The translations under genes were made by a program, and so were the position numbers. A DNA stretch of 64,000 nucleotides from positions 1 through 64,000 of the forward strand of contig JAUYTU010000018.1 in the NCBI GenBank assembly GCA_030694975.1, read 5' to 3'. Source of the stretch: Erysipelotrichaceae bacterium. Its GTDB lineage: Bacteria; Bacillota_I; Bacilli_A; Erysipelotrichales; Erysipelotrichaceae. Positions 1 to 64,000 of the stretch are shown here, one piece after another; within the stretch, counting starts at the first letter, position 1, and the number at the start of each line of letters is the position of its first letter. Under the pieces are notes generated by a model. That model worked only from the letters and a program-made list of their open reading frames with translations. It was not told where the DNA came from and ran no database searches.

Positions 1-363
1 TGCACGACTGATTTATGTGCAACTCTACTCTACTGCATTTTGAGGTGGCTCTCAAGTTCCGATGTTGTGGCTCTAAAAGAGCGACGCACTGGCTCTCACT
101 TGAGCGATGGGGTGGTATTATTTATGCGCTGTATGCACTTATGGGTCTGGATAACGATATTGCTAGTCGCGATAATTATTGTTGTATTCTTTATTTATAG
201 AAATACTCGTCTGAAAGACAAGTGATACTGAGCATTCCCACTAGCCGTCTTCTTGATCGTCATTCCAGTCATCTGCCTGGAACTCAACGACAAGCTGATC
301 ATCGCCTTCGTTATTCGTGAGGGTGTTGTGTTGGAATTGATGGAACATCATTAATCAGAAACT

Positions 364-386
364 GGATGGCAATGCCATCCTTTTTT
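364..386 (+). terminator. Intrinsic terminator
   Basis: A 7-bp perfect stem (GGATGGC/GCCATCC) with a 3-nt loop is followed by six T. The identical 17-nt hairpin recurs at 8785-8801 at the far end of the next gene block. Confidence 0.75.
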
Positions 387-426
387 CTGAACTGAACTTT
401 AGTTATGCAAATTTCGTTTTCTTTAA

Positions 427-455
427 TTGAATTACTTCTATAGGAATGATAGTAT
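427..455 (+). promoter_or_regulatory. Sigma-A type promoter of ROK kinase
   Basis: TTGAAT (427-432) and TAGTAT (450-455) are separated by 17 bp. They lie about 30 bp upstream of the ROK kinase start. Confidence 0.6.
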
Positions 456-488
456 AAAAACCAAAGGTCATCTGAAGGGGGACATATC

Positions 489-1394
489 ATGAATCAAAAA
501 AAATACGTAGCCGCGGTAGATATCGGCGGTACAAATACACGCGTCGCATGCATGGATGAAAATCTTACTATCATTCATCGCCAAAGTTTTAATACGGATA
601 CTCAAAATCCTGAGGAAGCTGTTCAAAAAATCGTGGAAGCTATTGCACAATTACCTCATCCTGTAAAAGCCATAGGTGTTGGATCGCCAGGTCCAATCAA
701 CCTAAAAGAAGGGATTCTACTTTCACCACCCAATTTACCCGGATGGTGGAATTTCGCTCTTAAAGAGGCGATTGAGAAAGCTTCCGGAATACCATGCTTT
801 GTGGAGGGGGATGCAAATCTGGCAGGCTTAGCAGAGTCGGTTGTTGGTAATGGAAAGAATCACTCGATTTGCGTATTCATGACCATAAGCACTGGCATCG
901 GCGGTGGACTGATTATCGATAAAAAAGTATTTCAAGGAGCCCATGGAAGTGCAACAGAGTTGGCCAATAGTATTGTCTGGTCCCAGGGTCCTCAACATGG
1001 ATCATTGAAGGCTGGCGCAATTGAGGCGATATCTTCTGGGACGGCGATCGTCAATCGTGCAAGGAATCTTGGATACGATGTAGAGCATGCTGGACAAGTC
1101 GCAGATTTAGCTAAAACAGGAGATGTTGCTTGTGTTGAAATAATTGAAGATGCAAAGGAATATTTGGCTAATCTGATTGCGATCATCTACGGGATCATTG
1201 ATCCAGACATTGTCGTTTTAGGGGGAAGTGTAGCTCTTAAAATCGAAGGATTCATTGAAAATGTTGAACAACGAGTAAAAAACAAAGTATATCCGCACTT
1301 ATCGGAGCTTGTGAGTCTGGTCCCGGCAAAACTTGGGGATGACAGTGGGTTAATAGGGGCAGGGTACTTAGCCTTATCGAACATAGAAAATTGA
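489..1394 (+). CDS. ROK family sugar kinase
   Basis: 301 residues, the usual length of ROK hexokinases. The phosphate-binding DIGGTNTR lies at residues 11-18, the catalytic-type DANLAGLAE at 108-116 and STGIGGGLI at 134-142. The protein probably phosphorylates a hexose or amino-sugar in the cytoplasm, but the substrate cannot be read from sequence. The Cys-rich zinc motif (CxCGxxGC) that most ROK kinases carry near residue 170 is replaced by a Cys-free segment (GPQHGSLKAGAIEA), so this is a zinc-less variant. The SD AGGGGG precedes the ATG. It has its own promoter and terminator, so it is transcribed separately from the downstream operon, although a shared role with that operon is possible. 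Confidence 0.85.
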   Translation: MNQKKYVAAVDIGGTNTRVACMDENLTIIHRQSFNTDTQNPEEAVQKIVEAIAQLPHPVKAIGVGSPGPINLKEGILLSPPNLPGWWNFALKEAIEKASGIPCFVEGDANLAGLAESVVGNGKNHSICVFMTISTGIGGGLIIDKKVFQGAHGSATELANSIVWSQGPQHGSLKAGAIEAISSGTAIVNRARNLGYDVEHAGQVADLAKTGDVACVEIIEDAKEYLANLIAIIYGIIDPDIVVLGGSVALKIEGFIENVEQRVKNKVYPHLSELVSLVPAKLGDDSGLIGAGYLALSNIEN

Positions 1395-1412
1395 CGATTC
1401 GTCAATTTTTTT
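1387..1412 (+). terminator. Intrinsic terminator of ROK kinase
   Basis: The stem AATTGACG/CGTCAATT with loop ATT overlaps the stop codon and is followed by a run of seven T. Confidence 0.8.
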
Positions 1413-1426
1413 ATTGTCGAAAAAAA

Positions 1427-1440
1427 TGTAAGCGCTTTGT
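1427..1440 (+). promoter_or_regulatory. cre-like site (CcpA)
   Basis: TGTAAGCGCTTTGT matches the cre consensus TGWAANCGNTNWCA except near its 3' end. It abuts the -35 box of the operon promoter, a position that suits catabolite repression. Confidence 0.6.
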
Positions 1441-1468
1441 TGACAAGGAATATTTGCTGTGTTAGTAT
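1440..1468 (+). promoter_or_regulatory. Sigma-A promoter of the hydantoinase-like operon
   Basis: TTGACA (1440-1445), a 17-bp spacer and TAGTAT (1463-1468): a near-consensus promoter about 50 bp upstream of the ROK-like regulator. Confidence 0.8.
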
Positions 1469-1475
1469 AGGAATA

Positions 1476-1500
1476 ACTTATTTCAGATACTAAAATAAGT
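1476..1500. promoter_or_regulatory. Candidate operator for the ROK-like regulator
   Basis: A perfect inverted repeat ACTTATTT/AAATAAGT with a 9-bp centre sits just downstream of the -10 box, around the expected transcription start. This suits an autoregulated repressor. That the ROK-like protein binds here is inference. Confidence 0.5.
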
Positions 1501-1517
1501 ATCGGAGGAATGTAAAT

Positions 1518-2594
1518 ATGCAAAAACACTCATTGCAAGATGTAAAGAGTCAAAATAAAGAACTTCTTCTAAAACTGATCTTCGAAAATCCGGATATTTC
1601 TCGGCTGGATTTAGCCAATCTCAGTGGGTTAAGCGGAGGGACAATAACCAGTTTGGTCAATGAGTTGATGCACGAAAGCAAAATTCATGAAACTGCCAAG
1701 ATGATTTCAACAGGCGGCAGAAGAAAGACCGGGTTAAAAATTGTCAGTGAGTCCGGGAATATCATTATTTTTGAAATCAAGCAAAGAAGTTTGGTACAGA
1801 AAATCTATGACAGTAATGATGAGTTAACTTTAGAAGAAAAGTATGGCATGCCATATTTAAATGGAAACTTTATTGTTGAGAAAATTATTGAAGTGTGTAA
1901 CAAACGTCCAACGCTTCCATTAAAAATTGGAATTCTAATTGAGGAGAACATCCGTGAAACTGAGATTTCCTACATGTTATCAACCGGGGTTTCGCAAGAA
2001 AACATTTCACTAGAATCGGCGTTGCGCATGTTTACAAACATAGAATTTGTCATTGATTACTCATTGAAATACAGCCTCAACGAAGAAGTACTGAAAGTAA
2101 AATTTAACAAAGTTGAACGCTATGCTTACATATCGGTTGACTATCAGTTGAATACACAAGTTTTTGAAAAGGGAAGTCCTGCTACATTTGTGCCAAACAC
2201 CTTGTTACAGTTAGTTGAACTGTTGACTCAAAGAGGTATGTCGGACAAGTGGGCAACCGCCATGGGATATCGCAATGACCTAAGAGTTGTCACCAATGCG
2301 GAGGGAATGGATGTTTATGACGGATCTAGAAAATCCAAAGGTCAGTATCAGAGCTTAATCGAATGTCTGGCGGTTGTGATTGAAACGATGTTGATATTCT
2401 ATCGACTCGATGCAATCTTTCTGACCGGTAAAGCAAAGTCAATGCCAACACTTGATCAGGATTTGGCTATCGCTTTAAGCAAAAAATCTAAATCTAGAGA
2501 GTCACTGTTAATCAAAACCATTGTCGAAATGAAGGGCAATTCCGCTAAAAATATGCATAGGGTCTTAATGGAGAGTCAACTCATAGGAGGGTAA
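1518..2594 (+). CDS. ROK/NagC-XylR-like transcriptional regulator
   Basis: 358 residues. The N-terminal ~75 residues form a MarR-type winged helix typical of NagC/XylR regulators, with the hallmark wing sequence STGGRRKTGLKI. The following region has the length of a ROK domain, but the phosphate-binding GGT and zinc Cys motifs are not recognisable. The effector domain has therefore diverged and is not expected to be a kinase. It is the first gene of an operon reading into a TIM-barrel protein, permease and hydantoinase-like enzyme, so it probably represses them and responds to the pathway substrate. The SD GGAGG is upstream. Confidence 0.75.
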   Translation: MQKHSLQDVKSQNKELLLKLIFENPDISRLDLANLSGLSGGTITSLVNELMHESKIHETAKMISTGGRRKTGLKIVSESGNIIIFEIKQRSLVQKIYDSNDELTLEEKYGMPYLNGNFIVEKIIEVCNKRPTLPLKIGILIEENIRETEISYMLSTGVSQENISLESALRMFTNIEFVIDYSLKYSLNEEVLKVKFNKVERYAYISVDYQLNTQVFEKGSPATFVPNTLLQLVELLTQRGMSDKWATAMGYRNDLRVVTNAEGMDVYDGSRKSKGQYQSLIECLAVVIETMLIFYRLDAIFLTGKAKSMPTLDQDLAIALSKKSKSRESLLIKTIVEMKGNSAKNMHRVLMESQLIGG

Positions 2595-2597
2595 CCA

Positions 2598-3293
2598 ATG
2601 TTAGCGAATAAAATGATGGAAAATAAGTTTACTTTACTAGTCAGTTTACCAAAAAACAATATTGAATACGCAAAAGCAGCCATGGAAGCTGGGGCAGATG
2701 GTGTGAAAGTTCACATACATGCCTTCCACTATGCCTCAAACCAAAAGTATGGAAATTTAGGTACAGAAATTGATTTCTTCAGAGAATTATCGGCTTTAGC
2801 CAAAGAAAAGAACGTTCTGATCGGAATCGTGCCGGGTGATGGCGGTGATTATGCAAATGAAGAAGAATTTGCTGAACTGAAAGAACTGGGATTTGACTTT
2901 GTGTCAACCTATGTAGACTTTGCGCCAGTGAGCTTGTTAACATCAAAGCAATTTGATTTATGCGCAGCATTAAGTGCGGATACACCTCTTACTGCAACTG
3001 ATCTTGATCGCGTCGGAGTTGACATCGTAGAGGCGTCCGTGGTATCCCATGATGGATATCGCAATAAACTGACCGTACTCGACTTATGCAAATACAGTCA
3101 GGTAGTATCAAAAACAACAAAACCGGTGCTCATTCCAACTCAAAAAGATATCGCACCTCATGAAGTTTCGGCACTGTATAACGTGGGATGCAAGGGCATA
3201 ATGATTGGTGCTGTGGTATTTAAAGATTTAAGTATCGAAGGATTTAAATCGACGGTCAGTCAGTTTAGAAGCGCAATCGATCAATTGGTCTAG
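2598..3293 (+). CDS. TIM-barrel protein of unknown substrate
   Basis: 231 residues. Predicted beta/alpha alternation and a C-terminal phosphate-binding-like loop (GCKGIMIGA, then a short helix) indicate a (beta/alpha)8 barrel of the phosphate-binding type, as in NanE, HisF or ThiG. Conserved-looking acidic and His residues line the strands (GVKVHIHAFH near residue 35, GIVPGDGGDY near 76). I do not recognise the family securely. It could be an epimerase, aldolase or lyase acting on an intermediate of this operon. It starts 3 nt after the regulator stop, with SD AGGAGGG, so it is translationally linked to it. Confidence 0.55.
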   Translation: MLANKMMENKFTLLVSLPKNNIEYAKAAMEAGADGVKVHIHAFHYASNQKYGNLGTEIDFFRELSALAKEKNVLIGIVPGDGGDYANEEEFAELKELGFDFVSTYVDFAPVSLLTSKQFDLCAALSADTPLTATDLDRVGVDIVEASVVSHDGYRNKLTVLDLCKYSQVVSKTTKPVLIPTQKDIAPHEVSALYNVGCKGIMIGAVVFKDLSIEGFKSTVSQFRSAIDQLV

Positions 3294-3343
3294 AACACGA
3301 AAGTGTTTAAGGATAAAACCTAAGTGGTGAAAGGGAGGATATT

Positions 3344-4645
3344 ATGCTACAGGGAACCTTAATTATTGTATTGTTTATAATTATAGCGGGATTAATGATT
3401 ACAAAGAAAATCCCAACGTTACTTGCATTGCCATTGTTGGCCGTAGGAATTCTGACGATTTCAGGAGTTCCTATGGTTGCTAAAGATGCAGATGGTAAGG
3501 CAATCGGATATCTGCAAACCGTTATTGAGGCAGGTAGTATTCGTATGGCAGCAGCTTACATCGCAGTTATTTTCGGGGCTTGGTTAGGGCAAATGATGAA
3601 CAAGTCCGGAGTTACAGAAAACATGATCAAAAAAGCTGCTGAACTTGGCGGTGATCGTCCGTTAATCGTCACATTCTTACTTAGTGCAGTTGTAGCTCTG
3701 TTATTTACAACATTGAGCGGCTTAGGATCGGTCATTATGGTCGGTACAATCGTTCTTCCAATTATGGTATCCATCGGAATTCCGGCATTGACCGCAGCCG
3801 CAATTTACTTAATGTCATTTGCGACCGGACTAACCTTCAACTTGGCCAACTGGCAAAACTACAGTTCAATCTTCGGACTTCCATTGGAGAACATTCGTGA
3901 TTTCTCACAATATCTATTTGTGTTCACAGCCGCAGCCGCTATTCTCTTGATTTTGGTAGAATTCAAGAAAAACGGCATCAAATTCGCATTCTCAGCACCG
4001 GTAAAAGAAACGGTTGAGAAAGAATCAATCAAAGGATTCACAGGTGTTATGGCTATGTTAACACCCATCATTCCAATCATCATGGTAGCAGCATTCAAGT
4101 TACCGATCGTACCTTCATTCTTCGCAGGTATTCTGTGGATAGCCATCTTCACTTATAAAGGCTGGTCCAAAGCAATGAACATGCTGACAAAAGCTTGTTA
4201 CGATGGAATCAGCGACGCAGCTCCAGCAGTTATCCTGATGGTCGGAATCGGTATTCTATTCCTAACCGTGACTCATCCGACTGTCAAAGGCGTATTGGGA
4301 CCATTCATGACCTCAGTCACACCTACAACTTCCCTAACCTACGTCGCATTCTTCATATTATTAGCTCCGTTTGCCTTATATCGCGGACCGCTAAACTTAT
4401 TTGGATTGGGTTCAGGTATTGCCGCATTGATTATCAGTTTAAACCTATTACCGGTATTCGCTGTTATGGGAGCATTCCTGTCGGTTGAAAGAATGCAAGC
4501 TGTCGGCGATCCAACCAACACTCAAAACGTATGGACCGCAAACTTCGCTGGCGTTGAAGTCAATACGATTACCAAAAAATTAGTTCCTTATTTATGGGTA
4601 GTAACCGCTTTAGGCGTAGTTACAGCATCATTCTTATTTTTCTAA
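3344..4645 (+). CDS. Ion-transporter superfamily permease (probable carboxylate uptake)
   Basis: 433 residues with about 11-12 hydrophobic segments. Its composition and layout resemble GntP/CitMHS-type secondary carboxylate transporters: an N-terminal hairpin, a hydrophilic loop at about residues 55-65, and a Gly/Thr-rich re-entrant-like segment TTLSGLGSVIMVGTIVLP. It probably imports the substrate of the downstream enzymes with H+ or Na+. The substrate is unknown; an organic acid, lactam or amino-acid derivative fits the hydantoinase/oxoprolinase neighbour. The SD GGGAGG precedes the ATG. The next gene is 63 nt away, across a strong intercistronic hairpin. Confidence 0.65.
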   Translation: MLQGTLIIVLFIIIAGLMITKKIPTLLALPLLAVGILTISGVPMVAKDADGKAIGYLQTVIEAGSIRMAAAYIAVIFGAWLGQMMNKSGVTENMIKKAAELGGDRPLIVTFLLSAVVALLFTTLSGLGSVIMVGTIVLPIMVSIGIPALTAAAIYLMSFATGLTFNLANWQNYSSIFGLPLENIRDFSQYLFVFTAAAAILLILVEFKKNGIKFAFSAPVKETVEKESIKGFTGVMAMLTPIIPIIMVAAFKLPIVPSFFAGILWIAIFTYKGWSKAMNMLTKACYDGISDAAPAVILMVGIGILFLTVTHPTVKGVLGPFMTSVTPTTSLTYVAFFILLAPFALYRGPLNLFGLGSGIAALIISLNLLPVFAVMGAFLSVERMQAVGDPTNTQNVWTANFAGVEVNTITKKLVPYLWVVTALGVVTASFLFF

Positions 4646-4654
4646 AATAAAATA

Positions 4655-4687
4655 AATTATAGCGGTATGGTAAATACCGCTATAATT
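4655..4687 (+). other. Intercistronic hairpin
   Basis: A 14-bp perfect stem with a 5-nt loop lies between permease and hydantoinase genes. No proper T-run follows, so it more likely sets RNA stability or partial termination than full termination. Confidence 0.6.
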
Positions 4688-4708
4688 ATTATAAAGGAAG
4701 GGTTCACT

Positions 4709-6859
4709 ATGAAAGTTCGTATCGGCATAGATGTTGGTGGCACATTCACAGATGCTGCTGTAATTAATAATGACACATATGAGTTAATAGGATCTATTAA
4801 AGTACCTACAACACACAGTGCTGCTGAAGGTGTTGCTGCTGGAATCGTTGATGTTTTAAATAAAATTATGACCGAATATGACATCAAGCCACAAGATGTT
4901 CATTTTATTGCACATGGAACTACCCAGGCGACCAATGCCCTTTTAGAAGGTGATGTTGCTAAAGTAGGAATACTGACACTTGGATCAGGTTTTGAAGGTA
5001 TGAAATCAAAAAGCGATACATTTATGGGTGATATTGAACTAGCACCTAATAAATTCTTAATAACCGCCAATGAATTTGTCCAACTCAAATCCAATGATGA
5101 TTTGTCAGAAAAGCTAAACGAAACCATCAATCAGCTCATTGAGCAGGGATGTGAGTCTTTAGTCGCAGCGGAAGCCTTTAGTGTAGATAATCCTGAAAAC
5201 GAAAATAAGGTCGTCATGTTGAGCAAGGAAAAAGGTGTTCCGGCAACAGCGACGAGTGATATATCTAAATTATACGGTCTGAAAGTCAGAACGCGTACAG
5301 CCGTAGTCAATGCGAGTATTTTACCTAAAATGTTGGAAACTGCCAATATGACGGAAAGCAGTATTAAAAATGCGGGAATTGAATCTCCGCTGATGGTCAT
5401 GCGTTGCGATGGTGGAGTCATGAATGTTGAAGAGGTCAGAAATCGTCCGATTCTTACCATACTATCCGGTCCGGCAGCCGGTGTTGCGGGAGCTTTGATG
5501 TATGAAAAACTCACCGATGGAATTTTCTTTGAAGTCGGGGGAACATCAACGGATATTTCTTGTGTAAAAGACGGAAAAGTCATGGTTAAGTATGCTGAGG
5601 TCGGGGGACACAAAACTTATTTAAACTCATTGGATGTTCGCACCGTTGGCATTGGTGGGGGGAGTATGGTTCAGATAAAAGACAGTCAGGCTGTCGATTC
5701 CGGACCAAGAAGTGCACATATCGCCGGATTGGATTATGATTGCTATGGCAATGAAGAAGACGTTATTAATCCTGTGTTGAAAACGATCCGACCCAAGCCC
5801 AGTGATCCTGAATATGGTTATGTGGAATGCTCCAATGGAAAGAGATTTTGCTTTACCGTTGCCGGTGCTGCAAATATCTTGGGTTATGTGAAGGAAAGCG
5901 ACTATGCCTATGGCAATGTCGAAACTGCAAAAAAGGTTTGGAAACCATTAGCCGAGGCTATGAATTTATCGATAGAAGAAGTAGCTAAAAAAGTTCTCTA
6001 TTTTGCTGCCGTAAAAAACAGTAAAGTGGTCAATGATCTGGTTAAAGATTACAATCTTGATGTGCGTACCACGACTTTTATTGGTGGCGGCGGTGGAGCA
6101 GCGGCAGTTGTTCCGCACTTAGCACAACATATGGGATTCAAACAACGAATTGCCAAAAATGCTCCTGTTATTTCTACCATTGGAGTAGCCTTAGCGATGG
6201 TTCGCGAAATGGTTGAACGCGTCATTGCTCATCCAAGTGAAGAAGACATTCTTTCGGTTCGCAGGGAAGCGGAGGTTGCTGTGGTTAAAGCTGGAGCATC
6301 ACCGGAAACCGTAGAAATACAAGTGGAAGTAGATACTCAAAGAAACGTTGTTCGTGCAACGGCTATTGGAACGACAGAGATGAGATCGAAGGATTTGTTA
6401 AATCGGACCATCAGTAAAGAAGCTGTCATAGAAATAGTCGCAGATAACCTAAACGTTTCAATAAATGATTTGGTTATTGAAGGTGAAACAGAATTGATGT
6501 TTGCGGTCATTCACAAAAACACAACGAAAAAGTTCGGCTTTTTCAAGTCAGTTAAAAACAATATGAGATTGGTAGATAACGAAGGTGTTATCCGTCTTCA
6601 GAAGAATAATGCCAATGTCAGAGAATGTCTGAATGAAAATGCAGTTAACATGCTTAAAGATATTCTGAATGAGTATACGGAATATAATGACGGAGGAGCT
6701 CAACTTCCTAATATATATATTATTGCTGGAAAGAAAATTATTGATGTATCTGGCTTATCAAACGAAGGACAAGTACTGTCTTTGGCGAGTGTGGAACTTA
6801 AGAGTTTTGAACCACAGACTAAGCTAATCATGATCAGCACCAATCGAGCCGATGTCTAG
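4709..6859 (+). CDS. Hydantoinase/oxoprolinase (HyuA-like) family protein
   Basis: 716 residues. The N-terminal IGIDVGGTFTDAAV is the ASKHA-fold phosphate loop of HyuA/5-oxoprolinase. It is followed by HGTTQATNALLEG (near residue 75), LSGPAAGVAGA (near 255), FEVGGTSTDISCV (near 275) and a C-terminal GGGGGAAAVVPHLA (near 465). The family uses ATP to open cyclic amides (hydantoin, 5-oxoproline) or carboxylates ketones (acetone/acetophenone carboxylase alpha subunits). No HyuB-type partner is encoded nearby, so it may work alone or with the TIM-barrel and FAD proteins. The start was set at 4709, after SD AAGGAAGGG; an earlier ATG inside the hairpin is unlikely. The stop overlaps the next gene by 8 nt. 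Confidence 0.85.
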   Translation: MKVRIGIDVGGTFTDAAVINNDTYELIGSIKVPTTHSAAEGVAAGIVDVLNKIMTEYDIKPQDVHFIAHGTTQATNALLEGDVAKVGILTLGSGFEGMKSKSDTFMGDIELAPNKFLITANEFVQLKSNDDLSEKLNETINQLIEQGCESLVAAEAFSVDNPENENKVVMLSKEKGVPATATSDISKLYGLKVRTRTAVVNASILPKMLETANMTESSIKNAGIESPLMVMRCDGGVMNVEEVRNRPILTILSGPAAGVAGALMYEKLTDGIFFEVGGTSTDISCVKDGKVMVKYAEVGGHKTYLNSLDVRTVGIGGGSMVQIKDSQAVDSGPRSAHIAGLDYDCYGNEEDVINPVLKTIRPKPSDPEYGYVECSNGKRFCFTVAGAANILGYVKESDYAYGNVETAKKVWKPLAEAMNLSIEEVAKKVLYFAAVKNSKVVNDLVKDYNLDVRTTTFIGGGGGAAAVVPHLAQHMGFKQRIAKNAPVISTIGVALAMVREMVERVIAHPSEEDILSVRREAEVAVVKAGASPETVEIQVEVDTQRNVVRATAIGTTEMRSKDLLNRTISKEAVIEIVADNLNVSINDLVIEGETELMFAVIHKNTTKKFGFFKSVKNNMRLVDNEGVIRLQKNNANVRECLNENAVNMLKDILNEYTEYNDGGAQLPNIYIIAGKKIIDVSGLSNEGQVLSLASVELKSFEPQTKLIMISTNRADV

Positions 6860-7400
6860 CAAGGTACATTCATTTCCTTTCCCAGTAAAAGAACAAGCGA
6901 TTGATGATTTGCTAAGAGATGTTTGCATCCGTAAAATTAATGAAAAAGACTATAGTGAAATCATTGATACGGCTTGGAACATCGGAGTGAAAGCAGCGGT
7001 TGAACTTAAGAGCAAGCATACATTGCCTTACGATTTCAAAAAGATTGCAACACAAGAAGGTTTGATTATTATCGACAAGGATAAAGATTATATTGTTGGA
7101 AACACCCGATATTTCAGTGAATTTATTTCCGGGCAGAGTGAAATAACGATGTATAAGAAATCCATTAGTTTCTGGGCAGAAACTCATCAACTCGAATACG
7201 CCACGGCCTACAATTACATTTTAGCTCACGAATATTTTCACTTTCTTGAGTGGAATCATCTGGGACTGACTTCACGTAAGTTTCAAGTTCCAATGATAAA
7301 GTTAGGTCAATGGTCGTTTGGAAAGACTGGAATTAAAGCTATGTCGGAAATTGGCGCAAACGCCTTTGTCCATGAGTTATTTCTAGGAGGTAAACTATGA
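6852..7400 (+). CDS. ImmA/IrrE-like HExxH metallopeptidase-type protein
   Basis: 182 residues. HEYFH (126-130) is followed about 35 residues later by a Glu in SEIGANAFVHELF, the HExxH...E-x-x-A/N arrangement seen in ImmA/IrrE (M78-like, COG2856) zinc proteins. There is no signal peptide, membrane span or HTH, so it should act in the cytoplasm. Its start overlaps the hydantoinase gene by 8 nt and its stop overlaps the FAD gene by 4 nt (ATGA), so the three are translationally coupled and probably made in fixed ratio. ImmA-type proteins usually cleave a repressor. Here the target could be the operon's own regulator, or the fold may have been reused as a metal-dependent hydrolase. Both are inference. 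Confidence 0.65.
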   Translation: MSSKVHSFPFPVKEQAIDDLLRDVCIRKINEKDYSEIIDTAWNIGVKAAVELKSKHTLPYDFKKIATQEGLIIIDKDKDYIVGNTRYFSEFISGQSEITMYKKSISFWAETHQLEYATAYNYILAHEYFHFLEWNHLGLTSRKFQVPMIKLGQWSFGKTGIKAMSEIGANAFVHELFLGGKL

Positions 7401-8761
7401 AAAACGAACTGAATTACGATGTTGTCGTCATTGGAGGCGGCCCATCCGGTGTCAATGCCGCAATTGCTTCCGCCAGAACCGGTGCGAAGACGTTGCTAGT
7501 CGAACGATTCGGCTATTTAGGGGGAATGTTGACCAATGCCGGAACCGGTCCAATGATGACTTTCCATGCCGGCGATACTCAAGTGGTACGGGGAATACCC
7601 GATGAGATTATTGAACGTATGAAGGAGAGTCAGGCGAGTCCGGGACACATGAAGGACTTTGTCGGATACTGCTCAAGTGTTACACCTTTTGATGTTGAAG
7701 GGATGAAGATTGCCATGGAAGATCTTGCCATTGAAGCAGGTGTGGAATTACTTTATCACACTACTTTTTTAGGATGTGAAACCAGTGAGGATCGGATTCA
7801 AAAAGTAAAACTGTTTGCTAAAGGGGGAGAGTTTTCGGTATCTGCCAACGTATTTGTTGATGCTTCCGCCGATGCTGATTTAGCTGTTTGCAGTGGTGTG
7901 GCTGTACGTTTTGGCCGTGAATCGGATCAGTTGGCACAACCTATGACAATGAACGCCAAAGTCTATAATGTCGATCGAGAGAAAGTCAGAGAATTTCTGC
8001 ATTCCAATGTTGATAAGACCTTTGCAAAGAGTCACGAAGTCATTGATGGTTCTGCTCGCATCGGAATTAATGGATACTTTGATGAATTAAAATTTGCCAT
8101 TGAATCTAAAGAATTGAGTTACAATCGTGATACAGTGCTTTGTTTTGAAACGAACAACCTCGGCGAGTTTATTATCAACATGTCAAGAATTGCTAGAAGG
8201 TCAGCGATTAATCCATTTGACCTAACCGCAGCTGAAATTGAAGGTAGAAAACAAATCCGAGAAACGATTCGTTTCATGAAGAAATATATCCCGGGTTTTG
8301 AAAATTGTGTTTTAGCACATACAGGACCTAACATCGGCATACGTGAGTCGAATAAAATCGATGGTTTATATGTATTGAATGAAAATGATCTTGTTGAAAA
8401 TGTTATGTTTGATGATGCGATTGCCATGGGTGGATATCCAATCGATATCCATTCCCCAGAAGGAAAAAGTGAAACCAATCACCGTTTCTTAAAGAAGGGC
8501 AGTTGGTACTCGATTCCATATCGTAGTATAATCACCAAAAGAGTTAAGAACTTGGTCATAGTAGGACGATGCTTAAGTGCAACTCATGTCGCACTTGCGG
8601 CTGTTCGAGTAACCCCGATAGCGATGGCCATAGGTCATGCCGGTGGTGTTGCGGCAGCTCTGGCTTCAATTCACAACTGTGATGTACAAGATGTGGACAT
8701 AAAGGAATTGCGTAGCAGACTTGTAGAACAAAATGCGTTCTTAAGTGAATTTCCTAAATAA
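7397..8761 (+). CDS. FAD-dependent oxidoreductase (PF12831-like)
   Basis: 454 residues. The N-terminal Rossmann motif GGGPSGVNAAIASARTG (near residue 15), VERFGYLGGMLT and a C-terminal FAD-closing segment (VVGRCLSATHVALAA... IGHAGGVAAALA) place it among FAD oxidoreductases of the PF12831 type. No heme or Fe-S Cys motif is seen. The substrate is unknown; it probably oxidises or reduces an intermediate of the HyuA-like pathway. It is the last gene of the operon, translationally coupled through ATGA to the HExxH protein. The family is certain enough; the reaction is not. Confidence 0.8.
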   Translation: MKNELNYDVVVIGGGPSGVNAAIASARTGAKTLLVERFGYLGGMLTNAGTGPMMTFHAGDTQVVRGIPDEIIERMKESQASPGHMKDFVGYCSSVTPFDVEGMKIAMEDLAIEAGVELLYHTTFLGCETSEDRIQKVKLFAKGGEFSVSANVFVDASADADLAVCSGVAVRFGRESDQLAQPMTMNAKVYNVDREKVREFLHSNVDKTFAKSHEVIDGSARIGINGYFDELKFAIESKELSYNRDTVLCFETNNLGEFIINMSRIARRSAINPFDLTAAEIEGRKQIRETIRFMKKYIPGFENCVLAHTGPNIGIRESNKIDGLYVLNENDLVENVMFDDAIAMGGYPIDIHSPEGKSETNHRFLKKGSWYSIPYRSIITKRVKNLVIVGRCLSATHVALAAVRVTPIAMAIGHAGGVAAALASIHNCDVQDVDIKELRSRLVEQNAFLSEFPK

Positions 8762-8784
8762 AAAGACTGTATCGAAAAATATGG

Positions 8785-8811
8785 GGATGGCAATGCCATC
8801 CTAATTTTATT
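8785..8811 (+). terminator. Terminator of the hydantoinase-like operon
   Basis: The perfect 7-bp hairpin GGATGGC-AAT-GCCATCC, identical to the one at 364-380, is followed by a weaker TAATTTTATT tract. Confidence 0.65.
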
Positions 8812-8832
8812 GAAAAAATTTAAAGGTTGGAC

Positions 8833-8860
8833 TTGCAATTCCTTATATATCATTTATAAT
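8833..8860 (+). promoter_or_regulatory. Promoter of TetR-family gene
   Basis: TTGCAA (8833-8838), a 16-bp spacer and a consensus TATAAT (8855-8860), directly upstream of a large palindrome. Confidence 0.6.
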
Positions 8861-8888
8861 ATAACATGTGTTATATAACGCATGTTAT
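8861..8888. promoter_or_regulatory. TetR-type operator palindrome
   Basis: A 28-bp inverted repeat with outer arms ATAACATG/CATGTTAT around TGTTATATAACG has a single mismatched pair. It lies between the -10 box and the SD of the TetR gene, the expected place for autorepression. Confidence 0.7.
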
Positions 8889-8917
8889 TATTTTTGTTTG
8901 AAAGGAGAAGGTGTGGT

Positions 8918-9472
8918 ATGCCAAGAAAAATTATGTTTACCAAAGAGCAAATCATCGATGCCGCATTTGCGATCGTAGATAACGAAGGTTTCGAGCATCT
9001 GAGTGCCCGAAAGCTTGCGAGTGCACTGAACAGTTCCGTTGCGCCGATCTATGTTAACTTCATCGATTTCGATGAACTGAAGAAGAAAGTTATCGAAAAG
9101 ATTAACCGTGTTGCACTGGAACTGGCTGTTCAATCGCAGAGTGGCAACCCATTGAAAGATATTGGAGCCGCAAGTATCCGCTTTGCTTTCCAACACCCCA
9201 AACTTTTCCAAGACTATATCTTCGGAAAGTTTGAATTTGATGAAAATGATGAAGTGAATGCGTATGTACGAAGGAGTATTAAAGAAGACCGGGAGTTGAG
9301 TTTGTTTAGCGAAAAAGAAATTTCTGAATACCTGGAGAAAATTCGAATATATCAGATTGGATTGTGCATCATGGCCTCAAACAAATCTTCCAATGCATAC
9401 TCAGAATCCGATCTGATCCAAATGTTGAATGACATGAGTTTGGACATTATATATTCGATAAAGCATCGTTGA
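8918..9472 (+). CDS. TetR/AcrR family transcriptional regulator
   Basis: 184 residues. The N-terminal HTH (FTKEQIIDAAFAIVDNEGFE...LSARKLASALNSSVAPIYVNF) is typical of TetR proteins. The C-terminal ligand domain is divergent. The start at 8918 is chosen for SD AAGGAG and because the sequence before it lies inside the operator palindrome. The downstream serine hydrolase and two membrane proteins follow closely, so the regulator probably controls itself and them. The ligand is unknown. Confidence 0.85.
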   Translation: MPRKIMFTKEQIIDAAFAIVDNEGFEHLSARKLASALNSSVAPIYVNFIDFDELKKKVIEKINRVALELAVQSQSGNPLKDIGAASIRFAFQHPKLFQDYIFGKFEFDENDEVNAYVRRSIKEDRELSLFSEKEISEYLEKIRIYQIGLCIMASNKSSNAYSESDLIQMLNDMSLDIIYSIKHR

Positions 9473-9483
9473 TGGAGGTTAGT

Positions 9484-10572
9484 ATGGAAAAAACACTAAG
9501 TTCTAGAATTCGAGATCAGTTTATCTCTTCAGTCGAAAAAGATTCAAAGGTAAAAAATGCTTTTCTGTTAGTTTACAATGGAGCTTTGGGTATCCATGTG
9601 AATGAATATTATGGAACTAACAGTACCGTGGATCAACCCTATTACATTGCCAGTATAGGGAAGGTGTTCACTTCCGTGATTATCGGTCAGCTTGTAGAAA
9701 AGAAACTGATTGGCTATGAGGATAAAGTACTGAATATTTTGGGCAATTCTATCGTCGATGGACTCCATACGGTAAAAGGTATCAATTATATAAGTGAGGT
9801 TACCATTCGTCACTTATTAAACCATACCTCTGGAATCGGTGATTATTTTTCGGATAAACCCATCCATGGAAAACCGATGTTAGAGTTGATTCATGAATCT
9901 CCATATAAACATTACAGTCCTCTTGAAATCGTTCAGTGGTCGAAGACAAACATCAAACCACGATTCAAGCCGGGAAAAGGATTTCACTATTCCGATACTG
10001 GATATCATCTGTTAGGTTTGGTGATTGAGAAAATTTTGAACATGCCGTTGGCTGAGGTTATGGAGAAGAACATATTCTCACCCTTGGACATGAAGAACAC
10101 GGCTCTTGCCTCCAATGAAAAGTCAGGGAAAATTGATGAAGGTGATATTTGTGATGTCTACTGGGGAGAAAACAATGTTAAGGATTACAGCATATTCAAA
10201 GATGACTACGCGGGTGGGGGAATCATTACCACATCGAGTGATTTGTTATTGTTTGTTAGGGCAATCATAAACCACCAAATCATTAATGAATCCACGCTTA
10301 ATGAAATGACGAAATGGTCAAAGTATTCCAGTGTCAAATTGATCGGAATCGCCTACGGATTGGGATTGATGTACTTAAAATCCACACCGCTGCTATTTCC
10401 CAAGAAATTTAGCAGTTTTGGACACATTGGCTCCATCGGATCCTTTATGTTCTACAATCCAACCACAAAAACGTATCTTATCGGCAGTGTCAATCGCTTT
10501 CAATATCATCGAAAAAGTATGAATATTATGTTCAATGCTTTAAAAGAGATAATGAAAATTTACTTAACTTAG
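9484..10572 (+). CDS. Serine hydrolase, class C beta-lactamase fold
   Basis: 362 residues. SIGK (57-60) is the SxxK nucleophile motif, YSDTG matches the YxN/YSD second motif, and a HIGSIG segment near the C terminus replaces KTG. HLLNHTSGIGDY is the usual signature of this family (esterases, DD-peptidase-like proteins, LACTB homologues). There is no signal peptide, so a cytoplasmic esterase or peptidase is more likely than a secreted beta-lactamase. The ATG at 9484, 5 nt after GGAGG, was preferred to upstream ATGs that overlap the TetR gene. Confidence 0.8.
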   Translation: MEKTLSSRIRDQFISSVEKDSKVKNAFLLVYNGALGIHVNEYYGTNSTVDQPYYIASIGKVFTSVIIGQLVEKKLIGYEDKVLNILGNSIVDGLHTVKGINYISEVTIRHLLNHTSGIGDYFSDKPIHGKPMLELIHESPYKHYSPLEIVQWSKTNIKPRFKPGKGFHYSDTGYHLLGLVIEKILNMPLAEVMEKNIFSPLDMKNTALASNEKSGKIDEGDICDVYWGENNVKDYSIFKDDYAGGGIITTSSDLLLFVRAIINHQIINESTLNEMTKWSKYSSVKLIGIAYGLGLMYLKSTPLLFPKKFSSFGHIGSIGSFMFYNPTTKTYLIGSVNRFQYHRKSMNIMFNALKEIMKIYLT

Positions 10573-10582
10573 GGGGAAAAAT

Positions 10583-11290
10583 ATGGAACAAACAACCAAC
10601 CAATCACCAAAAAGCATCACTTATTTAGTTCTAGCACTTTTGGCTTTCGGATTTCTGGGAATGGAATTTGGCGTACTGTTTATATCACGAATCATCGATG
10701 GAAGAACACTGACCCAAATCGGAAACTGGCCGATTCATTGGTATGGTGCGATCGCTCATTGGACCATCACGATTCTCATTTGGCTGTTTGGCTACAACCT
10801 GATTCTCTCATGGATGAAACGAAGAAAAGTGCGTGAGGACTTGGTTGACTTCTCGTTTCACGGACGGGTGTACGATCTGATATTTATGGCAGTGGTGATT
10901 GTGTCAATTTCAGCACTATGCCAATCGCTTGTCAGTGACGCGCAAATGCCACAGGTTTTCTTTGAGTTCGAAGGATTTGAGAATATGTATGGAGGACAAG
11001 CGCTGATCGTGACCTTCTTTCAGGTGCTGTACTACGTTACGGAAATGTTGTTGGTCACACTGATGATCATTCTGTTCCAACAGTTTGGGGAAATGGTATT
11101 CAAAAAGAAATACTTACCGTATGGCAGTATCGGACTGATGCTCACATGGGGGATGATCCATTTTATATCTCATCCCGCCGGAGCGCTGGGAGTTACGATT
11201 TGGGCACTGATCCCAGGGTTGCTCTTTGTGTATGGAAATAAAAGTTTCTGGCCGGTTTATATCTTACTGGTGCTTGGATTCATCATCTGA
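10583..11290 (+). CDS. Multi-spanning membrane protein, CPBP-like arrangement
   Basis: 235 residues with about six hydrophobic segments. The end region WGMIHFISHPAGALG resembles the F-x-x-x-H motif of CPBP-type (Abi) membrane proteases, and TEMLLV could correspond to a degenerate first Glu motif, but the full EExxxR signature is absent. I cannot assign a function. It lies 10 nt after the serine hydrolase (SD AGGGGG), so it is in the same transcript and probably under the same TetR regulator. Confidence 0.5.
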   Translation: MEQTTNQSPKSITYLVLALLAFGFLGMEFGVLFISRIIDGRTLTQIGNWPIHWYGAIAHWTITILIWLFGYNLILSWMKRRKVREDLVDFSFHGRVYDLIFMAVVIVSISALCQSLVSDAQMPQVFFEFEGFENMYGGQALIVTFFQVLYYVTEMLLVTLMIILFQQFGEMVFKKKYLPYGSIGLMLTWGMIHFISHPAGALGVTIWALIPGLLFVYGNKSFWPVYILLVLGFII

Positions 11291-11346
11291 TACTGGAAAC
11301 AGAAAATTATTTCGATATAAATGTGAAAAAAAATAGGGGGGTACTT

Positions 11347-11889
11347 ATGGACATCAAAGCAATGCGCATCGATGGCGCGCTCAAACAGAAAAAAGGCTTA
11401 CATTTTATCTTAGCATCCGTTATCTTATGGAGTGCATTAACCGTACTTCACACCACCGATCTTCCCATATTAACAAAGAACTTATACACATTTTTCCTAA
11501 CCGCACCGCTGGTACCGTTGGCATTTATGATTTCAAAGCTGATTCACGTAGATTTTCAAAACAAGAGCAATCCACTGACGGATTTAGGCATACTGTTCTC
11601 CATGAATCAAATGCTTTATCTCATCATTGCGATGTGGATATTTTCCACCGTTCCCGATAAGATGTTAATGGTCATTGCGATCATCTTTGGGGCACATCTA
11701 TTGCCCTACGGTTGGTTGTACATGTCAAAAACCTACCTGGTTCTATCGGTATTTATTTCAATCTTCTCTCTTATTGTCGGCTTAAACTTCGAACCTTATA
11801 TCCTCGGACTGAGCATGATTGTTATTGAGACGATTTTCAGTATTGTCTTATGGTTGGAAGTAAAAAGTTTAAGAAACAAAACAGAATAA
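11347..11889 (+). CDS. DUF7010-like membrane protein
   Basis: 180 residues with about five to six membrane segments. The overall pattern (R-x-D-xx-L near the start, FILAxxILW, NPLxDLGxLF, GAHLxPYxWxY) matches what I recall of the DUF7010 family, whose function is unknown. The ATG at 11347 follows AGGGGG by 6 nt; a GTG at 11323 lies before that SD and is rejected. It ends the run of genes behind the TetR regulator. Confidence 0.6.
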   Translation: MDIKAMRIDGALKQKKGLHFILASVILWSALTVLHTTDLPILTKNLYTFFLTAPLVPLAFMISKLIHVDFQNKSNPLTDLGILFSMNQMLYLIIAMWIFSTVPDKMLMVIAIIFGAHLLPYGWLYMSKTYLVLSVFISIFSLIVGLNFEPYILGLSMIVIETIFSIVLWLEVKSLRNKTE

Positions 11890-11971
11890 CAAAGAAGTAC
11901 TAAATCACGCATGACGTGATTTTTTTAGATTAATAATCATTTTATAGTATAATCATCATGAGGAAAAATCT

Positions 11972-12241
11972 ATGTCAAACGAAAAATGCGACTTGACTGT
12001 CAAAGAAAAGAAAAGCGAAATGATCGATGGCTTTACCATCAAATACCACGCCAACGGCAAGACGATGTGGTCCAAAGGCAAGATTGTTGATGGGCAACCA
12101 CATGGTTACTGGCAATGGTATCGACCGAATGGAACACTGAAACGCTCCGGCTACTTTAAAAATGGGGAAGCGATGGGGGAATGGACAACCTATGATACTG
12201 AAGGATTACCCTATAAAGTTACCAAAAAGAAGGAAGGGTAA
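11972..12241 (+). CDS. YwqK-like MORN-variant repeat protein (antitoxin family)
   Basis: 89 residues containing three imperfect MORN_2 repeats (GFTIKYHANGKTMWSKG, GYWQWYRPNGTLKRSG, GEWTTYDTEGLPYK). Proteins of this type are annotated as YwqK-family antitoxins in Bacillota. No toxin of the YwqJ type is adjacent; the next gene, 2 nt away, is an MmcQ/YjbR-like protein. The antitoxin role is therefore doubtful here. A hairpin with a T-run upstream (about 11906-11925) separates it from the previous gene. Confidence 0.65.
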   Translation: MSNEKCDLTVKEKKSEMIDGFTIKYHANGKTMWSKGKIVDGQPHGYWQWYRPNGTLKRSGYFKNGEAMGEWTTYDTEGLPYKVTKKKEG

Positions 12242-12243
12242 TC

Positions 12244-12597
12244 ATGATATATACTGAAATCGAAAACTACATACTCTCTAAAAAAGGGAGTGTCCGTATC
12301 GAAAAAGTTGAATGGGATTGTATTCTTTTTAAAGTGTTTGACAAAATGTTTGTCATGCTTGGCCAAGATAACAAAGGACTTGATATCATCACCGTCAAAT
12401 GCGACATTGCTTTTGGGGAAATGCTACGTAAGCAATACCGAAGTGTGTTTCCTGGATATTACATGAATAAACAACATTGGAATTCCGTGTATCTAACGGA
12501 TTGCGATGTTCCATTTGAAGTTCTGTGTGAGATGATCGATGCTTCCTATCGACGGGTGGTCTCATCACTGAAGAAAACTCAAAAAGAACAACTTTGA
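12244..12597 (+). CDS. MmcQ/YjbR family protein
   Basis: 117 residues, the normal size of this CyaY-like DNA-binding-fold family. LDIITVKCDIAFGEMLRKQYRSVFPGYYMNKQHWNSVYL is typical (the usual K-C-x-P-x-x-A..L...PG-YH-MNK-x-HWN). Function is not established in general. It starts 2 nt after the MORN-type gene, so the two are probably co-translated. Confidence 0.75.
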   Translation: MIYTEIENYILSKKGSVRIEKVEWDCILFKVFDKMFVMLGQDNKGLDIITVKCDIAFGEMLRKQYRSVFPGYYMNKQHWNSVYLTDCDVPFEVLCEMIDASYRRVVSSLKKTQKEQL

Positions 12598-12602
12598 GGA
12601 GT

Positions 12603-12629
12603 AATAAAAAAACACCGCGAAGGTGTTAA
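12603..12629 (-). terminator. Terminator of tRNA-Gln
   Basis: Read on the minus strand: AACACC, a short loop, GGTGTT, then a run of seven T. Confidence 0.75.
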
Positions 12630-12635
12630 TACGCA

Positions 12636-12710
12636 TGGCTGGGGTAAAAGGATTCGAACCTTTGAATGTCAGAGTCAGAGTCTGATGCCTTACCGCTTGG
12701 CGATACCCCA
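12636..12710 (-). tRNA. tRNA-Gln (anticodon CUG)
   Basis: The minus strand folds into a 75-nt cloverleaf: acceptor TGGGGTA paired with TACCCCA, a D-arm containing AAGCGGTAAGGC, anticodon loop CTCTGAC with anticodon CTG, TΨC loop GGTTCGAATCC, and an encoded 3' CCA. It reads CAG codons. It lies head to head with gltX, which is the enzyme that would misacylate it if this organism uses the GatCAB route. Confidence 0.95.
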
Positions 12711-12771
12711 AAGTGTGTGCAATCTGCCAAGTCTTATTATATAATAAAAAACGCACAGGAGTGAGAAGAAA

Positions 12772-14229
12772 ATGAAAAAAGTACGAACACGTTTTGCCCC
12801 AAGCCCGACCGGATATATGCACATCGGCAATTTACGCACCGCCCTCTACGAATATCTGGTCGCAAAGAGGGAAAATGGGGACTTTGTTTTAAGAATTGAA
12901 GACACCGATCAGAACCGATTGGTTGAAGGAACAGTGGATATTATTTACGACACCCTCAACCAAGTGGGCTTACATTACGATGAAGGGCCGAATCGCCCGG
13001 GACCCTTTGGACCTTACGTTCAATCCGAGCGATTGCCTATGTATAAGAAATACGCGGAAGAACTCGTTGACAAGGGTGGAGCCCACGTTTGTTTTTGTGA
13101 TGAAACCGTAATACAGGCACAAAGAGATGTTGCGGACAAGACGGGGACTCCCTTCAAGTTTCAAGACCCATGTCATCACTTAAATGAAAATGAAGTAAGT
13201 TTACGCAAAGTTTCGGAAGCCTATGTTATCCGCCAAACCATACTGCCCGGAACAACCACCGTCTTTCACGATGAAGTCTACGGAGACATCGAAGTCGACC
13301 GCGAAATCCTGGATGAACAAGTCCTGCTAAAGAGCGATGGCTTTCCCACCTATAACTTTGCCAATGTCATTGACGATCATCACATGGAAATCAGTCATGT
13401 CGTGCGAGGCAACGAATATTTGTCCTCAACTCCCAAATACAACTTAATTTACGAAAGTTTTGGCTGGGAGAAACCGAAATACATTCATCTGCCGCCGGTC
13501 ATGAAAGATGAACAACACAAACTGTCCAAACGCAACGGCGATGCATCCTTTCAGGATTTGGTAGCTAAAGGCTACTTAGCGGAAGCTATTTTGAATTACA
13601 TTGCACTGCTCGGCTGGAGTCCGGATACCAATCAGGAAATCTTTACGTTAGAACAACTGACTCAAGTGTTCAGTGTTTCACGCATCAGTAAATCACCGGC
13701 CATCTTTGACATCGAAAAATTAACGTGGATGAACGGTATGTACTTGCGGGCCATGACTCTGGAAGAGTTCCATAACTTATGTCTGCCATATTATAAAGAA
13801 GCGATTCATAGGGACTGTGATTTAAAAGAGGTCAGCAAAATCCTTCATCAACGTCTGTCCGTCTTAAGTGAGATTCCGGAAATGGTGAATTTCATTGACA
13901 CACTTGCGGACTACGATGTGACCATGTTCTACCATCCGAAAATGAAAACCAATCGTGAGATCAGTATCTTGGCATTGGAAGAATCACTTAAGGTATACGA
14001 ATCGATTGAAAACTGGCAGAGCGTGGATGAGGTTCATCAGAAATTAGCGGAAGTTCCGGTTCGCTTGGGTTTGAAAAACGGTCAAATCTTTTGGCCGATC
14101 CGAACAGCGGTGACCGGAAAGCAGTTCACTCCGGGAGGTGCACTTGAAATCCCGTATATTTTAGGGAAAGATGAAACCATTCGTCGCACACAGATCGGAC
14201 TAGAAAAACTGAGAAATTCCGAACAATAA
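12772..14229 (+). CDS. gltX: Glutamyl-tRNA synthetase
   Basis: 485 residues, the usual GluRS length. FAPSPTGYMHIGNLRTALYEY carries the class I HIGH motif (HIGN) near residue 17, and KLSKRNGD (near 245) is the KMSKS-type motif. It attaches Glu to tRNA-Glu and, in most Bacillota, also to tRNA-Gln for later amidation by GatCAB. The SD AGGAGTGAG is 6-7 nt before the ATG. The divergent tRNA-Gln gene shares the upstream region. Confidence 0.95.
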   Translation: MKKVRTRFAPSPTGYMHIGNLRTALYEYLVAKRENGDFVLRIEDTDQNRLVEGTVDIIYDTLNQVGLHYDEGPNRPGPFGPYVQSERLPMYKKYAEELVDKGGAHVCFCDETVIQAQRDVADKTGTPFKFQDPCHHLNENEVSLRKVSEAYVIRQTILPGTTTVFHDEVYGDIEVDREILDEQVLLKSDGFPTYNFANVIDDHHMEISHVVRGNEYLSSTPKYNLIYESFGWEKPKYIHLPPVMKDEQHKLSKRNGDASFQDLVAKGYLAEAILNYIALLGWSPDTNQEIFTLEQLTQVFSVSRISKSPAIFDIEKLTWMNGMYLRAMTLEEFHNLCLPYYKEAIHRDCDLKEVSKILHQRLSVLSEIPEMVNFIDTLADYDVTMFYHPKMKTNREISILALEESLKVYESIENWQSVDEVHQKLAEVPVRLGLKNGQIFWPIRTAVTGKQFTPGGALEIPYILGKDETIRRTQIGLEKLRNSEQ

Positions 14230-14339
14230 AAATCGCGAACGTTGGGCTGAAATTGAAAATAGGCGTCAAAGTTGAAATTTCTTTCATTTGTTGTTAAATG
14301 AGCGTATAATAATAACTTACGACACAAGGAGAACACATT

Positions 14340-15635
14340 TTGTTATTTGAACAACTAAACCTAATCGAGCCCATCCGGAGGGCTTTAAAATTTGAAGGGT
14401 ATTCACAGGCTACACCGATCCAGGTCAAAGCCATACCGGAACTACTTAAAGGAGTCGACCTTATGGGCTGTGCCCAGACGGGTACCGGTAAAACCGCGGC
14501 CTTTGCGATTCCGATCTTAACCGGGCTGTCCGAATTACCCAAACCTCAAGGCAAACGCCCAATCAAAGCCTTGGCCATCGCGCCAACCCGTGAACTCGCC
14601 ATCCAAATCAGCGAGAGTTTTCGTGCGTACGGAAAATACCTCGGACTAAAATCACTGGTCATCTATGGCGGTGTTTCCCAACATCCCCAAGCCAGAGACT
14701 TGGCAAGTGGCGTCGATATTCTCGTCGCAACCCCAGGACGCCTATTGGACTTAATCAACCAAAAACTCGTTAACTTAAATCAGGTGAAATACTTCGTCTT
14801 GGACGAAGCCGATATGATGTTGGACATGGGTATGATTCAGGATGTTCGCAAAATCATCACCTACTTGCCACCTGTCCGTCAGAACATGATGTTCTCAGCG
14901 ACGATGCCAACCGAAATCGCTAAGTTAGCAGACACCATTTTAAACAATCCGACGCGCATCGATGTAGCTCCGGCCGGAAAGACGATAGATATCGTCAATC
15001 AGTCCGTTTACTTCGTTGACAAGGTCAATAAAGTCAGCTTGTTAATTGAATTACTGAAAAACACCGACATTGAATCGGCGTTGGTCTTTGGCAGAACCAA
15101 GCACGGCTGCGATAAAATCGTAAAATCGCTGGAACGTGCAGGGTTGAGTGCTCAAGCCATCCATGGCAACAAGTCTCAAAACGCGCGTCAGTTCGCATTA
15201 ACGAACTTTAAAGAACGTAAGACACGCATCTTGGTCGCTACGGATATCGCTGCTCGCGGTATTGATATCGATCAGCTGTCCCACGTATTTAACGTCGATT
15301 TACCGGAAGTTGCGGAAACGTATGTTCATCGCATCGGCCGTACCGGACGTGCCGGATCGGGTGGTACTGCCATCTCGTTTTGTAGTCATGAGGAAAAATC
15401 CTATTTCAAGTCTATTGAAAAACTGATTGGCAAATCGATTCCGGAAGTTAAGGGACACAATTATCCGCTGGTCAATTTCGCGGAAGATGTCAAAGAAGAG
15501 AAGTTTGTGCGTGCACCGCGTCCGCAACGTCCGGCAGCCACAAAGAAGCCGTTTGTCGGAAAGAGTTATACAGCGAAGAAAGAGCAATCCTACAATCATG
15601 CTCGCAAAGCGGGTCAACGATCCAAATCGAACTAA
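14340..15635 (+). CDS. DEAD-box RNA helicase (RhlE type)
   Basis: 431 residues with all helicase motifs in order: Q motif (GYSQATPIQ), AQTGTGKT, PTRELA, TPGR, DEAD, SAT, ARGIDI and HRIGRTGR. The Arg/Lys-rich tail (after about residue 380) lacks a DbpA RNA-binding domain, which points to the RhlE/CshA-like group acting on mRNA decay or ribosome assembly. It starts with TTG at 14340, 9 nt after AAGGAG; no ATG lies in a better place. Monocistronic. Confidence 0.9.
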   Translation: MLFEQLNLIEPIRRALKFEGYSQATPIQVKAIPELLKGVDLMGCAQTGTGKTAAFAIPILTGLSELPKPQGKRPIKALAIAPTRELAIQISESFRAYGKYLGLKSLVIYGGVSQHPQARDLASGVDILVATPGRLLDLINQKLVNLNQVKYFVLDEADMMLDMGMIQDVRKIITYLPPVRQNMMFSATMPTEIAKLADTILNNPTRIDVAPAGKTIDIVNQSVYFVDKVNKVSLLIELLKNTDIESALVFGRTKHGCDKIVKSLERAGLSAQAIHGNKSQNARQFALTNFKERKTRILVATDIAARGIDIDQLSHVFNVDLPEVAETYVHRIGRTGRAGSGGTAISFCSHEEKSYFKSIEKLIGKSIPEVKGHNYPLVNFAEDVKEEKFVRAPRPQRPAATKKPFVGKSYTAKKEQSYNHARKAGQRSKSN

Positions 15636-15654
15636 GGGCTTTGCCCTTTTCTTA
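15634..15654 (+). terminator. Terminator of DEAD-box helicase gene
   Basis: AAGGGC-TTT-GCCCTT followed by TTCTT, overlapping the stop codon. Confidence 0.7.
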
Positions 15655-15711
15655 TTGCGCAACGACGATTAATAACGTAATATGTCCATAGATTGATAGG
15701 GAGATTTGAGG

Positions 15712-16320
15712 ATGAAATACAAGAACATTTTGTTGGATATGGGCAATGTCATTATTGATTTCTCACCGTATTCGATTACATCAGCCTTCACAAAGGATAG
15801 CGACGCCATCAATCGTCTGACACTTGAAATCTTCTTTAAACAAGAATGGGTGGATTTGGATTTAGGCATAACCGACCTACAGAGCGCTTATCGATCGATC
15901 ATCCAACGACTCCCTAATCAAGATCATGGTGTATGCAAGGAAATACTTGAACAGTGGCACAGAACCATAACCGAACGAAAGGACATGTTGGAAATCGTAA
16001 AACAACTTAAGCAAAAAGGATATCGCTTATATTTGTGTTCCAATGCTTCCAATCGGTTTCACAACTATAAAGACACGATTGAGTCCTTCCGGTATTTTGA
16101 TGATTTGATCATATCCGCAGATATCAAACTTTCAAAACCGAATCCGACATTCTTTAATTACATACTTAACAAGCACGCACTTGACCCTAAAGAATGCTTT
16201 TTTATCGATGATTTGCCTTACAATATCCTTGGGGCAAGCCATGTAGGGATTGACGGATATTTGTTTAATGGCAACATCACCTTACTCATAGAATATTTAA
16301 ATAGAATTGAAATACTATAA
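15712..16320 (+). CDS. HAD superfamily hydrolase (subfamily IA)
   Basis: 202 residues. LLDMGNVIIDF is motif I (D-x-x-N-V variant, as in YihX-type phosphatases), CSNAS is motif II, Lys in KLSKPNPTFF is motif III, and FIDDLPYN is motif IV. An alpha-helical cap lies between motifs I and II. It probably dephosphorylates a small sugar phosphate. The ATG at 15712 is 8 nt after AGGGAG; an upstream TTG is rejected. Confidence 0.8.
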   Translation: MKYKNILLDMGNVIIDFSPYSITSAFTKDSDAINRLTLEIFFKQEWVDLDLGITDLQSAYRSIIQRLPNQDHGVCKEILEQWHRTITERKDMLEIVKQLKQKGYRLYLCSNASNRFHNYKDTIESFRYFDDLIISADIKLSKPNPTFFNYILNKHALDPKECFFIDDLPYNILGASHVGIDGYLFNGNITLLIEYLNRIEIL

Positions 16321-16451
16321 TTTGAAAAGATATAAGTGATTTGATGGTTGTGATATTCTTGCAAAAGATATCAATTATTGCCATAACGTACCATAACTTG
16401 GGCTAAAGTATGTGATATGTGTTACAGTATAGAGGGAGAAGAGGAGAACAT

Positions 16452-17444
16452 ATGTTAAAAGTAGGACTGCTGGGAACCGGCAATATTAGTGAAATGTTTG
16501 TACAAGCAACCAAAAACGTCGAGGGCATCGAGGCCACGGCCGTATTTAACCGCGATCAACTGAAAGCAAATATATTTGCGGATCAGCATCGCATCAAAAA
16601 AGCTTACAACGATATCAATGTGATGTTAAATGATGAAGAAATCAACTGTATATATATAGGTCTTCCGAACAGTATGCACTTTGACTATGCAATCAAAGCT
16701 CTTAAAGCTGGCAAGACCACCATTATTGAAAAACCATTTGTATCCACGTTGGTTGAATTTGACCAAATCAAAGAGGCTTCAGAGGAATCACGAGCCATGG
16801 TTTTTGAAATGACCCGCGTCATGGAACTGCCAAACTATAAAACGATTAAGGATAGCTTGGAACTGATCTTACCGGTACGACTGGTCACCGTCAATTTCAG
16901 TCAGTATTCCCGTCGTTACAACGATTTATTGGCCGGCAAGATGCCCAATGTCTTCTCCGATGAATTCTCCGGAGGTGCATTGATGGATTTAGGTGTTTAC
17001 GGTGTACACTTGATGGTCGGACTGTTCGGCAAACCGCGCGGCCTGCTGTATGTGGCCAATCACTTGTCCAACAGCGTTGACTTAAGCGGTAACCTTATCA
17101 TGAAGTACAAAGGCTTTATTGCCAGTTTGGTACAAAGCAAAAACAGTAAATGTGATAACCGCATCACCATTCAAGGAGAGCGGGGAACGATGTACATCAC
17201 CCCAACGGCCTCCATTCTCAGTAAAGTGGAATTGGATATGGATGAGCGTACAGATATCAGTGCTAAACAAGAACACGAATCGATGGTGTACACGCTTGAG
17301 AAGATTGTCGGTGTTGTCAGTCGTAATGAAGTTACGATTCAACAGCAAATGCTTGCCCACTCTCGCGATGTCATGGAAGTGATGGAAAAAGCCCGTCGAA
17401 GTGCCGGAATTTCCTTTGTGGCCGATAACAAAAAGAAACTGTAA
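16452..17444 (+). CDS. Gfo/Idh/MocA family NAD(P)-dependent oxidoreductase
   Basis: 330 residues. N-terminal Rossmann motif GLLGTGNIS (near residue 4), EKP at the end of the nucleotide domain (TIIEKPF), then a C-terminal alpha/beta domain (GGALMDLGVYGVH). These enzymes oxidise or reduce sugars, inositols or related compounds. The substrate is unknown. The start at 16452 follows GAGGAGAA; upstream in-frame codons precede the SD and are rejected. Monocistronic with a strong terminator. Confidence 0.85.
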   Translation: MLKVGLLGTGNISEMFVQATKNVEGIEATAVFNRDQLKANIFADQHRIKKAYNDINVMLNDEEINCIYIGLPNSMHFDYAIKALKAGKTTIIEKPFVSTLVEFDQIKEASEESRAMVFEMTRVMELPNYKTIKDSLELILPVRLVTVNFSQYSRRYNDLLAGKMPNVFSDEFSGGALMDLGVYGVHLMVGLFGKPRGLLYVANHLSNSVDLSGNLIMKYKGFIASLVQSKNSKCDNRITIQGERGTMYITPTASILSKVELDMDERTDISAKQEHESMVYTLEKIVGVVSRNEVTIQQQMLAHSRDVMEVMEKARRSAGISFVADNKKKL

Positions 17445-17448
17445 TTAT

Positions 17449-17498
17449 AACACCTTGACTCAAATCGTTGGATTTGAATCAAGGTGTTTATTCTTTTT
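17449..17498 (+). terminator. Strong terminator
   Basis: A stem of about 17 bp (AACACCTTGA...TCAAGGTGTT, one mismatch) is followed by a T-rich tract. Confidence 0.85.
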
Positions 17499-17549
17499 CT
17501 GAATCACCGCTTGTGATAGTGCTATAATAGGATTACAAGAGGAAAAATT

Positions 17550-18374
17550 ATGATCAAATTTTTCGAACAGTTTAACCCCGTTCAACAAGCGTTGATCGGT
17601 ACATTATTTACCTATGGAGTCACGGCACTGGGTGCCAGCTTGGTGTTTTTCTTCAAATCCATCAATAAAACGGTTCTTAACGGTATGCTCGGCTTTGCGG
17701 CCGGCGTGATGATTGCGGCCAGTTTCTGGTCACTTTTAGCCCCAGGGATTGCGATGGCCGAAGAACTTGGCCAAGTCGCTTACATTACCGCTGCCCTCGG
17801 ATTTATGTCCGGCGGAATCTTTTTGTTTGCGATCGATAAAGTCTTACCGCACGTGCACCTTGGTTTACAGCGCAATCAAGCCGAAGGTATCAAAACAAGT
17901 TGGCAACGCAGCGTCCTGTTGGTGTTGGCCATCACACTGCACAACATCCCGGAAGGGTTAGCGGTGGGTGTGGCATTTGGTGCGGCGGCTACCGGCAATA
18001 TCAGTGGCGCAACTCTCTCAGGAGCTATAGCACTGGCGATCGGTATCGGATTACAAAACTTTCCGGAAGGCGCAGCCGTATCCATTCCTTTGCGCAGAGA
18101 AGGATTCAGCCGAACTAAAGCCTTTCTCTATGGGCAAGCCTCCGGGATCGTAGAACCGATTGCCGGAGTTATCGGAGCTTATGCGGTCATCACGATGCGC
18201 TCCATTTTACCTTATGCCTTGGCCTTTGCGGCCGGAGCCATGATTTTCGTCGTCATTGAAGAACTCATCCCCGAATCACAGCGCAATGAACTCGGCTTAA
18301 ATACGGACATAGCTACCCTGAGTGCCATGGTCGGATTTACGGTCATGATGATTCTGGATGTTGCTTTGGGATAA
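17550..18374 (+). CDS. ZIP family divalent metal transporter
   Basis: 274 residues, eight hydrophobic segments. The two signature helices [14 protein letters not shown] (segment IV) and [16 protein letters not shown] (segment V) carry the metal-binding His/Glu residues of ZupT/ZIP transporters. It imports Zn2+ or other divalent metals. Segments III and IV are joined by a His-poor loop. Monocistronic; the convergent neighbour shares its terminator. Confidence 0.9.
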
Positions 18375-18375
18375 G

Positions 18376-18401
18376 AAAAGGGAGCTGATCGGCTCCCTTT
18401 T
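18376..18401. terminator. Bidirectional terminator
   Basis: AAAAGGGAGC/GCTCCCTTTT with a 6-nt loop lies between convergent genes and has T-runs on both strands. Confidence 0.8.
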
Positions 18402-19045
18402 TAATGCTCTTTCTCATCATCATATTTAACCAACTCTTTAACTTCCTGCGCAACACTGCTCGCCGCTTTTTTAAACCAACCGTGATTGCTTGATTCAATT
18501 TTCGGCATCGAAAGATTCTTCTTGGGATTGACCGGATGTTTCATCATTTGCTCAATATAGCCGCCTTTGAATCGGATCGGTTCATAAGCAATCACAAACG
18601 CATTTGGCTCATATTCATTGATGATATCAAACAACTCTTTCTCCGAGGAACGCTTCGTCAGAATGTCGAGCCTGTATCGTAATCCCTCACGACCTTCACC
18701 CTCAATGATCGTAACGCCATAGCCCATCGAACGCAATCCATCAATCAAATGCATATTCTTCGTTTTTATATTAACCTGCACCGAGCGAAAGCCGATGGCG
18801 ATTTTGTTTTCAATGGCAATACCGACAATCAGACCCAAGGAAAATCCCAAGGCATAGACAACCATGGCCAACGTCGTCTGATCACCCGATAAAACCAACG
18901 CTAAGCCAAAGACATAGACGATGGCTTCAAGAAATCCAAAGAAGGCGGTCAGTAAGGTAAGCTTTTTGACCATACAAATCGTACGCAACGCCAACATCGG
19001 CACATAGCACAATTGCAAAATCAGAATCAATATAATTTCTCTCAT
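18401..19045 (-). CDS. UPF0316/DUF2179 membrane protein (YebE-like)
   Basis: 214 residues: three membrane segments in the first ~85 residues, then a soluble DUF2179-like domain (KNMHLIDGLRSMGYGVTIIEGEGREG..YRLDILTKR) of the kind also found in YitT proteins. This domain structure defines UPF0316. Function is not known; the soluble domain may bind a ligand. The extra charged C-terminal tail (after residue 170) is longer than usual. The SD AGGAGGT is just upstream on the minus strand. Confidence 0.8.
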   Translation of the reverse strand: MREIILILILQLCYVPMLALRTICMVKKLTLLTAFFGFLEAIVYVFGLALVLSGDQTTLAMVVYALGFSLGLIVGIAIENKIAIGFRSVQVNIKTKNMHLIDGLRSMGYGVTIIEGEGREGLRYRLDILTKRSSEKELFDIINEYEPNAFVIAYEPIRFKGGYIEQMMKHPVNPKKNLSMPKIESSNHGWFKKAASSVAQEVKELVKYDDEKEH

Positions 19046-19215
19046 GTGTACCTCCTTGGTGGCCTTTTAGCATAATTTCTATACTTTATCACGTCAACAC
19101 CCAATTTTCAATCAACAACATTCGCTTGTTATTCCATTTTATCACAAATTATCAAAAAACCGTTTGAACCTGACAATGATAATGATAGAATAAAATCATC
19201 ACGAGGGGGATTATT

Positions 19216-20094
19216 ATGATTCGAAATCATCAATCCCAAGACATCGAATCCATGATTCAGCTAATGAACAACCAATGGGCGATGTCTGAGCTGGATAATC
19301 AGCGAAAAAGGGAAGAGTTAAGCAAAGACTCCAACATCCGTATCTGCTGTAACCAGGATGCGGTTTTAGGCATGTGGACACATACCGTATGGGATCATCC
19401 GTTGTGGGGCAAAGCAGCCCATTTGACGATCTCTGCTTTTGAGAATATCCCTGACGTTGAAAATATCGTTGAAGCTTTGTATCAAGATGCGCAAGCTAAA
19501 TTGAGTGCAGAAAACATCCGATTCATCATGACTGGCTACGATGATTCAAATCCGTTCTACTATTCCTATTTTACTAAAAAAGACTTTACACCGTGGTATG
19601 GCTATTCCACATTGATCTATACCGAACAACGCCAACCTCACAATCATCTGACCATGCGTGAATATAAGGAAGAGGATTTTGAACATTACTATAGTGCTTT
19701 GGGGGAGTGTTTTACACCCATGCGCCAGGCCATGGACATTCCGCCGTATAACGTATTTTCCGATCGCAGTGACGAGCGGATTGTTAAACTGAAAGAGGAA
19801 ATGAACAAAAACAAGGAGAACCTATTGTTGTTCTTTGATGGGGATACTTGGGTAGGATCTTCCTTAATCAATCTAGAAGATATCGATGATCTGTTTGTGG
19901 TGCCAACCCTCATGAACAAAGGTTATGGCAGACTCATCTTACAGTCAACGATCAATGTTTGCTTTGATCGAAACATGGAAAATATTTATTTAGGAGTCGT
20001 TCATTGGAATATCAAAGCTCAAAATCTTTATTTTAAGACCGGATTTAAATCCATTAAATCCATCAGATATATGCGCCGCTTTATCAGCGAGTAA
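19216..20094 (+). CDS. GNAT family N-acetyltransferase, two-domain
   Basis: 292 residues. The C-terminal half has the acetyl-CoA-binding pattern (DDLFVVPTLMNKGYGRLILQ) and the AQNLYFKTGF motif near the end. The N-terminal half has the same approximate size and layout and could be a second, degenerate GNAT domain. The acceptor substrate is unknown. A promoter with TTGAAC-N16-TAGAAT (19164-19191) lies upstream. The MBL-fold gene starts 12 nt after the stop and is probably co-transcribed. Confidence 0.75.
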   Translation: MIRNHQSQDIESMIQLMNNQWAMSELDNQRKREELSKDSNIRICCNQDAVLGMWTHTVWDHPLWGKAAHLTISAFENIPDVENIVEALYQDAQAKLSAENIRFIMTGYDDSNPFYYSYFTKKDFTPWYGYSTLIYTEQRQPHNHLTMREYKEEDFEHYYSALGECFTPMRQAMDIPPYNVFSDRSDERIVKLKEEMNKNKENLLLFFDGDTWVGSSLINLEDIDDLFVVPTLMNKGYGRLILQSTINVCFDRNMENIYLGVVHWNIKAQNLYFKTGFKSIKSIRYMRRFISE

Positions 20095-20106
20095 AAGGGA
20101 GAGAAC

Positions 20107-20826
20107 ATGAAAAAAATCGCCATCCTTAACATCGACATGGAAGTCAACGGGTTTAACAGTACCCTGTATCCGGTCATCGTAAGCGACGATCAAGAAATGG
20201 TCCTTTTCGACTGCGGTCACAAAGGTGCCTTAAACCAATTATCAGACAGTGCTTTTCTTAACGGTTTCGACTTGAACAAGCTGACCAAAGTCGTTATCAC
20301 TCATCATGATCACGACCACATGGGCGGCTTGGCGGACTTAAAACGCGAGTATCCATGGGTAAAAGTCTATGCTTCCGCCATTGAAGCGGAGTATATTCGC
20401 GGTCATATCAAATCCGTTCGACTTCAGCAAGCGGAAGAACAGCTTGAATCGCTTCCGGAAGATCAAAAGCAACACGCGCAAAAGCGAATTGCAATGCTGA
20501 GATTAATCGAGCCGGTCGATGTGGATGAAGTCCTGGAAGACGGCGATATCCTGGATGTTTGCGGGGGTATTGAAGTTGTGGCTACACCGGGTCATATGCC
20601 CGGACATATATCGATGTACATACGTCAGTTAAAGACGATGGTCGCCGGTGATGCACTGGTGGTTGCGGATGGCAAACTCTATCGCGCCAATCCGCGCTTT
20701 ACGCTGGATAAGGACGGTGCGTATACTTCGGCGCGCAGATTTATCAACTATGCCATCGATACCTTGGTTTGTTATCATGGCGGTGCAATCAGCGAGAACA
20801 TCAAGGAAAGTCTGGAGAATCTCTAA
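20107..20826 (+). CDS. MBL-fold metallo-hydrolase (YflN/YqjP-like)
   Basis: 239 residues. THHDHDHMGG (65-73) gives an H-x-D-x-D-H metal motif: the second His of the classical HxHxDH is Asp, as in the YflN/YqjP subgroup. TPGHMPGHIS supplies the third His and GDAL the bridging Asp. It should hydrolyse an ester or thioester, substrate unknown. A same-length paralogue with the metal motif at the same positions is at 28036-28755. Confidence 0.85.
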   Translation: MKKIAILNIDMEVNGFNSTLYPVIVSDDQEMVLFDCGHKGALNQLSDSAFLNGFDLNKLTKVVITHHDHDHMGGLADLKREYPWVKVYASAIEAEYIRGHIKSVRLQQAEEQLESLPEDQKQHAQKRIAMLRLIEPVDVDEVLEDGDILDVCGGIEVVATPGHMPGHISMYIRQLKTMVAGDALVVADGKLYRANPRFTLDKDGAYTSARRFINYAIDTLVCYHGGAISENIKESLENL

Positions 20827-20856
20827 AGGGATTGCCACTTTTATTAAGTATAGTGT

Positions 20857-20885
20857 AACAACGACTGTTTATGTCGTTGTTTTTT
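20857..20885 (+). terminator. Terminator of GNAT-MBL operon
   Basis: AACAACGAC/GTCGTTGTT with a 7-nt loop and a T-run. Confidence 0.8.
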
Positions 20886-20958
20886 CTTGGCGTCATTGAC
20901 AATATAGGTTTAAACCAATATAATTAAGATGACTTACGAGAAACAGAGTGGGGGATCC

Positions 20959-21140
20959 GTGAGATTTACAGTAAAATTTGTAAATGAAGACTTGTTTGAG
21001 ACGTTCTTTTCTTCTTTGGATAGAAAGTTGAGAGCAAAGATTTTGGTTCGCTTAGAATAAAAAAGACCCAGAAAACGCCACGTTTTGAGATTGATAAAGC
21101 AAAACGATTATTGAATGAGTTCACCAACAATAAGGAGTAA
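20959..21140 (+). pseudogene. Broken RelE/HigB-type toxin gene
   Basis: A GTG-started frame gives RFTVKFVNEDLFETFFSSLD...ILVRLE and then stops at 21058. In another frame, without a gap in the DNA, follows KKTQKTPRFEIDKAKRL (about 21060-21140), the classical C-terminal end of RelE/HigB toxins. The middle ~50 residues, which carry the catalytic core, are missing, and the frame changes at the junction. This is an internal deletion that inactivates the toxin. The intact HigA-like antitoxin begins 4 nt later, in the normal toxin-antitoxin order. Confidence 0.75.
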
Positions 21141-21144
21141 AGAA

Positions 21145-21420
21145 ATGCCAACTACTGTAAAAAAATGGATTGACAATAATATGCATGACGAAGAGTTCGC
21201 AAAGACGTATTATCAGGAAAAAGCAAAAATCGAATTAGCAAACGCAATCATTCTTGCACGTAAGAAAAAGAAATTGAGACAGATTGATTTGACGGAAATT
21301 ACAGGAATTAAGCAAAGTGAAATCAGTAAGATCGAAAATGCCCAAGTGTATCCGAATTTATTGACCATCCTTAAGATTTGTAGTGCGCTTGATTTGAAAA
21401 TACAGGCATTACCAAGATAA
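21145..21420 (+). CDS. HigA-type XRE antitoxin (orphaned)
   Basis: 91 residues with a Cro/C1 HTH (LRQIDLTEITGIKQSEISKIEN, then ..YPNLLTILKICSALDL). It is preceded by SD AAGGAGT and lies immediately after the remnant of a RelE/HigB toxin. The frame is open and well formed, so the antitoxin appears to outlive its toxin. It may still regulate its own promoter or neutralise a toxin encoded elsewhere. Confidence 0.85.
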   Translation: MPTTVKKWIDNNMHDEEFAKTYYQEKAKIELANAIILARKKKKLRQIDLTEITGIKQSEISKIENAQVYPNLLTILKICSALDLKIQALPR

Positions 21421-21438
21421 TTAACTTACTCATATTGC

Positions 21439-21463
21439 AGAAGAGAAAAACTCTTCTTTTTTT
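21439..21463 (+). terminator. Terminator of antitoxin gene
   Basis: AGAAGAG-AAAAA-CTCTTCT followed by T7. A second, weaker hairpin (GAAGAT-TAA-ATCTTC plus T5) lies at about 21501-21520. Confidence 0.75.
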
Positions 21464-21607
21464 GAATCGTCTTGACTTCCATTCAAACCGAACATGTTAT
21501 TTCGAAGATTAAATCTTCTTTTTGAATCCGAAAATCGTTAGTCATGTGCTATACTAAAAAAGACGGTTTAAAGTTTTGAATGTAATAATCAATAGAATGG
21601 TGGAAAC

Positions 21608-22690
21608 ATGAAAAAAGTAAAAGCGCTAAAGAGACAGACGATTAAGGTTTTTATTCTGGGCAGTTTAGGATTTCTTTCAATTTTTTCAATTGTTTCGATG
21701 ATCGCGGTTGTGTTTATCTACAATGGTCAGTTCCCCAGATATGACCGATATGATACAACCATTACCGCCAGTTTGAGGTATGATGATATTCAGGCAGACT
21801 ACCCTAGAAACTTAAAAAGTTTCATGTCGGGTGAAAACGTATTGCAAGGATATGTTTACGGTGAAGATCATAATCAGGGTTTAGTAGTCGTTGTTCATGG
21901 AATCGGCGGCGGAGCGGACAGTTATCTTCCCCAAATCAAATACTTTGTTGACAAAGGCTGGCGTGTTTTTGCTTATGATGCCACGGGCAGTTTTGATAGT
22001 GAAGGCAAAACAACAAAAGGCTTCCCTCAAGCACTCTTGGATCTGGATGCAGCCATTACCTTCATCAATAGCCAATCCGAATTCACGGATTTGCCAGTGC
22101 TGCTATTTGGTCACAGCTGGGGTGGCTATGCTGTGGCGAATCTGATGCACTTTGATCATGATGTGAAAGCAGTCGTATCAGTATCGGGTGCTAACAGCCC
22201 TATGGAAGTCATCATGGAACAAGGTCATAGCATGATGGGCGATTTCATAACCGTTCAATATCCTTTTTTATGGATGTATCAATATATGTTGTTTAATGAA
22301 GCGGCTTCGCTCAACGCAGTGGATGCCATCAATGACTCCGACGTACCGATGCTCATCGTGCATGGTACAGACGATCAGACCATCCAATACAACGGATGTT
22401 CTATCATATCAAAAAAGAACGATATTCACAGATTGAATGTCGAGTATATTTCTAGGAGTTCATTAGGGCAAAACGGTCATAACGATTTGTTTTATTCAGA
22501 TGCGAGCAGAGAATATATTGATAAGGTAAATATTGAATATCGCCAGCTGTACAATCAATATGATCAAAAAATACCGTATGACATCAAGCAAGCGTTCTAC
22601 TCAAAACTTGATCGGGTTTTGTTTCAAGATCTAGACAGTGAATTAATGGATCGAATTGATGAATTCTTTTTAAAGAGTTTGGGTAAATAA
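21608..22690 (+). CDS. Membrane-anchored alpha/beta hydrolase
   Basis: 360 residues. One N-terminal membrane segment (about 15-40) is followed by an alpha/beta-hydrolase domain: oxyanion-type VVVHGIGGGADSY, nucleophile elbow GHSWGG, acid in HGTDDQ and a His in NGHNDL. The catalytic domain is probably outside the membrane. It is likely an esterase or lipase acting on cell-envelope or external lipids; the substrate is unknown. A second hydrolase follows after 21 nt, so the two are probably an operon. Confidence 0.8.
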   Translation: MKKVKALKRQTIKVFILGSLGFLSIFSIVSMIAVVFIYNGQFPRYDRYDTTITASLRYDDIQADYPRNLKSFMSGENVLQGYVYGEDHNQGLVVVVHGIGGGADSYLPQIKYFVDKGWRVFAYDATGSFDSEGKTTKGFPQALLDLDAAITFINSQSEFTDLPVLLFGHSWGGYAVANLMHFDHDVKAVVSVSGANSPMEVIMEQGHSMMGDFITVQYPFLWMYQYMLFNEAASLNAVDAINDSDVPMLIVHGTDDQTIQYNGCSIISKKNDIHRLNVEYISRSSLGQNGHNDLFYSDASREYIDKVNIEYRQLYNQYDQKIPYDIKQAFYSKLDRVLFQDLDSELMDRIDEFFLKSLGK

Positions 22691-22711
22691 CGAGAAATAC
22701 GGGGGAGCAAC

Positions 22712-24010
22712 ATGGGTCTGATCATATTGGCAGCAACGGTCGTAATCGAGATTTCATTCGCATTTTATTGTATTATAACCAAATCAAGTCATATCAAGCA
22801 GAAGAGTCTTCTGCGAATTTTTGCATTCCTGATTTTTTCTATAATCACAATCTTCAATGTTATTCCCTTTGACTTTCGCTATCATGCCTTTGGGATATCA
22901 CTGTTCTTACAGACCATAAACGGAGCAAAGAATTTCATCAGAAATCACAGTGAACGCAAACCATTCAAGACATCAGCTACAGTTTATAGAACCATCGGGT
23001 TAATTTTTCTGTTCGTTACAACGCTGATTCCGACATTATTATTCCCACAAAACATTCGAGTTATTGAAGTAACCGGAAACTACCCGGTTCTTAGCGAAAA
23101 ACACTCATATATTGATTCAAGCCGATTGGAAGGGTATTCTGATAACAACGAAAACCGAAAATTGAATGTCCAGTTCTGGTATCCGGATATTGAACAGAAG
23201 AGAGTGCCACTAATCGTTTTTTCGCATGGCGGACTTGGTGTCAAATCAAGCAATGAGTCACTTTTTCGTGAACTTGCCAGCCATGGATATGTGATAGTTT
23301 CCATTGATCATACCTATCACAGTTTCTTTACGAAAGACGAAAAAGGTAAGACGACTTGGATTGATTTTGGTTATGTTCAAGAACTGTTAGGCGAGAATCC
23401 ACTCGTTAACATGGAACAAAGTTTTGATCGGTATCAGAAATGGATGAAGATTCGTATGGATGATATGAATTTCGTCATTGATACCATCATCGCCCAAGTG
23501 AATGAAGATTCGGCGAGTTCCTTTTACTCTCGAATAGATACTGGAAAAATCGGGGTCATGGGTCATTCGCTGGGAGGCTCCTCAGCCCTTGGAATTGGTA
23601 AATCAAGAATTGATATCCAAGCCGTCATAGCCCTTGAATCACCCTATTTATATGATATAAAAGGTGTAAGTAATGGTGAATTTATCGTTGATCAAATGAA
23701 ATACCCCGTTTCTGTGTTGAACGTATACTCAGACAGTGCTTACGGCATACTGTCCCAACGCCCACAATACAGCACGAACTATCGAATGCTTATCCATCCG
23801 AATGAGAATGAATTCAATGTTTATTTTAACGGCATCGGTCACTTAGCACTTACTGACTTTGCGTTAACAAGCCCGATTCTGACAAAGTTTCTAGACGGGA
23901 ATGATGTTGGGATTGAAACTACATCTGAAAACCTGAAGAAGATTAATGAAGTATGTCTGGCTTTTTTCAATCGTTTTCTTAAAGAAGAAGGCGAGTTTGT
24001 CCAAAATTAA
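22712..24010 (+). CDS. Multi-spanning membrane alpha/beta hydrolase (PAF-acetylhydrolase-like)
   Basis: 432 residues. Three to four hydrophobic segments fill the first ~115 residues. The rest is an alpha/beta-hydrolase of the platelet-activating-factor acetylhydrolase type: VPLIVFSHGGLG, nucleophile GHSLGG, and a C-terminal His in GIGHLALTD. The probable substrate class is short-acyl phospholipids or esters, by family. It is paired with the preceding hydrolase, 21 nt away. Confidence 0.75.
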   Translation: MGLIILAATVVIEISFAFYCIITKSSHIKQKSLLRIFAFLIFSIITIFNVIPFDFRYHAFGISLFLQTINGAKNFIRNHSERKPFKTSATVYRTIGLIFLFVTTLIPTLLFPQNIRVIEVTGNYPVLSEKHSYIDSSRLEGYSDNNENRKLNVQFWYPDIEQKRVPLIVFSHGGLGVKSSNESLFRELASHGYVIVSIDHTYHSFFTKDEKGKTTWIDFGYVQELLGENPLVNMEQSFDRYQKWMKIRMDDMNFVIDTIIAQVNEDSASSFYSRIDTGKIGVMGHSLGGSSALGIGKSRIDIQAVIALESPYLYDIKGVSNGEFIVDQMKYPVSVLNVYSDSAYGILSQRPQYSTNYRMLIHPNENEFNVYFNGIGHLALTDFALTSPILTKFLDGNDVGIETTSENLKKINEVCLAFFNRFLKEEGEFVQN

Positions 24011-24036
24011 AAAATACTTCGGTGTTCTTTTCATGG

Positions 24037-24065
24037 TTGTCATTACCATTGAAATCGCCTATAAT
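24037..24065 (+). promoter_or_regulatory. Promoter of AraC-fusion gene
   Basis: TTGTCA (24037-24042), a 17-bp spacer and consensus TATAAT (24060-24065), about 45 bp upstream of the start. Confidence 0.7.
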
Positions 24066-24110
24066 GCAAGTAAAGCAATTGTACATATCATTGAATCAGG
24101 AGGATGAAGG

Positions 24111-25298
24111 ATGGCCTTTAGTAAAGCGCAGATACTTGATCGACTTCTCAGCCAAATCAGTCAACGACGCCATATTATCGGGGTTGCGGTCGGTGCCGGA
24201 ATATCCGCAAAATATGCGGAAAAGGGTGGCGCGGATTTACTTTTGGCATTAAACTCCGGACGCTTTCGCCAAATGGGCGTCGGTTCACTGGCCGGACTTT
24301 TACCTTTTGCCAACTCAAATCAAATGGTCATGGACTTTGGTTCAAAAGAAATCATCCCCGTCGTTAAAAACACACCGGTCATCTTCGGACTATGTGCAAC
24401 CGATCCGACCATCGATCTTGAACGATTTATTGATCAAATCATCAGTCACGGATTTTCCGGAATTAACAATTATCCCTCCGTCGGGATTATCGGCGGACTG
24501 CTCAGAGAAGCCCTCGAAGAAGAAGGGATGTCCTTTCAACGGGAAGTCGAAGCAATTTCCATTGCTTCGAAGAAAGGTCTGTTTACCATTGCCTTTGTTT
24601 TCAACGTTGAACAAGCCCAATGGATGGTGGAAGCCGGGGCGGATGTCATCACCTCACACCTAGGCTTTACTGTCGGCGGTCAAATGGATATCTCATCACC
24701 ATTGAACCTTCAAGGAGCCGCGCAACTGACCAAAGCGATCTTTGCTCAGTGTGACAAAGCCGATCGCCCCATTATCAAAATGATCTACGGCGGACCGATT
24801 CATCAGTCCATCGACCTAAAATACATGTATGACAATTCCGGTGCCATGGGCTATTTTGGCGGTTCGACGTTTGAACGCATTCCTTTGGAAAAAGCCATCG
24901 TTGAAGTGACCCGGGAATTTAAAATAACCGGACAGTTTGATCAGGATTCCGCCTTGTTCAATCTGGCCGATGAAATGGATTATGTCTACTTTATCAAAGA
25001 TTACATTGCGAAAAATTACATGAACAAAATATCGTTCAATGAGCTTGCCTCCCGTGTCCATCTTTCACGTACGTATTTAAGTGCGATGTTCAACCGTGAA
25101 GTCGGCGTTACTTTTCCTGAGTACTTGACTCAGGTACGAATCAATAAGGCGATTGAAATCATGCGAAACAAAAACATCCATAAAACAGAAATTGCCTCGC
25201 TGGTCGGATTTACCGATTATGCCTATTTCAGTAAAATATTCAAGAAACATACCGGCTATTCTCCCAGTGATTATGACGAAATGGACAAAAGTACATAA
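24111..25298 (+). CDS. PEP-hydrolase-like TIM barrel fused to AraC DNA-binding domain
   Basis: 395 residues. Residues 1 to about 275 are a PF09370-type barrel: GVAVGAGISAKYAEKGGADLL, LNSGRFRQMGVGSLAGLLPF and IKMIYGGPI line up with the stand-alone gene at 26651. Residues from about 290 form two HTH motifs of an AraC regulator (FNELASRVHLSRTYLSAMFN; IASLVGFTDYAYFSKIFKKH). The barrel probably works as ligand sensor, and possibly still as enzyme, and the AraC part should control the downstream Tm-1-like operon. This gene has its own promoter, and a hairpin with a T-run separates it from the operon. The fold fusion is read directly from the sequence; the role is inference. Confidence 0.85.
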   Translation: MAFSKAQILDRLLSQISQRRHIIGVAVGAGISAKYAEKGGADLLLALNSGRFRQMGVGSLAGLLPFANSNQMVMDFGSKEIIPVVKNTPVIFGLCATDPTIDLERFIDQIISHGFSGINNYPSVGIIGGLLREALEEEGMSFQREVEAISIASKKGLFTIAFVFNVEQAQWMVEAGADVITSHLGFTVGGQMDISSPLNLQGAAQLTKAIFAQCDKADRPIIKMIYGGPIHQSIDLKYMYDNSGAMGYFGGSTFERIPLEKAIVEVTREFKITGQFDQDSALFNLADEMDYVYFIKDYIAKNYMNKISFNELASRVHLSRTYLSAMFNREVGVTFPEYLTQVRINKAIEIMRNKNIHKTEIASLVGFTDYAYFSKIFKKHTGYSPSDYDEMDKST

Positions 25299-25324
25299 GG
25301 AACAGACGAACCTACCTTTTACTA

Positions 25325-25338
25325 TGAATGCGCTTACA
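25325..25338 (-). promoter_or_regulatory. cre-like site before the Tm-1-like operon
   Basis: On the minus strand the site reads TGTAAGCGCATTCA, one mismatch from the cre consensus. Confidence 0.5.
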
Positions 25339-25376
25339 GTATGCTAATATCAGATGACTGGCATACTGTTTTTTTA
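25336..25376 (+). terminator. Terminator or leader attenuator between AraC fusion and Tm-1-like gene
   Basis: A 9-bp perfect stem ACAGTATGC/GCATACTGT with a 16-nt loop and T7. It ends the regulator gene, but it could also attenuate transcription entering the operon. Confidence 0.75.
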
Positions 25377-25429
25377 ATCATTTGTGCGCACAACTTAAAA
25401 AACGGATGCCCATTGAAGGAGGGTACGAT

Positions 25430-26638
25430 TTGAAAACCATCGCTATCATTGGAACAATGGATTCCAAGGGAACCGAGTATGCATTTCTAAATGACATCTT
25501 AAAAGGGCTGGGCTTAAACACCTTGCTCATCCACTGCGGTGTCTTTGCACCGACGATCGAAGTGGATATTTCCAACGAAGAAGTATTCAAAGCTGCGGAT
25601 GCCGATTTAGCGTCGATCGTCGCTAAAAAAGATCGAGCCATCGCAACCGAAGCCGCGGCTCGCGGTGTTGAAAAACTAGTACCGAAACTTTACGCCGAAG
25701 GGAAATTCGACGGAATTATCTCGCTGGGCGGCAGTGGCGGAACTTCACTGGCAACTCCGGGCATGCGCGCCTTACCGATCGGCGTTCCTAAAGTCATGGT
25801 ATCGACCATGGCCTCTGGCAATGTATCGCAATACGTCGGTACCAGTGACATCATTATGGTCCCTTCGATCGTCGATGTTGCCGGACTTAACTCGATTTCA
25901 ACCAAAATATTTAAAAATGCCTGCTTCGCGATTGCCGGAATGGTAACGTATGAAGCTGAAGTAAAGATTGAAAAGAAACCTCTGATCGCAGCGACGATGT
26001 TTGGGGTTACTACACCTTGTGTCAACTTCGCCAAAGCGTATATGGAAAAAGAAGGCTATGAAGTTATCGTATTCCATGCTACCGGAACCGGCGGACGTTC
26101 GATGGAAGCTTTGATCGAATCGGGCTATTTCGATGGCGTACTTGATCTTACAACAACCGAATGGTGTGATGAACTGGTTGGCGGTGTACTTAATGCCGGT
26201 CCTACCCGTTCAGAAGCGGCCGGCAAAAAGGGAATCCCGCAAGTGGTATCCACCGGAGCCCTCGATATGGTCAACTTTGGTCCCTACGATACCATCCCAC
26301 CACAATTCAACGGCCGAAACTTTTACAAACACAACCCGACCGTTACCTTGATGCGTACCACGGTGGAAGAAAATCGCCGGTTGGGTGAAATCATTGCGAC
26401 CAAGCTCAACATGACCCAATCACCGACCGTGTTGATGTTGCCGTTAAAAGGTGTGTCCATGATTGATGTGGAAGGTGCACCGTTCTATGGCAAAGAAGAA
26501 GATGAAGTCTTATTTGAAACATTAAGAAAGAACATTGATCACTCAAAAGTTGAACTGATTGAAATGGACTGTGACATCAACGCGGAAGTGTTTGGGGTTA
26601 CCGCCGCAAAGAAATTAATCGAACTTTTGGGAAAATAA
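25430..26638 (+). CDS. Tm-1-like protein (UPF0261)
   Basis: 402 residues, the family length. IGTMDSKGTEYAFL at the N terminus and LGGSGGTSLATPGMRALPIGVPKVMVSTMASGN are the conserved nucleotide-binding-like segments of UPF0261, the domain that in the plant Tm-1 resistance protein precedes a TIM barrel. Its biochemical role in bacteria is not established. It starts with TTG at 25430, 6 nt after AAGGAGGG. The partner barrel gene follows after 12 nt, so the two halves of Tm-1 are encoded as a split pair. Confidence 0.85.
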   Translation: MKTIAIIGTMDSKGTEYAFLNDILKGLGLNTLLIHCGVFAPTIEVDISNEEVFKAADADLASIVAKKDRAIATEAAARGVEKLVPKLYAEGKFDGIISLGGSGGTSLATPGMRALPIGVPKVMVSTMASGNVSQYVGTSDIIMVPSIVDVAGLNSISTKIFKNACFAIAGMVTYEAEVKIEKKPLIAATMFGVTTPCVNFAKAYMEKEGYEVIVFHATGTGGRSMEALIESGYFDGVLDLTTTEWCDELVGGVLNAGPTRSEAAGKKGIPQVVSTGALDMVNFGPYDTIPPQFNGRNFYKHNPTVTLMRTTVEENRRLGEIIATKLNMTQSPTVLMLPLKGVSMIDVEGAPFYGKEEDEVLFETLRKNIDHSKVELIEMDCDINAEVFGVTAAKKLIELLGK

Positions 26639-26650
26639 AGGAGAACATTT

Positions 26651-27478
26651 ATGGCAATCAAACGCAGCGATATCATCGCTAAGCTTAGAAATGAAGTTGC
26701 TTCAGGGAAAATCATTCTTGGAGCCGGTGCCGGAACAGGTATATCCGCAAAAAGCGGTGAAGCCGGCGGTGTCGACTTAATTATCATCTATAACTCCGGT
26801 CGCTACCGTATGGCCGGACGCGGATCGTTGGCCGGATTGTTATCGTATGGTGATGCCAATCAAATCGTCGTCGAAATGGGACATGAAGTTTTGCCGGTTG
26901 TTAAACATACGCCGGTATTGGCCGGTGTGTGCGGAACGGATCCGTTTCGAATCATGGAAGTTTTCTTAAAACAAATCAAAGAACAAGGATTCTCTGGTGT
27001 GCAGAACTTTCCGACGGTCGGCTTGATCGATGGTGTCTTCCGTCAGAATTTAGAAGAAACCGGCATGGGCTACGATTTGGAAGTGGACATGATCAAAAAG
27101 GCGCACGAACTTGACTTACTGACGACACCGTATGTGTTCGATGAAGATCAAGCCAAAAAGATGGCTGCGGTTGGGGCCGATATCATCGTTGCTCACATGG
27201 GCTTAACCACCAAGGGAACCATTGGTGCCAAAACGGCACTGACTTTGGATGATGCGGTCAAACGTGTCCAAGCGCTATGTGATGCGGCTAAATCGGTTAA
27301 TCCGGATATCATGGTCTTATGTCATGGCGGTCCGATCGCTGAACCACAAGATGCTCAGTACGTAATCGCTCGTACCCAAGGTGTCGATGGTTTCTTTGGA
27401 GCTTCCTCCATTGAGCGTTTTCCGGCTGAAGTCGGCATCAGACAACAGGCCGAAGCCTTTAAGAATATTCAAAAATAA
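26651..27478 (+). CDS. Phosphoenolpyruvate-hydrolase-like TIM-barrel protein (PF09370)
   Basis: 275 residues, all one barrel: [65 protein letters not shown] and LCHGGPI. Members are annotated as PEP-hydrolase-family or predicted TIM-barrel signal proteins. It corresponds to the C-terminal domain of Tm-1 and is a paralogue of the barrel fused to AraC just upstream. It is co-transcribed with UPF0261 and DUF1097. Confidence 0.85.
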
Positions 27479-27502
27479 ATAACAGAGAGAAAGAGAAACA
27501 CA

Positions 27503-27973
27503 ATGAAAAATATAAAAATGGCGATCGTCGTCGGCGTTTTAGCCGGGGCTTGGACTTTCGTAGCTTTGACCGTCGGCGAATTTGCCGGTGTTACCCTCCA
27601 TGCTTGGCCGGTATTTCTGGCTTGGGCACTATTCTTTGCGGCTGGGGCAGACAATAATGCCGCAATCAAAGTCGCTACATCTTCCGTTTGGGGTATCGTT
27701 TGGGGATTTTTAAGTGTATTTATCGGAATGGAATTGTTGGGTCCTACCTTGGGCGTTCCGGCCGGAATCGGTTTGGCCGTCGCAGTATTGGCCGCATTGA
27801 TCGTCATCCTGATGACCGATGTCAAATTTCTATCCTTCGGACCAGGCGCATTTGCGACATGGGCTGTGTACTTTGGAACCAACTTCGACTTTGTCGGATC
27901 GATTGCGATGCTGATGGTCGGTGTTGCCTTGGGACTGTTAACAATGAAATTAACAGCAATGATTTCTAAATGA
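27503..27973 (+). CDS. DUF1097 membrane protein
   Basis: 156 residues, five to six short hydrophobic segments rich in Gly and Ala (LHAWPVFLAWALFFAAGADN, LGVPAGIGLAVAVLAALIVI). It matches DUF1097, whose members are thought to be integral membrane proteins of unknown role, perhaps transport. It begins 24 nt after the PEP-hydrolase-like gene, so a membrane component may serve the same substrate. Confidence 0.8.
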   Translation: MKNIKMAIVVGVLAGAWTFVALTVGEFAGVTLHAWPVFLAWALFFAAGADNNAAIKVATSSVWGIVWGFLSVFIGMELLGPTLGVPAGIGLAVAVLAALIVILMTDVKFLSFGPGAFATWAVYFGTNFDFVGSIAMLMVGVALGLLTMKLTAMISK

Positions 27974-27978
27974 TGATT

Positions 27979-28001
27979 GGCAGCTTCGGCTGCCTTTTTT
28001 T
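27979..28001 (+). terminator. Terminator of the Tm-1-like operon
   Basis: GGCAGC-TTCG-GCTGCC followed by T7: a UUCG-capped hairpin. Confidence 0.85.
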
Positions 28002-28035
28002 ATGTTACAATAAAACAAGATTTCAGGAGAAAGAC

Positions 28036-28755
28036 ATGACGAAAATTATCCCGCTCAAACTCGACTATGACAACAACGGACGTATCTTTACCGTCTATCC
28101 GACCCTTATTTTTGATGAACGTGAAATGGTCATGATTGATTGCGGATATCCCAAAACTTTAGACAGAATAATCAACCTTGCCCAAGTAAAAGGCATCGAT
28201 TTATCTCGTCTTACCAAAATCATTGTCACCCACAACGACATCGATCACATGGGAGCGTTGGGACAATTCAAACGCGCTTACCCCAACATCGAAATCATCG
28301 CCTCCCACTTGCAAGCCCAATACATCAGCGGCGAACAAATGGCCATTCGCTTACAATTGGCGCAACATGCCTATCAACAAGCAGATTCACATCGCAAAAA
28401 TCAGATACAAAAACTAATCGACATCCTCAACTCCGTTGAATCCGTTGCGGTGGACCGACGCGTCAGCGACCAGGAAATGATCGATGTGTGCGGTGGATTG
28501 AAAATCATCTATACCCCCGGACATTTGCCCGGACATATCAGTGTGTATCATATGGAAAGCCGCTCGCTGATGACCGGAGATGCTTTGGTCAGTGAATTCG
28601 GTAAACTCGAACTTGCTCATCCCAAATCAAATATTGATAGCGAACTGGCCCGAACAAGCGCAATACGTCTGGCTGAACTGGACATTGATACGGTCTATTG
28701 TTATCATGGCGGACCGTATAGCGGTAATATCAAGGAAGAGCTTAACGCGCTCTAG
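28036..28755 (+). CDS. MBL-fold metallo-hydrolase (YflN/YqjP-like)
   Basis: 239 residues, the same length as its paralogue at 20107. THNDIDHMGA (65-74) gives the H-x-D-x-D-H motif at identical positions, and TPGHLPGHIS and GDAL follow. The C-terminal CYHGGPYSGNIKEELNAL is nearly the same as in the paralogue. It probably hydrolyses an ester or thioester. The ATG at 28036 follows CAGGAGA; an earlier in-frame start lies within the terminator and is rejected. The SIS gene follows after 27 nt. Confidence 0.85.
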   Translation: MTKIIPLKLDYDNNGRIFTVYPTLIFDEREMVMIDCGYPKTLDRIINLAQVKGIDLSRLTKIIVTHNDIDHMGALGQFKRAYPNIEIIASHLQAQYISGEQMAIRLQLAQHAYQQADSHRKNQIQKLIDILNSVESVAVDRRVSDQEMIDVCGGLKIIYTPGHLPGHISVYHMESRSLMTGDALVSEFGKLELAHPKSNIDSELARTSAIRLAELDIDTVYCYHGGPYSGNIKEELNAL

Positions 28756-28782
28756 GTTCATTAATCCAAATGGAGGTACCTT

Positions 28783-29811
28783 ATGAATTATCACAGTTAT
28801 CAGGAAATCCGCTACGGCTATCAATCGTTAAAACAGACATTTGATAGCATTATAAAGAACAAAGAATGGCTTTACGCGATTTTCCTTGATCGCAACGACA
28901 TCGTCTTTTTGGGATGCGGCGCCAGTTATTGGGCTTCGGTGTCCGGTGCGGCCATCATGCAGAAGAAACTTGGAAAGAAGATCACATTGCTTAAAGCGGC
29001 GGATGTCGTAATGAGTGAAGATAATTACAAATTTCTGTACGATTCACCGCTATTCATCGTACCATCCCGGTCGGGACAATCCAAAGAAACGTTACAGGCA
29101 ACCGACATTCTTAAGAATGCCTACCCGGATCACCGAGTTTTGTCGATTACGATGTTTGAAAACAATCCCCTGATGAAATTGAGTGATGTTTCAATTTTCC
29201 TGCCATGGAGTGAAGAAATTTCGGTGTGTTCGACTCGTTCTTTCAACAATGTAGTTGTAACCATGCTTTTAATAGCCATGATCTTAAAAGGGGAGGACCT
29301 GGGTGAGTTTGATAAGTTCTTCGCGATGGCAGAGACGATTTATGCTAAGTTAGACGCTTGTGCCAGAGAAATCGTCAATAAAATGGAAAACCCCCAAATC
29401 GCAACGCTGGGAGCGGGAGTACAGTACGGAGCCGTGATTGCCGGAGCTTACATTCTGGTTGAAATGGCTCAGTGGCTATCGTCTTTCTATCAGACGTTGG
29501 AATACCGACACGGACCCATCGTTACAGCCAAAGAGGGCAGTTGGATTTTCATCAGTTCGCTCAACGAAACGAATGTCGATTTGGAAAACGGTCTGATTAG
29601 AGAAATACTGGCTCAGGGGGGACAGGTGGTTTTGTTTGGCAGAGATAAAGATTTGGATGGAACCATCAGTGTCAAGGTTGAGCAGTTCAGTGAAGAACTG
29701 CGTGGCAGTCTGTTTACAACGCTGATGCAAATGATTGCCTATCATTTCTCACTTAAACTCGGATTGAATCCGGATAAACCCGGAGACCTGAATCGATTTA
29801 TCACATATTAA
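28783..29811 (+). CDS. SIS-domain sugar isomerase/deglycase-like protein
   Basis: 342 residues with two SIS domains. FLGCGASYWASVSGA and VPSRSGQSKETLQA bind sugar phosphate in the first, and ETLEYRHGP, the signature of GlmS-C/FrlB/AgaS-type enzymes, lies in the second. These isomerise or deglycate phosphosugar amines (fructosamine-6-P, GalN-6-P). No glutaminase domain is present, so it is not a synthase. Substrate not determined. It is adjacent to the MBL-fold gene and probably in one transcript with it. Confidence 0.85.
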   Translation: MNYHSYQEIRYGYQSLKQTFDSIIKNKEWLYAIFLDRNDIVFLGCGASYWASVSGAAIMQKKLGKKITLLKAADVVMSEDNYKFLYDSPLFIVPSRSGQSKETLQATDILKNAYPDHRVLSITMFENNPLMKLSDVSIFLPWSEEISVCSTRSFNNVVVTMLLIAMILKGEDLGEFDKFFAMAETIYAKLDACAREIVNKMENPQIATLGAGVQYGAVIAGAYILVEMAQWLSSFYQTLEYRHGPIVTAKEGSWIFISSLNETNVDLENGLIREILAQGGQVVLFGRDKDLDGTISVKVEQFSEELRGSLFTTLMQMIAYHFSLKLGLNPDKPGDLNRFITY

Positions 29812-29816
29812 GTCAA

Positions 29817-29840
29817 AGGTGTCGAAAGACATCTTTTTTT
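29817..29840 (+). terminator. Terminator of SIS gene
   Basis: AGGTGTC-GAAA-GACATCT followed by T7, a GNRA-capped hairpin. Confidence 0.75.
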
Positions 29841-29844
29841 ATGG

Positions 29845-29866
29845 TATAATATCGAAAATCGATATC
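29845..29866. promoter_or_regulatory. -10 box and candidate PadR operator
   Basis: TATAAT (29845-29850) overlaps the inverted repeat ATATCG-AAAAT-CGATAT, and a further CGATAT repeat follows. The palindrome sits just upstream of padR, as expected for autoregulation. Confidence 0.5.
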
Positions 29867-29886
29867 GATATCCGATAGGAGGCGTT

Positions 29887-30192
29887 ATGAACGATTTTGT
29901 CAAGAAACGGTTGTTCCATGGTTTCATCACCATGCATATTTTACATCATGCCAAAGACCAACCGATTTACGGAAGTTGGATGGTATCTGAACTGGCCCAT
30001 CATGGCTATCAGCTGTCCTACGGAACGTTGTATCCGATTTTGCACGGACTGGAAAAAGAAGGACTGTTAATATCATCGGCTTCGACGGTCGAAGGGAAGG
30101 TGCGCAAGTACTATGCATTGACACCTTTGGGAGAAGAAGCATTATCAGAACTGCGCATTTATCTGAAGGAGTTAAGCGATGAAGTCTCTTAA
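29887..30192 (+). CDS. PadR family transcriptional regulator
   Basis: 101 residues, the short PadR form. Winged-helix pattern: HILHHAKDQPIYGSWMVSEL, ..YGTLYPILHGLEKEGLL, and the wing ..VRKYYALTPLGEEAL. Such proteins repress multidrug pumps or stress genes. The MFS gene begins before its stop (14-nt overlap), so it almost certainly regulates that pump. Confidence 0.9.
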   Translation: MNDFVKKRLFHGFITMHILHHAKDQPIYGSWMVSELAHHGYQLSYGTLYPILHGLEKEGLLISSASTVEGKVRKYYALTPLGEEALSELRIYLKELSDEVS

Positions 30193-31372
30193 AAAAACCG
30201 CTCAGTTTCTGGGACTTAATCGAAGCATGGGGGCCATGTTGGTCATGGTCATTCTGTTGGGCATGGGTGAGAAAATGGGGGAACGATTCCTACCGATCTA
30301 CCTGCTTGCAATTGGCGGATCGGTGTATGCGGTCGGTTTTCTCAATGCACTTGACAATTTTTTAAGCGCAATTTACTCATGGATCGGCGGTTATGTTTCG
30401 GATAAAGTCGGATACAAAAAAGCGCTGATGATTTATACATTATTTTCAATTTTCGGATATCTGATCATCATCCTGTTTCCCAGCTGGCAAGCCGTATTGA
30501 CCGGTGCCATCTTCTTTATCTCGTGGACAGCGCTATCCTTACCCGCAATTCTCTCACTTGTCTCTTCGACACTGAAAAAAGAAAAGCAAACGATGGGCGT
30601 ATCTGTACATTCCCTCATCCGACGCATTCCTATGGCCTTAGGACCGCTTTTTGGCGGTATCCTCATTCAGATGTACGGCATCCTGGTCGGCGCACGCATC
30701 GCCTTTATGGTTGCACTGGCGTTTGCACTGCTATCACTGGTATTTATCTACTTTTTCATTGAGGACAGACAAGAAGAAAAGCTGCCCATTGCGAACATTG
30801 TCGAAACCGTTAAAAGCATGCCCGCTGAACTGCGCACCTTGCTTGTCAGCGACATTCTTATTCGCTTTGCGGAACAGATTCCCTATGCTTTTGTGGTGGT
30901 GTGGATCATGCAATCCAACCAGCAAAGTGCGGTTAATTTCAGCATTTTAACGATGATTGAAATGGCCGTGGCTATGATTATTTATATTCCGGTGGCTTAT
31001 CTGTCCGAGAAAATCTCCAACAAAACGATCGTATCGATTACATTCTTCTTTTTTACGATATTTCCCTTGGTGCTGCTCTTTTCAAAGGGTATGCCCATGC
31101 TTATGTTCGCTTTTGTTATCCGAGGACTCAAGGAATTCGGGGAGCCGACTCGCAAAGCCCTGATTGTCAAATTGGCGAACGAAGGATCAAAAGCCACGAC
31201 TTTTGGGACGTATTATCTGCTTCGAGACATCGTGGTATCCATCGCATCGCTATTCAGTGCTTATCTATGGACAATTTCACCGCAAGTTAACTTTATAACG
31301 GCGAGTGCTTTCGGATTGATAGGTACTTTAATATTTATTGCTTACGGAAAAGACCAGCGAGCCACTCTTTGA
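30179..31372 (+). CDS. MFS efflux transporter
   Basis: 397 residues with about 12 membrane segments. GGYVSDKVGYKKALM is the MFS motif A between helices 2 and 3. The overlapping PadR regulator suggests a drug or metabolite exporter. No substrate can be inferred. Confidence 0.8.
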   Translation: MKSLKKTAQFLGLNRSMGAMLVMVILLGMGEKMGERFLPIYLLAIGGSVYAVGFLNALDNFLSAIYSWIGGYVSDKVGYKKALMIYTLFSIFGYLIIILFPSWQAVLTGAIFFISWTALSLPAILSLVSSTLKKEKQTMGVSVHSLIRRIPMALGPLFGGILIQMYGILVGARIAFMVALAFALLSLVFIYFFIEDRQEEKLPIANIVETVKSMPAELRTLLVSDILIRFAEQIPYAFVVVWIMQSNQQSAVNFSILTMIEMAVAMIIYIPVAYLSEKISNKTIVSITFFFFTIFPLVLLFSKGMPMLMFAFVIRGLKEFGEPTRKALIVKLANEGSKATTFGTYYLLRDIVVSIASLFSAYLWTISPQVNFITASAFGLIGTLIFIAYGKDQRATL

Positions 31373-31427
31373 GCAACAAAATTGTCAAATTTACAAGTTA
31401 TGATATTCTAGAAAAGGAGATTTATTT

Positions 31428-32501
31428 ATGAACAAAAAAGAACTGTACAAAGAAATATTCGCCGTCTTCAGCAAATTGGGATTCTTTGCTTTTGGCGGAC
31501 CGGCCGCTCATGTGGCTATGATGGAAGATGAAATCGTCACCAAACGCCAATGGCTCAGTAAAGAGCGGTTTATCGAAATGTTTGGGTTCACCAGCCTGAT
31601 TCCCGGACCCAACTCCACCGAAATGGCCATATTGATGGGTTATCATCGCGGAGGCGTTGGCGGGTTACTGATTGCGGGAGCAAGTTTCATTCTGCCTGCC
31701 GTATTCATCGTCCTGATCTTCGCTTATATCTACGTCAATTACGGAACGATACCGATGGTTGCCTCGTTGTTTGACGGTGTCAAACCGGTGATCTTGGCGG
31801 TTGTGCTTCAGGCGTTGATCCGATTGTCCAAAACCATTCTCAAAAGCTGGCAAGTCATCGTTCTGTTTGTCGGAGTGTTTGCATTGTCAATGGCCGGAAT
31901 CAGTGAAATTCCGTTGATTTTAAGTGCGGCAGCGCTAATGTTTGTGTTCAAACAGATTCAAAGCGGGAAACTGTTTGTAATCGAACCCATGTCAGCTTTT
32001 GTGGTGTTTCTGGTATTCTTGAAAATCGGTTCCGTACTGTATGGCAGTGGATATGTGCTTTTATCTTTCTTAGAAACAGAATTTGTCTTGCGTTATGGGG
32101 CCATCACCGCTCAACAGCTGCTCGATGCCGTGGCCGTCGGCCAATTTACGCCAGGACCGGTCTTTACGACGGCGACCTTTATCGGATTTTTGATTGCGGG
32201 ATGGAGTGGTGCACTTGCGGCTACCATCGGGATATTCCTGCCGTCATTTCTATTGGTCGGATTTGTCTTTCCGCTCTTTGACAAGCTTCGCAACAATCAG
32301 AGGCTGGCAACTTTGCTGGATGGTGTGAATGCGGCTTCCATTGCTTTGATGGCGGCCGTGACCTTTAAGCTGGGCATCGCAACGCTGGTCTCATGGCAAG
32401 CCGGATTGATTTTCTTAATCAGTGCCGTGCTTTTGGTCAAATATAAAATAAACTCCACCTACTTGATCATCGGTGGAGCGTTGTTGGGATTACTGATTTA
32501 G
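31428..32501 (+). CDS. Chromate-type (CHR) anion transporter
   Basis: 357 residues made of two homologous halves. FFAFGGPAAHVAMMEDEIV and SLIPGPNSTEMAILMGYHRGG are the CHR signatures in the first half, and AVGQFTPGPVFTTATFIGFL and LPSFLLVGFVFP those of the second. The full-length two-domain form is normally a chromate/sulfate-type anion transporter, though true substrates are often unknown. SD AAGGAGA. Confidence 0.85.
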   Translation: MNKKELYKEIFAVFSKLGFFAFGGPAAHVAMMEDEIVTKRQWLSKERFIEMFGFTSLIPGPNSTEMAILMGYHRGGVGGLLIAGASFILPAVFIVLIFAYIYVNYGTIPMVASLFDGVKPVILAVVLQALIRLSKTILKSWQVIVLFVGVFALSMAGISEIPLILSAAALMFVFKQIQSGKLFVIEPMSAFVVFLVFLKIGSVLYGSGYVLLSFLETEFVLRYGAITAQQLLDAVAVGQFTPGPVFTTATFIGFLIAGWSGALAATIGIFLPSFLLVGFVFPLFDKLRNNQRLATLLDGVNAASIALMAAVTFKLGIATLVSWQAGLIFLISAVLLVKYKINSTYLIIGGALLGLLI

Positions 32502-32518
32502 TGCTTCGGCACTTTTTA
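32500..32518 (+). terminator. Terminator of CHR gene
   Basis: AGTGC-TTCG-GCACT followed by T5; it overlaps the end of the convergent gene. Confidence 0.6.
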
Positions 32519-33445
32519 TTTGATACGATACGTATCAATGCCGCGATAGTGAATGATTTTGATTTTCGGATGGCTGCGCAAAAGCATAAATATGCCTAAA
32601 ATGTTTTTATTATTGCGCATCTTAAGAAAGTGCTCAATTTCATGTTGATTCATCGGATGACGTTGGGTGATGTTCAAAATAGCTTCCAAATCATCTGAAA
32701 TCTCACTGGAATAACCGTTTTCATAACCATCCTCAATGCCGATTCCATTGAGAATATTCATGGCTTCCAACATTTTTTCATGGGTGACCATCTGCGCAAA
32801 ACTTTCGACCGGGGGTCGGTTGGGCGTATTGATATACAGGCGATCATAGTAAAACTGATGGAGAAAGTCATGATATTTTTGTAAATCCTCGGTTGAATCA
32901 TTCATGCCTTTAATCAACATCAACTCCAGCCAAAGCAATCCCGGATACTGCCGGCTAAACTTTTTCAAAGCCAAGGTTACGTTGGTAAAGTTTATTTCGC
33001 CATGGGGACGATTGATCAGTTTAAACGATCGCTCATCATAACCGTTGACCGAAGGCATGACGACATCCGCTTTCATACACGCTTCGAAAACTTCTGGATG
33101 ATCCAGCAATGCGCCATTGGTAATCAATACGATGGGCTTTTTTGTGCGTTTCTTTAACTCAAGAATCAACTCTTTCAATCCGGCATACAACGTCGGCTCA
33201 CCATCGCCAGCAAATGTGACAGCATCAAAAGGAATGCCTGAAGCCACAAACTGTTCGAACTCGTCCAAAATATCCTGGACGGACATAAACATTTGCGGGG
33301 TGTTGGTCATCTTATCGGTTGGACCCAACATACAGTAAACACACGCATAATTGCACGCTTTTTTCGGGATGGGACTGATACCCAAGGACTGCCCTAAGCG
33401 ACGTGAAGGAATCGGTCCATATACATATTTCATTGGTTTTTTCAT
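32516..33445 (-). CDS. Radical SAM protein (COG0731-like)
   Basis: 309 residues. The Cys-x3-Cys-x2-Cys cluster is in CNYACVYC (near residue 33), preceded by YGPIPSRRLGQSLGI, the signature of a group of stand-alone radical SAM enzymes of unknown reaction. GDGEPTLY is the usual GGE-like SAM-binding segment. A C-terminal ~70 residues (ITQRHPMNQHEIEHFL...) look like a small winged-helix domain. The substrate may be a macromolecule. The ATG at 33445 follows AAGGGTGA. Confidence 0.8.
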   Translation of the reverse strand: MKKPMKYVYGPIPSRRLGQSLGISPIPKKACNYACVYCMLGPTDKMTNTPQMFMSVQDILDEFEQFVASGIPFDAVTFAGDGEPTLYAGLKELILELKKRTKKPIVLITNGALLDHPEVFEACMKADVVMPSVNGYDERSFKLINRPHGEINFTNVTLALKKFSRQYPGLLWLELMLIKGMNDSTEDLQKYHDFLHQFYYDRLYINTPNRPPVESFAQMVTHEKMLEAMNILNGIGIEDGYENGYSSEISDDLEAILNITQRHPMNQHEIEHFLKMRNNKNILGIFMLLRSHPKIKIIHYRGIDTYRIK

Positions 33446-33448
33446 CAA

Positions 33449-33868
33449 ATCACCCTTTACCTATTTATTATAACGCAATTGTCCTTGGCGTTGGTAGGGG
33501 AGTAATGATAATATTGATATGAAAAGAGAATGTAATGGAAGAAATCAAAGCCAAAACACTTCGGTGGGGCCAAGCGTGGCGTTCGATCTATTTATCCGAC
33601 CTTTGAATTGACGAGCAGTTGGACCGAAATTTTCCGGGATTGAAGCAGAAGTATATTAAACCATTGGGAATCGTAATGTTTGTGACTCCAAACTCTCTCA
33701 CGAATCTTTCAAAGGGAATGTGAAACTCAATTCATCATTTATCAGAGGAGAGAAATCATCAGAGATTATCAATCCGGATTTGGGGAAGAGCATTTGAAAC
33801 TATTTTGAAAATGCATTGTAATATCATGAAATATACCGTATCATAAATAAAAACATGGAGGACTGATC
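33449..33868. other. Intergenic region with decayed reading frame
   Basis: About 420 bp without an intact gene. A frame beginning at the ATG near 33536 (MEEIKAKTLRWGQAW...) is interrupted by two in-frame stops and continues in the same register to about 33820, so this may be a degraded gene. I do not recognise the product. The 3' part contains the promoter of the Lrp gene. Confidence 0.4.
33794..33822 (+). promoter_or_regulatory. Promoter of lrp-aminotransferase operon
   Basis: TTGAAA (33794-33799), a 17-bp spacer and TGTAAT (33817-33822). Confidence 0.55.
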
Positions 33869-34348
33869 ATGGAGGATGTACTTAAACTATTGACACAGAA
33901 TGCCCGTTTGACTAATAGTGAAATGGCTGTTTTGTTGGGTAAAGAGGAAAGTGAAGTCGCACGCATCGTTGAGAAATTACAAGAAGATGGGGTCATCAAG
34001 GGCTATCAAGCGATTATTAATTATGAAAAGCTGCCACACATACCGGTGTTTGCGCTGATCGAATGCAAAGTCATGCCCAAGGCCGAGTATGGCTTTCAGG
34101 AAATCGCCGATCGGGTGATGGCGTTGGAAGAGGTTGATAGTGTATATTTAATGGCCGGCAATTATGATTTGGCGGTGTATGTCAAAGGTGCTACGATGCA
34201 GGAAGTCGCTAATTTCGTAGCAAAACGCTTATCCACGTTGGAATCCATCTTATCCACTTCGACACGTTTTGTCTTGCAACGATACAAACAAAACGGCGTT
34301 ATCCTCGATGATAAGGATATCCGCGATCCGCGCAACATGGTACTGTAA
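33869..34348 (+). CDS. Lrp/AsnC family transcriptional regulator
   Basis: 159 residues. N-terminal HTH (LTNSEMAVLLGKEESEVARIVEKLQEDGVIKGYQAIINYEKL) and C-terminal RAM ligand-binding domain (SVYLMAGNYDLAVYVKG), both complete. The stop overlaps the aminotransferase start by 1 nt, so the regulator very probably controls amino-acid metabolism through that gene. Confidence 0.9.
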   Translation: MEDVLKLLTQNARLTNSEMAVLLGKEESEVARIVEKLQEDGVIKGYQAIINYEKLPHIPVFALIECKVMPKAEYGFQEIADRVMALEEVDSVYLMAGNYDLAVYVKGATMQEVANFVAKRLSTLESILSTSTRFVLQRYKQNGVILDDKDIRDPRNMVL

Positions 34349-35523
34349 TGGAGCCTAAAGTAATATTTAATCAACATCTTAAAAACGTTAAGCCCTCTGT
34401 CGTTGGGAAGTTTTTAGAGATTGCCAACGAATATAAAGAGATCATTTCGTTAAGTGTCGGAGAACCGGACTTTCAGACGCCGTGGCATATCCGTCAGGCC
34501 GGAATTGAAGCGTTGGAACAAGGCAAAACTTTTTACTCGCCGGTCCGCGGATTATTAGCTCTGCGCCAGGAAATATCGGATTACATGTTTCAACGATTTG
34601 AAACGCAGTATCAACCGAAGACGGAGATTTTGGTCACCGTCGGTTCCTCTGAAGCCATTGAAATGGCCTATCGGACCCTGTTAAACCCGGGGGATGAAGT
34701 GTTGATCGTTCAGCCCAGCTATCTGGTTTATGAGCCAATGGTTTACATGGCAGGAGCGGTTCCCATTATTATTGAAACCTTTGAGAAGGATGGTTTTCGT
34801 TTAAAACCCGAGCAACTCAAAGAAAAGATAACGTCGAAATCACGTCTTTTGATTTTGCCTTATCCATGCAATCCGACCGGTGCGATTATGGAAAAAGTCG
34901 ACCTTGAAGCGATTGCGGAAGTGATCCGCGAAACAGATATGTTAATTCTAAGTGATGAGATTTATGCGGAATTAAACTATTCGGAGATATCGCATGTGTC
35001 CATTGCCAGTATCGAGGGCATGCGTGAGCGCACCATCGTAACTTCGGGATTCTCAAAAGCCTTTGCGATGACCGGCTGGCGGATCGGCTATGCCTGTGCA
35101 CCGGAAGAGATCATATCAGCCATGACCAAATATCATCAGTATGCGATCATGTGTGCTCCGACCGTTTCGCAGTTTGCGGGGATTGAAGCACTGAAAAACG
35201 GCGCAGGAGATATCGTGGCGATGCGCAGTGAATATAATATGCGTCGACGTTATATTGTCGATCGGCTGTTGAAAATGGGCTTATCCTGTTATGAGCCGAA
35301 GGGAGCTTTCTATGTGTTCCCAAACATTTCATCTACGGGATTGAACAGTGAAGAGTTCTGCGAGAAATTGCTTAAACAAAAGCAAGTGGCGGTCATCCCG
35401 GGCAATGCCTTTGGGGATAGTGGTGAGGGCTTTGTCAGGATTTCGTATTCTTTTTCGCTCAAACATATCATTGAAGCCATGAATCGCATGGAGGAGTTTA
35501 TTCAGGAACTATCACAACGATAG
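34348..35523 (+). CDS. PLP-dependent aminotransferase, class I
   Basis: 391 residues. SVGEPDFQTPWHI, VTVGSSEAIEMA, PCNPTGAIM, LSDEIYAELNY and the PLP-Lys motif SGFSKAFAMTGWRIGY are all present in the right order. It is similar in layout to aspartate/aromatic aminotransferases (PatA type) of Bacillota. It transfers an amino group from an amino acid to 2-oxoglutarate. Substrate specificity is not visible. It is coupled to the Lrp gene by a 1-nt overlap. Confidence 0.9.
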   Translation: MEPKVIFNQHLKNVKPSVVGKFLEIANEYKEIISLSVGEPDFQTPWHIRQAGIEALEQGKTFYSPVRGLLALRQEISDYMFQRFETQYQPKTEILVTVGSSEAIEMAYRTLLNPGDEVLIVQPSYLVYEPMVYMAGAVPIIIETFEKDGFRLKPEQLKEKITSKSRLLILPYPCNPTGAIMEKVDLEAIAEVIRETDMLILSDEIYAELNYSEISHVSIASIEGMRERTIVTSGFSKAFAMTGWRIGYACAPEEIISAMTKYHQYAIMCAPTVSQFAGIEALKNGAGDIVAMRSEYNMRRRYIVDRLLKMGLSCYEPKGAFYVFPNISSTGLNSEEFCEKLLKQKQVAVIPGNAFGDSGEGFVRISYSFSLKHIIEAMNRMEEFIQELSQR

Positions 35524-35531
35524 TTCTTTTT
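35506..35531 (+). terminator. Terminator of aminotransferase gene
   Basis: GAACTATC-ACAAC-GATAGTTC then T5; it overlaps the stop codon. Confidence 0.75.
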
Positions 35532-35637
35532 AAAAGTATTAAGAATAATCAACTTCGGAGGATTTGGTTTGCAAATTTAGTGACATTTCATGTGCTATAC
35601 TTAATTTAAATCAGATCTGCACGATTAAGGAGAATTT

Positions 35638-36426
35638 ATGAAAATCAGCGAAATCATATCTTATTTAAATATGGATGCGGAATGGGTGAATTTTAATCAA
35701 ACCCGAGATGTGGTCATGTTTGGTGATTCAAGTCAAACGGTTAAAAAAGTAGGTGTGTGTTGGGTAGCCACCTTACCAGCGATTGAACAGGCGATTAAAA
35801 AGGGCATCAATTTCATTATTTCTCATGAAAACTGCTTTTATGAAGCAGGGACTATGCTTCCGATTGAGTTGATTGAGTCAAGACATAAAAAGGAAAACCT
35901 GCTGGCAAAACATAACATTTGTGTGTATCGTTGTCATGACGTTTGGGATATGATACCGGAAATTGGGGTTGCGGATACGTGGAGTTCGATTATTGGTTTG
36001 CCATTTGCTAGAAGAAATCTTCGATCCTACAACTCGTTTGCAACTTTTGAAGGCATGACCGTTGAAATGATTGCAAAAAAAATAGCCAATGCACTGGCAC
36101 CTTTTGGCCAACCGTCCGTTACAGTCTTGGGTGATTTGAATCAGCAGGTAAAATCATTGGGTATCGGAACCGGAGCGGCAACCGATGTGTTTGCACTTGT
36201 CCGTGAAAAAATGGAATGCGTTGTACTAAGTGATGATGGCAGTAATAACTGGATTGCACATCAATACTGCATCGACAACAAGATTCCGTTAATCATCGTG
36301 CATCATTCAGTCAGTGAAATCCCAGGTGTCAGAAAAATCGTTGGTTATTTGGAATTAAAGTTTCCAGATCTGTCGGTTGCGTATCTGGAAGAGGGATATC
36401 AATATCGGACAGTGTCCAACGATTGA
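35638..36426 (+). CDS. Nif3-like dinuclear metal centre protein
   Basis: 262 residues, the compact single-domain form. FIISHENCF near residue 60 replaces the usual HHP motif (HEN), IGTGAA (near 180) and LSDDGSNNWIAHQYC are the second metal-site region, and HHSVSEIPG near the C terminus gives further His ligands. The family (NIF3/YqfO) forms hexamers with two metals, and its substrate is often unknown. The changed HHP to SHEN may alter the metal site. Confidence 0.75.
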   Translation: MKISEIISYLNMDAEWVNFNQTRDVVMFGDSSQTVKKVGVCWVATLPAIEQAIKKGINFIISHENCFYEAGTMLPIELIESRHKKENLLAKHNICVYRCHDVWDMIPEIGVADTWSSIIGLPFARRNLRSYNSFATFEGMTVEMIAKKIANALAPFGQPSVTVLGDLNQQVKSLGIGTGAATDVFALVREKMECVVLSDDGSNNWIAHQYCIDNKIPLIIVHHSVSEIPGVRKIVGYLELKFPDLSVAYLEEGYQYRTVSND

Positions 36427-36448
36427 GTATAGTATAAGCATGTATAAT

Positions 36449-36483
36449 AAAAAAACCGTTTTCAGTTTTAGGGGAGAAAACGG
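36449..36483 (-). terminator. Terminator of the 36526-37380 gene
   Basis: CCGTTTTC/GAAAACGG hairpin with a T-run on the minus strand (A7 at 36449-36455). Confidence 0.65.
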
Positions 36484-36507
36484 CAGTCACATATACAGAT
36501 TTTAACA

Positions 36508-36527
36508 GCGACGGCTCGTCGCTTTTT
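36508..36527 (+). terminator. Terminator of Nif3-like gene
   Basis: GCGACG-GCT-CGTCGC followed by T5. Confidence 0.65.
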
Positions 36528-37380
36528 AATGGGTATATTTAAGCAAGAGTGTGTAATTGAAGAATGAATACGCCGTAAATCCAAAGAACATCACGATTTC
36601 AATCCAACCGACATTCACACCTTGAATCATCATATTGACGATCATCATCGAGATCGCGATAAGCATCGCTATGCCTTTGACAATTAATACACTACTTAAC
36701 AAATAACCCAGAGCTCTACGTTTAATGAGAAGGTAGGCTGTGATTAATCCTGCCGGAACGATAAATCCTAAATCCATGCCCTGAATGATCAGTGTTGTGT
36801 AATGTTCCAACCCCGCCGGCACAGCACCGCCAAAAGTCGGGGCTAATTTACCTAACCAAAGTAATGCAAGCAATATCGAGATTGCGATCAAATAACCACT
36901 GATCCGTTTGATGGGAAATTTATCGGAAAAGCGTTGGGTAATGGTTGTAAGTTCAAAGGATGTCATGGCAAAAATAAAGGCAAACAAACTCAAAGACATC
37001 AATGCGGTATATAGAATGAATAGGGGGTTGTAATTCCACAGGAATGTATAGGACATATACGTATATAGAAAGTACCCGATTAATCCTGTCAATGTAAGCT
37101 GTGCGCGAAAGGAGTTTTTATTTGAAAGAAAAAGAGCGATGGCTGTCGCTGGAACCGCAAGAAACAAGGTTACCATGTCGGAAGCGATACCTTGGGCAAC
37201 AACGGAAACAGAATCATTTTTATAGATGCCGGTTCCGTAAATCGTAACCGTCTCTTTGGTAATGGCAGTGAATGAATAATGTTCGGGGTTTTGAGATGTC
37301 AGAATTCCTGCAATACTGACGGTAGCGGATAATATAAGGATCATAATGACTAGTGCAAATAAGGTTTTGTAGTTTTTCAT
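36526..37380 (-). CDS. Multi-spanning membrane protein of unknown function
   Basis: 284 residues with about eight hydrophobic segments: a possible signal-like first segment, a soluble loop (about 28-60), then paired helices. No motif that I recognise. It is alone on the minus strand between convergent genes. Confidence 0.55.
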   Translation of the reverse strand: MKNYKTLFALVIMILILSATVSIAGILTSQNPEHYSFTAITKETVTIYGTGIYKNDSVSVVAQGIASDMVTLFLAVPATAIALFLSNKNSFRAQLTLTGLIGYFLYTYMSYTFLWNYNPLFILYTALMSLSLFAFIFAMTSFELTTITQRFSDKFPIKRISGYLIAISILLALLWLGKLAPTFGGAVPAGLEHYTTLIIQGMDLGFIVPAGLITAYLLIKRRALGYLLSSVLIVKGIAMLIAISMMIVNMMIQGVNVGWIEIVMFFGFTAYSFFNYTLLLKYTH

Positions 37381-37548
37381 AAGACCTCCACGAAAGTAAC
37401 TTTGATTTTGATGTTAAGGCTGTCTTTCGTTGGTGTCAATTGCATTCTTGATAAACCATAACGATTGTTGATAAGAAAGTTCACCATCCGTGGAGTCATT
37501 TTTCTCATCATCAGAATATCGTGATGGACAGAACTTAAAAGATTCAAA

Positions 37549-37571
37549 AGAAAAACCGGATTTCTCCGGTT
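37549..37571 (-). terminator. Terminator of CAP-domain gene
   Basis: Minus strand: AACCGGA-GAAA-TCCGGTT followed by T5. Confidence 0.75.
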
Positions 37572-37581
37572 AACCTACATG

Positions 37582-38790
37582 TTATTTCCCTTTGTAGAAT
37601 ATTTGTGCCCAGTGATAACGACCATTTTCGCCTTTGGTGATACCAACGCCGATATCTGAGTAGTTGTCACTTAGTAAGTTTTTACGGTGACCTTCAGATT
37701 TCATCCAAGCTGCAACAACTTCAGCAGGGCTCTTATAACCCAATGCCAAGTTTTCACCGATATAACGATATGTGAAATCAGGGTCATCGAATACTGTGAA
37801 GAAACGGCTGCCATCCGGACGTGTATGTGAGAATGAAACAACGAGTTCTTCGGAGCGGATTTGTGCACCGGCCGCAATGTAGTTGTTGTATTTCAATATG
37901 GATTTACCGGCTTTTTCGCGTTCGATATTGGTCAAGCGAGCGACTTCCAGTTTCCAATCGGATTGTGGAGTCATGGATACGGCTGATTTAATCGTAAGAG
38001 TTACGGAATCTTTAAATCCGCCATCTTTAGAAGTTACGGTAATCGTGACTTCTCCGGTAGATTTTGCGCTAACAAGGCCACTGGTCGAAACTGTAGCAAT
38101 ATCAGCATTTGAAGTTTGCCAAGTGACGGATTTGTCGGTAGCATTGGTAGGACTGACGGTATCGGCTAAGGTCGTTGTTTTATTAATGTAGAGTGAATCT
38201 ACGGAAGATTTAAGTGTAATACCTGTTACAGAAATGTTTGCGACTGTAACTGGTGCCGGTGCAGGAGCAGGTTTAGCAACGGGTGCCGGGGTCGGTTTTG
38301 CAACTGTTACCGGGGCCGGTTTAGGTGTCGGTGTTACGGTCTTTACAGGCGTTACAACAACAACGGGTTCTGAAATTGTAATTTTGAATGCTGATTCAAG
38401 TCTGACGGATTTACTTGATACATGGACTGTCACTTCACCGGCAGATAAAGCAAATAAGTATCCATCTTGATCGATGGTAGCGATCAGGCTGTCAACACTG
38501 TATACCAAATCTTCGGGTATCAGGGATGGGATGTTGGCGGTAACTTTCATTTGAATAGCATCGCCGATGGTCAGCTGATTTTTTGAAGCATTTAATTGAA
38601 GATATGAAAGTTGAGGTGTGACACTCTCTGGTTTCACTTGATTGACTGTTTGATTGACTATATTATTTTGTACGACCAAAAGATTGTTCTGTTCACTTTC
38701 TTTGGCTATAGTTCTCGGTTGAGCAACAATAATCGCTATGGCAGATACCAAGATTAATGTCGTTAGTCCGGCGATGATTTTTTTAAACAT
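37582..38790 (-). CDS. Secreted Ig-like (BIG2) and CAP-domain protein
   Basis: 402 residues. Signal peptide or single N-terminal anchor (about 4-24), a BIG2-like domain (about 60-140: SYLQLNASKNQLTIGDAI...), a Pro/Ala/Lys/Thr linker (VTVAKPTPAPVAKPAPAPAP, about 155-185), a second BIG2 domain (ISVTGITLKSSVDSLYI..., about 190-268), and a C-terminal CAP/SCP domain (about 275-402) with FSHTRPDGSRFF, ENLALGY, AWMKSEGHRKNLL and HWAQIF. It is exported and probably acts at the cell surface or in the matrix. Three c-di-GMP aptamers sit upstream, so expression should follow the second messenger. The SD GGGAGG is 7 nt before the ATG. Confidence 0.9.
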   Translation of the reverse strand: MFKKIIAGLTTLILVSAIAIIVAQPRTIAKESEQNNLLVVQNNIVNQTVNQVKPESVTPQLSYLQLNASKNQLTIGDAIQMKVTANIPSLIPEDLVYSVDSLIATIDQDGYLFALSAGEVTVHVSSKSVRLESAFKITISEPVVVVTPVKTVTPTPKPAPVTVAKPTPAPVAKPAPAPAPVTVANISVTGITLKSSVDSLYINKTTTLADTVSPTNATDKSVTWQTSNADIATVSTSGLVSAKSTGEVTITVTSKDGGFKDSVTLTIKSAVSMTPQSDWKLEVARLTNIEREKAGKSILKYNNYIAAGAQIRSEELVVSFSHTRPDGSRFFTVFDDPDFTYRYIGENLALGYKSPAEVVAAWMKSEGHRKNLLSDNYSDIGVGITKGENGRYHWAQIFYKGK

Positions 38791-38802
38791 GATATTCCTC
38801 CC

Positions 38803-38822
38803 GTGTTCTGAAAAAAGAACAC
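38803..38822 (-). promoter_or_regulatory. Hairpin next to the SD of the CAP gene
   Basis: On the minus strand GTGTTCT and AGAACAC frame a TTTTTTC loop; SD GGGAGG follows directly. GTGTTCT can alternatively pair with GAACA upstream of the third aptamer, so it is a plausible switching element. Confidence 0.6.
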
Positions 38823-38829
38823 TTCCTTT

Positions 38830-38898
38830 GGAAACTGGCTACCACCCCGGATGGGAAGGCCCTATAGCTTTGCGTCCTACTCTTTCGAATAGTTTGCC
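38830..38898 (-). ncRNA. Cyclic-di-GMP-I riboswitch aptamer, copy nearest the gene
   Basis: On the minus strand this is GGCAAAC, GAAA tetraloop, GGACGCAAAGCTATAGGG, and GGTAGCCAG, the conserved core of GEMM-I (RF01051), including the GACGCAAAGC stretch. GAACA and TGTTC flank it and could close a helix around it. Confidence 0.9.
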
Positions 38899-38963
38899 GT
38901 TGTCAGTAAATTGTTCAGAATTCTTGGGAGATGGTTCTTAGTAACAAAAAGAACAATCTCTTT

Positions 38964-39032
38964 GGAAACTGGCTGCCATCCCGAATGGGAAGGCCCTATA
39001 GCTTTGCGTCCTACTCTTTCGAATAGTTTGCC
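38964..39032 (-). ncRNA. Cyclic-di-GMP-I riboswitch aptamer, middle copy
   Basis: Same conserved core as the neighbouring copies (GGCAAAC, GACGCAAAGC, GGCAGCCAG), flanked by GAACA and TGTTC. TGTTC is followed by T5, so a closed flanking helix could act as a terminator. Confidence 0.9.
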
Positions 39033-39095
39033 TTTATCAGTAAAATGTTCAAAGAATCAACATCTGTGATAAAAATGAAAAAAGAACGTTATCTT

Positions 39096-39164
39096 GGAAA
39101 CTGGCTGCCACCCCAAATGGGAAGGCCCTATAGCTTTGCGTCCTATTCTTTCAAATAGTTTGCC
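39096..39164 (-). ncRNA. Cyclic-di-GMP-I riboswitch aptamer, first copy in the transcript
   Basis: Same core, with small changes in helix P1b (TTTGAAAGAA instead of TTCGAAAGAG) that keep pairing. Flanked by GAAC and GTTC-T6. The three aptamers repeat with periods of 132 and 134 nt. Confidence 0.9.
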
Positions 39165-39311
39165 TTTTCATTAAGTTGTTCTTTGCATACAAATATTAAC
39201 ATAGAATACTATTAAAGAAAAGGGAATTGCAGTGATTTCTCGAGCGTTTTGCATATTTTGTCATGAAAATGTCATTAAATGCTCACATATGGTTAATTAT
39301 TTGAGTAAATT

Positions 39312-39923
39312 CTATTCGCTGATGTAAGACATATCACTTAATCGTTTAATGAAGTGCTTACCATCATTGTTTTCGATCATAAAACTCACACCACCGGCTA
39401 AGCCAAACATTTCAGCTTTATTGATCGATTCGACATCCAGTCCAAGCCACATGGCATTAAAAACACTCAGCAAGTCTCCGTGGGAAACAATAATAATATA
39501 CTCATCCGGACTGTTTGTTATCTTCTGAAAAAATGGATACAATCTGTTCCATTCATCCCTTCTGCTTTCTGCATCAGAAAACATTCGGTCATCAACAGTC
39601 CTCTCTTGACATTCCATATTTTCTTTTAACCATTGTACAGATTTCCCGACACATTTCCCAAGATTTCGCTCTCTTAATTCATAGGATAAGATCGGAGCAC
39701 AATCAAAATATTTACCAACAATCTCAGCCGTCTGAACAGCGCGTTTTAAATCAGAGCTATACATAACTATACTTTTTTCTAACAAATCATTTGACAGTTT
39801 GCGACCGATGTTTTCGGCTTGTGACTTACCGGTTTCAGATAAATCCCAATCCGTCCAAGATCCTACCATGCCATTGGTATGATGAATCGATTGTGTATGC
39901 TGAATTGTAATGATCGTTTTCAT
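39312..39923 (-). CDS. Histidine phosphatase family protein with altered RHG motif
   Basis: 203 residues. The N terminus is IQHTQSIHHTNG instead of RHGxT, so the nucleophile His (residue 9) remains but the preceding Arg is Gln. SSDLKRAVQTAE, RERNLG and VSHGDLLSVF supply the usual second Arg, acid and second His. The family removes phosphate from small molecules or proteins. The lost Arg may lower activity. SD AAGGAG on the minus strand. Confidence 0.8.
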   Translation of the reverse strand: MKTIITIQHTQSIHHTNGMVGSWTDWDLSETGKSQAENIGRKLSNDLLEKSIVMYSSDLKRAVQTAEIVGKYFDCAPILSYELRERNLGKCVGKSVQWLKENMECQERTVDDRMFSDAESRRDEWNRLYPFFQKITNSPDEYIIIVSHGDLLSVFNAMWLGLDVESINKAEMFGLAGGVSFMIENNDGKHFIKRLSDMSYISE

Positions 39924-40190
39924 TCGTACTCCTTTGTTTGAAATTGAGAATTATTTAAGCGATGTACATATCAGTCTATATCAAATTCGGAAATATTTCA
40001 ATCGCGTTTTTTATTATTTAGGCGCAAAAAAGAGCAAATTTGAGTAGATTACATACGATTATTTTCTTAAATTTTCAGTTTAATTTTCAGGTATTTTCTT
40101 GTTTGTGTATTTTCTGACACAATTGCAGATAACCCTTGAAAAGTCACTGAAAAGGTTGTAATCTTAACCTATAGGCATTTGGAGGATTTC
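39924..40190. other. AT-rich intergenic region with a promoter
   Basis: No gene seen. It contains TTGAAA-N17-TAATCT (40136-40164), a good promoter for the flavodoxin gene. The rest is AT-rich. Confidence 0.5.
40136..40164 (+). promoter_or_regulatory. Promoter of flavodoxin/FMN-binding operon
   Basis: TTGAAA (40136-40141), 17-bp spacer, TAATCT (40159-40164). Confidence 0.6.
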
Positions 40191-40649
40191 ATGAAAATTG
40201 CGATAGTCATATACTCCTATACAGGGAACACTTTTTCCATAGGGACAAAAATCGTACGTTTTTTACAAAACAAGAATCATGATGCACATCTTATACGTGT
40301 TAATGTTAATGATGATCAACCAAGCAAAACTGAGATTCAATTGGGCGAAATTGACTCCATAGCCCCATTTGACAAGGTTATTTTTGGTTCGCCGGTCCGA
40401 GCTTTTTCGTTAGCTCCGGCTATGACTAAATATCTTCAGCAAATCGAATCGTTGAATGGAAAAACGGTCAGCTGCTTTGTTACCAAACAGTTACCTTTTG
40501 CTTGGACGGGCGGTAATTCGGCGCTAAGCAAGATGGTGAGTTTGTGTAAAGAAAAGGGTGCTGAAATTGATAGAACCGGTATCATCAACTGGTCAAATAA
40601 GAACCGGGAGCAGTTGATTGAACAATTCATCAGAGAACTGGCTGAATAG
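40191..40649 (+). CDS. Flavodoxin family protein
   Basis: 152 residues. IVIYSYTGNTFSIG (near residue 5) is the FMN phosphate-binding loop of flavodoxins, and FGSPVRAFSLAPAM lies around the isoalloxazine ring. It carries electrons in the cytoplasm. The ATG at 40191 is 5 nt after GGAGG. The next gene, an FMN-binding membrane protein, begins at the last base of this one. Confidence 0.8.
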   Translation: MKIAIVIYSYTGNTFSIGTKIVRFLQNKNHDAHLIRVNVNDDQPSKTEIQLGEIDSIAPFDKVIFGSPVRAFSLAPAMTKYLQQIESLNGKTVSCFVTKQLPFAWTGGNSALSKMVSLCKEKGAEIDRTGIINWSNKNREQLIEQFIRELAE

Positions 40650-41029
40650 TGAAAAAGCGGGTAAAGACTTTGATTGTATTGGTCGTATTTATTTTAGTTG
40701 TGAGCTATGTTGCATATTTTGCAATAGAACGCAATCTCGAAGGTTTGGAAGAAGTAAATATTTCACCCGTAGATCTTTCTTTGATCAAAGATGGTGATTA
40801 TCAGGGTAAATATAGCGCATTTCCGGTATCTGTTATGGTAGAAGTTTCAGTAGTAGACCATCGTATCACGAAGATTGATATCATCAAGCACAATAACGGG
40901 CAAGGTGGGGATGCCGAAGCCATCGTTGATGAAGTTATCCGGTTGCAATCGCTCGATGTCGATGTGATCAGTGGAGCAACCTATAGCAGTCAGGTAATTA
41001 AGCTGGCAATCGCAGATGCTTTTAAATAG
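40649..41029 (+). CDS. Membrane-anchored FMN-binding domain protein
   Basis: 126 residues: one N-terminal membrane segment (about 7-27), then an FMN_bind domain with the GDYQGKY start and SGATYSS near the C terminus, the motif to which FMN is covalently attached by ApbE-type flavin transferases. It probably passes electrons across or along the membrane with the preceding flavodoxin. Starts with GTG overlapping the flavodoxin stop by 1 nt. Confidence 0.85.
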   Translation: MKKRVKTLIVLVVFILVVSYVAYFAIERNLEGLEEVNISPVDLSLIKDGDYQGKYSAFPVSVMVEVSVVDHRITKIDIIKHNNGQGGDAEAIVDEVIRLQSLDVDVISGATYSSQVIKLAIADAFK

Positions 41030-41315
41030 ATCGCTTGTGAATTAATTCCTTTTCGACACCATATGTATGTAAATTGTCGAACTGTAAGTAATTTAAGTTA
41101 AGCGCTTTCATTTATACTAACATTGTAGGGACTTTTGAAACATCGGGAATGAATTTACAGGGTAATTTCATTTTCCGAGACCAAATTTGGATTGAACCAT
41201 CGTCAGCAACCGGGCAAAGGAACATTACTCGTTGAAAATTATCAATGATGGCAATGGGTGGTTTCTGGGGGTTGATATGGTCAAGATAGGCGAAAGCTAA
41301 GAAAGGAAGAAGAAT
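41030..41315 (+). other. Control region and leader of the glycerol operon
   Basis: About 285 bp without a protein gene. It contains TTCGACA (41052-41058) and TGTCGAA (41075-41081), both perfect Spo0A boxes in inverted orientation; a cre-like site (41098-41111); a possible -10 TATACT (41113-41118); and a leader of about 190 nt with a bulged hairpin at 41143-41178 and further pairing (CCATCGT/ATGATGG). No T-run follows the hairpin. I do not recognise a known riboswitch. Confidence 0.6.
41098..41111 (+). promoter_or_regulatory. cre-like site upstream of glycerol operon
   Basis: TTAAGCGCTTTCAT has the central AAGCGCTTTCA of cre sites. It abuts the -10 box, suggesting CcpA control of glycerol uptake. 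Confidence 0.65.
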
Positions 41316-41687
41316 ATGAAGTTTTTCAGAGGTGTACTTGGTTACATGATAGCTGGAATGATCGTTATGTCCGTATGGGGACCTTTCGTTCAAGTTGAAT
41401 CGTTCGGCATTATCGGCGGATGGTTGGCTGCATTTGCTATCATCGGACCAATGTGGTTTATGAACCATTTCCTTGGTTTAATTCACCACGAAGAAGGTTC
41501 GACATTTGTTGACATGGGGTTAGGTATTGCATTAGTAGGTATTTTCCGTGATGTGTTTATGCAAGACGGCATTGCTACATTTATGGCAGCTGTTCCTACG
41601 ATGCTATTAGTTGCTCTTGGAGCATCTTTAGGAGGCTTTGCAGCCGCTAAAGTAAGTGCTGATATGGCTAAAGGAGGTAAAGCATAA
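41316..41687 (+). CDS. Putative glycerol transporter subunit 1 (Lin0368 family)
   Basis: 123 residues, four hydrophobic segments. FGIIGGWLAAFAIIGPMWFMNH...GLI...FVDMGL is shared with the next gene, so the two are paralogues. The family was named after a Listeria gene beside glycerol kinase and is annotated as a putative glycerol transporter subunit; here it is also directly upstream of glpK. There is no GlpF in the window. The role is inference from context. Confidence 0.7.
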   Translation: MKFFRGVLGYMIAGMIVMSVWGPFVQVESFGIIGGWLAAFAIIGPMWFMNHFLGLIHHEEGSTFVDMGLGIALVGIFRDVFMQDGIATFMAAVPTMLLVALGASLGGFAAAKVSADMAKGGKA

Positions 41688-42031
41688 TGACATTCCCAAC
41701 ATTGCCTGCAATGGTGGCAACCGTATTCGGCGGTTTCTTATTTCCGTTCTTGATTTGGCTCCTTTGGGGTAAATTAGTTGAAAACTTTGGTACATTCGGT
41801 GGATGGATGGCTGCATTGTTTGTTGTTGGTACAACTTGGACCATCAACCACGGTGTCGGCTTGATCACTCAATCGGGTGGATCTTGGGTTGACATGGGGC
41901 TTGCTGCCGGTGTCGGTTTAATCGTTGCTTCAACAGTCAGCGGTGGAAACTTCGGCAAAGCCATTCCTAATATTCTTGCTGCAATCGTCGGCGGTATATT
42001 GGGCGGTTTAATCTTATCATTCTTCTTATAA
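41687..42031 (+). CDS. Putative glycerol transporter subunit 2 (Lin0368 family)
   Basis: 114 residues, four hydrophobic segments with FGTFGGWMAALFVVGTTWTINH...GLI...WVDMGL, homologous to the preceding protein. The start overlaps the preceding stop (TAATG) and follows AAAGGAGG, so the subunits should be made in fixed amounts and probably form a heteromer. glpK follows after 29 nt. Confidence 0.7.
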   Translation: MTFPTLPAMVATVFGGFLFPFLIWLLWGKLVENFGTFGGWMAALFVVGTTWTINHGVGLITQSGGSWVDMGLAAGVGLIVASTVSGGNFGKAIPNILAAIVGGILGGLILSFFL

Positions 42032-42048
42032 TTGATAATAGTCTTTAA

Positions 42049-43548
<1,500 letters not shown>

Positions 43549-43576
43549 TACAAACCCTCCGAAATCACCCCAATTT

Positions 43577-43610
43577 GAAAAGCACGGATTCCATCGTCCG
43601 TGCTTTTCTC
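43577..43610 (+). terminator. Terminator of glpK
   Basis: AAAAGCACGGA/TCCGTGCTTTT with an 8-nt loop, then TCTCTGTTT. Confidence 0.8.
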
Positions 43611-43622
43611 TGTTTAGGGTAT

Positions 43623-43645
43623 AAAAAAAGCACGCAATGCGTGCT
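43623..43645 (-). terminator. Terminator of spo0A
   Basis: AGCACGC-AAT-GCGTGCT with T7 on the minus strand. Confidence 0.8.
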
Positions 43646-44432
43646 AATTTAGTGTAATCAAGTCCTGTCGTATCTTTTCCAATACAAGATTGATATATTC
43701 CGAATTGGAAGGGCGCTTACCCAAATCCCGATAGTTCATCTCTCTTAAAAAACTTTGAAGGGTCTTATTGTTTTCACCGTATGCCAGTGATAAACTATGC
43801 CTCATTGCCTTATCCACATTGGCACTGCTTGTACCATAATGGGTAGCAACAAATGGATATATATTCTTTGTGATAGAAAACACTGTCGTATTCTCATGAA
43901 GCAGGTGATTGATTGCAAGATTGAAATACTTATAGCCCAGAGTATGCGGTGGTAATCCACTGTCCAAAAGAAATTTAGATACAATACTGTTTAGATCGGA
44001 AGCTTTGGCAACGGTCAGCCCGTTCTTTATATCCGCAGAATTTAAGAAATCCTGTCTGAACGAGATGTTGGTAATCCGGTGAGCCAAATACTCAAAAGAG
44101 TAGGGTTTTAACATGTAAAACGAAGCACCTAAATGAAATGCGTATTTTACAATGCTTTCCTGACTCAACTCACTGCTCATAATTACTTTCGTGTTTTCAA
44201 GCAACTTCTCAGCGTTGGCTCGTTCCAAAAAACCAAGACCGTCAATTTGAGGCATGATCATATCCAAAAGAATTACGTCTGGTCGCAGTTTGCGTAACTT
44301 ATCCAGTCCGTCGATGCCATTATAAGCAACGCCAATCACATGAATGTCCTTATGAGGTTCAAGATAGTACTTTAATTTATCACACATGTCACAGTCATCG
44401 TCAATAATTAATAATCGAATTGTCTTCTCCAA
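43644..44432 (-). CDS. spo0A: Sporulation response regulator Spo0A
   Basis: 262 residues. Receiver domain 1-125: acidic cluster DDD (11-13), phosphoacceptor Asp57 in VILLDMIMPQ and Lys109 in LKPYSF. The C-terminal domain (about 150-262) has GYKYFNLAI, KNIYPFVATHYGTSSANVDKAMRH and RPSNSEYI, the recognition-helix region and ending of Spo0A. It binds TGTCGAA boxes. It starts with TTG after GAAAGGGGG. Only 39 nt separate it from the DUF1667 gene, so it is probably the last gene of the glycerol-3-phosphate dehydrogenase operon, an unusual place; in Bacillus and Clostridium it usually follows spoIVB. Confidence 0.85.
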   Translation of the reverse strand: MEKTIRLLIIDDDCDMCDKLKYYLEPHKDIHVIGVAYNGIDGLDKLRKLRPDVILLDMIMPQIDGLGFLERANAEKLLENTKVIMSSELSQESIVKYAFHLGASFYMLKPYSFEYLAHRITNISFRQDFLNSADIKNGLTVAKASDLNSIVSKFLLDSGLPPHTLGYKYFNLAINHLLHENTTVFSITKNIYPFVATHYGTSSANVDKAMRHSLSLAYGENNKTLQSFLREMNYRDLGKRPSNSEYINLVLEKIRQDLITLN

Positions 44433-44471
44433 AATGCTAACCCCCTTTCTTCGAAATTCTTTCCCTAAGCA

Positions 44472-44849
44472 CTACTTACTGTCAACCGCCTGCATGCTGC
44501 GTGAAGCGATAATATCAACGCCTAATCCGCAAACATCTTTAATCAATACATCCTTGGCTTTTACAGGTGCCTTAACGGTAAATTTGTTGATTTCTTTCAT
44601 AACATCAAACAATTTACTTTTCGGGATATCTGAAGAAGTGATAACCGGTAAACGATCATAAAAAGCACCTACAATTTTAATTGTAGAAGTCAACATTCGC
44701 GTAGGATTCGTCAGTTCTTTACGAACATAGTTCTCACCACGAGGACAAGAATGACCTTCTACTTTCGTGATGCTTCCATCTTCAGCTAAATCAAACGTAA
44801 CTTTACAACTCATCGGACAAACAATACAAACCATATCTTTCTTTTCCAT
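44472..44849 (-). CDS. DUF1667 protein
   Basis: 125 residues. CIVCPMSC (8-15) and SCPRG (near 34) give four Cys that probably bind an Fe-S cluster or zinc. These proteins accompany the FAD oxidoreductase and G3P dehydrogenase in many anaerobes as a third subunit or electron carrier. The start is 1 nt downstream of the previous stop. Confidence 0.9.
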   Translation of the reverse strand: MEKKDMVCIVCPMSCKVTFDLAEDGSITKVEGHSCPRGENYVRKELTNPTRMLTSTIKIVGAFYDRLPVITSSDIPKSKLFDVMKEINKFTVKAPVKAKDVLIKDVCGLGVDIIASRSMQAVDSK

Positions 44850-44850
44850 G

Positions 44851-46104
44851 TTACACCTCCGTAATTTCGATACTGATCGACTCTTTACAGTCCATCAAGT
44901 CAGCTTTACTCAAAATAAGCTTCTCCATCTCAGCAGGAGCCAAATGACGTTTCTTAACTGTTCTTAAGACGACACCGTCTTTCTTAATGGTCAAAGCGAC
45001 ATTCTTAACGTTCTTCGTTACTCTAAACATACATTCCAAGCTTTTATCCACATTCTCAATATTAATTTTATGAGGAACAATATAACCGATACCGTCTTTT
45101 GCAATGCAATTAAAGGTCTTGCCTGGTTTTAATTCATTTTTCAGATAACGAGCTGCTGCTATACCGGCCTTACGACTTTCTAGCGAAACAAAGTCAACCA
45201 AGTCATGTACATGCAAGACATTGCCACAAGCAAATATGCCATCAACACTGGTTTCATAGGATTCATTTACGACTGGACCGCGGGTGCGAGGATGAATTTC
45301 AACATCCGCTTCTTCACTCAATGCGTTTTCCGGAATTAATCCAACCGAGAACAACACGGTATCAACATCAAAGTACTTTTCGGTTCCCTTAATCGGACGG
45401 AAATTCTCATCCACCTGACTAACCTCAACGGAGGAGACCCGATCCAATCCTTCAATACGCGTAATCGTATGGCTTAAAAACAAAGGAATATCAAAATCAA
45501 TCAGACATTGCTTAATATTACGAGGAAGACCGTTGGAATACGGCATGATTTCCGCAACTCCCAACACTTCGGCACCTTCCAAAATCATACGGCGTGCCAT
45601 AATCAAACCGATATCACCACTGCCCAGGATAAATACTTTCTTACCAACTAGATAACCTTCCATATTCAGATAACGCTGAGCGGTACCGGCACTCCATATT
45701 CCCGCCGGACGGAAACCTGGAATTGCGATTGCACCACGGGTACGTTCGCGACATCCCATCGCTAATATGATCGCTTTGGCTTTGATTGTCACATAACCTT
45801 CGGAAGGGGTAACATACTCAATCACCTTGTCATTGGACATGTGAGTGACCATTGCATTTAATTTATACTGAATGTTATTGTTAACAATCAGTTCAGTGAA
45901 CCGCTCCGCATAGGCCGGACCAGCCAACTCTTCTTTAAACTCGATTAATCCAAAACCGTTATGGATACACTGTTGTAGAATTCCGCCTAGTTCCTTATCT
46001 CTTTCAAGAATCAGAATATCGCGAATACCTTGTTCATAAGCTCCCATTGCACTGGCCAAGCCGGCGCTGCCGCCACCGATAACTACTAAATCGTACGTTC
46101 TCAT
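44851..46104 (-). CDS. NAD/FAD-dependent oxidoreductase, partner of G3P dehydrogenase
   Basis: 417 residues. VIGGGSAGLASAMGAYEQG (FAD) at the N terminus, MGCRERTRGAIAIPG, an internal NAD motif VFILGSGDIGLIMARRM, and FACGNVLHVHDLVD (second FAD motif). It is the pyridine-nucleotide-disulfide-type subunit that is encoded with GlpA-like proteins in anaerobic Bacillota and should pass electrons from G3P oxidation to NAD+ or another acceptor. The ATG at 46104, 4 nt after the GlpA stop, follows AGGAG. Confidence 0.85.
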   Translation of the reverse strand: MRTYDLVVIGGGSAGLASAMGAYEQGIRDILILERDKELGGILQQCIHNGFGLIEFKEELAGPAYAERFTELIVNNNIQYKLNAMVTHMSNDKVIEYVTPSEGYVTIKAKAIILAMGCRERTRGAIAIPGFRPAGIWSAGTAQRYLNMEGYLVGKKVFILGSGDIGLIMARRMILEGAEVLGVAEIMPYSNGLPRNIKQCLIDFDIPLFLSHTITRIEGLDRVSSVEVSQVDENFRPIKGTEKYFDVDTVLFSVGLIPENALSEEADVEIHPRTRGPVVNESYETSVDGIFACGNVLHVHDLVDFVSLESRKAGIAAARYLKNELKPGKTFNCIAKDGIGYIVPHKINIENVDKSLECMFRVTKNVKNVALTIKKDGVVLRTVKKRHLAPAEMEKLILSKADLMDCKESISIEITEV

Positions 46105-46108
46105 CGCC

Positions 46109-47539
46109 TTACTCCTTTGTCTTTCCGACCAACAGTCTTGAATCATCGCTATCCAATAAGATATCCAACGGTGACTTATGCAGTTCTCTGGCCAATATGG
46201 CTACAACTTTCGGTTCACAGAAACCGCCTTGACAACGTCCGGCACCCGGACGGACACGACGCTTAACTGCCTTAACTGTTAAAGCACCGGCTTTACGATG
46301 TATAATATCAACGATTTCACCTTCACTGACATGTTCGCAACGACAAATCATCTGAGCAAACGCCGGATCCTTTTGGACCAGGGCTTGTTTCTCATCATAA
46401 TCCATACGATTGATAATGATCCAAGGTCGACGTTCGACGCGGGAATCCTTGGCCACCAATTCAAACTTCTTCGCAATGATTTCATTGAGTACATACTCAC
46501 TGATGGCCGGTGCACTGGCAAGACCCGGAGACTCAATCGCCGCAACATTAATAAAATTAGCGACTTCACTTGATTCTTCAATGATGAAATCATGGGTTGA
46601 ACCGGTCGGACGTAAGCCGGTGTAGGTACGAATTACTTGATTTAACGGAATATTTTTCAGTGTTTTAAACACTTCTTTGCGAATGTAATCCAAAGCCGGC
46701 TGGGTATTGTCGATACCTTCTTTATTCTCGATTTCCTCTGAGTTAGGACCTAAGATCACATTGTGATGAATCGTCTTAGCCACTAAAACACCTTTACCTT
46801 TTTCAGAAGGGATTGGGAATATCGTACGATTGACAAAAGGTGTCGTTTGTTTATCAAGAACATAATACTCGCCGCGTCGCGGAGTAATGGTAAATAATTT
46901 CTTATCACTTACCATACTGTAAATATCATCTGCATACACGCCGGCAGCATTAATGACAAACTTAGAAAGATATTCACCTTTGGTCGTTTTGACTACGAAA
47001 TGATCATCTTTTTTCTCAATGGAAACCACTTTATTACCCAACAACAGATCAACACCGTTATTACAGGCATCTTCAACTGCGGCAATCGCAACTTCCCAAG
47101 GGGACACAATACCGGTCGAAGGCAATTCGAGTGCGGCTATAACGGAATCACTTAAATTCGGTTCTTTCGCGTGTGCTTCTTCAGCAGAAATAACAAATGC
47201 CGGTATGTTACGGGATAATGCCTGATTATAGAGGAAATTCAGTTGAGGCATTTCATCTTCAGCAACGGCAACGACGAAAGCACCATTTCGTTCGAAATCG
47301 ACTTTTAATTCTCTACAAAGATCCTCATAAAGGTCATTTCCGCGCACATTCAATTTAGCCTTCAGTGTGCCATCCTTCGGATCATGACCCGAATGGATAA
47401 TCGCGCTGTTAGCACTGGTTGCCTCATTGGCAACATCATTATCTTTTTCTACAAGAGCAACACTGCATTTAAACTTTGAGAGATCTCGGGCAATCATAGC
47501 ACCCGAGATGCCAGCCCCGATTATTAGGAAATCATACAT
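46109..47539 (-). CDS. Anaerobic glycerol-3-phosphate dehydrogenase (GlpA-like)
   Basis: 476 residues. IIGAGISGAMIARDLSKF at the N terminus binds FAD. The C-terminal ~90 residues hold CRCEHVSEGEI...RPGAGRCQGGFC, a BFD-like [2Fe-2S] domain. It oxidises sn-glycerol-3-phosphate to dihydroxyacetone phosphate, the step after GlpK. ATG at 47539 is preferred to an ATG 15 nt upstream because GGAGG overlaps that upstream codon. First gene of the four-gene minus-strand operon. Confidence 0.9.
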   Translation of the reverse strand: MYDFLIIGAGISGAMIARDLSKFKCSVALVEKDNDVANEATSANSAIIHSGHDPKDGTLKAKLNVRGNDLYEDLCRELKVDFERNGAFVVAVAEDEMPQLNFLYNQALSRNIPAFVISAEEAHAKEPNLSDSVIAALELPSTGIVSPWEVAIAAVEDACNNGVDLLLGNKVVSIEKKDDHFVVKTTKGEYLSKFVINAAGVYADDIYSMVSDKKLFTITPRRGEYYVLDKQTTPFVNRTIFPIPSEKGKGVLVAKTIHHNVILGPNSEEIENKEGIDNTQPALDYIRKEVFKTLKNIPLNQVIRTYTGLRPTGSTHDFIIEESSEVANFINVAAIESPGLASAPAISEYVLNEIIAKKFELVAKDSRVERRPWIIINRMDYDEKQALVQKDPAFAQMICRCEHVSEGEIVDIIHRKAGALTVKAVKRRVRPGAGRCQGGFCEPKVVAILARELHKSPLDILLDSDDSRLLVGKTKE

Positions 47540-47565
47540 TATCTTTTCCTCCATACGACATAAAA

Positions 47566-47611
47566 AGACACCAGAAAGATAGAATATAGTATTCCGAAAT
47601 CTCAGGTGTCT
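47566..47611 (-). promoter_or_regulatory. Leader hairpin with T-run before the G3P dehydrogenase operon
   Basis: On the minus strand AGACACC and GGTGTCT enclose a 32-nt multi-branched loop (with a GAATA/TATTC inner hairpin); a T-run (TTTTTAT) follows, between promoter and gene start. It is arranged like a transcription attenuator, comparable to GlpP-controlled glpD leaders; GlpP involvement is inference. Confidence 0.55.
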
Positions 47612-47644
47612 CTGATCGCATATTAACTTGTACTTATATAATAC

Positions 47645-47674
47645 TGCAATCGCTTACAAATGTAAACGATTGTG
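47645..47674. promoter_or_regulatory. Back-to-back cre-like sites in divergent promoter
   Basis: Minus-strand TGTAAGCGATTGCA (47645-47658) and plus-strand TGTAAACGATTGTG (47661-47674) form a near-perfect 12-bp inverted repeat with a 2-bp centre. Both match the cre core. Confidence 0.6.
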
Positions 47675-47737
47675 AAAAAACTAGCGAAATATTGTGAAAA
47701 TAAAATTAATTGTGAAAAACGGCTTGCTTTGAATCTT

Positions 47738-47755
47738 TTTACAATATGTTGTAAA
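47738..47755. promoter_or_regulatory. Perfect inverted repeat upstream of hydroxyacid dehydrogenase
   Basis: TTTACAA-TATG-TTGTAAA, about 22 nt before the ATG. Three TTGTGAAAA direct repeats (47670, 47692, 47710) lie upstream. Candidate operator of an unknown regulator. Confidence 0.5.
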
Positions 47756-47776
47756 CTAATGTTAGGAGAAAAAACT

Positions 47777-48727
47777 ATGAAAATTGTGATTTTAGATGGA
47801 TATACATGCAATCCCCATGATTTATCGTGGGATAGGTTTGACGAGCTTGGTGAACTGACCGTGTATGATCGAACCGATCAAAGTGAAGTGATACAACGTG
47901 CATCCTGTGCGGATATCTTACTGACCAATAAAACCGTAATTAACAGAAAAACCATTGAATCCTTAACGCATGTTAAGTATGTCGGAGTGCTTGCTACCGG
48001 CTATAACGTCGTCGATGTCACAGCCGCAAAAGAAAAGGGGATTGTCGTAACCAATGTTCCCGGATATAGTACAGCATCGGTTGCCCAACACGTATTTTCT
48101 TTGTTATTAGAAATAACAGCGCACACCGGACATCATGATCAGACAGTCAAAGCCGGACGCTGGTCAAATAATGTCGATTTTTGTTATTGGGACTATCCGC
48201 TGATGGAACTTGCAAACAAAACGTTTGGAGTTTTGGGTTATGGTCGAATCGGCAGGCAAAGCGCCATCATCGCAAAGGCCTTTGGTATGGAGGTTATCGC
48301 TTATGACAAAGGTCGGACCAATCATGATGAAATCGTTGAAAAAGTGTCACTAGAGCAACTGTTTAAGCGCAGTGATGTCATTTCATTGCATGTGCCCTTG
48401 TTTGAGAATACCAAGGAAATTATCAACAAACAATCAATCGAAACGATGAAGGATGGTGTTATTTTAATAAACACCTCACGTGGACCGCTGATTAATGAAA
48501 ATGACCTTGCACAAGCCCTTATAACTAACAAAGTAAAAGCCGCCGGCCTTGATGTGTTAACACAAGAACCACCGGCAAGTGACAATCCGCTAATACCCTT
48601 GAAAAACTGCATCATCACACCGCATATCGCCTGGGCACCCAAAGAAGCCAGAGAGCGATTGCTTGAAATAGCGGCGGATAATATAAAACAGTTTCTAAAT
48701 GGAATTTATCAAAATAAAGTGAACTAG
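47777..48727 (+). CDS. D-2-hydroxyacid dehydrogenase (glycerate/hydroxypyruvate type)
   Basis: 316 residues. VGVLATGYNVVDVTAAKEKG, NVPGYSTASVAQHV, GYGRIGRQ (NAD binding), NTSRGPLI and PHIAWAPKEAR are family motifs, with catalytic Arg, Glu and His in place. The layout fits glycerate dehydrogenase/hydroxypyruvate reductase. It may feed glycerate to the CdaR-linked kinase further downstream. The ATG at 47777 follows TAGGAG; more upstream codons lie in the repeat-rich control region. Confidence 0.85.
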   Translation: MKIVILDGYTCNPHDLSWDRFDELGELTVYDRTDQSEVIQRASCADILLTNKTVINRKTIESLTHVKYVGVLATGYNVVDVTAAKEKGIVVTNVPGYSTASVAQHVFSLLLEITAHTGHHDQTVKAGRWSNNVDFCYWDYPLMELANKTFGVLGYGRIGRQSAIIAKAFGMEVIAYDKGRTNHDEIVEKVSLEQLFKRSDVISLHVPLFENTKEIINKQSIETMKDGVILINTSRGPLINENDLAQALITNKVKAAGLDVLTQEPPASDNPLIPLKNCIITPHIAWAPKEARERLLEIAADNIKQFLNGIYQNKVN

Positions 48728-48746
48728 CTTAAAGGCTAGTTCTTTT
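48721..48746 (+). terminator. Terminator of hydroxyacid dehydrogenase gene
   Basis: GAACTAGC-TTAAAG-GCTAGTTC plus T4; overlaps the stop codon. Confidence 0.75.
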
Positions 48747-50420
48747 AAATCGGTCGACTGTATTGTCTGTGGGTATGATAATCAAATGATTCTTTGCACG
48801 GGAGAAAGAAACATAACACATATCATGCCATAATTCCTCATTTGCCATGCTTCGATCATCATCCAGTTCACAGGCAATCACAACGCTCGATTCCATCCCT
48901 TTAAAGCGACGATTGGTATCGATGCGAATCGAGTTGTTTGCGCACTCATTTTCAAAACAGGTGAAATTGACGTTTTCCATCGAAAATTCTCTCAACCATG
49001 ACTTTGCTGTCGACTTCATTGTAATGATCGTGATATCTTTCGGCTTGACTCCGTCATTAATCAACAGCTTATTGAGTTCCGTGCGCAACCGCGAAAATAA
49101 CTCAGATTTGTTTTGATGGTCGATGGCATCCGTAATTACCACGGAGCGACCCAATGGACCGCGATGATTTAAATCAATGAGCTGATAGTAGTGCGGTTTA
49201 ACAAAGTCAAAGATGTGTTTTGTATTCCGCAGGTTCGTATCTAATACTAATTGGGGAATATCTTGCGGAATATTCAAATCCGTCCGAATGATCTTCTGAT
49301 TTGCATCCCAGAAATAATAGATTAATCCGTTCTCCTTAAGCAAGAATTGCAAAATTTCCAATTGGATGGCGGTAAAGTCCTGTGCCTCATCAATAATGAT
49401 ACAGTCAAACAATTCGATTTCTTTAGAATAGACGGCTTCTCGCAGAGCTTCATCGTCAAACAAAACGTTCTCAGACAGTTGATGATTCAACTGACTGCTG
49501 ATTAGCGGATGGAAATTACCGGCGAGCAGTGATGGTTTATCCGAAGCAAACTTCTGAAACTGGTCTCCTAAAATCTGATTGTAACAAACCAACAGAGTTC
49601 TCAAATTATTCTTGGCTGAGAGCTCCGCTTTGCGGGTGGCTAATAATGTTTTACCGGAACCGGCACAACCGAAGATCGATGCTTTAGGCAGATAACGTAT
49701 CAAATCAAGAAATCGATATTGCTGTTCGCTCAGTTCGAAGACGATTTCTTCTTCATCACTGATCCAATGTGAAAGTTTGCGATCCAACACAAAACTCGGA
49801 GCATAGGCCTTTTGTAAATCCTGATGTGCTTTTTGAGTCAAGGTGGAACTGAAAGGTTTATCTTCTTTGAAGTAATCAAGAACTTTAACAAGGTTTTTAC
49901 TTAGATCGTTGCAATGATATTCATAAAGTGTGAACTCTTTTTTAGCTTCAAAGGGCAGATGACCTTGAATGCGATTAACATCCGTAAACACAACGCAATA
50001 GCCGATATTGATACTTTGATTGATATCCGTATCATCATAGGAATGCCATCCCGGCAGTTGGGTAATGGCTTGTATCAATGCGTACTTATTGCTGCGAGCC
50101 TGATGGAAGGGATTGGTCATGTCATGGGATTGCAATTCTCCATCGGTCGAACTCCATAACGATGTGAGGGGATCAAATTGTATAAAAACTCCGCCTTTGA
50201 CTTCTATAATTAAAATTCCGTGTTTGGGATGGGTGCAGATAAAGTCTGTCTCGCCATCGCGTCGCTTGCTGGTGGCTGAAGGTTTGCCATGCCAGTATAC
50301 ACTGTGATAAATAAGCCAGTCATGACTGAGCTGTTGCTGAAGCAATTGAAAAAGTTTTCCTTCACCCCGATCTTTTCTGACAAATGTTTCCGGCAGTGCA
50401 CTGGGATACATGATGGCCAT
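48729..50420 (-). CDS. NERD-domain UvrD-like DNA helicase
   Basis: 563 residues. N-terminal NERD (nuclease-related) domain, about 15-140, with DGETDFIC and ILIIEVKGG, the acidic/Lys pattern of restriction-like nuclease folds. Superfamily I helicase core: FGCAGSGKTLLA (Walker A, near 255), IIDEAQDF (Walker B), RFKGMESSVVIACELDD and YVSFSRAKNHL (motif VI). It probably processes DNA, in repair or possibly defence. The ATG at 50420 follows GAGAGGT; hydrophobic upstream sequence is unlikely to be coding. Confidence 0.85.
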   Translation of the reverse strand: MAIMYPSALPETFVRKDRGEGKLFQLLQQQLSHDWLIYHSVYWHGKPSATSKRRDGETDFICTHPKHGILIIEVKGGVFIQFDPLTSLWSSTDGELQSHDMTNPFHQARSNKYALIQAITQLPGWHSYDDTDINQSINIGYCVVFTDVNRIQGHLPFEAKKEFTLYEYHCNDLSKNLVKVLDYFKEDKPFSSTLTQKAHQDLQKAYAPSFVLDRKLSHWISDEEEIVFELSEQQYRFLDLIRYLPKASIFGCAGSGKTLLATRKAELSAKNNLRTLLVCYNQILGDQFQKFASDKPSLLAGNFHPLISSQLNHQLSENVLFDDEALREAVYSKEIELFDCIIIDEAQDFTAIQLEILQFLLKENGLIYYFWDANQKIIRTDLNIPQDIPQLVLDTNLRNTKHIFDFVKPHYYQLIDLNHRGPLGRSVVITDAIDHQNKSELFSRLRTELNKLLINDGVKPKDITIITMKSTAKSWLREFSMENVNFTCFENECANNSIRIDTNRRFKGMESSVVIACELDDDRSMANEELWHDMCYVSFSRAKNHLIIIPTDNTVDRFKRTSL

Positions 50421-50586
50421 AAAAGTACCTCTCTTTTCTTTCATTATAAAAGAGCGGTCAAGGTTATTCAAGAAGGTGTGTAAAACAGGGTGCAATATAA
50501 AAAAAAGATGAAATAATCTAAAATTCAAAAAATCATCTGCGAACCTCAGTAAAAAGCTTTATAATGATAAAAAGGCAGGGGATACT

Positions 50587-51909
50587 ATGACAGATATTCT
50601 TATCGCAATTGTGCTTGCATTAGCCATCTTACAACTCATCTTATTTTTAGTCTGGATAAGAAAATCCGCAAATGACAAAACACTACAAAAAATCGATCAG
50701 ATGAACGTAAAACTTGACAATTCAAGCCAAGATATTCAACGGTTGGAACGGTTGAATCGGGATGACAGCATTCAAGATCGTGAAGAGTTCAATCGACAGT
50801 TCAAGGAGAATCGTCAGGAGTTGGCGATGGTTTTGAAGAATTTTCAGGACATCTTACAGAACAGTCTGCTCGAACTGAATAAAATGCAATCGGAGAAATT
50901 TGACAGCCTGACAATGCGTCAAACGGATTCACTTGAGAAAGTGCGGGAAGCCATCGAAAAACGTTTGGAATCCATTCAAAGCAACAATGAGAAAAAACTT
51001 GAGGAAATGCGGGTTACGGTGGATGAGAAGTTGCAGGCATCCGTTGAAAAACGTTTCAATGAATCCTTTAAACTCATCAGTGAACGTTTGGATATGGTCC
51101 AGCAGGGACTAGGCGAAATGCAAACTCTGGCAACCGGTGTCGGCGATTTAAAACGAGTGCTGACCAATGTCAAAACTCGGGGAACGTTGGGCGAAATTCA
51201 ATTAGGAACGATCTTGGAACAAGTGTTATCACCGACTCAATATGAAAAAAATGCACAATGCAATCCGGATACGAGTGAACGGGTCGAATTTGCGATTGTG
51301 ATGCCCGGTCGAAACACCAATGATCAGCCGGTATTGTTACCGATCGATTCGAAGTTTCCGATGGAGGATTATCAGCGGTTGGTGGAAGCCTATGATACCA
51401 ATACGAATTTGGAAGCTGTGTTAAAATCATTTGAAAACAGTGTGAAGAAAAATGCGAAAGACATTCAGACAAAGTATCTTAACCCGCCAACCACCACGGA
51501 CTTTGGCATTATGTTTGTTCCGACCGAAGGACTGTATGCGGAAGTGTTGCGTCGGCCCGGACTGTTTGAATATTTGCAGCGAGAACATAAAATTACAGTT
51601 GTCGGACCATCGAACTTGGTCGCTTTTTTAAGCAGTTTGCAAATGGGTTTCAGAACTCTTGCCATCGAAAAGCGCTCCAGCGAAGTTTGGGAGTTGTTAA
51701 GTGCCGTCAAAACAGAGTTTGGTAATTTTGGTACCGTGTTGGACAGGACGAAGAAGAAACTTCAAGAAGCTACAAACGTCATCGATCAGGCGTCTACTCG
51801 TTCAAGAGCGATCGAGCGGCGTTTGCGTGATGTGCAAGTGCTGCCATCATCAGCAGTCGTAGCGATTGAAACATTGAAGGAAGAGGATATTGAGGATGAT
51901 CAAGCATAA
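50587..51909 (+). CDS. rmuC: DNA recombination protein RmuC
   Basis: 440 residues. One N-terminal membrane segment (about 3-23), a long coiled coil (about 30-190), then the RmuC nuclease-like domain: RGTLGEIQLGTILEQVLSP, PIDSKFPMEDYQRLVEA, TTDFGIMFVPTEGLYAEVLRRP and GPSNLVAFLSSLQMGF. It limits inverted-repeat recombination in E. coli; the exact activity is not clear. The DMT exporter gene overlaps its 3' end. Confidence 0.95.
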   Translation: MTDILIAIVLALAILQLILFLVWIRKSANDKTLQKIDQMNVKLDNSSQDIQRLERLNRDDSIQDREEFNRQFKENRQELAMVLKNFQDILQNSLLELNKMQSEKFDSLTMRQTDSLEKVREAIEKRLESIQSNNEKKLEEMRVTVDEKLQASVEKRFNESFKLISERLDMVQQGLGEMQTLATGVGDLKRVLTNVKTRGTLGEIQLGTILEQVLSPTQYEKNAQCNPDTSERVEFAIVMPGRNTNDQPVLLPIDSKFPMEDYQRLVEAYDTNTNLEAVLKSFENSVKKNAKDIQTKYLNPPTTTDFGIMFVPTEGLYAEVLRRPGLFEYLQREHKITVVGPSNLVAFLSSLQMGFRTLAIEKRSSEVWELLSAVKTEFGNFGTVLDRTKKKLQEATNVIDQASTRSRAIERRLRDVQVLPSSAVVAIETLKEEDIEDDQA

Positions 51910-52789
51910 ACTGATTCTGATCGTCGTCATGGCTTTGTGGGGGTCGCTGGGAATATTTGTTCGCAGTATTCCGATTTCATCGTTATTGTTAGCTTTTTCC
52001 AGAGCTGTCATCGCTCTGCCAATTCTGATGCTCGGTGTTAAAATGAGCGGACTGTCTTTAAGGGATTGTTTTAGAAAAGAAAATATCCCCTTGATGATCA
52101 GTGGGGTTCTGATAGGCCTGGCATGGGTGCTGTTTTTTGCGGGATTCCGCTTGACCAGCATTGCCAATGTCACCTTTATTTACAACATGTGTCCCATTTA
52201 CGTTTTGATTCTGTCGCCGATATTACTAAAAGAAAGAATTTCAAAGCTTCAGTTAATTACCATCTTCGTCGCTTTCTTAGGCTTTGTATTGATCATCGGA
52301 CAGTCCATTGACTTTAGTGATACCGCATTTTTGGGTATCATGGCCGCCACTTTTTCCGGAATCTTGTATGCACTGATCGTCATTATTAATCGAAAATACG
52401 CGACTCATCTTCGTGGGGAAGCTGTTGCTTTTATTCAGTTGCTATTTACGATGATCGTACTTTTTCCATTTGTGATAGGAACAAACGCATTCGTGCAATT
52501 TGGCGAAATGACATCGCTTGCTTGGATACTGTTGTTAATTCTGGGTGTTTTTCATACCGGACTTGCCTATATCGGCTTTTTTCAAAGTTATAAAACCTGC
52601 TCTGCATCCACCGTTGCTCAGTTTACTTATCTTGATCCGGCCTTTGCTTTAATCTTCGGATATTTTCTGGCAAGTGAGTCTTTGACATTGATTCAGGGAT
52701 TGGGTGGTCTGTTGATTTTGGGTTCGACTTTTATCACTTTACTAATTAAAGCAGAACCTGTAAACAAGCCGGTGGTATCAGAATCTTAG
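51896..52789 (+). CDS. EamA/DMT family transporter
   Basis: 297 residues, ten hydrophobic segments in two EamA repeats (MALWGSLGIFVRS at the N terminus; AQFTYLDPAFALIFGYFLASE near the C terminus). It probably exports amino acids or small metabolites. It overlaps rmuC by 14 nt; the ATG at 51896 follows GAGGATATTGAGG, so it is translated by coupling. Confidence 0.85.
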   Translation: MIKHKLILIVVMALWGSLGIFVRSIPISSLLLAFSRAVIALPILMLGVKMSGLSLRDCFRKENIPLMISGVLIGLAWVLFFAGFRLTSIANVTFIYNMCPIYVLILSPILLKERISKLQLITIFVAFLGFVLIIGQSIDFSDTAFLGIMAATFSGILYALIVIINRKYATHLRGEAVAFIQLLFTMIVLFPFVIGTNAFVQFGEMTSLAWILLLILGVFHTGLAYIGFFQSYKTCSASTVAQFTYLDPAFALIFGYFLASESLTLIQGLGGLLILGSTFITLLIKAEPVNKPVVSES

Positions 52790-52863
52790 TGTTGGGTTGA
52801 TTTGATTAACTGTCAGTGTCCAAAATATTGCCCTACACGGATGGTCTGAATTGCTATTAATCT

Positions 52864-52898
52864 AAAAAGAACCGAATTGAATCGGTTCTTTCATTTTT
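52864..52898 (+). terminator. Terminator of rmuC-DMT operon
   Basis: AAGAACCGA/TCGGTTCTT with 6-nt loop, then TCATTTTTT. Confidence 0.6.
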
Positions 52899-53010
52899 TG
52901 CGATTGTTGCTATAGAATCTTGCGTGATTACTGTCATAATTGTGATGTGGGGGATAGGGGTCGGGTAAAGAGATGTGAGTTTCTTTACCCGGTTAATCCC
53001 GGAGGTGAAG

Positions 53011-53136
53011 ATGAAATTTCTTAATTTCATGTTTCGAGTCTTCAGAGGAATGTTTGTCTTTGGGTTAATCATCATCATCACGCTGTTGTCAATATGTAAT
53101 TACAACGTACGAAATATGAATAAAAACAGATGGTGA
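53011..53136 (+). CDS. Small membrane peptide, 41 residues
   Basis: An ATG after a very strong SD (GGAGGTGAAG) opens a 41-residue frame: a basic N terminus, one hydrophobic segment (MFVFGLIIIITLLSIC) and a basic tail, then a stop overlapping a terminator. A GGGTAAAGA/TCTTTACCC hairpin lies just upstream. Such peptides are often type I toxins or small membrane regulators; neither is proven. Too short to judge by codon use alone. Confidence 0.5.
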   Translation: MKFLNFMFRVFRGMFVFGLIIIITLLSICNYNVRNMNKNRW

Positions 53137-53150
53137 ACAACCATCTTTTT
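53128..53150 (+). terminator. Terminator of small peptide gene
   Basis: AGATGGT-GAACA-ACCATCT followed by T5; overlaps the stop codon of the small peptide. Confidence 0.7.
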
Positions 53151-53188
53151 ATGTTAAAATTTGTTACAGATAACAAAGAGGGAACCTT

Positions 53189-54328
53189 ATGAATTTATCA
53201 GCGTCCTTTGCCATGCAAATGGTAGAAGAATTGAGTGCAATCATCAATCAACATATCAACCTTATCGATAAAGACGGTACGATTATCGCGTCGACGGATA
53301 AATCACGTATCGGCAGTTGTCATATGGGTGCTAAGCGCATGATTGATGATGGATTGCCGTATTTGATAATTGAATCCGATACGGAGTATATCGGGTCTAA
53401 AAAAGGAGTTAATTTACCGATTGTGGTGGATGAAGAAATCGTGGGGATCATCGGTATTACAGGCGATCGACACGATGTTGAGAAATACGGGGAGATCATC
53501 CGTAAGTTTACAGAAATGTATATCCGTGATGATAATCTTAAGCAACTGAAACAACAAGAGGAGAAAATACGAAGTCGCTTTTTGGAAAATTGGCTGATTA
53601 ATCCAAGCTACGTGCTTGAGGGTAATTTTCATGAAACCGCAACCGCTCTGGGTGTCGATATCAACATCCGCCGACGGATCATCATGGTAAATTTTGTTTT
53701 CAATGATGGAGCCGATGTGAAAAAAGATCAGCACCGCCTGGATGAGGCAACCCGGTATTTGCGTAATACACTTTTAGATAATGCCGGATGTTATTATTTG
53801 CGAATTGGTACTAAACTTGTTTTCCTTGTCACAGATGTTACAGATGATAAGCTAAAAGAGAAGTGTCTGAAGATCATTGATAATATCCACAAAAATTATC
53901 GTCTCGATTTAAAATTGGGGATGGACGATCATGCCATGCATTACAAACAAATCCACCAGGCTTATTTGCAGGCGCAGAAAGCGCTGACTTCGGCTATTAC
54001 GATTCAACATCAGTCATTGGTCAGCTACAAGGATTTAAACATTGAACTGTTTCTGTATGAGATTCCAGGGATGATTCGACAGGAATTCATTGATAAAATA
54101 TTCAAGGGATGTTCTGTTCAAGAAATTAATGAAGCCATGCATATTCTTGAAGTTTTGTATGGAAATGATGGTTCGATTGAGAAAACTTCGGCTCAGCTTT
54201 TCATTCATAAAAATACTCTTCAATATAAGTTAAACAAGCTTTTTGAGACTACCGGACATAATCCGCGGCATTGTCATGGGATACCATTGTATTATTTAGC
54301 GATGGCTTTCTACAAAAACCGTCATTAA
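53189..54328 (+). CDS. cdaR: Sugar-diacid/glycerate regulator CdaR
   Basis: 379 residues. N-terminal diacid-recognition domain (about 1-135: FAMQMVEELSAIINQHINLID...GVNLPIVVDEEIVGIIGITG), then a GGDEF-like middle, and a C-terminal PucR/CdaR HTH (NDGSIEKTSAQLFIHKNTLQYKLNKLFETTG). It activates uptake and use of glycerate and related acids in other bacteria. The next genes, GntP permease and glycerate kinase, are its expected targets. Confidence 0.9.
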   Translation: MNLSASFAMQMVEELSAIINQHINLIDKDGTIIASTDKSRIGSCHMGAKRMIDDGLPYLIIESDTEYIGSKKGVNLPIVVDEEIVGIIGITGDRHDVEKYGEIIRKFTEMYIRDDNLKQLKQQEEKIRSRFLENWLINPSYVLEGNFHETATALGVDINIRRRIIMVNFVFNDGADVKKDQHRLDEATRYLRNTLLDNAGCYYLRIGTKLVFLVTDVTDDKLKEKCLKIIDNIHKNYRLDLKLGMDDHAMHYKQIHQAYLQAQKALTSAITIQHQSLVSYKDLNIELFLYEIPGMIRQEFIDKIFKGCSVQEINEAMHILEVLYGNDGSIEKTSAQLFIHKNTLQYKLNKLFETTGHNPRHCHGIPLYYLAMAFYKNRH

Positions 54329-54344
54329 TATGACGTATAACAAA

Positions 54345-54358
54345 ATATAACGCTTACA
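54345..54358 (-). promoter_or_regulatory. cre-like site before gntP
   Basis: The minus strand reads TGTAAGCGTTATAT, two mismatches from the cre consensus. Confidence 0.5.
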
Positions 54359-54374
54359 TTTGGTATAAGTACCA

Positions 54375-54403
54375 TTACATTCAGAGTGTATATTTTTTAT
54401 AAT
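54375..54403 (+). promoter_or_regulatory. Promoter of GntP/glycerate kinase operon
   Basis: TTACAT, 17-bp spacer, consensus TATAAT (54398-54403). A TGGTA-TAAG-TACCA inverted repeat just upstream (54361-54374) is a candidate CdaR site. Confidence 0.55.
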
Positions 54404-54450
54404 AACTCTATGGAGAACACTTTTCACGTGTTAAACAGGAGGAAAGAATC

Positions 54451-55863
54451 ATGACTGGTATTCCATTGATCATCACCTTTGTTATCTCGATCGTCATTAT
54501 GATTATCGCGATTTCAAAATTCAAAGTTCACCCGTTTTTAGCCATTATGGGCGTTGCCTTGTTATTGGCAATCGTTGTAGGCATTCCGTTGGTCGATATT
54601 GCGGCGACAGATACTACACCTGCTCGCCAAGGCATCGCAACAATTATCGGTGCGGGCTTTAGCGGTACTTTCAGCAGTATCGGTATTGTTATTATTTTAG
54701 GTGCATTGGTAGGCACCTTGCTCGAAAGAACCGGAGCAGCAATTAAATTGGCGGATATGGTCGTCGGTTTGGTGGGCAAAAAACGTCCGGAACTTGCTAT
54801 TATGATTATGGGATGGATCGTCTCTATCCCCGTATTCTGTGACAGCGGCTTTGTTATTTTGGATCCGATTCGAAAAGCATTACGCCGTCGCACACAAGCT
54901 TCCAGCGTAGCTATGACGGTTGCGTTATCCGCTGGTTTGTATGCATCTCACGTATTGATCCCACCGACACCGGGTCCGATTGCGGCTGCCGGTTCTGCCG
55001 GTTTGGCTGATAACCTGATTTTGGTTATGGGTATGGGTGCATTGATTTCAATCCCTGCCTTGATTGCGGCTTATTTCTATGCGTTATATATTGGTAAGAA
55101 AATCAAAACACCGGAGGATCAAGAAGATTTGACGGTTGTTTCGCAAACGTATGAACAATTGGTTGCTGAATACGGTAAATTACCGAGTGGTTTTGCGGCT
55201 ATATCACCGATCTTAATGCCGATATTCCTAATGGCTTTAAGTTCAGTCGTAGTAGCATTTAAAATGACTGGTGATTTTATTACAGTTATTCGTTTCTTAG
55301 GTAATCCGGTCATTGCTTTGACCGTCGGTTTACTGTTTGGTATTTATTTATTGTATGCTTCAGGTAAAATCGGCGAGTTCAATGCATTGACAAATGATAC
55401 ATTGAAAATTGTCGGACCGATCTTGTTTGTAACCGCTGCCGGTGGTGTGTTGGGTCGCGTTATCGCTTCCGCCGGATTTGTTGAATACATCAAGGCGAAT
55501 GCTGCAGCAATCGCTACCGTCGGTATTTTCTTCCCATTCATCATCTCCGCCATCCTCAAGACGGCTCAAGGTTCTTCTACAGTAGCAATCGTTACGACCG
55601 CCGGAATGCTGGGAAGTTATGCGGCTTCAGACTCTTTGATGGTTGCTTTAGGTTTGAATAGTCCGATATTGGCCGCATTGGCTGTTATGGCGATCGGCGC
55701 CGGTTCGATGACCGTATCTCATGCGAATGACAGTTATTTCTGGGTAGTTACCAACTTTGGCCAAATGAAGGCTGAAGAAGGTTACTTAACACAAACGGCC
55801 GTTACCTTGGTTATGGGTATTGCGGCTATGGCTGGTATATTCGCTGTTTCGCTATTCTTTTAG
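54451..55863 (+). CDS. GntP family permease (glycerate/gluconate type)
   Basis: 470 residues, about 12-14 membrane segments. IGAGFSGTFSSIGIVIILGALVG, PVFCDSGFVILDPIRKAL and HVLIPPTPGPIAAA are GntP signatures. It is preceded by CdaR and followed by glycerate kinase, so glycerate is the likely substrate. SD AGGAGG. Confidence 0.9.
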   Translation: MTGIPLIITFVISIVIMIIAISKFKVHPFLAIMGVALLLAIVVGIPLVDIAATDTTPARQGIATIIGAGFSGTFSSIGIVIILGALVGTLLERTGAAIKLADMVVGLVGKKRPELAIMIMGWIVSIPVFCDSGFVILDPIRKALRRRTQASSVAMTVALSAGLYASHVLIPPTPGPIAAAGSAGLADNLILVMGMGALISIPALIAAYFYALYIGKKIKTPEDQEDLTVVSQTYEQLVAEYGKLPSGFAAISPILMPIFLMALSSVVVAFKMTGDFITVIRFLGNPVIALTVGLLFGIYLLYASGKIGEFNALTNDTLKIVGPILFVTAAGGVLGRVIASAGFVEYIKANAAAIATVGIFFPFIISAILKTAQGSSTVAIVTTAGMLGSYAASDSLMVALGLNSPILAALAVMAIGAGSMTVSHANDSYFWVVTNFGQMKAEEGYLTQTAVTLVMGIAAMAGIFAVSLFF

Positions 55864-55921
55864 TTGATATGGAAGGGCTAATGCAAATTAGCCCTTCGTT
55901 ATAGTAAATGAGGACTGATTT

Positions 55922-57058
55922 ATGAAAAAAATCATCTGTATTCCTGATTCTTTTAAGGGTACATTAAGTTCAGCTCAAGTTTGTAATATTATGGAGAAGT
56001 CGATTCACCATCATTTTCCATCTTGCGAAGTCGTCAAAATCGAAGTTGCGGATGGTGGAGAAGGGAGTGTTGATGCTTTTTTAGCCGCGGTAGGTGGAGA
56101 AAAAATCAACGTAACCGTCAATAATCCTTATTTTGAACCGATGGAATCATTTTTTGGAGTTCTGGAGGGCAATGTTGCCGTAATTGAAATGGCAGCTGCA
56201 GCTGGCTTGCCTTTAGTAAGCGATCGTCCCAATCCGATGGAGACGACGACGTACGGAGTCGGTGAATTGATGTTAGCTGCGGTTAATCGCGGGTGCAAGA
56301 AAATCATCGTCGGTCTTGGCGGTTCAAGTACCAATGATGGTGGATGCGGCGCTGCTTGTGCCATGGGTGTGCGGTTTTATGACAACCAAGGAAATGCGTT
56401 TGTTCCCACCGGAAAATCGTTGATAGATATCTTCAGGATCGATTTAAGCAGTGTTAACGCTAACTTTTACGATGTTGAAATTATCACGATGTGTGACATT
56501 GATAATCCCATGTATGGTCTTAACGGGGCAGCCCATATTTTTTCGCCTCAAAAAGGTGCAGATGCTGAAATGGTCTTAACATTGGACGTAGGCTTGCGCC
56601 ATCTCGCCAGTGTAATCAAAGATCAGTTAGGTCTAGATGTTTCTACCATCAGCGGTGGTGGAGCGGCTGGCGCAATGGGTGCCGGTATGGTCGCTTTCTT
56701 TAACAGTCGTTTACAGATGGGTATCGAAACAATACTTGACTTGGTTGATTTTGACCGTTTGATTGAGGATGCTGATTTGATTTTTACCGGAGAAGGAAAA
56801 ATTGACTCGCAGTCACTTCAAGGCAAAGTGCCAATTGGGGTGGCAAGGCGTTCTAAAAAAGCGAATGTTGATGTAATTGCTGTGGTGGGTACCATCGGTC
56901 AGGATATCGATGCGGTCTACGATATGGGAATTACCGCAATTTTCAGTATAAATCCTGAACCGTTACCCTATGAAATAGCAAAATTAAAGTCAAAAGAAAA
57001 TCTGGCATTAACGATGGAAAACATTGTACGGATGCTTAAGATAAAGCCGCAACAGTAA
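55922..57058 (+). CDS. Glycerate 2-kinase (GarK/GlxK type)
   Basis: 378 residues. IPDSFKGTLSSAQV at the N terminus, VADGGEGSVDAF, VGLGGSSTNDGGCG and FTGEGKIDSQSLQGKVPIGVA are glycerate-kinase I family motifs. It makes 2-phosphoglycerate from imported glycerate, feeding glycolysis, and completes the CdaR-GntP-kinase module. Confidence 0.93.
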   Translation: MKKIICIPDSFKGTLSSAQVCNIMEKSIHHHFPSCEVVKIEVADGGEGSVDAFLAAVGGEKINVTVNNPYFEPMESFFGVLEGNVAVIEMAAAAGLPLVSDRPNPMETTTYGVGELMLAAVNRGCKKIIVGLGGSSTNDGGCGAACAMGVRFYDNQGNAFVPTGKSLIDIFRIDLSSVNANFYDVEIITMCDIDNPMYGLNGAAHIFSPQKGADAEMVLTLDVGLRHLASVIKDQLGLDVSTISGGGAAGAMGAGMVAFFNSRLQMGIETILDLVDFDRLIEDADLIFTGEGKIDSQSLQGKVPIGVARRSKKANVDVIAVVGTIGQDIDAVYDMGITAIFSINPEPLPYEIAKLKSKENLALTMENIVRMLKIKPQQ

Positions 57059-57072
57059 ATTGCGGCTTTTTT
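57043..57072 (+). terminator. Terminator of glycerate kinase
   Basis: AAAGCCGCAA/TTGCGGCTTT with a 7-nt loop and T6; overlaps the stop. Confidence 0.85.
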
Positions 57073-57993
57073 GAATAGAATAACCAAATGATTCTTCGAT
57101 TGAGTAAATAATATGCAAAATATTGTCAAAAAGTCATTATCCGACAATATGCGACATACATAAAACTTCTTGTATACATAAATTATTTATTATGTATAAT
57201 ATATATGTGTGGTTTATATGATTGCACAAAATCGTGTGTGGGGAGAGATAGAGATGGAAGCATCTCTTTTTTCTTGTTCGAATGATAAAAAATAGAAAAA
57301 TTCAATTCTAATGCGTATAAACGAATTTTTAGCTTATTTCAAAACCCCGGAAATCCAATCATTGACGCAATTTCAATGAGCCCGAACAGGAATGCAGGTG
57401 CTGACACTGATCCGGCCAATCCAAAATTCTGGCAAGTATTGAAATAGCAATCAAAGTCGGTCGCAAAAACGACTGCTTTTTTTATGTTCATGAGTACAAA
57501 ATTTTTCAGTTCGTCAATGAGATTTATGATTATCGTGAATATTCATAAAAATGAATACTGTATGAATAATACATGCAAAAACATGTGAAAAATATCGTAT
57601 TATGTCGCAATATTCAGCGGAAGTACATTGTATGAGCCTATAAAGCATGGTAAAATAGAACCAAGCAGAAGCCTGTTCTATAGAGGAAATGAGCACTTAA
57701 TGGAAGTCGTTCGTTATCTTTAAAGAACATTGTATGGCTTTTTAAATCGACTGGAATTGACATTTTAATCCACCTGCAGCGATCGAATGGCTAAGTGTGA
57801 TCGTACCAATAATGTGCAGAATCAGGAATTATCCGATCGGTTGTAAATGAAAAAATCATCATATATTCGTCCAATTACCACTGATCATACAGGAAAGGCA
57901 GGTCATGCGATCGAAGAACCACAAAAAGATGAAACAATTCAAATCTTTTTTGGCTAATTTTTTGTATTTAAAGAAAGAAAAAAGGGAGGCAAT
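57073..57993. other. Long AT-rich region without convincing protein gene
   Basis: More than 900 bp. It holds an ATATTGTC/GACAATAT inverted repeat (57119-57150), a possible promoter and short terminated transcript (57195-57272), another hairpin with a T-run (about 57455-57483), and short frames: a start-less one ending near 57450 (NPIIDAISMSPNRNAGAD...) and a 36-residue one from 57847. None has a good SD or family match. Decayed genes or small RNAs are the likely content. Confidence 0.5.
57195..57272 (+). ncRNA. Candidate small RNA
   Basis: TATAAT (57195-57200), with a -35-like TTGTAT 19 bp upstream, precedes about 65 nt ending in GAGATG-GAAG-CATCTC-T6. No clear ORF. It may be a small RNA or a short attenuated leader. 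Confidence 0.4.
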
Positions 57994-59301
57994 ATGAGTA
58001 AAGTAAAAGTATCCGTTGTTAAGTGCGATCCATTGGATGGAAATGCAACATTTATGGGTGGCAAATTCGTTCGTTATGATGCCGATGTAGAGAAAATCAA
58101 AAAAACCGTAGCAAAAGCAGTCGAACTTGCGATCGGATCACTTGATGCCATCATCAAAGAAGGACAAACCGTATTAATCAAACCGAATCTGGCTTTCCAG
58201 GCTCCGGCAGAAAGTCACGCCGTCGTCGATCCGCGCGTAATTGAAGCAGTCGTAGCGTATATTAAAGAAAATTCAAAAGCGAGTGAAGTTTGGGTCGGTG
58301 ATAACCCGTCATTAGGTCAGCATGTCGGACGTGCAAAACCGGCATTTGCTGCATCCGGTATGGAAGAAGCTGCAAGACGCGGTGGCGCTGACAAGGTCAT
58401 TTATTTTGACGAAACTGACGTTATTTTGGTAGAAATCCCTGGGGCTAAAGTGTTTAAGAAAGCGGCTGTGTTTAAACCGGTATTGGAAGCCGATGTTCTC
58501 ATTAATTTACCAAAAATGAAAGTTCACTTGGCCGGAACCGTAACTCTGGGATTAAAGAACTGGAACGGTATTATTCCAAACTATCATCCGGATGCTCAAC
58601 AACAAGGAGCTCATCGTATTGAACTCGGTCAAAAAATGGCTGATTTGTACAGAGTAAGAAAAGCTGACTTAACGATATATGACGCAATCATCGGTATGGA
58701 AGGTCAAGGACCTCACGCCGGTACACCAATTGAAATGAATTTGATTTTAGCAGCTGAAGATACCGTTGCCGGCGACTCGGTTGCATCCGCAATCATGGGC
58801 TTTGAACCGATGGAAATTCCGGCTATCCGCTGTGCAGGAACTGAAGGCCAAGGCGAACTAGATTTGAATAATATTGAAGTCGTCGGAGAAGCGATTGCAA
58901 CGGTTAAGAAGTTCTTCAAACGTCCCAATGGCGATCCAATCGGTATGTACAATGGTTTGACTTGCGCAATGCAACAAACCTGCCCAGGCTGTTATGTCAA
59001 CGTTCGTGGTGCATTGGATTCCTTTGCCAACAGCGGTATCGTTATGAAAGACTTCTTGAAAGCAGCCGGTGAAGTTGTAGTTATTGCCGGTGGTGTGCCT
59101 GATTTTGATCCCAATGATGCTATAGGTAAAAATGTGTTTGTTTGCGGCGATTGCTGGGAAAGATTTGAATCTGCTGACAATATCCGCAAAGCTGCGACAC
59201 TTGCTAAATCGGTTACCTATTATCCGGGTTGTGCTCCGGTCTATATCTTTGCTCAACTTAATGGTGATTTACAAAAACTAGCCAGAGAAAGCGCTCAGTA
59301 G
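57994..59301 (+). CDS. DUF362 domain protein
   Basis: 435 residues. VLIKPNLAFQAP (near 65), INLPKMKVHLAGTVTLGLKNWNG and GPHAGTPIEMNLILAAED are typical DUF362 segments. Near the C terminus GLTCAMQQTCPGCYVN and VCGDCWERF hold several Cys, perhaps for an Fe-S cluster, although no complete ferredoxin motif is present. Function of the family is not established. SD AAAGGGAGG. It starts a group that continues into lipB and the lipoyl-domain gene. Confidence 0.8.
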   Translation: MSKVKVSVVKCDPLDGNATFMGGKFVRYDADVEKIKKTVAKAVELAIGSLDAIIKEGQTVLIKPNLAFQAPAESHAVVDPRVIEAVVAYIKENSKASEVWVGDNPSLGQHVGRAKPAFAASGMEEAARRGGADKVIYFDETDVILVEIPGAKVFKKAAVFKPVLEADVLINLPKMKVHLAGTVTLGLKNWNGIIPNYHPDAQQQGAHRIELGQKMADLYRVRKADLTIYDAIIGMEGQGPHAGTPIEMNLILAAEDTVAGDSVASAIMGFEPMEIPAIRCAGTEGQGELDLNNIEVVGEAIATVKKFFKRPNGDPIGMYNGLTCAMQQTCPGCYVNVRGALDSFANSGIVMKDFLKAAGEVVVIAGGVPDFDPNDAIGKNVFVCGDCWERFESADNIRKAATLAKSVTYYPGCAPVYIFAQLNGDLQKLARESAQ

Positions 59302-59392
59302 CAGAGTTTATCGTAAAATAAATTTGCTTTCGGTGAGGATGACTGATTACAGTCATCCTCATCATTCGATAGTCGATATTCAAGGAGATTCT

Positions 59393-60079
59393 ATGCCAAT
59401 TGCCATCCAAATCATTGACCTAAAGCGAATGGACTATCGTCGGGCATTTATCATTCAAGAAATGATTTATCAAGGTTGTGATGAAAATCGCTTCCCAGAC
59501 GCGATCATTTTTCAAGAAAATGATCCGGTCTTCACGATGGGTCGAAGCAGTGATATTACCCATTTGCTCAAAAGTGAGGAAGAACTTCATAAGCTCGGTA
59601 TCCACATTGAGATCGTTGACAGGGGTGGGGACATTACTTATCACGGACCTGGACAATTGGTTATTTCTGCATTGATACACATACGCACGTACGCGTTGAC
59701 TGTGCATCAGTATCTGCGCAATCTTGAAGAAATTGTCATGGGTATTTTGGCATTTTATGGTATTCAAGGTCAACGGATCGAAGGCAAAAGTGGCGTATGG
59801 GTCAACAACGAGAAAATCGCTGCAATCGGCATCGGGGTTACTCATGGTATCACCCGCCATGGTATTGCCATAAACATTGATCCAGATTTGTCACATTTCA
59901 CCTATATCGTACCCTGTGGGATTCATGATGGCGGTGTGACATCGTTAAAAAAGCTGGGTGTTGAAGTCGAAAATATCGATGAAATTAAGAGTTTGTTTAT
60001 AAAGGAGTTCAATAAGATATTTAATACGGCCGAGGTTGAGCCGGTATGGAAGGAAGGAGATGTTTTATATGAAAGTTGA
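59393..60079 (+). CDS. lipB: Octanoyl-[acyl carrier] transferase LipB
   Basis: 228 residues. RGGDITYHGPGQLV (77-90), GKSGVWVNNEKIAAIGIGV with catalytic-type Lys141, and Cys175 in IVPCGI correspond to the LipB Lys/Cys pair. It moves octanoate from ACP to a lipoyl-domain Lys, the first step of lipoate assembly. The start at 59393 follows AAGGAG. It overlaps the lipoyl-domain gene by 11 nt, so its target is probably that protein. No LipA is in the window. Confidence 0.9.
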   Translation: MPIAIQIIDLKRMDYRRAFIIQEMIYQGCDENRFPDAIIFQENDPVFTMGRSSDITHLLKSEEELHKLGIHIEIVDRGGDITYHGPGQLVISALIHIRTYALTVHQYLRNLEEIVMGILAFYGIQGQRIEGKSGVWVNNEKIAAIGIGVTHGITRHGIAINIDPDLSHFTYIVPCGIHDGGVTSLKKLGVEVENIDEIKSLFIKEFNKIFNTAEVEPVWKEGDVLYES

Positions 60080-60317
60080 AGTAAGAGTACCGCAGTTTGC
60101 GGAAGGGGCTACTAAAATTAAGATTCACCTTTGGCTGTTTGAAGTTGGTGATACAGTGAAAGCCGGAGAAAATCTGGTTGAGGCCACAACCGACAAAATT
60201 TCGATTAATATTGAAACCCCGAAAAGTGGAGTTTTAGTCGAAAAATTGGTTGAAGAAGGCGATACCGTCTTGATTGATCAAGTGATTGCCATCATCGCTG
60301 ATGAAAAGGGAGAATGA
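60069..60317 (+). CDS. Free-standing lipoyl-domain protein
   Basis: 82 residues, essentially one lipoyl domain: KIKIHLWLFEVGDTVKAGE, then the swinging-arm Lys43 in EATTDKISI, and a hairpin ETPKSGVLVEKLVEEGD. It has no E2 catalytic or subunit-binding domain and is shorter than glycine-cleavage H protein. It overlaps lipB at its start and the SDR gene is next. It should be lipoylated at Lys43 and carry an acyl or aminomethyl-type group, or redox equivalents, for a neighbour enzyme. Confidence 0.9.
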   Translation: MKVEVRVPQFAEGATKIKIHLWLFEVGDTVKAGENLVEATTDKISINIETPKSGVLVEKLVEEGDTVLIDQVIAIIADEKGE

Positions 60318-60319
60318 TC

Positions 60320-61066
60320 ATGGAAAAAATCCATGAGAGTCAAGTCATCATCATAACCGGTGCCGCTCAAGGAATCGGTTTGACCATTGCACAATATCTG
60401 AGTGAGCGCGGTGCGATCATTGTTATTGCGGACATTAATGAGCAAGCTGCGAAAGCAGGCGCGGATAACCTGCCCAATCAGCTCTCATTAGCCGTGGTTT
60501 GTGATGTTACTTCGCCAGAGTCCACCCAAGCCATGGTGACTACAGTTATGGAAAAGTTTGGTCGAATCGATGTATTGATTAATAATGCCGGATATTTTCC
60601 TGTCAAACTTTTTTCAGACATGAGCTATGCTGAATGGAATAAAGTCATTGATATCAATCTCAATGGCACCTTTCTTGTGAGCAAAGCGGTCTATCCAGTG
60701 TTAGTCAAGCAAAAACGAGGCAAAATCATTAATATGGCCTCAGTTTCCGGTCGTGTCGGCGGTGTTGGCTTTACCCATTATTCAGCATCGAAAGCCGCCG
60801 TCATCGGGTTGACCAAAGCGTTGGCTAAAGAAGCCGGATCGTTGGGGATTACAGTCAATGCGATTGCTCCGGGAGTAATTGAAACAGAGACGACTAAAAA
60901 CGTATTTCCGGGTTTTGCATTAAAAGAATATACAAAAAGCGTACCTTTGGGTCGATTAGGCACGGAAGCCGATTTACAAGGTGTTGTTTCTTTCTTATGC
61001 TCTGCCGGCAGTGACTATATGACCGGACAAGTATTGACCGTCGATGGCGGTTATACCATGATTTAA
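60320..61066 (+). CDS. SDR family dehydrogenase/reductase
   Basis: 248 residues. TGAAQGIG (13-20), NNAG (near 88), Ser-Tyr-Lys triad with YSASKAA, and PGVIETE: a classical FabG/acetoin-reductase-like SDR using NAD(P)H. The substrate is not visible. ATG at 60320 follows AAGGGAGA; it begins 3 nt after the lipoyl gene stop. Membership of this cluster suggests it acts on the compound carried or processed by the lipoyl protein. Confidence 0.85.
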   Translation: MEKIHESQVIIITGAAQGIGLTIAQYLSERGAIIVIADINEQAAKAGADNLPNQLSLAVVCDVTSPESTQAMVTTVMEKFGRIDVLINNAGYFPVKLFSDMSYAEWNKVIDINLNGTFLVSKAVYPVLVKQKRGKIINMASVSGRVGGVGFTHYSASKAAVIGLTKALAKEAGSLGITVNAIAPGVIETETTKNVFPGFALKEYTKSVPLGRLGTEADLQGVVSFLCSAGSDYMTGQVLTVDGGYTMI

Positions 61067-61071
61067 ACTTC

Positions 61072-61824
61072 ATGAAAATCGCCTATTTTGATTGTAGTAG
61101 AGGAATCAGCGGTAATCGGGTCATCGGTACACTGCTTGATGCTCACGTGCCGATTGAGTACTTTCAATCGATCATTCAACAGTTACTACCCACTGAAAAC
61201 TATTCTATCGATCATCAATACATCCGGTTTGATCAGCAAACCGTCACTTTTTTTGATGTTGTTTTACCAGAATATCATCCGCAAATGACTTATGATCAGC
61301 GACCGAAACGAAATCTTTTTGATATTATCGCTCTGATCCGACAAAGTGATTTGGATGAATTCATTAAAGCAAAAAGCATTGAAATTTTTATGCGATTGGG
61401 TTATGCAGAAGCGGATGCACACGGATGTTTGATTGAAGAAATCGATTTTCACGAAACCGGAGCCATTGACACAATCATTGATGTGGTATGCTCTGTCTCA
61501 GGTTTGCATTATTTGGGCATCCAAAAAATAATATCATCCCCATTGAATGTCGGATATGGAACGATCAACTATCGTTTTGGACAATTATCGATTCCAGCTC
61601 CGGCAACCCAACGCCTTATCAAAGATATACCCTCTTACAGCAACGAGGTTTCCGGTGAGTTAGTAACTCCAACCGGCGCAGCCATCATCACGACATTAAC
61701 CGAAAATTTCGGATATTTGCCATCCATGACGATTGATCAAGTGGGTTTTGGTTTAGGGAAGAAGGAACAAACTTGGACGGATTGTTTAAAACTATATATC
61801 GGACATTCGGCAGATAACCAATAG
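61072..61824 (+). CDS. LarC1-like nickel-pincer cofactor insertion protein
   Basis: 250 residues. FDCSRGISGN (6-15), IDFHETGAIDTIID (near 124-137), SSPLNVGYG, IPAPATQRL and ELVTPTGAAI are LarC motifs. Only the LarC1 domain is present; the ferredoxin-like LarC2 that follows in Lactobacillus (by ribosomal frameshift) is absent, and the reading frame ends cleanly. LarC inserts Ni into the pyridinium-dithiocarboxylate cofactor of LarA-type enzymes. No LarA, LarB or LarE lies in the window. It begins 5 nt after the SDR stop. Confidence 0.85.
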   Translation: MKIAYFDCSRGISGNRVIGTLLDAHVPIEYFQSIIQQLLPTENYSIDHQYIRFDQQTVTFFDVVLPEYHPQMTYDQRPKRNLFDIIALIRQSDLDEFIKAKSIEIFMRLGYAEADAHGCLIEEIDFHETGAIDTIIDVVCSVSGLHYLGIQKIISSPLNVGYGTINYRFGQLSIPAPATQRLIKDIPSYSNEVSGELVTPTGAAIITTLTENFGYLPSMTIDQVGFGLGKKEQTWTDCLKLYIGHSADNQ

Positions 61825-61843
61825 CGGAAACGAAAGGGCAAAC

Positions 61844-62359
61844 ATGCACAAAAACACTATCAGACAAATTACCTTAGCCGGTTTATTTATCGCCATCGGA
61901 CTTATATTACCCATGGCATTTCACGTTTTGGGACCGGGAACAACGTTTTTACCCATGCACATACCGGTATTGATGGCCGGGTTCTCTTTAGGATTACCGA
62001 TGGCCATCTTGGTCGGTATTTTGACTCCGATTTTGAGCTCATTGCTGACGGGGATGCCTGTGATATTTCCGGTACTGCCATTTATGATTTTAGAATTAGG
62101 TACCTATGCGGCCGGAACATCGCTGTTATATCGAACGTTCAAATGGAATGTTTACATTTCACTCATGGTAACCATGATTTTAGGAAGAATCATGGCAATG
62201 GCCGCGGTTTGGGCTCTGGTCAATTATACGACCGCCAAACTACCCAATCCGTTTATTTTTATTACAGGTGCGATCACGCAGGGAATCCCGGGCATTATTA
62301 TTCAATTGTTATTAATTCCACCCATCGTGCTCTTGTTAAGAAAACGCAAACTCATATGA
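61844..62359 (+). CDS. ECF transporter S component-like protein
   Basis: 171 residues, six hydrophobic segments. LAGLFIAIGLILPMAFH, LPMHIPVLMAGFSLGLPMAILVGILTPILSSLLTG and GRIMAMAAVWALV have the pattern of ECF S components (BioY/ThiT/PdxU-like fold). The substrate is unknown; in this cluster it may import a vitamin, lipoate precursor or nickel ligand. No ATPase or EcfT gene is next to it, so it would share a general module. Confidence 0.7.
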   Translation: MHKNTIRQITLAGLFIAIGLILPMAFHVLGPGTTFLPMHIPVLMAGFSLGLPMAILVGILTPILSSLLTGMPVIFPVLPFMILELGTYAAGTSLLYRTFKWNVYISLMVTMILGRIMAMAAVWALVNYTTAKLPNPFIFITGAITQGIPGIIIQLLLIPPIVLLLRKRKLI

Positions 62360-62386
62360 AAAAATGACGGGACTCCGTCATTTTAA
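62359..62386. terminator. Bidirectional terminator
   Basis: AAAATGACGG-GACT-CCGTCATTTT between convergent genes; A/T runs on both sides. Confidence 0.75.
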
Positions 62387-62387
62387 T

Positions 62388-62813
62388 CTACTTATTCGCC
62401 ATCAGCACTGCAATTTTCTGTAACAGCAACTGATATCCTTGTTGGGCATCTTCTACATCAACGACGGTTTGTTCCATCGGACACAGACCGTTTTTTTCAT
62501 TATTCTTGATATAGGCAACAGTTCGGTCATAACTGAAATCAATGGTTTGATTGGATAAAAATTGCAAGGCATTTTCACTGATAATCGGGGTGTAGAGTTT
62601 TTTAATCTTAGCAACGACCATTAGCATCGCTGCCGCTTTTCCTACCACTTTGTCAACCACCACACCATCCTCAAGCAACTCTGGATTTTCGCGAAGCCAT
62701 TTGATCCACGGTCGTATTCCCTTCAGATTGGAAGTCAACACATGATCGCCTTTACTGACGACACAGACGATATCATCCGTATTCAATAATGATTTCATTT
62801 CTTCAATGTTCAT
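62388..62813 (-). CDS. DUF1893 family protein
   Basis: 141 residues. VVDKVVGKAAAMLMVVAKIKKLY, ISENALQFL and NGLCPMEQTV are the conserved segments of DUF1893, which has a cytidine-deaminase-like fold with an uncertain role. GKAAA and the CPME segment would sit at the active site by comparison. Alone on the minus strand. Confidence 0.8.
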   Translation of the reverse strand: MNIEEMKSLLNTDDIVCVVSKGDHVLTSNLKGIRPWIKWLRENPELLEDGVVVDKVVGKAAAMLMVVAKIKKLYTPIISENALQFLSNQTIDFSYDRTVAYIKNNEKNGLCPMEQTVVDVEDAQQGYQLLLQKIAVLMANK

Positions 62814-62882
62814 ACGATCCCTCGTTCTTTAGTTATCATTATAATGAATATCACAACCATGGTCAATTAACAAAAAAACCTT

Positions 62883-64000
62883 TTATTCATGAATCCATTT
62901 CTTAACAATCAATGAAACATTGTGCCCGCCAAACCCAAGATTATTACACATGGCATAATGGATGTCAGAATTTCGTTTCACCGTGATGACATCAAGATCG
63001 CATTGAGGATCTTGATTTACCAGATGAATGGTCGGTGGTAACCAACCAGTTAACAGTGATTTAATACAAAATATAGTTTCAACAGCTCCGCAGGCTCCTA
63101 AAAGATGTCCGATGTGAGACTTCGTTGAGGAAACCGGTACCCGATAGGATTGAAAGACTTGGTTGATTGCGATGGATTCCGTTTTGTCATTAAGCGGTGT
63201 CGAAGTACCATGAGCATTGATATAACCGATATTTTCACATGATATCTTTGCTTCCTCAAGTGCAATATTCATGGCCTTAACGATGCCCGCCCCATCTTCA
63301 CTAGGTGCTGTCATATGATAAGCATCACAGGCACTGCCGTATCCCACGATTTCCGCATATATTTCAGCATTACGATTTAGGGCATGTTCAAGCTCTTCGA
63401 CGATGAGTGCTCCGGCACCTTCGCCCATCACAAATCCGGAACGATCAACATCGAAAGGAATACTCGCGCGCTGGATATCGGAGCTTTCATTGAGGGCTCG
63501 CATAGCCATAAAGCCACCGACGCCTAAGGGTGTAATCGATGCTTCACTGGCTCCGGCAATCATCAGATCTTGTTGACCGTATTTGATGCGATGGAAAGCC
63601 TCACCAATTGAACTTGTTCCGGCAGCACATCCGGTCACCACACACGAACACTCGCCCATTGCCTGATGATCAATGGCAACGATGCCTGCCGCAAGGTTGA
63701 CGAGGGTCATGGGTATAAAAAACGGCGATACCCGACTGACACCTTTGGTAATCATATTTTCCATGGCTCTTTCAAAGGAGCCGATACCGCCGATACCGGT
63801 CGACATAATGACGCCAAAGCGGTCTTTATTGATTACATCAATGTTCAAATGTGAATGTTGTATGGCTATTTTTGATGCGATACGCGCAAATTGAGTATAG
63901 CGGTCATTGAATTTCAGCTCACGCGCACTGAAAAAATCTTCCATGATTAAATCGTTGACTTGTGCCGCTAATTTTACTTTATAGTCGGATAAATCAAAGG
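62883..64000 (-). CDS. fabF: 3-oxoacyl-ACP synthase II (partial)
   Basis: The frame is open to the window end, so the N terminus (about 40 residues) is missing; about 371 residues are visible. VVTGCAAGTSSIGEA holds the nucleophilic Cys, NAHGTSTPLND and STKSHIGHLLGA the two catalytic His, and GFGGHN the C-terminal Gly loop. FDLSDYKVKLAAQVNDL, read just before the apparent ATG at 63944, is coding in FabF. It elongates acyl-ACP in fatty-acid synthesis. Confidence 0.93.
   Translation of the reverse strand, partial: FDLSDYKVKLAAQVNDLIMEDFFSARELKFNDRYTQFARIASKIAIQHSHLNIDVINKDRFGVIMSTGIGGIGSFERAMENMITKGVSRVSPFFIPMTLVNLAAGIVAIDHQAMGECSCVVTGCAAGTSSIGEAFHRIKYGQQDLMIAGASEASITPLGVGGFMAMRALNESSDIQRASIPFDVDRSGFVMGEGAGALIVEELEHALNRNAEIYAEIVGYGSACDAYHMTAPSEDGAGIVKAMNIALEEAKISCENIGYINAHGTSTPLNDKTESIAINQVFQSYRVPVSSTKSHIGHLLGACGAVETIFCIKSLLTGWLPPTIHLVNQDPQCDLDVITVKRNSDIHYAMCNNLGFGGHNVSLIVKKWIHE

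Follow-up and report, generated by a model that had tools for sequence, protein, structure and literature searches.

Why is a single gene for a putative secreted protein preceded by three aptamers for the same second messenger, and do these aptamers act one by one or as a coupled device? The question arises from the window (the whole stretch of 64,000 nucleotides of DNA that was analyzed), which belongs to contig C10 of a 2.19-Mb assembly (G000) with 42 contigs. A first-pass annotation had described three intact class I cyclic-di-GMP (c-di-GMP-I) aptamers of 69 nt, repeating every 132-134 nt, in the single leader of a gene for an Ig/CAP protein. This description was borne out when the organism's own genome was searched with the Rfam covariance model RF01051, which returned three matches of 66 to 72 bits (gathering score 35 bits, exceeded by all three copies) with E-values of 4e-14 to 7e-13. 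The aptamers and the gene that they precede are all on the minus strand:

39093 to 39174, minus strand: c-di-GMP-I aptamer copy 1 (RF01051 67.5 bits; G20/A47/C92).
38961 to 39042, minus strand: c-di-GMP-I aptamer copy 2 (RF01051 71.5 bits; RF03167 63.3 bits, but with A47 rather than G47).
38827 to 38908, minus strand: c-di-GMP-I aptamer copy 3 (RF01051 66.3 bits; RF03167 60.0 bits, but with A47).
37582 to 38790, minus strand: regulated gene, encoding 402 amino acids with an N-terminal hydrophobic segment, a Big_2 Ig-like domain, and a C-terminal CAP domain.

The measured spacing is 134 and 132 nt, and the reported size matches the core if this is counted from GCAAAC through the final CC (68-69 nt per copy; the Rfam matches span 82 nt). 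The three same-strand aptamers fall within 350 nt, with one promoter-like block upstream, and copy 3 ends 36 nt upstream of the start codon of the CAP gene. Domain matches for the gene product (Big_2, 2.9e-21; CAP, 1.2e-17) likewise agree with the protein type named in the annotation. The 402-aa protein has the hydrophobic N-terminal segment, but no sortase-type anchor was seen, and the surface location named in the annotation is a putative one. Upstream, the next gene on this strand encodes a histidine phosphatase-family protein and ends at 39312, and contig C10 holds no c-di-GMP-I aptamer besides these three. A second CAP-domain paralogue (43% identity) lies just past the window, at 68645-69238 of the same contig on the plus strand.

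The ligand contacts G20, A47, and C92 are present in all three copies and in all copies of four congeners, by a residue numbering that we take to carry over from the Vc2 aptamer. With these contacts in place, canonical recognition of c-di-GMP by the three copies is expected. Copies 2 and 3 barely exceed the cut-off of the Rfam c-di-GMP-I-GGC family (RF03167; 60-63 bits against 59). However, the consensus of that family in the Rfam alignments has G at position 47 (GACGCG), whereas all window copies have A47 (GACGCA), which rules out the GGC label. Position 20 is also the site at which cGAMP riboswitches carry an A. The E-values, together with the matching array in four other congeners, exclude a chance origin of the aptamers, and an assembly artifact is ruled out because the array recurs in separate assemblies with position-specific divergence. 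Furthermore, the genome has 24 GGDEF and 3 EAL matches, so c-di-GMP is clearly in use.

Orthologues of the CAP gene occur in six congeners, and four of these (G007, G094, G138, and G151) also carry a triple array in the leader. The G118 contig stops within the last aptamer. In G063, a more diverged orthologue is preceded by four aptamers at a spacing of 124-125 nt (contig C163, region 1-1800, minus strand: 894-975, 770-852, 645-727, and 521-603), an array known from one 3.6-kb contig of a single assembly. Copies 1 and 2 of G063 have C in place of G at contact position 20 (AAACGCAAAC), a change that should weaken or alter ligand binding. A sister genus (G036 and G080) has two aptamers before a CAP protein that is 58% identical across the CAP domain. 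When the individual units were placed in a tree, the copy 1 sequences formed one clade (support 0.998) and the copy 3 sequences another (0.95), which indicates that the triplication predates the five species. The copies of G063 and of the sister genus cluster by species or genus, which points to separate expansion or concerted evolution.

Across the order, 54 of 316 genomes have c-di-GMP-I aptamers and, among the matches listed, arrays of at least three are confined to this genus and doublets occur in several genera. A search for close relatives in phage and plasmid collections gave just short aptamer matches, in Priestia, Ilyobacter, and one phage record. Leader identity among the five species is 96% in the linker between copies 2 and 3, 88-91% in the aptamers, and 77% both in the linker between copies 1 and 2 and in the first 120 coding nt. 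The stretch at 38926-38945, between copies 2 and 3, is better conserved than the aptamers on either side of it.

The remaining elements of the leader are listed below in the direction of transcription. The strands of each closing stem (P0) were read from the sequence, with conservation as additional evidence for the 3' strands of copies 2 and 3:

39193 to 39201, minus strand: extended -10 element TG-T-TAATAT (the ATTCTATGTTAATA block is invariant in five species).
39178 to 39184, minus strand: 5' strand of the copy 1 P0, AAAGAAC (P0 favored by -5.0 kcal/mol at the U-tract).
39078 to 39087, minus strand: 3' strand of the copy 1 P0, GUUC, running into a U6 tract at 39083-39078 (GUUCUUUUUU is invariant in five species).
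39046 to 39050, minus strand: 5' strand of the copy 2 P0, GAACA.
38946 to 38955, minus strand: 3' strand of the copy 2 P0, UGUUC, with a U5 tract at 38950-38946.
38928 to 38960, minus strand: hairpin B2, GAGAU-U-GUUCUU/AAGAAC-C-AUCUC (-9.8 kcal/mol; in the linker that is 96% identical in five species).
38926 to 38931, minus strand: putative anti-Shine-Dalgarno (anti-SD) element UCUCCC, complementary to GGGAGG (invariant in five species; folding and shuffle control).
38912 to 38916, minus strand: 5' strand of the copy 3 P0, GAACA.
38811 to 38821, minus strand: 3' strand of the copy 3 P0, UGUUC, with a U6 tract at 38816-38811.
38803 to 38822, minus strand: hairpin B3, GUGUUCU/AGAACAC, which abuts the Shine-Dalgarno (SD) sequence (-6.6 kcal/mol).
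38797 to 38802, minus strand: SD sequence GGGAGG (invariant in five species and in G118).

The invariant promoter-like block of the five species ends in TATGTTAATA, a TG-extended -10, and the DNA immediately upstream of the ATTCTATGTTAATA block is not invariant. This block is probably a promoter. The predicted transcription start, some 7 nt further downstream, lies where the stem of copy 1 has its foot, and such a start would place the three copies on one transcript. The closing stems pair AAAGAAC with GUUCUUU in copy 1 and GAACA with UGUUC in copies 2 and 3, and a tract of 5-7 U residues begins exactly at the foot of each. The U-tract is flush with the 3' strand of P0 in copies 1-3 of all five species and in units from other genera. 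One of these, G034 (contig C2, 1501-1578), is a single aptamer with a GAACA/UGUUC-U6 frame that lies some 95 nt ahead of the start codon of a different gene, for a putative membrane protein, and thus this frame is not restricted to CAP genes.

The annotation had already pointed to the GAACA and UGUUC frames, to the T-run after every copy, and to the complementarity of GTGTTCT with AGAACAC next to the SD sequence GGGAGG, and all are present. Formation of B2 and of the copy 2 P0 is mutually exclusive, as is that of B3 and the copy 3 P0, and copy 1 has no B-type hairpin partner. Pair changes lend support to B3 as a probable stem: its outer G-C pair is C-G in the sister genus, and one A-U pair is G-U in G007. 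The UCUCCC element shares bases with B2 and is the only clear extra feature of the linker between copies 2 and 3.

The composition of the array (the aptamers, their order, and their conservation) was established by computation. For its function, we propose at even odds a two-layer OFF switch in which three class I c-di-GMP riboswitches on one leader transcript would control a secreted Ig/CAP protein. A promoter just upstream of copy 1 would start this single transcript. P0 alone would be too weak for good termination, and bound c-di-GMP would clamp it, so that with the U-tract at its foot it becomes an intrinsic terminator. Because P0 encloses the bound aptamer, ligand should strengthen the terminator, which gives the OFF direction. 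Each aptamer would provide one of three successive termination checkpoints. With several checkpoints in a row, the response should be steeper and tighter than with a single one, judging from measurements on Bc3-5, a triple array in the cspABCDE leader of Bacillus thuringiensis CT-43 that is steeper and tighter than one or two copies (PMC4759541). In transcripts that read through, closure of copy 2 would block B2, free UCUCCC, mask GGGAGG, and stop translation. In the ligand-free state, B2 and B3 would form and the SD sequence would be more open. The earlier suggestion that each copy may be a complete switch would cover only part of the design. Each copy does have its own P0 and U-tract, a putative terminator, but the segment separating copies 2 and 3 is the best-conserved part of the leader and, by prediction, makes the SD sequence respond to the state of copy 2.

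Energy modeling, in which neither tertiary structure nor ligand terms are included, gave dP0 values at the U-tracts of -5.0, +0.4, and -3.4 kcal/mol for copies 1, 2, and 3 of the window, and of -2.4 to -6.3 kcal/mol for most congener units. P0 is predicted to be the only favorable stem flush with the U-tract as polymerase reaches each tract. When the copy 2 P0 was imposed on the fold, the pairing of anti-SD with SD rose from 0.24, 0, 0, 0.13, and 0 to 0.95, 0.49, 0.94, 0.83, and 0.97 in the five species, whose agreement is not independent evidence since they are related. The imposed copy 2 P0 also abolished B2 in the full leader, an effect not seen when P0 was imposed on copy 1 alone or on copy 3 alone. 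Shuffles of the 29-nt linker segment matched the effect in 2/60, 3/60, and 1/60 cases (three species). Against the model, the anti-SD effect in G138 weakened to 0.28 with copies 2 and 3 imposed and to 0.05 with copies 1-3 imposed.

Several further features count against the OFF model. With its short length and high A/U content, P0 does not resemble the terminator stems of textbooks, and the anti-SD linker is not present in G063 or the sister genus. The conservation of P0 is expected in any case because class I aptamers in general require a closing stem. A strand-swap test for covariation, in which strands were anchored by hand instead of counting alignment pairs because MAFFT shifted the 3' flanks of copy 1 by about 2 nt, was not significant, as the strands are nearly invariant: 3757 of 20000 permutations reached the observed sum (18269 of 20000 when copies 3 and 4 of G063 were left out). 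With the exception of G063, P0 strands pair no better with their own partners than with swapped ones. In favor of the model, the two strands of the copy 4 P0 in G063 have changed in concert, giving the longer stem AAGCGAGAAC/GUUCUCGCUU, after which UUUU follows. Against it, this stem is stable without ligand (-10 kcal/mol), which would leave little for the ligand to do.

A more ambitious version of the proposal, which we regard as rather unlikely, is that the array is a wired device rather than a set of three independent switches. The terminators would be the aptamers' own closing stems, clamped by ligand, and linkers would relay the state of a copy to the next one and to the SD sequence. In this reading, copy 2 would govern the anti-SD element, and the stem strand of copy 3 in G063 could pair with that of copy 4. 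If true, such wiring would make a combined gate on transcription and translation, present in two, three, or four copies before CAP genes in related species.

The ON direction is a serious rival to the OFF switch, although we place it below an even chance. The array could be a triple ON switch like Bc3-5, in which a ligand-free terminator or SD-blocking hairpin is prevented by c-di-GMP. In the window, B3 would then hinder the ribosome, a copy 3 stem (AGGGCCUUCC/GGAAG-U-GUUCU) would terminate at the U-tract, and ligand would break both; we consider this version credible but not favored. Bc3-5 itself operates in such a manner (PMC4759541), and for each of the other two c-di-GMP-I aptamers of the genome, on contig C4, the 3' strand of the aptamer forms part of a classical ON-type terminator (-14.3 and -7.5 kcal/mol). 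In addition, B hairpins abut the SD sequence in two genera, with the G-C to C-G change, and the alternative stem of copy 3 lies at most 1.1 kcal/mol from the non-terminating fold in all five species. However, a Bc3-5-type ligand-free terminator flush with the U-tract is unfavorable in copies 1 and 2 and near zero in copy 3, the corresponding dTT values for the alternative, aptamer-breaking stem being +5.9, +9.9, and -0.1 kcal/mol; in copies 1 and 2 of four congeners the range is +1.4 to +8.4 kcal/mol. The ON reading thus leaves two of the three U-tracts unexplained. Moreover, binding of ligand to copy 2 is predicted to let the segment that separates copies 2 and 3 mask the SD sequence. Ligand-free terminators from the aptamer 3' strand were tried for every copy and rejected as unfavorable, with marginal values in copy 3 and a few relatives.

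It is improbable that the array is purely translational, with U-tracts that are mere loops or spacers and aptamers that act through the fold of the SD region. B2, B3, and the anti-SD element are indeed the most conserved parts outside the aptamers, but copy 1 retains GUUCUUUUUU in five species with no downstream B partner and in an otherwise poorly conserved linker, and the like-designed G034 unit sits about 95 nt from its start codon. A different ligand for the copies, either 3',3'-cGAMP or the one recognized by the GGC variant, is very improbable given the three intact contacts, the G47 of the GGC consensus, and the abundance of GGDEF domains, and despite the marginal GGC scores of copies 2 and 3; an A at the contact position in cGAMP-type switches is noted in the available part of one survey (PMC9481103).

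A triple c-di-GMP-I array is not new as a kind. The annotation had called such triples rare, and this holds by number: the available part of a 2022 survey reports 347 doublets and 12 triplets of c-di-GMP-I, with this genus possibly among the 12 (PMC9481103). The class is nevertheless already characterized (PMC4759541). According to the accessible portion of a second catalogue, c-di-GMP is one of three riboswitch families enriched for contiguous arrangement, and yebA triples are recorded in Bacillota (PMC12452182). As far as these portions extend, the catalogued doublets and triplets share the architecture class of the window array and reach three copies, whereas the congener G063 has four (PMC9481103, PMC12452182).

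As in Bc3-5, a single leader in the window combines three class I aptamers that are nearly identical (PMC4759541). In Bc3-5, each unit has its own expression platform and more copies give tighter, more digital control (PMC4759541), so the principle of stacked switches for digital control is established. The units of Bc3-5 have separate terminators that form without ligand and give ON control (PMC4759541); no terminator of this kind is seen for copies 1-2 of the window. It also controls a different gene, and its spacing is about 160 nt (estimated via the numbering of mutated guanines) rather than 132-134 nt. Unlike Bc3-5, the window array has its U-tracts after the closing stem and a putative anti-SD element in the linker between copies 2 and 3. 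A literature search for GEMM-I terminators formed by the P1 stem gave no result.

The flgB and ppep-1 OFF switches of Clostridioides difficile share the class I aptamer, a Gram-positive host, and a secreted-protein target, and they use ligand-induced termination, as proposed here; no triple is described in the available sections of these sources (PMC6366702, PMC11477304). In the same sections, C. difficile class I switches, including that of the secreted protease, are ligand-triggered terminators (PMC6366702, PMC11477304). The review, as available in part, describes C. difficile class I switches as uniformly OFF and Bc2 of B. thuringiensis as ON, and cautions against extrapolating (PMC6366702). 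Beyond what is known, the conserved copy-number series and the four-copy array are well supported, and a coupled two-layer platform is possible.

The other two aptamers of the genome (contig C4, 319-410 and 1302-1390) each precede a gene for an acidic protein, and the two proteins are paralogues. At its C-terminus, the protein behind the first aptamer resembles a sortase substrate, with an LPxT-like motif (LPDTS) and then a hydrophobic stretch and a basic tail; the other is cut off by the end of the contig. If these switches are ON and the CAP gene is OFF, the organism may set the two against each other as C. difficile does adhesins and a secreted protease (PMC11477304, available part). The array connects c-di-GMP with a secreted protein of the CAP type, in a clade rich in diguanylate cyclases. 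The native four-copy array exceeds the triplets reported so far in the available parts of the surveys, and the natural series of two, three, and four aptamers before related CAP genes makes the relation between stacking and response steepness directly testable.
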